Below are positions 1-34,023 of a stretch of DNA of 34,023 bases, piece by piece. Positions within the stretch are counted from its first letter, which is position 1; each line of letters opens with the position of its first letter. The position numbers and the translations under genes were made by a program. The DNA comes from Muribaculaceae bacterium (GTDB lineage: Bacteria > Bacteroidota > Bacteroidia > Bacteroidales > Muribaculaceae), in contig JAFTDD010000054.1 of assembly GCA_017454355.1 (NCBI GenBank), positions 1 through 34,023 on the forward strand, written 5' to 3'. The notes beneath the pieces were generated by a model. The model was not told where the DNA came from and ran no database searches. It worked only from the letters and a program-made list of their open reading frames with translations.

Positions 1-60
1 CCGTGAATACTTTTATGTTTCAAAATTGAGATTATTCACTGATTTTCATCATAAAAATAT

Positions 61-89
61 TTCACGAAAGTTCACGGAAATTCACGGGA
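61..89. repeat. TTCACGGAAA decamer array
   Basis: Three 10-bp units, TTCACGAAAG, TTCACGGAAA and TTCACGGGA, run head to tail in the AT-rich stretch downstream of the epimerase gene. A looser relative of the word occurs just after it (TTTACGAGAAA, TTTTACGGA), and TTCATGGAAATTCATG is found near 33.87 kb. I see no gene in 1-235; it holds only this array and the next one. Confidence 0.75.
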
Positions 90-134
90 TGCAATATTTT
101 ACGAGAAAGATTTTACGGATTTTTCATGAGAATA

Positions 135-164
135 ATAGACGAAAATAGACGGAAATAGACGAGA
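135..164. repeat. TAGACGGAAA decamer array
   Basis: Three 10-bp units: TAGACGAAAA, TAGACGGAAA and TAGACGAGAG. The same TAGACG word family reappears in both orientations at 5.70-5.80 kb upstream of the first amylase, so this is a dispersed repeat and not a chance local duplication. Confidence 0.75.
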
Positions 165-235
165 GGAATTTTAATTTTGGACAGGCAAACAACGAGTTGC
201 GGATTTTAGGCTTATGTCTAACTAGAGAGAGGGCG

Positions 236-1378
236 TCAGAGTAGTTCGGCGCCGATGCCGGGCAGATCGCGTAGCGTAATCTTGCCGTCGACAACGGTCA
301 TACCGCTGAAGCGGTCGTTGGCAATCAGCAGGTTGCCGTCCAGGTCGGCATAGTCCACCAGCGGCGAGAGGTTGGCCGCGGCGCTCACGGCGCACGATGT
401 CTCGGTCATGCAACCAATCATCACCTTCATGTCGAGCGCGCGGGCCAGCGTAATCATCTTGTAGGCCTCATGCAGGCCGGTGCTCTTCATCAACTTGATG
501 TTGATGCCGCTATACACTCCCTTGAAGCGGACGATGTCCGGCAGGCGTTGGAAGGCTTCGTCGGCGATGATGGGCAGGGGAGACCGCTCGGTGAGCCACG
601 CCGTCTGGTCAATCCACGTCTTGTCGAACGGCTGCTCCACAAAGAGGCAGCCGCGCTCGGCCAGCCAGTGGCACATCTCCAATGCTTTCTCCTTGCTGTC
701 CCAGCCTTGATTCACGTCAACGCAGATGGGCACGTCGGGCATCATCTCCTTGATGATGTTGATTGTCTCTTGGTCTTTGTCAAGACCCATCTTCACCTTG
801 ATGAGTTTGTAGGGTCGGGCCTCCTCGACCTTCTGGCGCACAACCTCCTCGGTGTCGATACCGATGGTGAAACTCGTCACCGGCGCCTTGGCCGGGTCGA
901 GGCCCCAGATCTTGTACCACGGTTGGCCCATAATCTTGCCCAGCAAGTCATGCAGGGCGATGTCGACACTCGCCTTGGCGGCACGGTTACCCTCGGCCAC
1001 GCTGTCTACGTAGGCGAGAATATCCTCCACGCGGAACGGGTCGTTGAACTGCTCCAAATCAAGGCTCGACAGGAACTTGGTGACGCTCTCGATGCTCTCG
1101 CCCAGATAGGGAGGCATAGAGGCCTCGCCATAGCCGATGATGCCGTCATATTCCAGTTCGACTTGCACGTCGGGCGTGGTGGTGCGGCTCGAGCGTGCCA
1201 GGTTGAAAGCGTGGCGCAGTTTGAGTTCGTAGGGCTCAAAGCGCAGCGTCAGTTTGCCGGTCTTGGCCACCTTGCGCTCGCCGCTGCAGGCCGACAGCAG
1301 GCCGGCGGGTGCGGTTGCCGCCACCAGCCCAAGGCTCGACCCGATTAAAAACTTCCTTCGATTCATAAGAAATCCCAT
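236..1378 (-). CDS. Exported dipeptide epimerase (L-Ala-D/L-Glu epimerase type), enolase superfamily
   Basis: Predicted to interconvert L-Ala-D-Glu and L-Ala-L-Glu released from murein peptides. Of 380 residues, the motifs of the muconate-lactonizing/dipeptide-epimerase group are intact: KxK at Lys194/Lys196, metal ligands Asp221 (VDVN), Glu248 (VEQP) and Asp273 (ADEA), and Lys295 (NIKLMK). The N-terminus is unusual: NRRKF near residues 6-10, a hydrophobic stretch and the lipobox LLSAC ending at Cys31, which reads as a Tat-exported lipoprotein. The ATG at 1366 (MNRRKF) is an equally good start. It is the last gene of a leftward cluster after NlpC/P60 and a transglutaminase, separated from NlpC/P60 by 186 bp of palindromic repeats. 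Known family members such as Bacillus YkfB act with a gamma-D-Glu endopeptidase, which fits the neighbour. The exact dipeptide preference is inference. Confidence 0.88.
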   Translation of the reverse strand: MGFLMNRRKFLIGSSLGLVAATAPAGLLSACSGERKVAKTGKLTLRFEPYELKLRHAFNLARSSRTTTPDVQVELEYDGIIGYGEASMPPYLGESIESVTKFLSSLDLEQFNDPFRVEDILAYVDSVAEGNRAAKASVDIALHDLLGKIMGQPWYKIWGLDPAKAPVTSFTIGIDTEEVVRQKVEEARPYKLIKVKMGLDKDQETINIIKEMMPDVPICVDVNQGWDSKEKALEMCHWLAERGCLFVEQPFDKTWIDQTAWLTERSPLPIIADEAFQRLPDIVRFKGVYSGINIKLMKSTGLHEAYKMITLARALDMKVMIGCMTETSCAVSAAANLSPLVDYADLDGNLLIANDRFSGMTVVDGKITLRDLPGIGAELL

Positions 1379-1410
1379 ATTTAGTAATTGAAATTAATAA
1401 AAATTTTGAA

Positions 1411-1562
1411 GCCGCCCGAAGGGCGGCAACGCCGCATCAAGGATCCACCACTTTGTTGCCGCCCTTCGGGCGGCTATCGTCTTTATCATAAACCCCTAGC
1501 GCCTTGCTCGCTGCGCTCGCTGTGGCGCTGGGGGTTACTCAGGTTCCCGCCCTTCGGGCGGC
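1411..1562. repeat. Palindromic REP-like cluster between NlpC/P60 and epimerase genes
   Basis: Three copies of the palindrome GCCGCCC-GAA/TTC-GGGCGGC lie at 1411-1427, 1458-1474 and 1546-1562. The first is in one orientation and the other two in the opposite one; the third has a changed first base or two. Between the second and third, 1493-1534 forms another inverted repeat, CCCCTAGCGCC with GGCGCTGGGG, around a GCTCGC-rich loop. The cluster fills the whole intergenic space. It begins right at the 3' end of the NlpC/P60 gene, so it may also terminate or attenuate that transcript before the epimerase gene. Confidence 0.85.
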
Positions 1563-1564
1563 TT

Positions 1565-2671
1565 TTAGAATAGCCAGGGGTGGCGAGCGGCGGCAGTGAT
1601 GCCGGTGGTGCCCACCCTGCCGGCGACGCGGCGGATGGATAGCGGCGAGTAGAGATATTTGTCGCTCTCCGGGTCAAGGCTGTTGATTTTCACTTGGCCC
1701 GAGCAGTGGATATAGAGGCCGTCGCGCAGGTAGATGCCCACGTGGGTCACTCGTCCCGTCTTGGCGTTGCCGAAGAAGAGCAGGTCGCCAAGCCGCGCGT
1801 CGTGCCAGTCGGTAACGAGTTCGCCGTTTTTGGCCTGTTGCGAGGCGTCGCGGTGCAGGATGATGCCATTACCCAGGTAGCACACCTTCACCAGACCCGA
1901 GCAGTCGGTCACCTTGGTGCTCGTGCCGCCCCACAGGTAGCCGGCACCCATCATCTTGCGTGCCGTGCGCTCAATCTGCGACGCGTTGAATGATTGTGAG
2001 GCCCATTCCCTCATTGATGTCACAGCCTCGCGTGCCACGTATCCCTCGCGGCCATCGGGCGTTGCCACCCGCAGCCAGTCGCCGCCGTTGTCCTTCACCT
2101 CGAGCATACAGCCCATCACCAGGTCGCTCACCGGCTCATCGCCGCGTGGCACGCCCATCATCCAAGTGGCGATGGCGGTCACAATCACGCGTTTGGCGCC
2201 GCGCCAAGAGGCTAACGCCTCGGGCGTTGTGAAAGAGATGCTACTCTCGGGTATCCACGCGATATACTCGTCCGGCAGTTGCACCCGCAGCCATTCTCCT
2301 TGCTGTTGCAGCACGCGCACCGGCGTGCCCATCACCGTTTGCGTGGCCATCTCGCCGCCATGCCTCGGCTCGCAGCGAAGGCTCGCCACGGCCACCTTCA
2401 CCTGCGCCCAACGCTTGTCAGCCGGCATCTCGAGTTCGAGCACACGCAGGCTGTCGACGTTCACGCCCGGCATAAAGCGCACAATCGAGTCGCGTTGCGC
2501 AGCCGTGCCCACCCAACCGATGGCGCGCTTCACGCCATCATCGCCGTCACTGAATGTCACTTCGGAGATGGCGTTGCGCTGGTCCTTGGGCAGGAAGCGC
2601 GACACGGCATCGTCGGCCATAGTGGTCAGCATGGCTGATGCCACCATCATCATCAATATCGCTCTCTTCAT
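1565..2671 (-). CDS. NlpC/P60 cysteine peptidase with SH3b-like domains (gamma-D-Glu-diamino acid endopeptidase type)
   Basis: A 368-residue secreted peptidase predicted to cut the gamma-D-Glu to diamino acid bond in murein peptides. A signal peptide covers about residues 1-19. Two SH3b-like wall-binding regions follow (about 85-145 and 160-220), the second with GDWLRVATPDGREGYV. The C-terminal NlpC/P60 domain (about 230-350) has the catalytic Cys257 (TDCSGL), His310 (RVTHVGIYL) and a third polar residue, His322 (YIHCSG). It starts 30 bp after the transglutaminase gene, so they are very probably cotranscribed. The layout resembles Bacillus YkfC, whose product dipeptides feed an epimerase, here the next gene. 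The last 15 or so residues run into the repeat cluster and may be a repeat-derived tail. Confidence 0.9.
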   Translation of the reverse strand: MKRAILMMMVASAMLTTMADDAVSRFLPKDQRNAISEVTFSDGDDGVKRAIGWVGTAAQRDSIVRFMPGVNVDSLRVLELEMPADKRWAQVKVAVASLRCEPRHGGEMATQTVMGTPVRVLQQQGEWLRVQLPDEYIAWIPESSISFTTPEALASWRGAKRVIVTAIATWMMGVPRGDEPVSDLVMGCMLEVKDNGGDWLRVATPDGREGYVAREAVTSMREWASQSFNASQIERTARKMMGAGYLWGGTSTKVTDCSGLVKVCYLGNGIILHRDASQQAKNGELVTDWHDARLGDLLFFGNAKTGRVTHVGIYLRDGLYIHCSGQVKINSLDPESDKYLYSPLSIRRVAGRVGTTGITAAARHPWLF

Positions 2672-2701
2672 TAATTACAACATTTTTGATTCAATAGGAT
2701 T

Positions 2702-4111
2702 CTATGGTTTCTCGATGGATTCCACCTCGAGGTGGGAGTGCCACTTGTCGTAATAGAGGTTGCCACCGCGCCATTCCACCTCGCCGGGCTGGAAGTCGAC
2801 GGTCTCGCTGCGGATAAACGTCTTGGGCGGGTCCAGACGGTCGCCCACGGCCTCGTTGCTGGCCATGCGATAGAGGTCAATGCCGCTGGCATAGTAACTG
2901 TTTATCGGTGTGTCGACGGCACCGCGGCCATAACTCTGGTCGGTGGGTACCCAGCCTACGCCCTCAAAGTAGGTCTCGGCCCAGTCGTGCCAGTTCACCT
3001 CTCCCGGATAAATCCACCAGCCGCTCTCCCAGCGCGCCGGGATGCCTATCGAGCGGCACAACGAGATGTAGAGCAACGCCACCTGGCCACAGTCGCCGTG
3101 GCCGTTTTCCATCACATATCGCGGGATGCAGCGGATGGTGCTGTACTCCCTTGCTCCGGCCCACGGCAACCGGCGACTAATCCATTCATAAATCTTGCAG
3201 GCTTGCAGCACCGGGTTGGTCTCGTCGCCAACGATGTCGAGCGCCATGCGGCGTGTCGCCTCGTCGGTGATGATGTGGGGCAGTTGCTGAGAGGTGAACT
3301 CGCGGTAGACGGCGCTTGTCGTGTCGTATGGCTCCACCATCGCCAGCAGGTCTTGCTGCGCGATGTGGCGCTCGCCCACGGTGTAGGCAAAGCGGTACTC
3401 AAAGTGTGTCGCGCGACCGGCGACGGCCTTGGCCTCCATATACACCGTGTGGTGCTTGCTGCCTTGACTAAAGGTCGCCACGTGGTTGCCGCCCAGGAAC
3501 TTGATGTCGCTCTGACGCAGGTTCTCGTAGGGGAACGGCATCCACGCCTTAACCGTCTCGCCGGCCGGCACGGCATCGGCGTCAACGTCGAGGGTGAACT
3601 TCACGGTCACGCGCCGCTTGTCGCGCACCTGATTGGCATCGGCCGGCGTGGCCATCGCCTCGATGAGCGACGCGCGGCGGTCGGCATAGTCGGCTGCCTT
3701 GCTCGCGTCGTGCTCGGCTTGCAGTTCGTCGGCAAGCAACCACAGGTTGCGCACGCTCTTGCGGAACCACCACTCGGTGCCGTCGATAGTCATCACCTCG
3801 AGTTTGCGTGATGCCTTCCACGCGTCAATCTGCTCGGCACGGACTTCGGGCATACGTTCGCAGATGAGCGCGCGGCCCTGCTCCGGCGTCATATTGAAGT
3901 CCTTGCGGATGCGGCTCATAATGGTATTGAGCGAGTCAATGGTCACCGCACGGTCGCGGCGCTCGGCTTTGGGCAGCCGCTGCATCAGTCGCTCGGCTTG
4001 CTTAAACTCGCCGGCGTCCATCAGTCGCTCAACCTCCGGCACCCACTCGGGCCCGGCCATCGCCGGCAGCCACAGCGCAGCCACCGCCGCCAGAATCGAA
4101 ATGCGTTTCAT
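2702..4111 (-). CDS. Secreted transglutaminase-like cysteine protease-fold protein
   Basis: 469 residues with a Sec signal peptide (about 1-19), a helical N-terminal region (20-160), a beta-rich region (165-260) and a C-terminal transglutaminase-like domain (about 280-400). The catalytic triad is visible as Cys341 (GHGDCGQ), His375 (NWHDW) and Asp391 (PTDQS). In bacteria this fold is mostly hydrolytic, not crosslinking. First gene of the leftward murein-peptide cluster, with a tandem nonamer array starting 31 bp upstream of its ATG. The placement suggests a role on wall peptides or other extracytoplasmic peptides, but the substrate cannot be read from sequence. The closely packed downstream NlpC/P60 gene supports one transcript. 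I found no convincing TAnnTTTG promoter for it. Confidence 0.85.
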   Translation of the reverse strand: MKRISILAAVAALWLPAMAGPEWVPEVERLMDAGEFKQAERLMQRLPKAERRDRAVTIDSLNTIMSRIRKDFNMTPEQGRALICERMPEVRAEQIDAWKASRKLEVMTIDGTEWWFRKSVRNLWLLADELQAEHDASKAADYADRRASLIEAMATPADANQVRDKRRVTVKFTLDVDADAVPAGETVKAWMPFPYENLRQSDIKFLGGNHVATFSQGSKHHTVYMEAKAVAGRATHFEYRFAYTVGERHIAQQDLLAMVEPYDTTSAVYREFTSQQLPHIITDEATRRMALDIVGDETNPVLQACKIYEWISRRLPWAGAREYSTIRCIPRYVMENGHGDCGQVALLYISLCRSIGIPARWESGWWIYPGEVNWHDWAETYFEGVGWVPTDQSYGRGAVDTPINSYYASGIDLYRMASNEAVGDRLDPPKTFIRSETVDFQPGEVEWRGGNLYYDKWHSHLEVESIEKP

Positions 4112-4141
4112 TGAACCTTTATCTTTGCAGAGTTTTCAAAA

Positions 4142-4258
4142 CTCTAAGAAATCAGAGAGTTCTAAGAAATCTAAGAGGTCTAAGAATTCTAAGAAATCTG
4201 AGAGTTCTAAGAGTTCTAAGAAATCTAAGAGTTCTAAGAAATCTGAGACTTCTTAGAA
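4142..4258. repeat. Nonamer tandem array, TTCTAAGAR family (13 units)
   Basis: About thirteen head-to-tail 9-bp units with consensus TTCTAAGA(A/G), including TTCTAAGAA, ATCTAAGAG and ATCTGAGAG. It lies between the 3' end of the first amylase and the start of the transglutaminase gene, and fills most of the gap. The same nonamer recurs as four units at 20490-20525 before the leucine-rich-repeat gene. Several frames are open through the array, which produces spurious ORFs of LRNLRVLR and SKKSESSK type. Confidence 0.92.
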
Positions 4259-4275
4259 CTCTCAGGCAGATTCTA

Positions 4276-5637
4276 TTACAGTTTCAGGATCTTGTACTCA
4301 TAGGGCTGCAGGTCAACCTTCTGGTCGAGGTCGTCCTCGCTGCCGGTCATCATATCGGTCACCTTCTTGCCGGCAAACTCGGGCAAAGCAATCTCATGCT
4401 CTGCATTGCGCAGGTTCACCAGCACCAGGAAACTCTCGGCTTGTCCGGCACCGCTCTTGACAAAGGCGAGGATGTCGTTGTCAGGCAGCGCTCTGTAGGT
4501 GCCCTTGAGCAGGGCGGGGTTGGCCTTGAGCATGGCGATGAGTTGCTTGTATTCGTTGCGGATTTCGGGCTTTGCGGTCCAGTCGACAGCCACATAGTGG
4601 AAGAAGTTGATGGGCTGCTCGTAGCCGACTTCCTGCGAGCCGTACACCAGCGGGCCGCCGTGCAGGAACACCGTTGCCACCCAGGCCGCCATCGCGCCGC
4701 GGTCGCCGCCGAACATTCCAAATGGCGTGGCATGGGTCGACTCGTCGTGGTTGGTGGTGAAGCGCATCTTCACTTTGCCCTGGGGCAGAGCGGCATACTC
4801 GGTGCTGTCACACTCAAACACCAATTTTGCCGAACCGCCTTTGGCCCACACATCCTCGCGGAACTTGTGCATGAAGTCCCACGCGTAGTTCATGTCAAAG
4901 CCGGCCTCCACAAAGTTCTTCTTGTCGTTGCCCTCGGCCAGCATCACAATCTTGCGCGGCGCGGCGGCTGCACGCAGGCTGTCGATGGCACCTTTCCAGA
5001 AGTCGGTCGGCACCCAGTCGGCCACGTCACAGCGGAAGCCGTCGATGCCCACTTCCTTGACCCAGAAGAGCATCGCCTCGCGCATGGCGGCGCGCATGTC
5101 GGCGTTGTCGTAGTTCAGGTCGGCCACATCGGTCCAATCCGTGCCGGGCGTGTAAATCACGTTGCCCAGGCTGTCTTGGGTGTACCAGTCCTTGTGGCCC
5201 TGCTCTTTGAGCCACTTGCTGTCCCACGCGGTGTGGTTGGCAACCCAGTCGAGGATGATGCTCATGCCGTGGGCATGGCAAGAGTCGACGAGTGCCTTGA
5301 AGTCGTCGATAGTGCCGAACGACGGGTTCACGGCCGTATAGTCCACGATGGAGTAAGGCGAGTTCTTGCTCTTCTCCTTGCCGATGGGATAGATGGGCAT
5401 CACCCACATCACATTCACACCCAGGTCGGCAATCGAGTCGACGCGACGCGCCACCACCTGCAGCGAACTTGGCGAACTGCTGTCGGCGGCAAACACACGC
5501 GGGTTGACTTGATACATCACGATGTCCTCGATGGCCGGCAACTCATAGGTGGCGGCTTTCTTCTCGGGCTCGCACGCGGCGAGAGCCAGAGCGGCGCCCA
5601 GGGCGACCACAGGCAAAGTCTTGAAAATGGTTCTCAT
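4276..5637 (-). CDS. GH13 alpha-amylase family lipoprotein
   Basis: A 453-residue glycoside hydrolase predicted to act on alpha-1,4-glucans. I chose the ATG at 5637 because it starts a clean lipoprotein signal ending in LALAAC (Cys22); upstream extension runs into repeats. The four GH13 blocks are present: DWVANHT (130-136), GFRCDVAD with the nucleophile Asp204, MLAEG with acid/base Glu235, and TTNHDE with Asp298. The length fits a catalytic (beta/alpha)8 barrel plus a short C-terminal beta domain, with no added carbohydrate-binding module. The residues after the lipidated Cys are fairly acidic (CEPE), which could favour surface display, but this is inference. No SusC/SusD pair is nearby, so it is not a classic Sus locus. 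Exact specificity is not determinable here. Confidence 0.9.
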   Translation of the reverse strand: MRTIFKTLPVVALGAALALAACEPEKKAATYELPAIEDIVMYQVNPRVFAADSSSPSSLQVVARRVDSIADLGVNVMWVMPIYPIGKEKSKNSPYSIVDYTAVNPSFGTIDDFKALVDSCHAHGMSIILDWVANHTAWDSKWLKEQGHKDWYTQDSLGNVIYTPGTDWTDVADLNYDNADMRAAMREAMLFWVKEVGIDGFRCDVADWVPTDFWKGAIDSLRAAAAPRKIVMLAEGNDKKNFVEAGFDMNYAWDFMHKFREDVWAKGGSAKLVFECDSTEYAALPQGKVKMRFTTNHDESTHATPFGMFGGDRGAMAAWVATVFLHGGPLVYGSQEVGYEQPINFFHYVAVDWTAKPEIRNEYKQLIAMLKANPALLKGTYRALPDNDILAFVKSGAGQAESFLVLVNLRNAEHEIALPEFAGKKVTDMMTGSEDDLDQKVDLQPYEYKILKL

Positions 5638-5698
5638 CACTGTCTTTGTAAGTTTTTTTATAGTTAATAAAAAACAATAGTTCGGTAATTTTCTTAGG

Positions 5699-5803
5699 TT
5701 AGCGTCTATTTCGTCTATAACAACGTCCATTTCCGTCTATCTTAATTATTTTAGACAAAAAATTGACGATAATTGACGTCGTTATAGACGTAAATAGACG
5801 CGA
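5699..5803. repeat. Inverted pair of TAGACG-type arrays
   Basis: Two arrays face each other. On the minus strand 5699-5741 contains GTTATAGACGAAATAGACG, and on the plus strand 5751-5803 contains GTTATAGACGTAAATAGACG, so the two halves form an imperfect inverted repeat of about 24 bp plus weaker flanks (TTGACGATAATTGACG). The word is the same TAGACG found at 135-164. The pair sits in the 225-bp gap between hicA and the amylase start, where I see nothing else except AT-rich DNA. Confidence 0.8.
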
Positions 5804-5862
5804 AACTATCATTTATAGCATAAATTCATTTTTTTAACGAAGTATTGAAAAAAATGATTTGC

Positions 5863-6102
5863 TTATTTACGCTTCTTCAACCATTCCACCAACTGCTTCT
5901 TTGGGATACCCAATGTGCGCAGGTTGTTTGAAATGATAAATTCGGGAATTGGCGAAATATGAGTTTGAAAGACTATAGACCTCAAGCAACCTTCTTTCTT
6001 CCACTTATAATGTCCGCTATTACCGCTGTCCACTTGTATGCACCCCACCGAGCGCAAAAAATCGGCAAATGTCTCCGGGGAAATGTTACTCAACCGACCC
6101 AT
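5863..6102 (-). CDS. hicA: HicA-like mRNA interferase toxin
   Basis: A 79-residue basic protein resembling the HicA family (dsRBD-like fold, RNA cleavage). Visible features are an N-terminal helix with FADFLRSVGC, then SGHYKWKK, whose His fits the catalytic histidine of HicA, and a C-terminal segment LRTLGIPKKQLVEWLKK that matches the usual closing helix. It starts 4 bp after the stop codon of the HicB-like gene, so the two are translated from one message. The order is antitoxin first, the reverse of the classical hicAB order. Sequence identity to characterised HicA proteins cannot be measured here, so the activity is inferred from size, motif and partner. Confidence 0.75.
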   Translation of the reverse strand: MGRLSNISPETFADFLRSVGCIQVDSGNSGHYKWKKEGCLRSIVFQTHISPIPEFIISNNLRTLGIPKKQLVEWLKKRK

Positions 6103-6106
6103 AGTG

Positions 6107-6469
6107 TCAAACGCGCGCTACTTGTCTGATGCGAACATTCCTTTTACTAAACTCTTTATTGCCAACGCGTTTTAATTGAGAACTGCGCTTGACAATTTCA
6201 GCAAATGTGGGTTCCATAGCCCGATGCTCGTCTTCTACGTTCCACCCATGTTGGGCTAAGTCTTCCGACAAGGTTCGGTTCTCGGTTTGGTCTTGGATAT
6301 AGTTGTTAAGAACATACTCCAAATCGGTTCTGGCATCGCTCATCGTCATGCCATATCCGCACAAGTCAAGCGACGGGCAGTAGGCCAATCGAGCGTTTCC
6401 CTCTTGGAAAAAGTAGACACTCACTTGAATAGACACTCCGTTTGGTGTTATGACTATGGAATTTTTCAT
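6107..6469 (-). CDS. hicB: HicB-like antitoxin
   Basis: A 120-residue protein starting at the ATG at 6469, which lies about 20 bp behind a good promoter; the longer reading from 6526 would begin upstream of the likely transcription start and is rejected. The N-terminal half has the partial RNase-H-like fold of HicB: a beta strand (IQVSVYFFQEG), then YCPSLDLCGYGMTMSDA, the typical P-x-L-x-x-x-x-G-x-T-x-x-A pattern, then a helix. The basic C-terminal tail (KEFSKRNVRIRQVARV) could contact DNA. It should neutralise the HicA-like toxin and repress the shared promoter. Confidence 0.78.
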   Translation of the reverse strand: MKNSIVITPNGVSIQVSVYFFQEGNARLAYCPSLDLCGYGMTMSDARTDLEYVLNNYIQDQTENRTLSEDLAQHGWNVEDEHRAMEPTFAEIVKRSSQLKRVGNKEFSKRNVRIRQVARV

Positions 6470-6496
6470 ATTATAGCATTTGATTGGATTTTGGCA

Positions 6497-6527
6497 CAAA
6501 GATACAAAACAGTGTGAAAAAAACAAA
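6497..6527 (-). promoter_or_regulatory. Bacteroidetes-type promoter of hicBA
   Basis: On the minus strand a TTTG (6524-6527) is followed after 19 bp by TATCTTTG (6497-6504), matching the TTTG/TAnnTTTG consensus. Transcription would begin near 6490, giving a leader of about 20 nt to the hicB ATG at 6469. Confidence 0.8.
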
Positions 6528-6575
6528 ATTTTTCATCTTTGTTTAATCATTTTTTCATAATTAGTGCCTGCCTAA

Positions 6576-6616
6576 GAATTGTGCTCCGGCAGAAAGCATC
6601 TGCCGAAGCACAATTC
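6576..6616. terminator. Long intergenic hairpin after the multimodular amylase
   Basis: An 18-bp stem, GAATTGTGCTCCGGCAGA with its complement (one G-T pair), closes a 5-nt loop. It lies 36 bp past the amylase stop and before the hicBA promoter. There is no clear U-tract in either direction, so it may be a protective 3' structure or a repeat, not a standard intrinsic terminator. Confidence 0.55.
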
Positions 6617-6651
6617 GTTCAGTTATTTGTTCTCTGATTTTTCTCTAAAAT

Positions 6652-9600
6652 TCAACGCATCGCTTTCACGGTGCGGACCGTGCCATCGCTGTAGGTGGTC
6701 ACGACAACGTTCACGCCGTCAAACGGGCGGTCGCTCATCTGGCCCGACAGGCTGACGTACTTCACGCTCTGCACGCGGGCGCCGCCGGCAATCTCAATCA
6801 CGCCGGTCGTGATGGCCGGACTGCCCACCACGGTGCCGCGCAGGTTGGTGTAGGCATCGCCGTCGGCTGGCGACACGCGGCGCGGCGCGCCCGACGACGC
6901 GCTCTGCCAGGCCTGCGCCAGCGAGATGACCACGTCCACAGCGTAGGGCTTGCCCTCCTGCATGTCGGCGTCGGTGTCGAGCAACAGATGCATACCCTTG
7001 GTGCCTCTCTCTCCACTATAGGCAAACAGGGCCGGCTCGCCGCCTTGGTAGAAGAAGTAGCCGCGGATTGTCACCACCTCGCCGGCAGTGGGATAGATAA
7101 CGTCATTGCCGATTTTGTAGCCGTTGGAAAGGTAGATGTCGCGCGGCACGGGGATATTGTCGCTGCTCGAGCCGCTCAGTTCACCGTTGACGGCGATGGC
7201 CGGTGCCAAGAGCGGACTGCTCACCGCCGCGCTCAATTGGTAACTGTCAATCACGTAGCCCGGCGACATCGAGCCGGCGTTGCTCACGCCGTCCAGACGC
7301 ACCCAACTATCGTTACCGTCGGTGGCGTACACCTTGCCGCCGTACACTTTGACGACCGTCAACTCATCGCTGATGGTGCCCGTCTGGCCGGCGATGGCCT
7401 GGGCAAGCGACACGCCGCCGGCCCAGCCACTCACGCTCAGCACGCCGTTCTCGATGGTGAACGTGTACTCGGCCTCGTCATTAATCTTCAGGTTCTTCTT
7501 GCCCTGGGCATCGGTGGCTAACTCGACGCTGCGCCAGCCCATGTGCAGGGTGTAGACCTCCTCGTTGGTCACGCCGCCCATATACTGGCCATACTGGTCC
7601 TTAACGAGGAACTCGCCGTTTAACGTCTGGGTGAGAGAGAACACGCCGCCGCTCTCGACAAACGGCACATCTGCCGCCCACTCGTTGAAGGCGCCAATCA
7701 GGTAGTAGGCCTGTGGCAATTGCGGCAGGTTGCTCACGGTGAGCACCGGGCTATCGCCGTTGCCGCCGGTGATGGTGAGCGTGTACTGGCGCGCGTCGCC
7801 GCTCAGGTTCATGTTGTTGTCGTTGCCGCCTACACTGTTCAACGTCACGTTATCGTATACATAGTTGAACGTGAAATAATATTCGTTGGCCATCCAATCG
7901 CTGCCGTCGCGCACGACCTTGAACTCGCCGCTGAACGTCTTTGTGAGCGTATACACTCCGTCACCCTGATAAGTGAACGCGTCGGTGTCGCCGCTCCAAT
8001 TGTTGGTGGCGCCGCGCAGCACGTAGGTGTGGGCCGCCGTGTCGGAGCTCGCGAAGCCGGTGACAGTGAGCGTCTTGGCGTTGCCGCTGACGGTGACAGT
8101 GAGCGTGTAGGCTCGCTCTTCGCTCAGCGTCATATTGTTGCCGTTGCCGCCCTGACTCAGCGTGAGAGGTGTGCTATCGGTGATTGTGGTCGCGCTTGAT
8201 GTGCTCCACCAGTTGCCGCTCTCGTCGACAATCTTGAACTCACCGCTGAAGGTCTTGGTCAGCGTGTAGGTGTCATCGCCGTTGTCGGTGAACTTGTATT
8301 CCGAGTTATTGCCCGACCAACTGTTCACCGTGCCGGCGAGATAGAACTCGGGCTCGACCTCCACCGCGTTGTCGACGGTGATGTTGAGATTGCAAGTCGT
8401 GGAGGTGATGTCGCTGATGGTGAGCGTCACATCGCCCGCCACAGGGAACGTCATGTTGCCGGTTCCGAATGACGTGCTGAGCGTGTTGTCGCCCTCGGCG
8501 AGCGACGACGCTCCCATACAACCGTCGTTGAACGTGGTCCAGCCATCGAAGGTGGTGCCGTAGGCCAGTCGCGACACCTTGAGCTCACTCATTGTTGCAC
8601 CGGTGATGCTCAGGGTGTAGGTGCCGTCGCTATTGTAGGTGAACAGCAAGGGGTCGGCGGGGTCCCAGCCGCCAAACACGCCGGCACCGGTTAAGCCAAA
8701 TTCCCACTCGGGCAGGTTGCCGTACTGTTCGGTGACGTCGGTCACCGTGAGTTTGCTCGAGCCGCCACCACCGGTAATCTCGTAGTAGACATCCTCCGAG
8801 ACAGGGCCGATGTTCACCGTCTGGTTGTCGTTGCCACTGTTGCCGTTGTTGAAGATGACCATGAAGTTGAGGTTCGAGGCCGTCGACTCAAACGTGCGGT
8901 AGTAGAACGTCTCGCCGCCACGTGTGACGGTGTTGGCCACAACGCTCACTCCGGGCCATGAGTCATTAGAGACACCGTCATTGCGGTTGTAGCAGTAGAA
9001 GCAGACGTTGCTCCATCCCGGTGACTTGAGATAGACCGTAATCTTGTTGGTCTCTTGAACAGAGTAACTGCGCTCAAGTGTGCTGCCGTTGACGATGTTG
9101 CTGCCGTTGAGAAGTCCAACCCGCAGCGTCATGTCGGCATCGACGTGCACGGTGCTGCCGCTTGACACCTGCGTGCCGTTGCTCGCACTCGGCGCGCTGC
9201 CGTCGGTGGTGTAAACCAACGTGGTGTAACTTGACGACACCGCCGTCAGTTTCACGTCGAACGCCTCATCGTAGGTTCCCGACGGGACATCGACCCATGC
9301 GATGTTGGCACTGGCCGGCATGAAGTATTTGTAGTGATAGCCTTTCAGTATCTCCACAGAGTTGTTCGGACCGGCATAACTGGAAGTGTTGCTGCCGATG
9401 GCGCAAATCAGACTCGTCTTGCTGCCTGTCGTGCTGGTCATATACCGGTTAGCGTTTGTCGATGACACAGAGTAGGCGCTCGTGTTGGTGATGCCGGCGG
9501 CCTTGCGTGCGGCAATCATATTCTTCAGTTCCACTCTGTAGGCTTTCCAGTGGGGCAGGAAGATGCAGGGTGTGCCGGGCATGGCCAACATGTAGGCGTT

Positions 9601-10623
9601 GGCGGCGATGGTATCGGCGGTAATCGGGTCGTTGGTGTTATCAGCGTCACGGTACTGCGTATCGTGGTTCTCGACAAACGTCACCGCCCACTGCTTGTAA
9701 GCACCGCTGTTGTTACTGTTGCTGATTAGCGGATAACCTTGACTGCCGTTCTGGTTGCTAAGTTCCGACCAACTGCTACCATTGATGGCGTTGCGGATGG
9801 TGTAACGGAACTGGAAGTCGAATGCCGCGCTGGTTGGTGTGCCGTTCACCTTGGTGCCGTCAATCCACGCCTGAATAGTTGAGCCGTCTTTCCAGCATTC
9901 GCCCACGCTGAACTGCGGCGCGGCGTAGGTGTTGTACACGCCGATATAGGAGGCACTGAAGCCGGAGACCATGTCATAACGGAAACCGGCGTATCCCAAA
10001 TCGGAAATCAGTTTGTCGCGCAAGTAAGCCTTGACACACGTCTGCACATTGTTGCTCATATGGTCCAAGTCGCGTATGCCAGTCCATCCGTCACCGGTGT
10101 CGTTGTTTGAACTCAGCGTCACGCCTTGCTGAGCGGCGACGTAGGCCGCCTGGCCACCATCGTCGTCGGCAACGATGTCGGTGGACGTCAGGGCGTAGGT
10201 GTTGCCGTTGAACGTTTCGCTCGGATAGCCGAACCAGCCGTTGGTTGTATTGCGGTGGTTGATGACCACATCGCCGATGATGCCGATGTTCACGGCGCTC
10301 ATCGCGCTCACGAGTGAACGCAATTGCGTCTCGGTGCCGAACGAGCCGCTATAGTTCGAGAACCAATACTGTGGCGAGTAGCCCATCTGGTTGCCGCTGC
10401 CGCAGTTGCCGGCGTTGGGAATCCACAACAGGTCGATGTAGCCCGCCATGTCGCTCGCTTGGGCTGCCAATGTCGCCCAATTGGTGTCGCTGTAACTGTC
10501 CCAATAGAAGCCTTGCAGCATCACGCCGCCGTAGCCGCTTGGCCACCCCTGCGCGTGTGTGACGGGCGCGGCGGCCGCCAGCGCGGCAACCGCCAGGATT
10601 TTGGTTACGTTTTTTAGTCTCAT
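6652..10623 (-). CDS. Multimodular secreted GH13 alpha-amylase with tandem starch-binding modules and a Por/T9SS-like tail
   Basis: 1323 residues. A Sec signal (1-24) is followed by a GH13 domain (about 30-440) with GDVVINH (117-123), nucleophile Asp217 (GFRYDMVSG), acid/base Glu242 (VGECW) and Asp321 (VENHD). Then come a chitobiase_C/FN3-like domain (about 450-522, TTDGSAPS), a CBM26-like starch-binding module (about 527-615, SPGWSNVCFYCYN), and four SusE/SusF-like repeats starting near 640, 759, 866 and 971; the second and third share YTLTKTFSGEFK nearly verbatim. An OB-like region (about 1085-1265) follows, and a C-terminal beta domain ending in VNVVVTTYSDGTVRTVK, typical of Bacteroidales sorting-type tails. 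It should be an extracellular, starch-granule-binding endo-amylase. The substrate class is firm; the export route is inferred from the tail. Confidence 0.92.
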   Translation of the reverse strand: MRLKNVTKILAVAALAAAAPVTHAQGWPSGYGGVMLQGFYWDSYSDTNWATLAAQASDMAGYIDLLWIPNAGNCGSGNQMGYSPQYWFSNYSGSFGTETQLRSLVSAMSAVNIGIIGDVVINHRNTTNGWFGYPSETFNGNTYALTSTDIVADDDGGQAAYVAAQQGVTLSSNNDTGDGWTGIRDLDHMSNNVQTCVKAYLRDKLISDLGYAGFRYDMVSGFSASYIGVYNTYAAPQFSVGECWKDGSTIQAWIDGTKVNGTPTSAAFDFQFRYTIRNAINGSSWSELSNQNGSQGYPLISNSNNSGAYKQWAVTFVENHDTQYRDADNTNDPITADTIAANAYMLAMPGTPCIFLPHWKAYRVELKNMIAARKAAGITNTSAYSVSSTNANRYMTSTTGSKTSLICAIGSNTSSYAGPNNSVEILKGYHYKYFMPASANIAWVDVPSGTYDEAFDVKLTAVSSSYTTLVYTTDGSAPSASNGTQVSSGSTVHVDADMTLRVGLLNGSNIVNGSTLERSYSVQETNKITVYLKSPGWSNVCFYCYNRNDGVSNDSWPGVSVVANTVTRGGETFYYRTFESTASNLNFMVIFNNGNSGNDNQTVNIGPVSEDVYYEITGGGGSSKLTVTDVTEQYGNLPEWEFGLTGAGVFGGWDPADPLLFTYNSDGTYTLSITGATMSELKVSRLAYGTTFDGWTTFNDGCMGASSLAEGDNTLSTSFGTGNMTFPVAGDVTLTISDITSTTCNLNITVDNAVEVEPEFYLAGTVNSWSGNNSEYKFTDNGDDTYTLTKTFSGEFKIVDESGNWWSTSSATTITDSTPLTLSQGGNGNNMTLSEERAYTLTVTVSGNAKTLTVTGFASSDTAAHTYVLRGATNNWSGDTDAFTYQGDGVYTLTKTFSGEFKVVRDGSDWMANEYYFTFNYVYDNVTLNSVGGNDNNMNLSGDARQYTLTITGGNGDSPVLTVSNLPQLPQAYYLIGAFNEWAADVPFVESGGVFSLTQTLNGEFLVKDQYGQYMGGVTNEEVYTLHMGWRSVELATDAQGKKNLKINDEAEYTFTIENGVLSVSGWAGGVSLAQAIAGQTGTISDELTVVKVYGGKVYATDGNDSWVRLDGVSNAGSMSPGYVIDSYQLSAAVSSPLLAPAIAVNGELSGSSSDNIPVPRDIYLSNGYKIGNDVIYPTAGEVVTIRGYFFYQGGEPALFAYSGERGTKGMHLLLDTDADMQEGKPYAVDVVISLAQAWQSASSGAPRRVSPADGDAYTNLRGTVVGSPAITTGVIEIAGGARVQSVKYVSLSGQMSDRPFDGVNVVVTTYSDGTVRTVKAMR

Positions 10624-10647
10624 CAGGTTTGTTTGTTTAGGATTAAT

Positions 10648-10671
10648 AAAAAATGTGGCTATTTTGCCACA
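10648..10671 (-). terminator. Intrinsic terminator after the phosphodiesterase gene
   Basis: On the minus strand TGTGGC-AAAATA-GCCACA is followed by six T residues, about 80 bp after the stop of the phosphodiesterase. It ends the leftward S9 peptidase-phosphodiesterase transcript and touches the amylase promoter. Confidence 0.75.
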
Positions 10672-10700
10672 AAATTAAACAATTTTATTAAATCCCACAA
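10670..10700 (-). promoter_or_regulatory. Bacteroidetes-type promoter of the multimodular amylase
   Basis: Minus strand: TTG (10698-10700), 20 bp, TAATTTTG (10670-10677). The start would be near 10663, leaving a leader of about 40 nt. The -7 box overlaps the arm of the upstream gene's terminator hairpin. Confidence 0.6.
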
Positions 10701-10754
10701 CAAATTGAAATATTTTCGCAACAGTTCACCTCATTTCTATTGTTTCCAGTAGCG

Positions 10755-11570
10755 TCAGCGCGGCGCGCCCACCACCGCGCCAGGCCACAGCATGTTGGTG
10801 GTGATTGTCGCTACGCCCATGCGCGCCGCTTCGAGTGCGTTAGCCACGCTGTCGATAGTCCAAGTGGCTACCGGCTGGCCTTGGGCGGCAAAGCGATTCA
10901 CCGTCTCGGCGTCGTAGTCACTCCACATGATGCTCGGCTCGATGCCCCACTCGCGGCACCAACCGATATGCTCCGTCCACGACTTGCGGCACAGCCACTG
11001 GCAGCGCAACCGGGGATGGTGCTCGCGCACGTACTCCAACGACTGGCGCATAGACGTGAGAATCACGGCGCGGTCGGTCAAGCCGTGTTCCTCCACCAGC
11101 CGCGCCAAGCCGTCAAAGCGGCTCATGTCGTTGTTGTTGATGCCGGGTGTCCACTTCAGTTCGATAATTGGGAACATGCCTGTCTCGAGGCAGATGTCGA
11201 GATACTCCGCCACGGTGCATATCCGGCCGGTGTAGGCAACGCCGCGACGCGTTTGCCGCAACTCGAGCGCCTTGAGTTGAGCGAGCGTCGCCCGGGCGAC
11301 AATAACGCTGTCGCCCAGCCGCGCCGTGCTCTCGTCGTGCATAATCACATACTCGCCGTCGGCCGTCACCCTCACGTCACACTCGATGCCGTCGTAGCCG
11401 TACACCTCATGTGCCGCGCGGAACGCCTCGGCCGTGTTTTCCACGCCGATTACACACCCGCGGTGACCCACCACTGTCACCGCGCCCGCGGCCAAAAAAC
11501 ACGAAGCGCAAAGTAGAGTAGATAGCACGTAGCGCGTGCTTCTCAACCATCTAATCATAGAAAAAAACAT
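10755..11570 (-). CDS. Glycerophosphodiester phosphodiesterase family protein, exported
   Basis: A 271-residue GDPD TIM-barrel protein that would hydrolyse glycerophosphodiesters from phospholipids to glycerol-3-phosphate and an alcohol. An N-terminal hydrophobic signal (about 8-30) suggests periplasmic location; the ATG at 11558 is an alternative start. Active-site landmarks are HRG (36-38), EN (44-45), ECD with Glu63 and Asp65, and HDE (78-80), all at the expected spacing. The C-terminal part keeps the family pattern ending in MGVATITTNMLWPG. It follows the S9 peptidase gene by 65 bp, a gap largely filled by a nonamer array, and has a terminator behind it. The actual diester is not predictable. 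Confidence 0.87.
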   Translation of the reverse strand: MFFSMIRWLRSTRYVLSTLLCASCFLAAGAVTVVGHRGCVIGVENTAEAFRAAHEVYGYDGIECDVRVTADGEYVIMHDESTARLGDSVIVARATLAQLKALELRQTRRGVAYTGRICTVAEYLDICLETGMFPIIELKWTPGINNNDMSRFDGLARLVEEHGLTDRAVILTSMRQSLEYVREHHPRLRCQWLCRKSWTEHIGWCREWGIEPSIMWSDYDAETVNRFAAQGQPVATWTIDSVANALEAARMGVATITTNMLWPGAVVGAPR

Positions 11571-11605
11571 TAGATATTCAGGAACTCTATGAAAAAATAG
11601 GGTTC

Positions 11606-11632
11606 CTAGGAAATCTAGAAACCCTAGAAAAA
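11606..11632. repeat. Nonamer array, CTAGGAAAT/CTAGAAACC family
   Basis: Three 9-bp units, CTAGGAAAT, CTAGAAACC and CTAGAAAAA, lie between the S9 peptidase stop and the phosphodiesterase start, about 36 bp upstream of the latter. Seven units of the same family are found upstream of radC (32235-32297). Confidence 0.8.
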
Positions 11633-11635
11633 ATT

Positions 11636-13738
11636 TTATTTAGCCTCCGGCTTCAAGTACTTGTCCATCCACTTGAAGAACTCGCGCTGCCACAGGATTG
11701 AATTTTGTGGCTTGAGAATCCAGTGGTTCTCATCGGGGAAGAGCACCATGCGGGCGTCCAGGCCGCGCAGTTTGGCCGCGTTGAAGGCTTGGGTGGCTTG
11801 CGTGAACACGATGCGGTAGTCCAGTTCGCCGGCCGTAATCATGATGGGCGTGTCCCAGTTCTGAACATAGTTCTTGGGGTTGGCCTGGGTGTAACTCTTT
11901 TGAGCCACGGCGTTGTCCTTCTCCCAGAACGGGCCGCCGAGGTCCCAATTGACAAACCACATCTCTTCCGTCTCGAGATACTGTGCCTCGAGGTTGAAGA
12001 TGCCGGCGTGGGCCAGTAGGCATGCAAACCGCTTGTTGTGGTTGCCGGCCAGCCAGTAGACCGAGTAGCCGCCGTAACTGGCACCGGTGGCACCGATGTG
12101 CTCGCCGTCAATCCACGGCTTCTGTTTCATATAGTCCACAGCGCTCAGGTAGTCCTTCATGTTCTGGCCGCCGTAGTCACCCGAAATCTGGGCGTTCCAC
12201 TCGGTGCCGAAGCCCGGCAGGCCGCGGCGGTTGGGCGCAATCACCACATAGCCGTTGGCGGCCATCAGGCGGAAGTTCCAGCGGTAACTCCAGAACTGGC
12301 TCACCGGCGACTGCGGTCCACCCTCGCAGAAGAGGATTGCCGGATACTTCTTCGACGGGTCGAAGCCCGGCGGCAGCACCACCCATGTGGTCATCTGCTT
12401 GCCGTCGGTGGTGGGCACCATCTCCTTGGTGATGGTAATCTGGGCCAGTTTGCTCAGCAGTTCGTCGTTGACGTGGGTGAGCGCCTTTGCCTGTTGGCCG
12501 GCCTTGGCGAGCGTCACCTCGTTGGGCACGGCAAAGTTGTGGCGCAGCGTCAGCACGGCGTCGTCGGCCACCACGGCCAGCGAGGCGTGGTCCCATACGC
12601 CGGCGGCGATGGTGTCAATGGCCAGCGTCTCGGTGTCGAGGCGGAAGATGGGGGCTGTGCCCTGGTAGGGCGCGATAAAGAAGATGTGCTTGCCGTCGGG
12701 TGCCCATGCGATCTCGTCCACGCTATAGTCCCAGTCCTTGGTCAACTCGCGCTTGCCCGAGCCGTCGGCGTCCATGAGCATAATGCGGTTCTTGTCGGCC
12801 TCATAGCCGTCGTGCTCCATCGAGAGCCACGCCACCTGGCCCTGCTTGTTCACGATGGGATAGGTGTCATAGCCCATCATGCCCTCGGTGAGGTTCTCGG
12901 TCTTGCCGTCCTCGAGCGAGTAGCGGTATAGGTCGCTATTGGTCGAGATGGCGTACTCCATGCCGGTCTTCTTGCGGCACACGTAGATGAGCGACTTGCT
13001 GTCGGCACTCCACGCCAGGCTTTCCACGCCGCCCCACGGCTTCATCGGGCTCTCAAACGGCTCGCCATCGAGCACGTCCTTCACGTTGCTCACCGCGTTG
13101 CCGTCCCAGTCGGCCACAAAGGGGTGAGGCACCTCGCTCACCCACTCGTCCCAATGCTTGTACATCAGGTCGTCGATGATACGGGCATTGGCTTTGTCGA
13201 GGTCGGGATGGTGGTCTTGGGCCGTCTTGCCATACTTCACCTGGCTGATGAGCACCACATGCTTCTCGTCGGGCGAGAAGACAAAGCCGTCCACGCCGCC
13301 CTCAAGTTCGGTGACGCACTTGCGGCCGCTGCCGTCGGCGTTCATCACCCAGAGTTGAGTGCGCTCGCCTTGCTTGTAGGTGAACGCGATGCGCTTGCCA
13401 CCATCAATCCACGTGGCGCCACCCTCGCTCGAGGCAGTGTTGGTAATGGTGATGTCGTCACTGCCGTCGGCGTTCATCACGTGCAACTCACAGTTGCCTT
13501 TGTTCTGCTCCACGCTGTAATAGGTCACGCCGTAAAGCACCTTGCTGCCATCGGGCGAGAGTTGCACTCCGCCCACTCTGCCCAGAGAGTTGAGCAACTC
13601 GGGAGTAAACCGGCCGTTCTCAACCGTCACATCGGGCTTGCCGATGATTGGGGCGTCGGCGTTCTCGTCGCCGCAGCCGGTTGCCGCGGCGCTCAGGGCT
13701 ATCGCTGTAGCCATCATCATTGTCTTGTAGATGTTCAT
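11636..13738 (-). CDS. S9 family (prolyl oligopeptidase/acylaminoacyl-peptidase type) serine peptidase lipoprotein
   Basis: 700 residues. A lipoprotein signal ends in AATGC (Cys22). The N-terminal half (about 50-420) has WD40-like PD40 beta-propeller repeats, seen as SPDGSKVLY, SPDEKHVVL, SADSKSLIY and APDGKHIFF. The C-terminal alpha/beta-hydrolase domain carries Ser554 in GASYGG, Asp640 in GELDYR and His672 in ENHW, all intact. The family removes dipeptides or acyl-amino acids from oligopeptides; in asaccharolytic relatives such as Porphyromonas similar enzymes feed peptide uptake. A membrane-anchored periplasmic or surface peptidase is the likely role. It begins the leftward unit with the phosphodiesterase. 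No clear promoter was found in the 190 bp upstream. Confidence 0.9.
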   Translation of the reverse strand: MNIYKTMMMATAIALSAAATGCGDENADAPIIGKPDVTVENGRFTPELLNSLGRVGGVQLSPDGSKVLYGVTYYSVEQNKGNCELHVMNADGSDDITITNTASSEGGATWIDGGKRIAFTYKQGERTQLWVMNADGSGRKCVTELEGGVDGFVFSPDEKHVVLISQVKYGKTAQDHHPDLDKANARIIDDLMYKHWDEWVSEVPHPFVADWDGNAVSNVKDVLDGEPFESPMKPWGGVESLAWSADSKSLIYVCRKKTGMEYAISTNSDLYRYSLEDGKTENLTEGMMGYDTYPIVNKQGQVAWLSMEHDGYEADKNRIMLMDADGSGKRELTKDWDYSVDEIAWAPDGKHIFFIAPYQGTAPIFRLDTETLAIDTIAAGVWDHASLAVVADDAVLTLRHNFAVPNEVTLAKAGQQAKALTHVNDELLSKLAQITITKEMVPTTDGKQMTTWVVLPPGFDPSKKYPAILFCEGGPQSPVSQFWSYRWNFRLMAANGYVVIAPNRRGLPGFGTEWNAQISGDYGGQNMKDYLSAVDYMKQKPWIDGEHIGATGASYGGYSVYWLAGNHNKRFACLLAHAGIFNLEAQYLETEEMWFVNWDLGGPFWEKDNAVAQKSYTQANPKNYVQNWDTPIMITAGELDYRIVFTQATQAFNAAKLRGLDARMVLFPDENHWILKPQNSILWQREFFKWMDKYLKPEAK

Positions 13739-13906
13739 TATATATTATTATTTATTGATATTCACTGGGGGGTAGACAAAACGGCATGGCTGTTTTGCGC
13801 ACCACTCTTTATATTGTCACATGAGACATTTGGAGTACAAATTTCGGAATAATTTCTCGGATTTTAGCAGTTTTTGTTAATAAATCGCATTTTTTTTGTT
13901 ATTTTT

Positions 13907-13937
13907 TTTGCCAGTTCAAGATTTTGGCTTACCTTTG
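13907..13937 (+). promoter_or_regulatory. Strong consensus promoter in the 13.7-14.6 kb intergenic region
   Basis: TTTG (13907-13910), exactly 19 bp, then TACCTTTG (13930-13937): one of the best Bacteroidetes promoter matches in the window. The predicted start is near 13944, followed by a leader of about 155 nt. Confidence 0.82.
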
Positions 13938-13943
13938 CAGCGT

Positions 13944-14097
13944 CAAAACGAAAGCACGGGAGGGGAGAAAACCACGGGCTGACATTCTGACAAGAGAACT
14001 TTGACAAGGAATGATTTTTGCACTCCGGAGTGTAACTAACGTGGAGAGCCCGATTCAGGGCCGTCTACATTATTTATTAACTTAACGATTTACTATT
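13944..14097 (+). promoter_or_regulatory. Structured 5' leader of the small transcription unit
   Basis: The leader is GC-richer than its surroundings. It contains the perfect palindrome CACTCCGGAGTG (14021-14032), enclosed by a long-range pairing of CGGGCT (about 13975-13980) with AGCCCG (about 14047-14052). Its last 30 nt are AU-rich, as usual before Bacteroidetes start codons. I cannot match it to a named riboswitch or leader family from memory; it could equally be the 5' part of a non-coding RNA. Confidence 0.45.
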
Positions 14098-14214
14098 ATG
14101 GCAAGTCAAGCAAAAATCAGCACAGACAAGCGACTGTACGTTCTGCCGCGGCATGCCTATCACCCGATGGGAACAACACGCCGCACGGGCTATATCGCAC
14201 AGCCCACTCATTGA
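14098..14214 (+). CDS. Candidate 38-residue small protein or leader peptide
   Basis: An ATG-started ORF of 38 codons, too short for ordinary gene finding, beginning MASQAKISTDKRLYV and ending GYIAQPTH before TGA. It is basic and rich in His, Arg and Tyr (RHAYHPMGTTRRTGY), with no signal peptide or membrane segment. It follows a consensus promoter and an AU-rich initiation region, and lies upstream of hairpins and an intrinsic terminator, so it has its own transcription unit. I do not recognise the sequence. Alternatives are an attenuation-type leader peptide for the downstream operon, or an untranslated RNA in which the ORF is accidental. Coding status is inference from context. Confidence 0.45.
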   Translation: MASQAKISTDKRLYVLPRHAYHPMGTTRRTGYIAQPTH

Positions 14215-14239
14215 GAGAGAAGCAACATTGTCTAACAAC

Positions 14240-14306
14240 CTCCCCGGCGCCTCGTCATTGAGGCTCAAGGGGAGCATAGAGCATCACTCCGCTCGCGGAG
14301 TCGCTC
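14240..14306 (+). other. Two consecutive stem-loops in the 3' part of the small transcript
   Basis: CTCCCC (14240-14245) pairs with GGGGAG (14269-14274) around an inner GCCTC/GAGGC stem with a GTCATT loop. Directly after it, ACTCCGC-TC-GCGGAGT (14286-14301) is extended by GAGC/GCTC (14279-14282, 14303-14306). Both precede the terminator, which points to a compact structured 3' region. Confidence 0.6.
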
Positions 14307-14352
14307 TCAAAAAAAGAAACCTCATTTTTATTCATACTATTTTTCCTAAGGG

Positions 14353-14382
14353 GTGCCTCGCAGTGATGCGCGGCACTTTTTT
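14353..14382 (+). terminator. Intrinsic terminator of the small transcription unit
   Basis: GTGCC (14353-14357) pairs with GGCAC (14372-14376), with an inner GC/GC pairing, and is followed at once by six T residues. It closes a transcript of about 440 nt starting near 13944. Confidence 0.8.
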
Positions 14383-14394
14383 CTTGCCAAAAAA

Positions 14395-14452
14395 CATGTC
14401 TATACTCTGCGGTAAGTGCTTTTTTTTGACACTTACCGCAGAGTATAGCATG
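14395..14452. repeat. Perfect 19-bp inverted repeat with T-rich loop
   Basis: CTATACTCTGCGGTAAGTG (14400-14418) and its exact complement (14430-14448) enclose an 11-nt loop of mostly T. Four further outer pairs (CATG/CATG) form after one bulged T. It lies just behind the terminator and before the ECF-type promoter. It could be a bidirectional transcription barrier, a protein-binding site or the remains of a small mobile repeat; no second copy is in the window. Confidence 0.9.
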
Positions 14453-14497
14453 GTTTTGTCGCCGCGATAATTTATTTTCGAAAAAAATGGGGTGGAC

Positions 14498-14525
14498 TGC
14501 AACCTGCGGGTGGTTTCACTGCGTC
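14498..14525 (+). promoter_or_regulatory. ECF-sigma-type promoter before the membrane protein-sigma factor operon
   Basis: TGCAACC (14498-14504) and CGTC (14522-14525) are 17 bp apart, the AAC/CGTC arrangement common to many ECF sigma promoters. It lies about 50 bp upstream of the operon whose second gene is an ECF sigma factor, so autoregulation is likely. The specific match to this sigma is inference. Confidence 0.6.
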
Positions 14526-14576
14526 TAATACACAAAAAGCAAAATCTCATCCGATAAAAATTAAACAACCGATATT

Positions 14577-15281
14577 ATGGCAAAGAAACTTTTCTTCCTA
14601 GTTATCATGGCGTTGACGCTCCTCACGGCCGGAGCGCAGCAGAGCGCCGACACTACCCTCAACGTCACCGACGGCAGCAGCCATGTTACAATGGTGGGCG
14701 ACACCTTGCTTGCCACCGATGGCACCGACACCGTGCGCGTCGTAGGCGCCGACTGGGCCGCACTTGTCAAAGGCCTGCTCAGCGACACCGTTATCAACCG
14801 CAGTCATGATGACTCCTATGACAAAGATTACCTTATAGTAACCCGCGTGGCAAATGTGGCGCGCCTGGCAGTCATGTGGATTGGACTCGTGCTGCTCGCC
14901 TTGATTATCGCGGTGGTATTCTATAAGAATCGCCGCAACAAGTATCGCATGATTGAGAAGGCCATCGACAACAACTACCAGTTGCCTCCCGAGTTGCTCG
15001 GCCAGTTGCCGCAGCAAGTTCAGCAACCGGCCGCTGTCACGCCGCCGCCGTTCACCGCCGGCAGTCAGGCCACCGGTATGCCGCCCGTGCCTAACGCCTT
15101 GCCGTCCTACGACGGCGCGGTGAAACTCATCGCCATCGGCGCCGCGGTAATGCTCTTCTTTGCGGTGCTCGATGTCACACCGATGGTAGCCCTGAGCGCG
15201 ATTCCTCTCTTTCTGGGCATCGGCAAAGCGTTCCTAACGTGGCAAACCCGCCAAGACCTCACCCGAGGTGGTAACAATTAA
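14577..15281 (+). CDS. Three-helix membrane protein upstream of an ECF sigma factor (resembles DUF6249)
   Basis: 234 residues. A signal peptide (about 1-20) is followed by a small extracytoplasmic segment rich in Thr and Asp (21-95), a transmembrane helix (96-116), a cytoplasmic KNRRNKYRMIEKAIDN stretch with a Pro/Gln-rich linker (117-178), and two further helices (181-200, 203-220). The KYRMIEKAI pattern after a membrane helix resembles the DUF6249 proteins often found beside sigma factors in Bacteroidales; this is a recollection, not a search result. As first gene behind an ECF-type promoter and directly upstream of the sigma gene, it may sense envelope state or anchor the regulatory module. 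Biochemical function unknown. Confidence 0.75.
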   Translation: MAKKLFFLVIMALTLLTAGAQQSADTTLNVTDGSSHVTMVGDTLLATDGTDTVRVVGADWAALVKGLLSDTVINRSHDDSYDKDYLIVTRVANVARLAVMWIGLVLLALIIAVVFYKNRRNKYRMIEKAIDNNYQLPPELLGQLPQQVQQPAAVTPPPFTAGSQATGMPPVPNALPSYDGAVKLIAIGAAVMLFFAVLDVTPMVALSAIPLFLGIGKAFLTWQTRQDLTRGGNN

Positions 15282-15301
15282 TTCATCTGTGGAGTTGTGT
15301 G

Positions 15302-15322
15302 CAAAGCGGCCTCGCCGCTTTG
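15302..15322 (+). promoter_or_regulatory. Intercistronic hairpin before the sigma factor gene
   Basis: CAAAGCGGC-CTC-GCCGCTTTG is a perfect 9-bp stem with a 3-nt loop, 25 bp upstream of the sigma factor ATG. It could lower readthrough or translation of the sigma relative to the membrane protein, or mark an RNA-processing site. Confidence 0.65.
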
Positions 15323-15347
15323 TGCCCCGAATAACAACTGACCGGTG

Positions 15348-15869
15348 ATGACGCGGATTGAAGAACTGCAGTTGGTGGCGCGGTGTGTAATCGCCGATGA
15401 CCGCGAGGCCTTCGGGCGGCTGGTGGAAGCCTACCAGCAGCCGCTGCGCCGCTTCCTGCTGCACTTGACCCTGGGCGACAACGACCTGACAGACGACTTG
15501 GCGCAAGAAACCTTTGTCAAAGCCTATCTGGCCGTGCGTGGCTTCAAGGCGCTGGCGGGCTTCAAGACGTGGCTTTTCCGCATCGCCTACAACGAGTTCT
15601 ATAGCCACACTCGCCGCCAACACGAGGATACGCTCGACGACGATGCGCCCGATGGAGCCTTAGGCACTGTCGAGCAACCTACCGAGGCGCGCCTGAGCGT
15701 AGAGCAGGCAATGACCGCATTGAGCGACAACGAGCGCGCCGTGGTCTCGCTCTTCTACATCCAAGACCTGCCGCTTGCCAAGGTGGCGTCAATCACCGGT
15801 ATGCCCGAGGGCACGGTCAAGAGCCATCTGCACCGTGCCAAGCAGAAAATGTCAAAACTGCTGAGTTAG
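15348..15869 (+). CDS. RNA polymerase ECF sigma factor (sigma-70 family)
   Basis: 173 residues from the ATG at 15348 (a GTG one codon earlier is possible). Sigma region 2 spans about 20-90, with DDLAQETFVKAY and the FKTWLFRIAYNEFYSHTRR -10-recognition segment. A short acidic linker (92-115) leads to region 4 (about 120-173), with LSDNERAVVSLFYIQDLP and the helix-turn-helix SITGMPEGTVKSHLHRAK. The length and the two-domain layout are those of a minimal ECF factor. It lies between a membrane protein and a small two-TM protein that could act as its anti-sigma. The AAC/CGTC promoter at 14498-14525 suggests it drives its own operon. Confidence 0.93.
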   Translation: MTRIEELQLVARCVIADDREAFGRLVEAYQQPLRRFLLHLTLGDNDLTDDLAQETFVKAYLAVRGFKALAGFKTWLFRIAYNEFYSHTRRQHEDTLDDDAPDGALGTVEQPTEARLSVEQAMTALSDNERAVVSLFYIQDLPLAKVASITGMPEGTVKSHLHRAKQKMSKLLS

Positions 15870-15901
15870 AGATCGGTAATTAGTAACTCAGGTTTATAAT
15901 G

Positions 15902-16039
15902 TAAAAGTGATTGATAGTCATGCTAATAATAATCCGTTACTTGTAGGGGCAGAATTTATTCTGCCCGCCTGCCGCAAACGGGCAGAATAAATTCTGCCCC
16001 TACATCTCTCAATGTTATCAATTTATCTACTATAGAAAC
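15902..16039 (-). repeat. MITE-like palindromic element, copy 1 (inverted)
   Basis: The core, 15942-16004, is a perfect inverted repeat with 26-bp arms (TGTAGGGGCAGAATTTATTC and on) and an 11-nt loop, CCTGCCGCAAA. Each arm is itself a palindrome, GGGCAGAAT-TT-ATTCTGCCC. Both flanks match, in reverse orientation, the flanks of the copy at 33.6 kb: 15902-15935 corresponds to the TTATTATTATCATGACTATC side and 16005-16039 to the GTTTYTAAAGCAGATAAATT side. It fills the gap between the sigma factor and the small membrane protein genes. Confidence 0.9.
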
Positions 16040-16083
16040 CTAAATTAGTAATTGGTGATTAGTTGTTAGAAATTATTAATACT

Positions 16084-16398
16084 ATGGACTCAAATAATAT
16101 CGACCCCATTGACGAGCAACTGCGTCAGTTGCTGCATGAGCAGGCTCCCGACGTCAAGCCTAACCCGTGGTTCACCCACCGTGTGCTGCACCGCTTGCCG
16201 GCACGACGCGCCGCCGGGTGGGTCGGTCACGCAATGTACGTCGTGGCCATCGTCATCCTCGCCGGCATGTGGCTATGGATGGCCGGAGACATCAGCGTCG
16301 CGCGTGTGATCACTGTGGGCGACCTGCTGCAATATGTCGCCGTGTTCTCTGTTACCCTCGCTTTGCTGCTGAGCCGCCACCGCGATTTGTCGCTGTGA
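16084..16398 (+). CDS. Small two-TM protein, possible anti-sigma partner
   Basis: 104 residues from the ATG at 16084; the upstream TTG reading is not needed. A soluble N-terminus (1-48), with IDEQLRQLLHEQAPDVKPNPWFTHRVL, is followed by two membrane helices (about 51-68 and 80-96) and a short RHRDLSL tail. No zinc-finger CxxC/HxxxC anti-sigma motif is visible. It is the last gene after the ECF sigma factor, the usual place for a membrane anti-sigma, and the N-terminal segment faces the cytoplasm if both helices span. A MITE-like element separates it from the sigma gene, so coupling is only at the transcript level. The anti-sigma role is inference from position. Confidence 0.7.
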   Translation: MDSNNIDPIDEQLRQLLHEQAPDVKPNPWFTHRVLHRLPARRAAGWVGHAMYVVAIVILAGMWLWMAGDISVARVITVGDLLQYVAVFSVTLALLLSRHRDLSL

Positions 16399-16463
16399 CG
16401 GCCCGCGCTTTGGGAGAATGGTGTTCCGAAATTCGTTTTTTCGGTTAAAAAATAGTATGTTGG

Positions 16464-16494
16464 TTGGCAATCACAAGAATTTGTTATAAATTTG
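16464..16494 (+). promoter_or_regulatory. Bacteroidetes-type promoter before the gene-remnant region
   Basis: TTG (16464-16466), 20 bp, TAAATTTG (16487-16494). Transcription would start near 16501, 14 nt before the ATG of the AAA-ATPase remnant, and could read on into the antitoxin gene. Confidence 0.7.
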
Positions 16495-16514
16495 TAGTTT
16501 GAAATACATTATTG

Positions 16515-16586
16515 ATGGCGATAAGACAAATTCCGTTGAACGTGCAGTCGTTCTTGCGCATGCGTGAGGATGACAACATTTTTTGA
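16515..16586 (+). pseudogene. 5' remnant of an AAA-ATPase-like/PD-(D/E)XK nuclease gene
   Basis: A 23-codon ORF containing IPLNVQSFLRMREDD. This resembles the start of the large Bacteroidales family with an AAA-ATPase-like domain and a C-terminal PD-(D/E)XK nuclease, whose members usually begin with a LPIGIQDF-x-x-(I/L)RE-x-x-x-x-YVDKT type segment. Here it stops just where YVDKT would follow. A correctly placed promoter precedes it. It therefore looks like the 5' end of a deleted gene. The family assignment rests on remembered pattern and a very short match. Confidence 0.5.
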
Positions 16587-16611
16587 AATAAACATAAAAC
16601 AATAGAGCAAT

Positions 16612-16806
16612 ATGGAAGATTTGGTCATAACTATTCCTTCACAGGATGCTGAATTGATAGAATCTCTTTCCGCAAGAATGGGTTGGCTGATTAGAAAGCG
16701 TCGCACTTCGGTCGAGCGTTTTATCAGTTCCTGCGCTACTTGTGCATCACAAATGTCTGATGACGAAATTCAAGCAGAAGTTAACGCAGTGCGTCGCGGA
16801 GAATGA
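16612..16806 (+). CDS. Antitoxin of a PIN-domain (VapBC-like) pair
   Basis: A 64-residue protein: a beta strand (MEDLVITIPS), a helix (AELIESLSARMGW), a basic central part (IRKRRTSVERF) and a C-terminal helix SDDEIQAEVNAVRRGE. That tail is typical of small Bacteroidetes antitoxins located before PIN toxins and would occupy the toxin cleft. Its stop overlaps the toxin start in ATGA, the usual translational coupling. The toxin itself is disrupted, so this is an orphan antitoxin. GC content and codon use are lower than in the flanking genes, suggesting acquisition. It could still repress a promoter or neutralise a related toxin elsewhere. Confidence 0.7.
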   Translation: MEDLVITIPSQDAELIESLSARMGWLIRKRRTSVERFISSCATCASQMSDDEIQAEVNAVRRGE

Positions 16807-16939
16807 AAATATTGATAGATACCAATCTTTGGTGCCTGTAGATTATATAGTTAGTGGCGATAAAGATTTGCTTGTGTTAGGGAACCATGCCGGAATACCA
16901 ATTGTGAGTTATAATGAATTGCAGGAATTATTGAAATAG
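16803..16939 (+). pseudogene. PIN-domain toxin with internal deletion and frame change
   Basis: The N-terminal end, MKILIDTNLW, carries the first catalytic Asp of PIN nucleases and then runs into a stop at 16839. Immediately after, in the +2 frame, the C-terminal end of the same fold follows (VDYIVSGDKDLLVL, then IPIVSYNELQELLK to a stop at 16939), including the conserved SGDKDLL acidic motif. A PIN protein is normally about 130-140 residues, so about 90 central residues are missing. The gene is dead; the ends are clean enough to identify it. Confidence 0.8.
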
Positions 16940-16951
16940 TTGTGTGACACG

Positions 16952-17956
16952 ATGGAGTTCAGAACAACGGTGACCATTGACGAGAACCGTGGGCTGCTGG
17001 CTCACGGCGACAAGGTGCTGCTGCTGGGGTCGTGCTTTAGCGACAACATCGGCGGCCGTATGCGTCAAGCGATGATGCGCGTGATGATTAACCCTATGGG
17101 CACGCTTTACAACCCGATGAGCGTGGCCGCGTCGCTCGACCGTATCATCGACAACGCTCCGGTGGAGGGACGCGACCTGGTGGAGCATGGCGGCGTGTGG
17201 AACCACTTTGACTTCCACTCGCGGCACTCGCTGCCCGACAAGGCCGCGACCATCGAGCGCATGAACCGTCGTGTGGCCGAGGCTCACGCCTGGCTGGCCG
17301 ACTGCCGGCTGCTGGTGGTGACGCTTGGCAGCGCGATGGCTTACCGTCACCGTGAGAGTGGCCGCGTGGTGGCCAACTGCCACAAGTTGCCGCCGCAGAC
17401 GTTCCACCGGCAGATGGTGACAGTCACCGAGGCCGAGGCCGAACTCAAGAGAATGGTGGAGCGCGTGGTGGCCTTCAATCCGGCAATCAAGATTTTATTC
17501 ACGGTGAGCCCCATACGACATATCGCCGACACCCTCGCCGTCAACTCGCTCTCAAAGGCGACGTTGCTGGTGGCGGAGCACGCGGTGGTTAAGTCCTCCA
17601 ACCGCCACCTCCAAAAGGAGGGGGAGCATAGTTGCTTATATTTCCCGTCTTACGAGATCATGATGGACGACCTGCGGGACTATCGCTTCTACGCGGCCGA
17701 TATGGTCCATCCGTCCGACGTGGCGATTGAATATCTGTGGCAGACATTCCAGAGTGCCTATATGGACGACCGTGCCGTGCAGGCCGTTGCGCGCTGCGAA
17801 CGCGTGGCGCGCAGGCTGGGCCACCGCCCGATGAGCAACAGTCGCGAGGCGGTGGAGCGCTTCCGCGCCGACACGCTCACTGTGGTGCGTAACCTGGTGG
17901 CCGAGTATCCCTATGTGTCCGAGGTGCCGCAAATTCGGGAGATGTTAGATGTTTAG
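16952..17956 (+). CDS. GSCFA domain protein
   Basis: 334 residues from the ATG at 16952. The family-defining GSCF is at residues 26-29 (LLLGSCFSDNIGGRM), followed by the conserved NPMGTLYNP near 49-57 and a C-terminal YFPSYEIMMDDLRDYRFY, typical of the family. GSCFA proteins resemble SGNH/GDSL-type hydrolases, and their substrate is not established. Residues about 213-228 are encoded by a palindromic repeat that interrupts the usual sequence just before YFPSYEIM, yet the frame stays open. The stop codon sits inside a heptamer array that also supplies the start of the MurF-Alr gene, so the two are tightly coupled, a common pairing in Bacteroidetes as far as I recall. Confidence 0.9.
   Translation: MEFRTTVTIDENRGLLAHGDKVLLLGSCFSDNIGGRMRQAMMRVMINPMGTLYNPMSVAASLDRIIDNAPVEGRDLVEHGGVWNHFDFHSRHSLPDKAATIERMNRRVAEAHAWLADCRLLVVTLGSAMAYRHRESGRVVANCHKLPPQTFHRQMVTVTEAEAELKRMVERVVAFNPAIKILFTVSPIRHIADTLAVNSLSKATLLVAEHAVVKSSNRHLQKEGEHSCLYFPSYEIMMDDLRDYRFYAADMVHPSDVAIEYLWQTFQSAYMDDRAVQAVARCERVARRLGHRPMSNSREAVERFRADTLTVVRNLVAEYPYVSEVPQIREMLDV
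17589..17636. repeat. CCTCC-GGAGG palindromic unit inside the GSCFA gene
   Basis: Contains the hairpin CCTCC-AAAA-GGAGG (17608-17621) within a context, TTAAGTCC to GGGGGAGCATAGTTGC, that resembles the intergenic unit at 25918-25957 (TTAATCCCCC to GGGGGAACTATAGTAATC). It is read in frame as VKSSNRHLQKEGEHSC. Confidence 0.55.
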
Positions 17957-17973
17957 ATGTTAGATGTTAGATG
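17941..17973. repeat. GATGTTA heptamer array spanning stop and start codons
   Basis: GATGTTA, GATGTTTA, GATGTTA, GATGTTA, GATG run head to tail. The GSCFA stop TAG lies in the second unit and the MurF-Alr ATG in the last one. Confidence 0.88.
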
Positions 17974-20490
17974 ACATATTCGATTGCTGAAATAAAAGAT
18001 ATTATAGGAGCAGAAGTCTCTCAACCGCTGCATGATAATCAGGTGGCACATTTGCTGACTAACTCGCGCGAACTGGTGTCGCCCCGTGACACGTTGTTTT
18101 TTGCCATCAGCACCGCCACCGGCGACGGCCACCGTTATATCGCCGACCTGTACGGCAAGGGTGTGCGCAGTTTTGTCGTTGACAACGTGGCGATGCTGCC
18201 CGAGGGGGTGACGGATGCCAACGTGCTTGTTGTTGACAACTCATTGCACGCCCTGCAACGCTTGGCAGGCTATCACCGCTCGCGCTTCGACATTCCCGTG
18301 GTGGCCATCACCGGCAGCCGCGGCAAGACGGTGTGCAAGGAGTGGCTCTATGCAATGCTCAAGGACCGTTATCGCATCGTCCGCTCGCCGGGCAGTTACA
18401 ACTCTCAGGTGGGCGTGCCGTTGTCGCTGTGGGAGATTGACGAGAAAACAAGCCTCGCCATCATCGAGGCCGGCATCAGTCAAGCCGGAGAGATGGAGCG
18501 CCTGGAAGAGATTATCCGCCCCACAGTGGGCATATTCACCTGCCTGACCGACGAGCACGCCGAGGGCTTCGCCAGCCGCCACGAGAAGGCCGCCGAGAAG
18601 GCCAAACTGTTTGCCCGTTGCAAAACCGTTGTCGCGCCGGTCGATGATGTCGACATCACGATGGCTCTCACCGCCGCCGTCAATCAAGACAACACTGCCA
18701 TCTGCACTTGGAGCGCCATGCCGCGAGCCAAGGGGGTGGACGCGATGATTGTGGACTGCTCAGAACTTTTAGGAGCCAGTGTCACAGTGCGCTATGCCGG
18801 CAAACTGAATACTTATCGCTATAATCTACAATTTGAATTGCCGGAGCAGGTGAGCCTTTTCGTGGGCACCACATTGCTCGCCATCAAATTGGGAGTCAAG
18901 CAGGAAAGGCTGGAGAAAGTGGCTTCGTCATTGACCGACGTGTCGGTGCGTACCCATCTTGTTGAAGGCTATAATTATTCATGCATCTTTATCGACGACT
19001 TGCCCAACGACTTGCCCTCGATTAACCGTGCCATGCAGATGTGCAAGGACCAATATGTGTCGGTGCTCGCCTTGGCCGACCTCGATGAGGACGGCTTGCC
19101 TCCCGAGACACGATATGAAAAGTTGCGTGAAATCATCGAGAACTATAAAACGGGCAACCTGATATTGATTGGCCCGCAAATGAAGAAATATTTCCCGCGA
19201 CAAGAGAGGCAGCAGTGGGAAACAATCTCGTTCTATGACAGTGTCGACGACTTTGAGCAACGTTTCGACAAGAGTTTCCTTTGCCCGGAAATAATGTTCC
19301 AAGTCAAGGGTTGCCGGCGCATGGATATGCGGCGCGTGGCCGACTTATTGCAGGCGCGTCATCATCAGACCTACGAGACAATCGACCTGGCGGCGCTCGT
19401 CCATAATTACAAAGTGTTCAAGGCGCGCCTCAACACGAGCACTCACACTCTGGCGTTGGTTAAAGCCGATGCTTACGGCACAGGCAGCGTCAACGTCGCT
19501 CGCGCGCTTGTCGATGCCGGCATTGACTATCTCGCCGTCGCCGCCATCGACGAGGGCTCTGCATTGGTCAAGGCCGGCATCACCGCCCCCATCATCGTGC
19601 TCAACCCCAATGTTGTCGATTTTGACTTTATGATTAACGACAAGTTGGAGCCTGAAGTCTACAACATTGAGCAGGCAACAAATCTGATTGCCATTCTCAA
19701 GCAGCGTAACGACCGTCATGAACTTAATGAGCCGTATCCGGTTCACATCAAGATTGATAGCGGCATGCACCGCTTGGGCTTCACACGTGAGCAACTGCCG
19801 CGGCTGTTTGAGTTGTTCGGCAATAATCCCGACCTGGTGGAACCGCGCAGCGTGTTCACCCACCTCTGTGTCGCCGATGAGCCAGAGCAAGACGAGTACA
19901 CGCTGGGCCAACTGGACTATTTTGAGCAATGTGCCGCGATGGTGCGAGAGGCCTTCCCAAAGTGTCACATCCTGCGCCATGCCCTCAACACCAGCGGAGC
20001 CGTGCGCTTCACCGAGCGCCAGATGGAGATGGTGCGCCTCGGCATCGGCCTGTATGGCATCAAGACGGTGTTTGACGGCAGCGAGGATCTGTTGTGGCCC
20101 GTGGCCGCCCTCTACAGCGTTATTATCAGCATCAAGGAGTGGCCGGCGGGCACGACAATCGGCTACGGTCGCAAGGGTGTGCTCTCACGCCCGTCGCGTA
20201 TCGCCACCGTCACCATCGGTTATGCCGATGGCTACGACCGTCACTATGGCAATGGACGGGCTCACATGTGGGTGGGCGGCACACTCTGCCCGACGGTGGG
20301 CAACGTCTGTATGGACGCCGTGATGATTGACATTACCGACGCGCCGGCCACAATCAAGGTGGGCGACGAGGTGGAGGTGTTCGGTGGGCATGTGCCCATC
20401 GAGGATCTTGCCGCGGCGCGCGACACAATCCCCTATGAAGTGCTCACAAGTGTCGCGCCACGCGTGCGCCGCATCTATGTTAATGAATAA
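17971..20490 (+). CDS. Bifunctional MurF-like ligase/alanine racemase
   Basis: An 839-residue fusion of two peptidoglycan-precursor enzymes, seen throughout Bacteroidetes. Residues 1-455 are MurF-like (adding D-Ala-D-Ala to the UDP-MurNAc-tripeptide): P-loop GSRGKT (115-120) replaces the usual TNGKT, YNSQVGVPLSL (143-153) and EAGIS (166-170) follow, and the expected DNANP-type segment near 342 is changed to IDDLPNDLPS. Residues 465-839 are a fold-type III PLP alanine racemase: Lys498 in VKADAYG binds PLP, KIDSGMHRLGF (594-604) contacts the cofactor region, and GYADGYDR holds the catalytic Tyr751. The racemase half looks fully functional; the ligase half is divergent at its nucleotide and substrate loops, so its activity is less certain. 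It starts within the heptamer array right after the GSCFA gene. Confidence 0.93.
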   Translation: MTYSIAEIKDIIGAEVSQPLHDNQVAHLLTNSRELVSPRDTLFFAISTATGDGHRYIADLYGKGVRSFVVDNVAMLPEGVTDANVLVVDNSLHALQRLAGYHRSRFDIPVVAITGSRGKTVCKEWLYAMLKDRYRIVRSPGSYNSQVGVPLSLWEIDEKTSLAIIEAGISQAGEMERLEEIIRPTVGIFTCLTDEHAEGFASRHEKAAEKAKLFARCKTVVAPVDDVDITMALTAAVNQDNTAICTWSAMPRAKGVDAMIVDCSELLGASVTVRYAGKLNTYRYNLQFELPEQVSLFVGTTLLAIKLGVKQERLEKVASSLTDVSVRTHLVEGYNYSCIFIDDLPNDLPSINRAMQMCKDQYVSVLALADLDEDGLPPETRYEKLREIIENYKTGNLILIGPQMKKYFPRQERQQWETISFYDSVDDFEQRFDKSFLCPEIMFQVKGCRRMDMRRVADLLQARHHQTYETIDLAALVHNYKVFKARLNTSTHTLALVKADAYGTGSVNVARALVDAGIDYLAVAAIDEGSALVKAGITAPIIVLNPNVVDFDFMINDKLEPEVYNIEQATNLIAILKQRNDRHELNEPYPVHIKIDSGMHRLGFTREQLPRLFELFGNNPDLVEPRSVFTHLCVADEPEQDEYTLGQLDYFEQCAAMVREAFPKCHILRHALNTSGAVRFTERQMEMVRLGIGLYGIKTVFDGSEDLLWPVAALYSVIISIKEWPAGTTIGYGRKGVLSRPSRIATVTIGYADGYDRHYGNGRAHMWVGGTLCPTVGNVCMDAVMIDITDAPATIKVGDEVEVFGGHVPIEDLAAARDTIPYEVLTSVAPRVRRIYVNE

Positions 20491-20525
20491 ACTAAGAGTT
20501 CTAAGAGTTCTGAGAGTTCTAACGA
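20490..20525. repeat. Nonamer array, TTCTAAGAG family
   Basis: Four units: AACTAAGAG, TTCTAAGAG, TTCTGAGAG, TTCTAACGA. It starts at the MurF-Alr stop and ends 10 bp before the next ATG. It is the same family as the 13-unit array at 4142-4258, but in the opposite orientation relative to its downstream gene. Confidence 0.88.
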
Positions 20526-20535
20526 ATAACGACTA

Positions 20536-21741
20536 ATGAAACGATTCAAAATAACCATGGCTATAGCGGCCGTTGTCGCAATGTGGGCCGGAGCCTATGA
20601 GATTGAGAGTGGCGGCTTGCACTATGAGATTGATGCCGAAAATGGTACTGCCGTGCTGGTGTCTCACATCGTTGATGGAATAAACCGGTATAATGGCGAG
20701 GTTGTTGTCCCCGAGGCGGTGTACTGTGACGGCCGCAACTACGAGGTCACTGCCGTTGGCGAGGGTGCCTTTGCCGGCAGCGCTGTGACGTTGGTGCAGT
20801 TGCCCGGCAGTGTGAGGCAGATAGGCAAGGGCGCGTTTGCCGGAGCGCGCGAGTTGCAGGGGCTCACGTTACCAATGGGGCTGGAGCGTCTGTCAGAACG
20901 CGCTTTGGCCGGCACTGCGTTGACTGCTGTCGTGTTGCCGGAGGGATTGACAACTGTGGGCGGGGAGGCCTTTGCCGGCTGCGCCGCGTTACACACGTTG
21001 CTGTTGCCGTCCACCCTTGACAGTATCGGCCCCGGTGCCCTCGACGGCTGCTATAATCTGTTCGAGATTTATGCCGCGGGCAACGTCGCGCCGCGTTTTG
21101 CCGGTAGCGACGACGTGAACGCTGTAGACGTGATTGTGGCTCCGGGTGCCGTGACTGCCTTTGAGGACGATGAGACGTGGGGTGGCGACAGTGACCGCTT
21201 TGTCGTTTGGGCAGCCGAGGAGGACAGTTGGTATGACATCCACGTGGGCGAACTCGGGGACGGTTCTTCTGTTTCACGACTTGTCGCTGAAACAGAAGAA
21301 CCGTCCCCATTCGGCCTCCATGGCGTCTCGCTCGCCGGTGATGTCGCCTTCCGTGTGCTCGACAAGTGGGGCGAGACGGTGGCTGTGACTGCCGCACCGC
21401 GTTACTATCTGCCTCAGGGCGAGATTGCCGAAACCTATACCATCGTGCCAACCGTGATGATGAGTGACCTCGAGCCCGTGGCCTACACCGTGCCCGCCGC
21501 GCCGGTGGTGACCGGTGTCAGCGACGAGATGTATCCGGCGGCCGAGCCGCAAGTCGTGGTCCATGACGGCACTGTGTATATCAACAATCTGCCCCACGAG
21601 GGATGGGTGAGAGTGTTTGACGCCTATGGCCGCCAATACTATGAGCGCCCTGCCGCCCAAGTCACCAATATCGGCAACTTGCCCGAGAACCGTGTCTATA
21701 TCGTCATGGTGGGCAATCACGCCACCAAAATCGCATTATAA
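20536..21741 (+). CDS. Secreted BspA-like leucine-rich repeat protein with sorting-type C-terminal domain
   Basis: 401 residues. A signal peptide (about 1-20) is followed by LRR_5/BspA-type repeats (about 55-195), each with a GAFAG or similar centre: VGEGAFAGSAVTLVQLPGSV, IGKGAFAGARELQGLTLP, VGGEAFAGCAALHTLLLP. After a beta-rich middle part, the C-terminus (about 335-401) has VYINNLPHEGWVRVFDAYGR and ends VYIVMVGNHATKIAL, the pattern of Por/T9SS type A sorting domains. It is probably exported and surface-attached, with an adhesive or binding role by family. Residues 241-258 (GDGSSVSRLVAETEEPSP) are encoded entirely by a 53-bp palindromic repeat. It lies between MurF-Alr and the efflux genes, 10 bp from the adaptor gene. 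Confidence 0.85.
   Translation: MKRFKITMAIAAVVAMWAGAYEIESGGLHYEIDAENGTAVLVSHIVDGINRYNGEVVVPEAVYCDGRNYEVTAVGEGAFAGSAVTLVQLPGSVRQIGKGAFAGARELQGLTLPMGLERLSERALAGTALTAVVLPEGLTTVGGEAFAGCAALHTLLLPSTLDSIGPGALDGCYNLFEIYAAGNVAPRFAGSDDVNAVDVIVAPGAVTAFEDDETWGGDSDRFVVWAAEEDSWYDIHVGELGDGSSVSRLVAETEEPSPFGLHGVSLAGDVAFRVLDKWGETVAVTAAPRYYLPQGEIAETYTIVPTVMMSDLEPVAYTVPAAPVVTGVSDEMYPAAEPQVVVHDGTVYINNLPHEGWVRVFDAYGRQYYERPAAQVTNIGNLPENRVYIVMVGNHATKIAL
21256..21308. repeat. 53-bp palindrome inserted in frame in the LRR gene
   Basis: The left arm begins GGGGACGGTTCTTCTGTTTC (21 bp with the next A) and the right arm (21288-21308) is its exact complement. The 11-bp centre can pair further as CGAC/GTCG with one bulge. 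GGGACGGTTCT-type palindromes are, as I recall, dispersed REP-like units in many bacteria, sometimes with RAYT transposases; none is in this window. It starts exactly at codon 241 and leaves the gene open. Confidence 0.92.
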
Positions 21742-21751
21742 ACTACAACCA

Positions 21752-22771
21752 ATGAACATAATCAAAACCTTAATCTTGCCGGTGTTAGTGATAGCGGCGG
21801 CAAGTTGCGGCGAGCAGCCGCTTCAGCAGGCCAAGCAACCCGTGAGAGTGGCGACTGAACTTCTCGGTGCCGCCACCACCGGCGCGGGCCGTTCCTATGT
21901 GGGTATCATCGAGGAGAACGAGGCCACCGCGGTGAGTTTCACCGGCATGGGCGTGGTCAAGCAGATGTTGGTTAACGAGGGACAGTATGTGTCGCGTGGC
22001 CAACTCATCGCCGTGATGGACGACACCCAGGCTCGCAATATGCTCGCCGGCGCCGAGGCTCAACTGGCCCAAGCGCAAGACGCACTGGAGCGTTACCGCA
22101 TGCTTCACGACAACGGCTCGCTGCCCGAGGTGCAATGGGTTGAAATTCAAAGCAAGGTGGCGCAAGCCGTCTCGCAGGTTGAGGTAGTCAAGAAGAACCT
22201 CGCGGACTGCCGCTTGACGGCTCCCGTGAGCGGTGTCGTGGGACGCAAAATGGTTGGAGCCGGCGAGACGGCAATGCCCGGCCAAGCCGTAGTCAGCATT
22301 CTTGATATCAGCACCGTCAAAGTCAAGGTGTCGCTGCCCGAGACCGAGGTGGCCGCCGTCACGGCTTCCACCCCCTCCACTATCAATGTTGAGGCCGCCG
22401 GCAAGATTGTCGCGGGCGGACGTATCGAGAAAGGGGTTCAGGCCGACGCCCTCACCCACACCTACGACGTGCGCATCACCGTCCACAACCCCGACCGCAA
22501 ACTGTTGCCCGGCATGGTGGCCGATGTCACGCTTGACACAGGCAAGGCCGGCGCGGCCCTGACGCTGCCGTTGACAGCAGTGCAACGTCGAGCCGGCGGC
22601 GAACTGTTTGTGTGGACCGTCGCGGTCGACAGCACCGCCCATCGCGCGCCAGTCAATATCGGCGCCACCATCGGCAACCGTGTCATCGTCGCCGGCGGCA
22701 TCAAGCAGGGCGACCGTGTCGTCACCGAGGGATACCAGAAACTGGGCGAAGGCTCCAAGGTAATCTATTGA
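21752..22771 (+). CDS. RND efflux periplasmic adaptor (membrane fusion protein) lipoprotein
   Basis: 339 residues from the ATG at 21752, which starts a lipoprotein signal ending AAASC (Cys19); longer readings run back into the LRR gene. The domain order is the HlyD/AcrA one: first half of a lipoyl/barrel-sandwich domain (VVKQMLVNEGQYVSRGQLIAVMDD without a break, about 70-93), alpha-hairpin (about 95-150, AEAQLAQAQDALERYRML), second half (TAPVSGVVG, about 165-173), beta-barrel and membrane-proximal parts to the end. The adaptor joins the inner-membrane pump to the outer-membrane channel. It is 7 bp upstream of the pump gene, so certainly one transcript. Substrates are unknown. Confidence 0.93.
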   Translation: MNIIKTLILPVLVIAAASCGEQPLQQAKQPVRVATELLGAATTGAGRSYVGIIEENEATAVSFTGMGVVKQMLVNEGQYVSRGQLIAVMDDTQARNMLAGAEAQLAQAQDALERYRMLHDNGSLPEVQWVEIQSKVAQAVSQVEVVKKNLADCRLTAPVSGVVGRKMVGAGETAMPGQAVVSILDISTVKVKVSLPETEVAAVTASTPSTINVEAAGKIVAGGRIEKGVQADALTHTYDVRITVHNPDRKLLPGMVADVTLDTGKAGAALTLPLTAVQRRAGGELFVWTVAVDSTAHRAPVNIGATIGNRVIVAGGIKQGDRVVTEGYQKLGEGSKVIY

Positions 22772-22778
22772 CGGCGCA

Positions 22779-25700
22779 ATGAAGACGAAAAAGGACAATT
22801 GGATTTTGTGGCCCCTGCGCAATTATCCAATCACGCTGCTGGTGTTGGGAGTGCTCTTTGCGCTCGGCATCTACGGCATGAGCGACATGCCCAAGGACGA
22901 GTTCCCGCAGTTTACCATCCGTCAGGGTGTTGTTGTTGCCGTCTATCCGGGTGCCACCGCCGAGGAGGTTGAGCAGCAGGTGGCCAAGCCGCTGGAGCGA
23001 TATTTGTTCACCTTTGGTGAGGTGAACCGCATCAAGACCACATCCACCTCTCAAAACGGTATGTGCATCGTCATGGTAAAGTTGGGCGACGATGTGAACA
23101 ACAAGGACGAGGTGTGGAGCAAAATCAAGCACGGTCTGGCCCTGTTCAAGCAGTCGCTGCCGCAGGGCGTGCTGGCCGTGGTGGCCAACGATGACTTCGG
23201 CAACACGTCGGCTCTGCTCATCGCTGTGGCGAGCCGCGACCGCAGTTACCGCGAGTTGCAGGACTATAGCGACCGCTTGAGCGACCGCCTGCGGCACATT
23301 CCATCGGTGGCCAACGTGCGCCAATACGGCGAGCAGAAGGAGCAAATCAGCCTCTACGTGGACCGCAACCGCCTGCAGGCCTACGGCATCGGCCAGCAGT
23401 CGCTTTTCGCCAAGTTGCAGATGCAGGGCCTCACAACAATGAGCGGAGCCGTCTCTGACGCCGACCAGCAGACTCCAATCCACATTGAGACCGGTGAGAA
23501 TAGTGTGGCCGAGGTGGAAAACCTGATTGTTTACAGCGATCCGGCTACCGCTAAGGTTGTCCGCGTGAGCGATGTGGCAAGGGTGGTGCGCGAGTATGAC
23601 ACCGACGACAGTTACATTGAGCAAGACGGCAGCCCATGCGTGCTGTTGTCGTTGGAGATGTCGCCAGGCAACAACATCGTGGCTTACGGACGCGAGGTGG
23701 ACAAGGTGCTCAACGACTTCCGCACCAATGAGATGCCCGCCGATGTGACAATCACCCGCATTGCCGACCAGCCCAAGGTGGTGGGGGAGAGCGTCAGTTC
23801 GTTCTTGCGCGACCTGTTGGTGTCGATGGCCGTCATTATCCTGGTGATGATGCTGCTCTTCCCGTTGCGCTCGGCCATTGTGGCGGCAATCACCATCCCG
23901 CTGAGCACATTTATATCGGTGGCGGTGATGTATGTGGTCGGCATTGAGTTGAATATCGTCACTCTCGCCGGCTTGATTGTGGTGTTGGGAATGATTGTTG
24001 ACAACTCGATTGTGGTTATCGATGGCTATTTGGAGTATGTGGGCAAGGGCCTCAAACCGGTTGATGCCGCCGTGAAGTCTGTCGCGCAGTATTTCATGCC
24101 GATGATGCTCGCCACAATCTGCATCTGTGCCATCTTCTTCCCGTTCCTGATTACGTTCAAGGGTGCCTTCCTCGACGCGTTGGAGGACTTCCCGTGGACC
24201 ATAACAATCAACCTGATGGTGTCGCTGTTGCTGGCTGTGGTGCTGATTCCGTTCTTGTGTGCCGCTATTATCAAGGTGCCCAAGGCAAAAAGCGGCAAGC
24301 AGTTCACCGACCGAGTCCAAGACGTCTACAACGTTGTACTGGATTGGACGTTCCGCCACCCGTGGCTCACTATGGCCGGCGGCGTGGCTCTGGTGATGCT
24401 CTCGTCGCTCATTGTTCCCACGTTGAAAATCCGCCTCTTCCCATACGCCGACCGCGACCAGTTTGCCGTAGAGGTGTTCTTGCCGGAGGGCAAGGGCATC
24501 GCCGAGACGCGTGTGGTCACCGACTCGGTGTGCCGCGCGCTGGCCGCCGACGAGCGCGTTACATCGCTCACCACCTTTGTGGGCTGCTCGTCGCCGCGCT
24601 TCCAGACCACCTATGCGCCACAGATGGCCGGACATAACTTCGCCCAACTCATCGTCAACACCGCCACGCAGCAGGCCACGCTTGACCTGCTGGCCGACTA
24701 CCAGCCGCGCTTGGCCGAGGCCTTCCCAAACGCTTACGTCCGCTTCAAACGGCTTGACTTCCTCGAGGTGCCCGAACTGGAATACCGCTTCTACGGCGAC
24801 AACATCGACTCACTGCACGTGGCCGCCGAACGGCTGATGGAGCGCATGAGGCCCATGCCCGAATTGGAATGGGTCCACACCGATTTCTTCGATCCCTATC
24901 CGATTATCAACGTCAAGTTAGACCCCGTGGCTTCGGCTCAACTGGGAATATCGCGTGCCGGCGCCGAGATGGCGTTGAGCACCGTCACGGGCGACCTGCG
25001 CGTGGGGCAGATCTGGGAAGGTGACTATGAGTTGCCGGTGGTCGTCAAAGACGACAGCGACATGACCGTCTCGGATGTCGAGAACTTGGGCGTTAGTTCA
25101 ACGGTGGCGACCATCTCGGCGGCGATGCATTCGGCAGTTGGCGGTAACCATATTGTGAGCAGCACCGTGCCGCTGCGTCAAGTGGCCACGGTGGAGCCGA
25201 TGTGGAGCGAGAACCGCATCATGCACCGCGGCGGCGAGCGCTGCATCACGGTCACGGCGCAGTTTGCCGCCGGCGTGTTCACCGCGCCCGTCGAGAAACG
25301 GATAGCCGAGATAATGCAGCAGGAAATCGAGTTGCCTGTGGGAGTGCGCGCCGAGGTGGGTGGCGAGATAGAGTATGGAGACGAGGCGTTGCCGCAAATC
25401 TTCTGGGGCATCGCTATCGCCATGGTTATCATTTTCTTCTTCCTGCTGTTCAATTTCAAGAAGTATGGCATCACAATCGTGTGTATGACCGCGCTGGGGC
25501 TCATGATGCCGGGCGCGCTCGTGGGCTTGGGCCTGATGGACCGCGCGTTGGGTCTGACGTCAATCTTCGGCCTTATTACGCTCATGGGCATTATTATGCG
25601 CAACGAGATCTTGATTTTTGAGCATGCCAACGACTTGATGGATGCCTTTGTGGCGGCTCATCCCGAGGCGAGCCGCGACGAGTATAATGCCGCCGTGAGG

Positions 25701-25907
25701 CGTGCCGCCCATGATGCCGGCCGCCGGCGCATGGTGCCCATTTTCCTCACCACAGCCACCACGGCCGTGGGCGTCGTGCCGATGATTATCGCCGCATCGT
25801 CATTCTGGATGCCGGTGGGTGTCACAATCTTTGCCGGTGGCATCGGCACGCTCGTCCTCGTGGTGACAGTGCTGCCGGTGGTCTATTGGAAGGTGAACTT
25901 GAAGTAA
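22779..25907 (+). CDS. RND efflux pump, inner-membrane transporter
   Basis: 1042 residues, the normal length for an AcrB-type trimeric proton-drug antiporter. TM1 is at about 16-35, a large porter domain follows, a TM block about 340-500 with LRDLLVSMAVIILVMMLL, a second porter domain, and a C-terminal TM block about 870-1040 ending VVTVLPVVYWKVNLK. The proton-relay region in TM4 reads GMIVDNSIVVIDGY, with Asp408 next to Asn where AcrB has two Asp residues; this single-Asp form suggests a divergent RND subgroup. The gene lies between adaptor and outer-membrane channel genes in a complete tripartite set. No regulator gene is adjacent, and the substrate range cannot be read from sequence. Confidence 0.95.
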   Translation: MKTKKDNWILWPLRNYPITLLVLGVLFALGIYGMSDMPKDEFPQFTIRQGVVVAVYPGATAEEVEQQVAKPLERYLFTFGEVNRIKTTSTSQNGMCIVMVKLGDDVNNKDEVWSKIKHGLALFKQSLPQGVLAVVANDDFGNTSALLIAVASRDRSYRELQDYSDRLSDRLRHIPSVANVRQYGEQKEQISLYVDRNRLQAYGIGQQSLFAKLQMQGLTTMSGAVSDADQQTPIHIETGENSVAEVENLIVYSDPATAKVVRVSDVARVVREYDTDDSYIEQDGSPCVLLSLEMSPGNNIVAYGREVDKVLNDFRTNEMPADVTITRIADQPKVVGESVSSFLRDLLVSMAVIILVMMLLFPLRSAIVAAITIPLSTFISVAVMYVVGIELNIVTLAGLIVVLGMIVDNSIVVIDGYLEYVGKGLKPVDAAVKSVAQYFMPMMLATICICAIFFPFLITFKGAFLDALEDFPWTITINLMVSLLLAVVLIPFLCAAIIKVPKAKSGKQFTDRVQDVYNVVLDWTFRHPWLTMAGGVALVMLSSLIVPTLKIRLFPYADRDQFAVEVFLPEGKGIAETRVVTDSVCRALAADERVTSLTTFVGCSSPRFQTTYAPQMAGHNFAQLIVNTATQQATLDLLADYQPRLAEAFPNAYVRFKRLDFLEVPELEYRFYGDNIDSLHVAAERLMERMRPMPELEWVHTDFFDPYPIINVKLDPVASAQLGISRAGAEMALSTVTGDLRVGQIWEGDYELPVVVKDDSDMTVSDVENLGVSSTVATISAAMHSAVGGNHIVSSTVPLRQVATVEPMWSENRIMHRGGERCITVTAQFAAGVFTAPVEKRIAEIMQQEIELPVGVRAEVGGEIEYGDEALPQIFWGIAIAMVIIFFFLLFNFKKYGITIVCMTALGLMMPGALVGLGLMDRALGLTSIFGLITLMGIIMRNEILIFEHANDLMDAFVAAHPEASRDEYNAAVRRAAHDAGRRRMVPIFLTTATTAVGVVPMIIAASSFWMPVGVTIFAGGIGTLVLVVTVLPVVYWKVNLK

Positions 25908-25917
25908 GGCCTCCCCC

Positions 25918-25981
25918 CTTAATCCCCCCTCCTGAAGAGAGGGGGAACTATAGTAATCTTTTTTTACGAGACTTCGTCTCG
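25918..25981. repeat. Two palindromes between the pump and channel genes
   Basis: CCCCCTC (25925-25931) pairs with GAGGGGG (25939-25945), and after a T-run CGAGAC-TTC-GTCTCG (25967-25981) forms a second hairpin. The first resembles the unit read in frame in the GSCFA gene. A hairpin plus T-run here could weaken expression of the channel relative to the pump. Confidence 0.75.
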
Positions 25982-26006
25982 CAATACACAACCAAGAGTG
26001 TTGAAG

Positions 26007-27344
26007 ATGAGATATAATTTTTTGTTTTTATTGATAGCGGTGGCGGCGGTTGCCTATGGCCGGCCGGCCTATACGCTCGAGCAGTTGCGCGACTCGGCGC
26101 TGACGGGCAACAACGCTATGCGTAGTGCTCGCCACGATATCGCCTCGGCAGCCGAGCAGCGCCGCGAGGCTTTCACCAACTATTTCCCGACGGTGAGCGC
26201 AACGGGCCTCTCGTTTGCCGCAACCCAGGGAATGATGCAGATGGATATTAATCCGGGCGAGATGTTGCCGGCTTCGCTTGTCGGAGTGCTTGCCCAGTCG
26301 ATGCCCGCCGAGGCGCTTGCCGGCCTTGCCACACCCATCGGCGTGTCGATGATGAAGCATGGCACATTGGCCGGTGTGAGCGCCGTCCAACCGGTGTTTG
26401 CCGGCGGTCGCATCGTCAACGGTAATCGCTTGGCGCGCCTTGGCGAGGACGTGTCGCAACTGCGACTGGAACTGTCGACCAATGATGTGTTGCGCACCAC
26501 CGAGCAGTATTACTGGCAACTGGTGACCATGCGGGAGAAACTGCGCACCCTTGACGCCGTCGCGGCCCTGCTCGATGGCTTGAACAAAGACGTGACGGTG
26601 GCCGTGAACGCCGGCGTGACGTTGCGCAACGACCTGCTGCAAGTGCAACTGCGCCAAAATGATATCGAGAGTCAACGCCTCAAACTGCTCAACGGGCAGG
26701 CCGTCGTCAAGATGCTGCTCGCCCAGCATTGCGCCCTGAGCGACACCGCCTTTGACATCGTGGCTGCTCCCGACTTCAACCCGTCGCTGCCCCCACGTCC
26801 CGACCATGGCCAAGCCCTGCTCGCCACGCCGGAATACCGCCTGCTCGACAAGCAAGTGGAGGCGGCAGTATTGCAGACCAAGATGGAACGCGGCAAGGCG
26901 ATGCCAACCGTGTCGGTGGGCGTGGGTTACAACTACCACAACCTGTTGGGAAAAGGCACCTCTTTCGGGATGGCGTTTGCCACGGTGAGCGTGCCCATCA
27001 CCGACTGGTGGGGCACAAGCCATGCCGTCAAGCGCAAGCGACTGGAGGAGGTCAAGGCTCGTGACCAACTGGCCGACAACAGCGAGTTGCTAACCATCAA
27101 AATGCAGAGCGCGTGGAACAGCGTGATGGAGGCTCGCGACCAACTCTCGTTAGCCGCCCGCGGCATCGAGCAAGCCGAGGAAAACCTGCGCATCAACCGC
27201 GACCACTACCGCGCCGGCGTCTCCCGCATGAGCGACCTGCTCGAGGCTCAATTGCTCTACCAGCAAGCCCTCGACCGCCGTGCCGACGCCCTGGCCACCT
27301 ACCACAACAGTTGCCTCGAGTACCGCCTCGCCACCGCCCAGTAA
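26007..27344 (+). CDS. TolC-family outer-membrane efflux channel
   Basis: 445 residues from the ATG at 26007, with a signal peptide of about 18 residues (MRYNFLFLLIAVAAVAYG). Two homologous halves, each with long amphipathic helices, follow the OEP pattern: YTLEQLRDSALTGNNAMRSA near the start, RLARLGEDVSQLRLEL in the middle, and TFQ-equivalent helices (QSAWNSVMEARDQLSLAARG) and AGVSRMSDLLEAQLLYQQAL at the end. It should trimerise into the outer-membrane and periplasmic tunnel for the pump encoded upstream. The 99-bp gap to the pump gene is filled by two palindromes. I see no terminator after it before the transketolase promoter. Confidence 0.92.
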   Translation: MRYNFLFLLIAVAAVAYGRPAYTLEQLRDSALTGNNAMRSARHDIASAAEQRREAFTNYFPTVSATGLSFAATQGMMQMDINPGEMLPASLVGVLAQSMPAEALAGLATPIGVSMMKHGTLAGVSAVQPVFAGGRIVNGNRLARLGEDVSQLRLELSTNDVLRTTEQYYWQLVTMREKLRTLDAVAALLDGLNKDVTVAVNAGVTLRNDLLQVQLRQNDIESQRLKLLNGQAVVKMLLAQHCALSDTAFDIVAAPDFNPSLPPRPDHGQALLATPEYRLLDKQVEAAVLQTKMERGKAMPTVSVGVGYNYHNLLGKGTSFGMAFATVSVPITDWWGTSHAVKRKRLEEVKARDQLADNSELLTIKMQSAWNSVMEARDQLSLAARGIEQAEENLRINRDHYRAGVSRMSDLLEAQLLYQQALDRRADALATYHNSCLEYRLATAQ

Positions 27345-27384
27345 CAAAACGTGACTTACTTTTTACGTCAACAAGGAGCAATCA

Positions 27385-27416
27385 TTTGCAGATGTCAGGA
27401 ATTTTGACTAAATTTG
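27385..27416 (+). promoter_or_regulatory. Bacteroidetes-type promoter of transketolase
   Basis: TTTG (27385-27388), 20 bp, TAAATTTG (27409-27416); start near 27423, leader about 35 nt. Confidence 0.78.
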
Positions 27417-27457
27417 TTGCCTCAAACGAATTATCATCCATTAAAAGACTATAACCT

Positions 27458-29488
27458 ATGAAGATTGACAGTAAACTGATGACTCGCGCCGCCGATAACA
27501 TTCGCATTTTGGCGGCCTCGATGGTCGAGAAAGCCAAGAGCGGTCACCCTGGCGGTGCTATGGGTGGTGCCGACTACGTTAACGTGCTATATTCCAAGTT
27601 CCTCGTTCACGACCCGGACGATGGCAAGTGGTTCGCGCGCGACCGCTTTTTCCTCGACCCCGGCCACATGTCGCCGATGTTGTATGCCGTGCTGCATCTC
27701 ACCGGCAAATATACGGTTGAGGACCTGCAGGCGTTCCGCTCGTGGGGTAGCATCACTCCGGGGCACCCGGAGGTAGACCCTGAGCATGGTGTGGAGAACA
27801 CCAGCGGCCCCCTCGGCCAAGGCCATGTGATGGCCGTTGGCGCAGCCATCGCCGAGCGGTTTATCGTTGAACGCTTTGGTGATGTGTGGGCCCATAAGAC
27901 CTACGCCTTTATCAGCGACGGCGGTGTGCAGGAGGGTATCTCGCAGGAGGCTGCCCGCATCGCCGGCTACCTCGGCCTGAGCAACCTCATCATGTTCTAC
28001 GACAGCAACCGCGTGCAACTCTCCACCGACTGCGATGCCGTTACTGTGGAGGACGCGGCCGCCAAATACCGCGCCTTCGGCTGGCGTGTGATCGAGGTGG
28101 ACGGCACCGACCCGCAGGCTCTGGCCGACGCTTTGCAGCAGGCGCAGAGTGAGCAAGACAAGCCGGTGCTTATCCTCGGTCACACTGTGATGGGTCGCGG
28201 TGCCGTCACCGAGGCCGGCGATAACTTTGAGGGCAAGTGCAGCACCCACGGCAACCCGCTGAGCAAGAGCGGCGCCAGTTACGACCGCACCATTGAACAC
28301 CTGGGCGGCGACCTCAACAACGTGTGGGCGACCTTCCCCGAGGTGGAGAAACTCTACGCCGAGCGGGCCGCGGAGTTGCGAGCCATTGTGGCCGAGCGTA
28401 AGGCTGCCCAAAAGGCTTGGGCTGACGCCAATCCCGAGCAAGCCGCCGAACTCTGCCGCTACATCGCCGGTGAGGCACCCAAGGTGGACTGGGAAGGTAT
28501 TCAGCAGAAGCCCGGCTGCGCCACGCGTGCCGCCAGCGCCACAGTGCTCAAGGCACTGGCCGAGCAGGTGGGCAACATGATCGTCAGCAGCGCCGACCTC
28601 GCCAATAGCGACAAGACCGACGGTTTTCTCAAGGTGGCCGGTGCCTTCACCCGCCACAACTTCAAGGGTGCGTTCCTCAATGCCGGCGTCAGCGAACTCG
28701 CCATGGCCGCCATCATCAACGGTATGGCACTGCACGGCGGCGTGATCGCCGCATGCGGCACCTTCTTCGTCTTCAGCGACTACATCAAGCCGGCGGCACG
28801 CCTCTCGGCACTGATGGAACTGCCGGTGAAGTTCATTTGGACTCACGACGCGTTCCGGGTGGGTGAGGATGGTCCCACCCATGAGCCGGTGGAGCAGGAG
28901 GCGCAAATCCGCCTGATGGAGGAACTCAAGAACCACCACGGCCGCAATAGTATGCTCGTGTTGCGTCCCGCTGACGCCGCCGAGACAACCGTGGCGTGGA
29001 AGATGGCGATGGAGAATACATTGACTCCCACCGCACTCATCCTCTCTCGCCAGGACATCCCCGAACTGCCCAGCGCGAGCGGCAACCGTTACCGCGACGC
29101 GTTGCAGGCCGAGCGCGGCGGTTATATTATTAATAAGGTGGAGAAGCCAGATATTGTCCTGGTGGGTAACGGCTCGGAGGTGTCGACCCTGGTTGAGGCC
29201 GCCGCTATCATCGCCGCCAAGGGCATAAAGGCCCAAGTGGTGAGTGTGCCGTCAATCGGACTGTTCCTTGATCAAGACGAGGCTTACCGCAACGAGGTCA
29301 TTCCGCAGGGCGTACCTGCCTTCGGTCTGACGGCCGGACTGCCCAGCACACTGCGTCGCGTGGTGCCCGTGGGCCGCATTTTCGGCCTCGACCACTTCGG
29401 TGCTTCGGCACCCTACAAGGTGCTCGACCGTGAGTTCGGTTTTACGCCCGAAAATATCGCTTTGGAGATAGAAAAATCGCTTAAATGA
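27458..29488 (+). CDS. tkt: Transketolase
   Basis: 676 residues, full length for a thiamine-diphosphate transketolase, which moves two-carbon ketol units between sugar phosphates in the non-oxidative pentose phosphate pathway. The N-terminal domain has SGHPGGAMGGADY (28-40), PGHPE (101-105) and the ThDP/metal motif SDGGVQEG-x23-N (about 153-184), a variant of the usual GDG. The central pyrimidine-binding domain carries the transketolase signature THDAFRVGEDGPTHEPVEQ. The C-terminal regulatory domain ends with FGASAPYKVLDREFGFTPE. It is cytoplasmic, monocistronic as far as can be seen, with its own promoter. Confidence 0.97.
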   Translation: MKIDSKLMTRAADNIRILAASMVEKAKSGHPGGAMGGADYVNVLYSKFLVHDPDDGKWFARDRFFLDPGHMSPMLYAVLHLTGKYTVEDLQAFRSWGSITPGHPEVDPEHGVENTSGPLGQGHVMAVGAAIAERFIVERFGDVWAHKTYAFISDGGVQEGISQEAARIAGYLGLSNLIMFYDSNRVQLSTDCDAVTVEDAAAKYRAFGWRVIEVDGTDPQALADALQQAQSEQDKPVLILGHTVMGRGAVTEAGDNFEGKCSTHGNPLSKSGASYDRTIEHLGGDLNNVWATFPEVEKLYAERAAELRAIVAERKAAQKAWADANPEQAAELCRYIAGEAPKVDWEGIQQKPGCATRAASATVLKALAEQVGNMIVSSADLANSDKTDGFLKVAGAFTRHNFKGAFLNAGVSELAMAAIINGMALHGGVIAACGTFFVFSDYIKPAARLSALMELPVKFIWTHDAFRVGEDGPTHEPVEQEAQIRLMEELKNHHGRNSMLVLRPADAAETTVAWKMAMENTLTPTALILSRQDIPELPSASGNRYRDALQAERGGYIINKVEKPDIVLVGNGSEVSTLVEAAAIIAAKGIKAQVVSVPSIGLFLDQDEAYRNEVIPQGVPAFGLTAGLPSTLRRVVPVGRIFGLDHFGASAPYKVLDREFGFTPENIALEIEKSLK

Positions 29489-29527
29489 AGATTTTTTTCA
29501 CAAAAAAGTGATTTTTTTCTTGACATA

Positions 29528-29560
29528 TTGCTGCCAATTGAAAAAAAAGGCTTATATTTG
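29528..29560 (+). promoter_or_regulatory. Promoter of the OmpA-family gene
   Basis: TATATTTG (29553-29560) is a good -7 box; the nearest plausible -33 TTG (29528-29530) is 22 bp away, slightly long. The leader would be about 60 nt and AU-rich. A T-rich stretch with a small CAC/GTG hairpin just before it (29498-29518) may end the transketolase transcript. Confidence 0.65.
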
Positions 29561-29626
29561 CACAATATTTTGCGTATAGACTAATAAATTTATTGTTTAA
29601 CAGATAGTAATTCAAAGCTTAAGTCT

Positions 29627-30940
29627 ATGAAGAAAATTACTTTGTTGGCACTTTCGAGTGCTTTGTTCATGGCTCCTGCTGCTGTTAACGCTCAGGAGAC
29701 GACTTATGTCGAGGATCCGGCTCAGGGTTACTTGCAGAGCAGCTTCCGCAGCAATTGGTTCGTTGAGGCCGAGGGCGGCGTTGGCGTGATGTTCAGCAAG
29801 TGGGACAGCGAGGCCAAGTTCGGCGACCGCATCGGTGCTAAGGCTAACCTCAACATTGGTAAGTGGTTCTCGCCGGCCATCGGTCTTCGTATCGGTGCTG
29901 ACTTGACCCAAGAGAAGGGTGCTACCGCTGCTAGTCAGCTCAGTCTGAGCAATCGCCCCTACAGCAAGTTGCTCACCGCTTTCGGTGCTCAGGATTATCC
30001 TCTGCACGAGAACGGCTACTTCAGCCAGAAGTTCTGGAACCTCGGTTTCAAGGGTGATGTTATGCTCAACCTGACCAACCTTATCGGTGGCTATCGCCCC
30101 GGTCGTTGCTTCGACTTGAGCATCTACGCCGGTGCCGGTTTGAACTGGATTCTCGAGCGTAAGATTACGAGTGCCGCTCCCACCAACAGTTGGCAGTATG
30201 ACGGCAAGGGTTACAAGAAGGTTCGCGACAGCCGTAACTTCGGTCTCCGCGCCGGTTTGCTCGGTGAGATTCGCTTCACCAAGCGCTTCAGCGGTCTCGT
30301 TGATCTCCGTTGGGAGACCAACCAGAAGTTTGTTGACGGTGGTGGCGTGCGGGGCTGGTTCCACAACGCCGGCATCCTGCTCGGTCTCCGTTACAACTTT
30401 GGCAAGCTCGGCTACGGCGTGCCCGTGGTGCCCAGCTGCCCGAAGTACAAGTACACCGACGCCGAGGGTGACGCTCTCGTCCAGAGCCTTGAGCAGGCCA
30501 ACCGCAAGATTGCTGACCTCGAGGGCCAGCTGCGCAACTGCTTGAAGGATCTCGCCGACTGCCGCGCCAACAAGCCCGGCCCCGGCCCGACCCCCGGCCC
30601 AGTCGCCAGCAGTGACGCTCCTCTGGCCACGATCTACTATCAGATCGGCCGCTCGGAGATCGCCGGCATCCAGAAGGACGTGCTCAACGCCGTCGCTGGT
30701 GTGATGCAGAGCGAGAACAACAACTACGTGCTCACCGGTTGGGCTGACAACTACACCGGCAACGACAAGATCAACACCAAGCTCCGCAAGGACCGCGTGG
30801 CTGGCGTGAAGAAGGCTCTCGTTGCTAAGGGTATCGCCGACAGCCGTCTCGACACTCAAATCAACGATGGCAACCTCACCAACTTCGGTGCCAAGTGTGC
30901 CTCGCTCGACCGTGCCGTGACCATCGTCCGCGCTAAGTAA
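29627..30940 (+). CDS. OmpA-family outer-membrane protein
   Basis: 437 residues. A signal peptide (about 1-22) leads to a beta-barrel-like region (about 30-280) with alternating aromatic/polar strands such as NWFVEAEGGVGVMFSKW. A short coiled coil follows (about 280-312, LEQANRKIADLEGQLRN), then a Pro/Gly linker (GPGPTPGP, about 316-325) and a C-terminal OmpA-like peptidoglycan-binding domain (about 333-437) with the helix LRKDRVAGVKKALVAKG. This layout matches the abundant Bacteroidales OmpA proteins that tie the outer membrane to the wall. Codon use is markedly biased toward GCT, GGT and CTC compared with neighbours, a sign of strong expression. Own promoter and a strong terminator frame it. 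Confidence 0.9.
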   Translation: MKKITLLALSSALFMAPAAVNAQETTYVEDPAQGYLQSSFRSNWFVEAEGGVGVMFSKWDSEAKFGDRIGAKANLNIGKWFSPAIGLRIGADLTQEKGATAASQLSLSNRPYSKLLTAFGAQDYPLHENGYFSQKFWNLGFKGDVMLNLTNLIGGYRPGRCFDLSIYAGAGLNWILERKITSAAPTNSWQYDGKGYKKVRDSRNFGLRAGLLGEIRFTKRFSGLVDLRWETNQKFVDGGGVRGWFHNAGILLGLRYNFGKLGYGVPVVPSCPKYKYTDAEGDALVQSLEQANRKIADLEGQLRNCLKDLADCRANKPGPGPTPGPVASSDAPLATIYYQIGRSEIAGIQKDVLNAVAGVMQSENNNYVLTGWADNYTGNDKINTKLRKDRVAGVKKALVAKGIADSRLDTQINDGNLTNFGAKCASLDRAVTIVRAK

Positions 30941-30975
30941 TCAGACCTACAAATTTAGCACAATAGGCTAATTAC

Positions 30976-31010
30976 GAGCCTCGCCCCTCAAGCAGGGACG
31001 AGGCTCTTTT
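30976..31010 (+). terminator. Intrinsic terminator of the OmpA-family gene
   Basis: GAGCCTCG (30976-30983) pairs with CGAGGCTC (30999-31006), with an inner CCCT/AGGG pairing, followed by TTTT and a further T-rich stretch. Confidence 0.88.
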
Positions 31011-31079
31011 CTTTGTGATTATCCATTCAACATTATGTATTCTGATTTTTTTTAACTACCTTTGCATCATCAAACGTTG

Positions 31080-31203
31080 AGATGTTGAGGGTTGAGGGGT
31101 TTAGCCAATCGCGATAGCGATTGGGAATAAATCCATTATCCCCGAGCGCGTTAGCGCGAGGCTCAACCTCTCAACCCTCAACCTCTCAACCCTCAACCTC
31201 TAA
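31080..31203. repeat. Repeat block before the glycosyltransferase gene
   Basis: A GGTTGAG-type heptamer run (31080-31100) faces an array of 15-mers, CTCAACCTCTCAACC, 2.6 copies at 31162-31200, in inverted orientation. Between them lie CCAATCGC-GATA-GCGATTGG (31106-31125) and a GCGCG-TTA-GCGCG palindrome (about 31146-31158). A TACCTTTG -7 box at 31057-31064 precedes the block but lacks a clear -33 element. The array ends 14-17 bp before the ATG. Confidence 0.82.
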
Positions 31204-31216
31204 GCGTTATAAGACC

Positions 31217-32218
31217 ATGCCTGGGTTTTCAGTTATTATACCTGTTTATAACCGTCCGCAGGAAGTCGACGACTTGCTGCGCAGCCTGTTGGCGCAATCG
31301 TGCCGCGACTTTGAGGTGATTATTGTTGAGGACGGCTCTACGGTCACTTGTCGCGAGCAGGTTGACAGCGCAGTTAAGGCCGGCCTCGATGTGCGCTATT
31401 TCCACAAATCAAACGAGGGACGCTCCATCGCGCGTAATTACGGCCTGGAGCGAGCACACGGCGACTACTTTGTATTCTTTGATAGCGACTGTGTCATTCC
31501 GCCTGAGTACTTCGCTACGCTGTGCGCAGAACTCGAGCGCGAGCCGGTGGACTGCTTTGGCGGGCCGGACGCTGCCGCCCCCGACTTCACCGACCTGCAA
31601 AAGGCAATTTCGTTCTCGATGACAGCACTGCTCACCACCGGCGGCATCCGTGGCGGCAAGGTGCAGATGGAAAAGTTTGTGCCACGCTCGTTCAATATGG
31701 GTTATTCGCGGCGTGTCTATGAGGCGGTGGGTGGCTTCCGCGAGATGTTCAGCGAGGATATTGACATGAGCACGCGAGTGCGGCAGGCCGGTTTCTCGAT
31801 TCGCTTGATACGGCCCGCATTTGTCTACCACAAGCGCCGCACGTCGTTGGCTAAGTTCGCCCGACAGACCCACGTCTTCGGCATGAGCCGCATCACGTTG
31901 CACCTGCTTTACCCGGGCAGCCTGAAGTTGGTGCACGCGTTGCCGGCGGTGTTCACCGCAGGTAGCGTCCTGCTGATAATTCTGGCTCTCGCATGGCGGT
32001 GGTGGGCAATTCTGCCGCTCGCGCTCTATGCGGTGCTATTGTGGCTCAACGCCTTGTGGGACACTCGCAGCCTGAAGATTTCGCTTATGGCTGTCGTAAC
32101 CAGTTTCGTGCAGTTGTGGAGTTATGGCGCGGGCTTTATCCGGGCGTGGTGGTGGAAAATCGTGCTCGGTCACGGGCGCGACATCAACGAGGAAATCGAG
32201 ATGCGTCGTGGCAAGTAG
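31217..32218 (+). CDS. Family 2 glycosyltransferase with C-terminal membrane helices
   Basis: 333 residues. I start it at the ATG at 31217 (MPGFSVIIPVYNRP) because the longer reading from 31121 would translate the repeat block (SQPSTSQPST). The GT-A nucleotide-sugar domain has the N-terminal VIIPVYN strand, VEDGST (37-42), the metal-binding DSD (89-91) and the ED pair (180-181) before a basic RVRQAGF segment. Two or three hydrophobic helices (about 240-320) anchor it to the inner membrane. It should transfer a sugar in glycan or lipid-linked polymer assembly, but no glycan gene cluster surrounds it, so the acceptor is unknown. Confidence 0.9.
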   Translation: MPGFSVIIPVYNRPQEVDDLLRSLLAQSCRDFEVIIVEDGSTVTCREQVDSAVKAGLDVRYFHKSNEGRSIARNYGLERAHGDYFVFFDSDCVIPPEYFATLCAELEREPVDCFGGPDAAAPDFTDLQKAISFSMTALLTTGGIRGGKVQMEKFVPRSFNMGYSRRVYEAVGGFREMFSEDIDMSTRVRQAGFSIRLIRPAFVYHKRRTSLAKFARQTHVFGMSRITLHLLYPGSLKLVHALPAVFTAGSVLLIILALAWRWWAILPLALYAVLLWLNALWDTRSLKISLMAVVTSFVQLWSYGAGFIRAWWWKIVLGHGRDINEEIEMRRGK

Positions 32219-32234
32219 CGCAAGAAACCAGTCA

Positions 32235-32297
32235 CGCTAGAAACGCTAGAAACCCTAGGAACCCTAGGAACCCTAGAAACCCTAGGAACGCTAGAAA
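32235..32297. repeat. Nonamer array, C(G/C)CTAG(A/G)AA, seven exact-length units
   Basis: Seven 9-bp units vary at just two positions: CGCTAGAAA twice, CCCTAGGAA twice, CCCTAGAAA, CCCTAGGAA and CGCTAGAAA. The array lies between the glycosyltransferase stop and the radC ATG, which follows 6 bp later. Same family as 11606-11632. Confidence 0.93.
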
Positions 32298-32303
32298 AAG
32301 ACT

Positions 32304-33020
32304 ATGGAATATAATGAAATAACAGAGCCGGTGTCGCGCACCATGCATGAGATGTCGCTCGATAGCCGCCCGCGCGAGAAGGCCCTCAAGCACGGCGTGG
32401 GCAGCCTTGACATCGCCGAACTCATTGCGGTGATAATCGGTAGCGGGTCCCAAGGAGAAAACGTGTCGCTGCTGTGCCAGCGCTTGATTGACGACCATGG
32501 TGGCAAATTGTATAATTTGGCGCGACGCAGCGTCCACGACCTGATGAACAACTATCGCGGCATCGGCGAGGTGAAAGCGTTGCAAATCCTTGCGGCGATC
32601 GAGTTGGCCAAGCGCATTGAGGGAGAAGAGTTTGACGATCGGCAACAGATTATGTCCTCGGGGTCAGCCTACGCCTTTTTCTCGCCAAAATTGCGCGATA
32701 AGCCCAACGAGCACATCATGGTGGCGCTGCTCAATCGCCGCAAGGAGATTATCCACAGTCAGGTGGTGAGCACGGGGGGAGTGTCGTTTGCCCAAGCCGA
32801 TGTGAAAATGATTGTGAAACCCGCCATCGAGCACCTTGCCGATGGCCTGATTTTGGCTCATAACCACCCGAGTGACAGTCCGCAGCCCAGTCGGCAAGAC
32901 GACGACCTTACAAAGCGTGTGAAGGACGCTTGCGATGCCCTCGACATCGTTCTGCTCGACCACATCATCGTCTGTCGAGGCCGACGCTACTACAGTTACA
33001 ATGACGAGGGCAAGCTGTGA
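32304..33020 (+). CDS. radC: RadC family protein (JAB/MPN-type domain)
   Basis: 238 residues. An N-terminal helix-hairpin-helix-like region (about 20-105, with MNNYRGIGEVKALQILAAIE) precedes the RadC JAB1/MPN domain (about 120-230). Its metal site is intact: HNHPSDSPQPSRQDD with His186, His188 and Asp199. The family is widely annotated as DNA repair, but the direct role is not firmly established. The gene starts 6 bp behind the seven-unit nonamer array. The C-terminal IIVCRGRRYYSYNDEGKL is typical, so the protein is complete. Confidence 0.93.
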   Translation: MEYNEITEPVSRTMHEMSLDSRPREKALKHGVGSLDIAELIAVIIGSGSQGENVSLLCQRLIDDHGGKLYNLARRSVHDLMNNYRGIGEVKALQILAAIELAKRIEGEEFDDRQQIMSSGSAYAFFSPKLRDKPNEHIMVALLNRRKEIIHSQVVSTGGVSFAQADVKMIVKPAIEHLADGLILAHNHPSDSPQPSRQDDDLTKRVKDACDALDIVLLDHIIVCRGRRYYSYNDEGKL

Positions 33021-33087
33021 CGCATCGGCCGCGTGGAGCCTGCAATGGCAGCCACAATGTGGCTGCACACGGAACGTTATGGCTTTT

Positions 33088-33119
33088 AATTATGAATTAT
33101 GCATTGTGAATTATGAATT
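33088..33119. repeat. AATTATG heptamer array at the Nudix gene start
   Basis: AATTATG, AATTATG, CATTGTG, AATTATG, AATT in line. The ATG used for the Nudix gene (33113) is part of the fourth unit. It recalls the GATGTTA array at the MurF-Alr start. Confidence 0.82.
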
Positions 33120-33511
33120 GTATAGACGTTGTGTGTGCCGTGATTGAGCGGCAAGGAAAAGTCTTGTGTATGCGCCGCAAGAACCGTGGCGCTGCGAGTA
33201 CGGCGGGTCTTTTCGAATTTCCGGGTGGCAAAATAGAGGCGGGCGAGACGCCGTTTGAGGCTATCGTTCGCGAGATACGTGAAGAATTGGAATGGGAGGT
33301 GACACCACTCGAATTGCTCGCCACTGTCACCCATGAATACCCTGAGTTCACTATCCGCCTGACGGCCGTGCGTTGCGGCATCAGTGACGATGCCGAGCCC
33401 GTGCTCCATGACCACGATGATTACCGCTGGCTGGAACCGGCAGAGTTACCATCATTAAACTGGGCCGCGGCCGACAGCCGCTTGATTGACAAACTAATTC
33501 TCCAACGTTAA
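33113..33511 (+). CDS. Nudix hydrolase, MutT-like
   Basis: 132 residues. The Nudix box is at about 39-61: GGKIEAGETPFEAIVREIRE continues to EELEW, giving G-x5-E-x7-RE-x2-EE; the usual Gly before the last hydrophobic position is Glu60. The N-terminus (IDVVCAVIERQGKVLCMRR) and C-terminal WLEPAELPSLNWAAADSRLI fit the MutT group that removes damaged or surplus (d)NTPs such as 8-oxo-dGTP. Start codon from the heptamer array. The gene may be cotranscribed with radC, 92 bp upstream; that gap also holds a small palindrome, GCAGCCACA-ATG-TGTGGCTGC-like, at 33047-33065. Substrate not determinable. Confidence 0.9.
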   Translation: MNCIDVVCAVIERQGKVLCMRRKNRGAASTAGLFEFPGGKIEAGETPFEAIVREIREELEWEVTPLELLATVTHEYPEFTIRLTAVRCGISDDAEPVLHDHDDYRWLEPAELPSLNWAAADSRLIDKLILQR

Positions 33512-33548
33512 TTTTTAAACATAAATATCCATTAAAATTCATTAATCA

Positions 33549-33663
33549 TTAACTAAAGTTTTTAAAGCAGATAAATTAATGGTTCTGAGAGCTGTAGGGG
33601 CAGAATAAATTCTGCCCCTACAAAATACCGCTTATTATTATCATGACTATCAATCTCTTTTAC
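33549..33663 (+). repeat. MITE-like palindromic element, copy 2 (short core)
   Basis: The left flank with AGCAGATAAATTAATGG (33549-33592) leads to a perfect 30-bp palindrome, TGTAGGGGCAGAAT-AA- and its complement (33593-33622). After 8-10 bp comes the right flank, TTATTATTATCATGACTATC and on to 33663. Both flanks occur inverted around the 15.9-kb copy. From 33512 to the window end there is no gene; only these repeats and AT-rich DNA. Confidence 0.9.
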
Positions 33664-33705
33664 TTCAGGAGCTTGAGGTAGTAATAATCTTGAATATCAG
33701 CGTTT

Positions 33706-33770
33706 TGTAGGGACACAATTTATTGTGTCCACCCCTGCGGCACGTGGACACAATTAATTGTGTCCCTACA
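33706..33770. repeat. Related palindrome with co-varied arms (GGGACACAAT family)
   Basis: Arms TGTAGGGACACAATTTATTG and on to GTCC, with one mismatch between arms, around the loop ACCCCTGCGGCACGT. It is the same nested design as the GGGGCAGAAT elements, with matching changes in all four half-sites and a shared TGCGGCA in the loop. Its flanks are different from those of copies 1 and 2. Confidence 0.85.
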
Positions 33771-33931
33771 TTTTCTTCAATTATTACTTGATAATCATTA
33801 TGTTCCACATCAGAGACTTGAGTCATTTAGAAAAATCTTATGTTCTCTTGTCTGAAATTAATGGATAATTCATGGAAATTCATGTTCAAAAATTTTGTTG
33901 CGATAGATGTAATACTTTTTGCAGTGGACTC

Positions 33932-34023
33932 TTAACTAAAGTTTCTAAAGCAGATAAATTAATGGTTCTGAGAGCTGTAGGGGCAGAATTTATTCTGCCC
34001 GTTTGCGGCATGTGGACAGAATA
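33932..34023 (+). repeat. MITE-like palindromic element, copy 3, cut by window end
   Basis: 33932-33989 repeats 33549-33606 over 58 bp with one difference. The core then continues as the long form, TTCTGCCCGTTTGCGGCATG, with a right arm GGACAGAATA that looks intermediate between the two palindrome families. The element runs off the window. Confidence 0.9.

Follow-up and report, generated by a model that had tools for sequence, protein, structure and literature searches.

What kind of gene occupies the 475 bp at 13907–14382 of a Muribaculaceae contig, where every signal for a small transcript appears to follow the last in close order? The window, which is the whole 34,023-bp stretch analysed here, is a single contig from the incomplete 2.7-Mb genome (G000, 89% complete) of a gut or rumen bacterium; Muribaculaceae are common gut bacteria. 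The unit lies between a dpp5-like peptidase gene on the opposite strand (11636–13738; NF053518, 1016.9 bits) and three genes in a row (14577–16398) for a DUF6249 protein, an ECF sigma factor and a DUF5056-like protein, the last with a score below its family's cut-off; these three are probably a sigma factor and its regulators. The initial annotation read the unit as self-contained and as a source of either a small RNA or a small-protein mRNA. The comparison below upholds this reading and suggests that it is both. We think it probable, though well short of certain, that this is a dual-function RNA gene, whose transcript of about 13944–14382 would encode a 38-residue protein and end in a small RNA (sRNA) module of the Bacteroidales type, an arrangement that has so far been found in one Bacteroidales family only.

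Layout of the unit

A promoter, a leader, a 38-codon ORF, two stem-loops and a terminator had been annotated in this interval, and all are present. The promoter, TTTG-N19-TACCTTTG, is at 13907–13937 on the + strand (TTTG at 13907–13910, a 19-nt spacer, and TACCTTTG at 13930–13937), and is assigned to the sigma-ABfr (housekeeping) type because it fits the Bacteroidetes promoter form TTTG-N19-TAnnTTTG (for the canonical sigma-ABfr promoter see PMC7366714). Matches to sigma-70 in a general scan were at shuffle level, with 2 found and 1.9 expected. The RNA would start near 13944, and the 5' leader that follows (13944–14097, + strand) has a sequence that is kept only as far as the closest relative; it includes CACTCCGGAGTG at 14021–14032 and a degenerate sigma54-type site, GG-N10-GC, at 14007–14022 (+ strand; GG at 14008–14009 and GC at 14020–14021), which fits a relaxed pattern only. 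The ORF, 38 codons and a stop at 14098–14214 (+ strand), has the predicted product MASQAKISTDKRLYVLPRHAYHPMGTTRRTGYIAQPTH and is called on family conservation and dN/dS. Behind it the fold gives two stem-loops on the + strand, 14240–14274 and 14279–14306, and these are followed by the single-stranded conserved seed of the sRNA module at 14320–14349 (+ strand; core TATTCATACTATTTTTCCTAA at 14329–14349) and by the 3' half of that module, an intrinsic terminator hairpin with its T-run at 14348–14382 (+ strand), which is supported by a covarying stem and a covariance model and is not in the list produced by a simple terminator scan. Taken whole, RNA 13944–14382 has a better fold than 100 of 100 dinucleotide shuffles (z −4.16).

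A relative that is 96% identical over the locus (G016) has no difference in the 117 nt of the ORF and 1 in the 61 nt at 14323–14383, at position 14383 itself, and it differs at 6 of 154 positions in the leader and 7 of 108 in the stretch between ORF and element; the ORF and 3' element together differ from the leader and intervening stretch in this respect with a Fisher P of 0.01. The first stem-loop has one compensatory change, C14240-G14274 to U-A in G016 (pairing judged by eye), and comparison with related loci gave no covariation evidence for the second, 14279–14306. Within the RNA the U-rich stretch 14320–14349, to which the initial annotation gave no special attention, is the best-conserved part, and the two GC-rich stems are less conserved. 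The ORF and the 3' element are each kept across genera.

The 38-residue protein

A first tblastn search over 149 genomes of the family returned weak matches, and reading 13 of these loci revealed the family pattern LP.HAYHPN...R.GYIA.P (written also LPxHAYHPN..RRxGYIAxP). Twelve columns are invariant in an alignment of 23 ORF sequences, and in divergent members the G of GYIA is replaced by A or P; the window protein, HAYHPMGTTRRTGYIAQP, is a short variant that has HPMG in common with the protein of locus L147. The profile finds the ORF, one copy each, in 50 of the 101 genus genomes, and in 4 of 295 genomes of the order, of which one is the window's own and the other three are weak; built from the 23 sequences, it finds it in 32 of 247 family genomes (5 of 30 genera) (related genomes are not independent samples in these or any of the counts below). 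The codons do show a synonymous bias, as had been suggested for a genuine ORF: third-position changes predominate, and dN/dS is 0.13 among seven g47 sequences and 0.22 among six rumen sequences. Judged by these ratios, the ORF is shown to be under purifying selection in two clades, and by this selection and its invariant residues it is a real, conserved family of coding small-protein genes.

Neither the protein nor the RNA was recognised in the initial annotation, and database searches bear this out. The 38-residue product has no Pfam, NCBIfam or PHROGs family at E up to 1, the 23-sequence profile found no sequence in the PDB at E up to 1, viral contigs held no relative of the protein, and plasmids gave no match to 13700–14600. 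Neither for the window nor for 13 related loci did Rfam 15 give a match at the gathering score. Its matches at E up to 10 were set aside as sub-threshold; in the window they are mostly microRNA families on an inverted repeat at 14400–14448, and in the relatives they are chance matches that include BTnc231 (21.4 bits against a cut-off of 80.4), the only Bacteroides sRNA family in Rfam to be matched at that level, in a set that may not include models of FopS and GibS.

The 3' sRNA module

The last ~60 nt of the unit are, by comparison of loci, a real sRNA module, in which an invariant single-stranded TTTATTCATACTATTTTT..CCTA is followed by a covarying terminator stem. The core at 14329–14349 reappears nearly unaltered in other loci, TTTATTCATACTA and TTTTTCCTA are invariant across 16 aligned loci, and the window's copy is without the CCCTAA part that is present in most other joined copies. 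Covariation, which the initial annotation had raised for the stems, is found in the terminator, where 7 of 12 pairs are changed on both sides among the 16 loci; the stem-loops of the window's leader, with one close relative only to compare, gave no such support. In the terminator stem 91.1% of cells pair, against 40–57% when the partner is slid by 1–3 columns; its covariation score is matched by 0 of 500 shuffles and the count of double-changed pairs alone by 91 of 500, in a test that is favoured by the structure having been derived from the same alignment.

The covariance model (R1) matches the window at 14306–14382 with an E value of 6e-11. Under strict filters that lose weak matches, it finds the module in 60 of the 101 genus genomes at E up to 0.01 (54 of them below 1e-6), in 36 of 247 family genomes and 9 of 30 genera (two of these by weak matches only), and in 6 of 295 order genomes, with a strong match only in the window's own. 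The 18-mer TTTATTCATACTATTTTT is also found in 22 viral contigs (raw count). The window's genome has a single copy of the module, at up to 3 mismatches, and some genus members carry several copies or paralogous classes; the weaker matches, of which 16 loci were read, belong to a paralogous class B (CTTTAAATCTACTTTATTCATACTATATTTTTTAG...) and class C (CAAAGTTGGAAATATTAATACTATTCATCCTAA...). We note that an operator-like motif, GACCCATTTGGGTATTG.GTATGTC.TGACATGACT, closely precedes the promoter in several class B copies (L215, L216, L217 and L218), and that L216 and L218 have two copies of it each.

In many members of the genus the module stands alone as a gene of about 70 nt directly behind its own promoter, with the layout TTG-N19-TAnnTTTGCA, then ACCTTAAATCAAACTTTTATTCATACTATTTTT(T)CCTAGGGCACC...GTGCTTTTTTT; the TAnnTTTG ends no more than 6 nt from the RNA start in 35 of 41 such copies. 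The predicted folds of the stand-alone RNA and of 14315–14382 are alike, a single-stranded 5' stretch and then the terminator hairpin. The element also terminates RNAs with no recognisable ORF at three g45 loci, one g52 locus and in four genus members. These forms bear on the simplest alternative, that the unit is a plain small-protein mRNA whose conserved 3' end serves in cis only, in stability, termination or protein binding, with no trans-acting RNA. The target tests described below, which were negative or weak for start codons, susC genes and the ORF's own mRNA, are in its favour, but a cis-only 3' UTR element would not be expected to occur as a promoter-driven gene without an ORF or at the end of ORF-less RNAs, and we consider this alternative unlikely.

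Joined and separate arrangements

Among the 101 genus genomes the ORF is present in 50, a strong element in 54, and both in 30. The joined form accounts for 6 of the 30 (G000, which is the window's, G012, G013, G016, G206 and G255), with the element on the same strand 73–299 nt behind the ORF, and G243 is joined as well, with a weak element. In the other 24 they are apart, so joining is not necessary for either part to exist. By their coordinates the parts are joined in all nine g47 genomes that have both, and the same holds for the sole g51 genome (G086) and the sole g29 genome (G064) with both; the joined form thus occurs in four genera, with separate genes elsewhere. In g49 one of the four genomes with the ORF has a weak element, on a different contig. 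Several ORFs that are split from the element or lack it have a short hairpin terminator of their own behind them (by eye).

At seven g47 loci the layout predicts a joined transcript of 704–802 nt. The ORF and the last ~55 nt of these units are conserved, the leader blocks and one inner block partly so, and the rest mostly not. The inner block, GAATTTTCCAGTCGT ... TTGGAAGATTTT and ATCCTCCTATCC, lies behind the ORF in most of the seven (L048–L054).

The 24 genomes with separate genes lend some credit to the idea that ORF and sRNA are independent neighbours in the window too, where the sRNA would have its own promoter and merely supply the next terminator to the ORF mRNA. However, the 114 nt between the ORF and the module core contain no TAnnTTTG promoter, against the position of that element within 6 nt of 35 of the 41 stand-alone copies, and sequence, fold and terminator scan revealed no other + strand terminator between ORF and module in the window; two unconnected genes are, in our judgement, a distinctly improbable account of the unit.

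Proposed function and possible targets

As a dual-function RNA gene, the unit would give a single transcript, from about 13944 to 14382, with ORF and module on it together; this transcript would be translated into the conserved 38-residue protein and would end in the unstructured U-rich seed and the terminator hairpin. The module would act in trans, as part of the long RNA or once processed from it. Its seed, UUAUUCAUACU, is complementary to AGUAUGAAUAA, a start codon with its surroundings, and may pair over the start codons of target mRNAs and block their translation in the manner of GibS and FopS in Bacteroides; such pairing in trans would be expected to affect mRNAs whose starts are of the AGUAUGAA type. 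The protein would have a separate role in the same response, and this response would be under sigma54 control in many relatives, as groES is.

A search of 10 genomes for the seed complement gave 35 places, which include the sRNAs themselves and their paralogues; 30 of them had loci, and 14 of these were read. Four of the 14 resemble start codons of longer ORFs, each in one genome only (L194 and L211 in G141, L213 in G009 and L209 in G015), and no start-codon target is common to the 10 genomes when the 17-nt seed complement is allowed up to 2 mismatches. The susC genes were examined as a set of 46 matches from three genomes, of which 30 had loci, 27 were taken (three low-scoring ones being dropped) and 26 were usable. 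As a group their starts pair with the seed no better than they do with shuffled versions of it (mean rank 0.45 of 26). Six of the 26 rank at 0.065 or better (binomial P 0.006), a cut that was chosen after the ranks had been seen and a group of which five are similar paralogues.

Pairing of the sRNA with the ORF's own mRNA is also at chance for the group (mean rank 0.42 of 24), with 4 of 24 ranking at 0.053 or better. This has a bearing on a type I toxin-antitoxin pair, a small toxic peptide with a regulatory RNA, which might be proposed from the frequent presence of small ORF and small RNA in the same genome (30 of 101); in spite of the four better-ranking cases the group result speaks against it, as do the same-strand position of both parts in the joined form and the peptides, which by eye have no long hydrophobic segment and no apparent membrane segment, and we regard such a pair as very improbable.

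Relation to known RNAs

Few dual-function RNAs are known. SgrS/SgrT combines a small protein and a base-pairing segment in one RNA, as does VcdRP of Vibrio cholerae (PMC8672173), and the same combination is proposed here, in a unit with no known sequence relation to either; by its layout the unit may be a dual-function RNA and would work like one, and it belongs to no sequence family tested. It is set apart from both, and from known dual-function RNAs in general, because its halves are joined or split among close relatives, many of which have them as separate genes, and it is known from sequence alone. An sRNA from the 3' UTR of the glutamine synthetase mRNA in Enterobacteriaceae (PMC9731577) shares its 3' end and terminator with a coding RNA, as the module would here, but that mRNA encodes a full enzyme, unlike the 38-codon ORF.

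The characterised Bacteroides sRNAs act at start codons (PMC7366714, PMC11697453). GibS and FopS of B. thetaiotaomicron likewise have an unstructured conserved stretch and then a terminator, and the layout of FopS (PMC11697453) includes paralogues, as here; FopS is a multicopy family with housekeeping-type promoters; promoters of that type precede most stand-alone copies of the module, and some genus members have several copies or paralogous classes of it where the window's genome has one. Start-codon pairing has been shown for those sRNAs, whereas here there is only a start-codon-like seed complement, and the FopS authors excluded putative short ORFs, whereas the present module can join a coding ORF. 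A search of the literature on Bacteroidales and Muribaculaceae sRNAs, small proteins and dual-function RNAs, with most subscription journals and supplements outside its scope, found no title or beginning of an abstract that describes this locus, and by the same measure no sRNA study of Muribaculaceae.

Promoters and leaders of the ORF

In g47 the leader block TTTGGCAAGG..TTGC has the form of a sigma54 promoter, for which the consensus is TGGCAC-N5-7-TTGCT (PMC12316311). A strict pattern, TGGCA[CA]-N5-TTG[CTA], occurs in 28 of 58 ORF leaders, where 100 first-order Markov controls average 0.31 and never exceed 2; the count is inflated by relatedness, yet the spacer letters and the distance to the ATG differ between clades, and one of the 28, the L096 site at −257, is probably due to chance. 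The 58 are the distinct leaders among 78 loci, a set in which several places occur twice, and more divergent ORFs were missed by the motif used. The strict pattern is found in 0 of 59 reverse-complemented leaders, in 0 of 41 regions upstream of stand-alone sRNA copies, and on neither strand of the 34-kb window. Many of the 30 leaders without it have TAnnTTTG 80–110 nt before the ATG. The rpoN gene is present in 98 of the 101 genus genomes, the window's included.

The sigma54-type site of the window consists of GG-N10-GC only, without TGGCA, and its GG is at −90 from the ATG compared with −91 in L048, L049 and L052, one base off the g47 offset. This relaxed pattern occurs in 4 of 31 leaders, with 0.71 expected and a maximum of 4 in 200 trials, a weak count in which two of the four leaders, those of the window and L071, are near-identical. 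Since the site is degenerate, the promoter at 13907 is likely the main one in the window.

A hairpin before the start codon covaries in g47, g51 and g29 (44 of 45 pairs, matched by 0 of 5000 shuffles, in a tally of 9 distinct sequences among 11 rows with the register set by hand). We note that in the g47 leaders L020–L023, L025–L027 and L053, pairing between CCCATA and TATGGG, around the start codon, could mask it; this form draws on the same CCC as the covarying upstream hairpin, with which it competes, is the minimum fold in 1 of 7 folded leaders (L053), and is a possible translational switch in g47. A pairing of the g47 leader UUUUAGGG with the CCCUAA of the element was considered and dropped, as it fails in L029 and in the window.

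Gene neighbours

The neighbours of the ORF in 27 loci, some of them shortened by contig ends, fall into groups (names given from sequence); one has gltA-like, reductase-like and flavoprotein genes with a tricorn-like protease further out, and among the others is a group with short-chain dehydrogenase- and sulfatase-like genes. The ORF is directly upstream of groES-groEL in two genomes, G021 and G024 (L158 and L155; genes likewise named from sequence); both have a sigma54-type site in front of the ORF, and G021 has a further one in front of groES. The groES and grpE genes of B. thetaiotaomicron are sigma54-dependent (PMC12316311). The ORFs resemble the sigma54-controlled chaperone genes of Bacteroidota described there in that TGGCAC-type sites precede many of them and two copies adjoin groES-groEL, but the site in the window is degenerate.

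A broader reading, which we put forward tentatively and as possible rather than probable, is that of a modular regulator, made up of a multicopy sRNA family and a family-specific small protein from the sigma54 chaperone-type response, which are separate or form one dual-function RNA according to the species. If this is true, a gene for a small protein can fuse with an existing sRNA gene to give a dual-function RNA, or the two can split again, and the fused form would lack the sRNA's own promoter. Across about 100 related genomes the halves can be examined in both states, as a single gene and as two, which allows fusion versus fission to be tested. For Muribaculaceae the comparison also defines an sRNA family, brings to light a small-protein family that had escaped annotation, and makes a link to sigma54 likely.

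The initial annotation proposed a regulatory link to the ECF sigma genes downstream. These come next in the window and in its nearest relative L071, but in the other 25 of the 27 loci there are no ECF genes beside the ORF, and the link was rejected; as the unit moreover closes with a terminator, there is scarcely any likelihood that it is a leader peptide or attenuator for the ECF sigma module.

Two inverted repeats accompany this part of the window. Just downstream of the unit, at 14400–14448, a perfect 19-bp inverted repeat, CTATACTCTGCGGTAAGTG, encloses an 11-nt T-rich loop, and no second copy of it occurs in the window when up to 3 mismatches are allowed. The other, TGTAGGGGCAGAATTTATTCTGCCC ... 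GGGCAGAATAAATTCTGCCCCTACA, was noticed by eye at 15945–16005 between the ECF sigma gene and the one that follows it, and in its sequence looks like a small repeat element.
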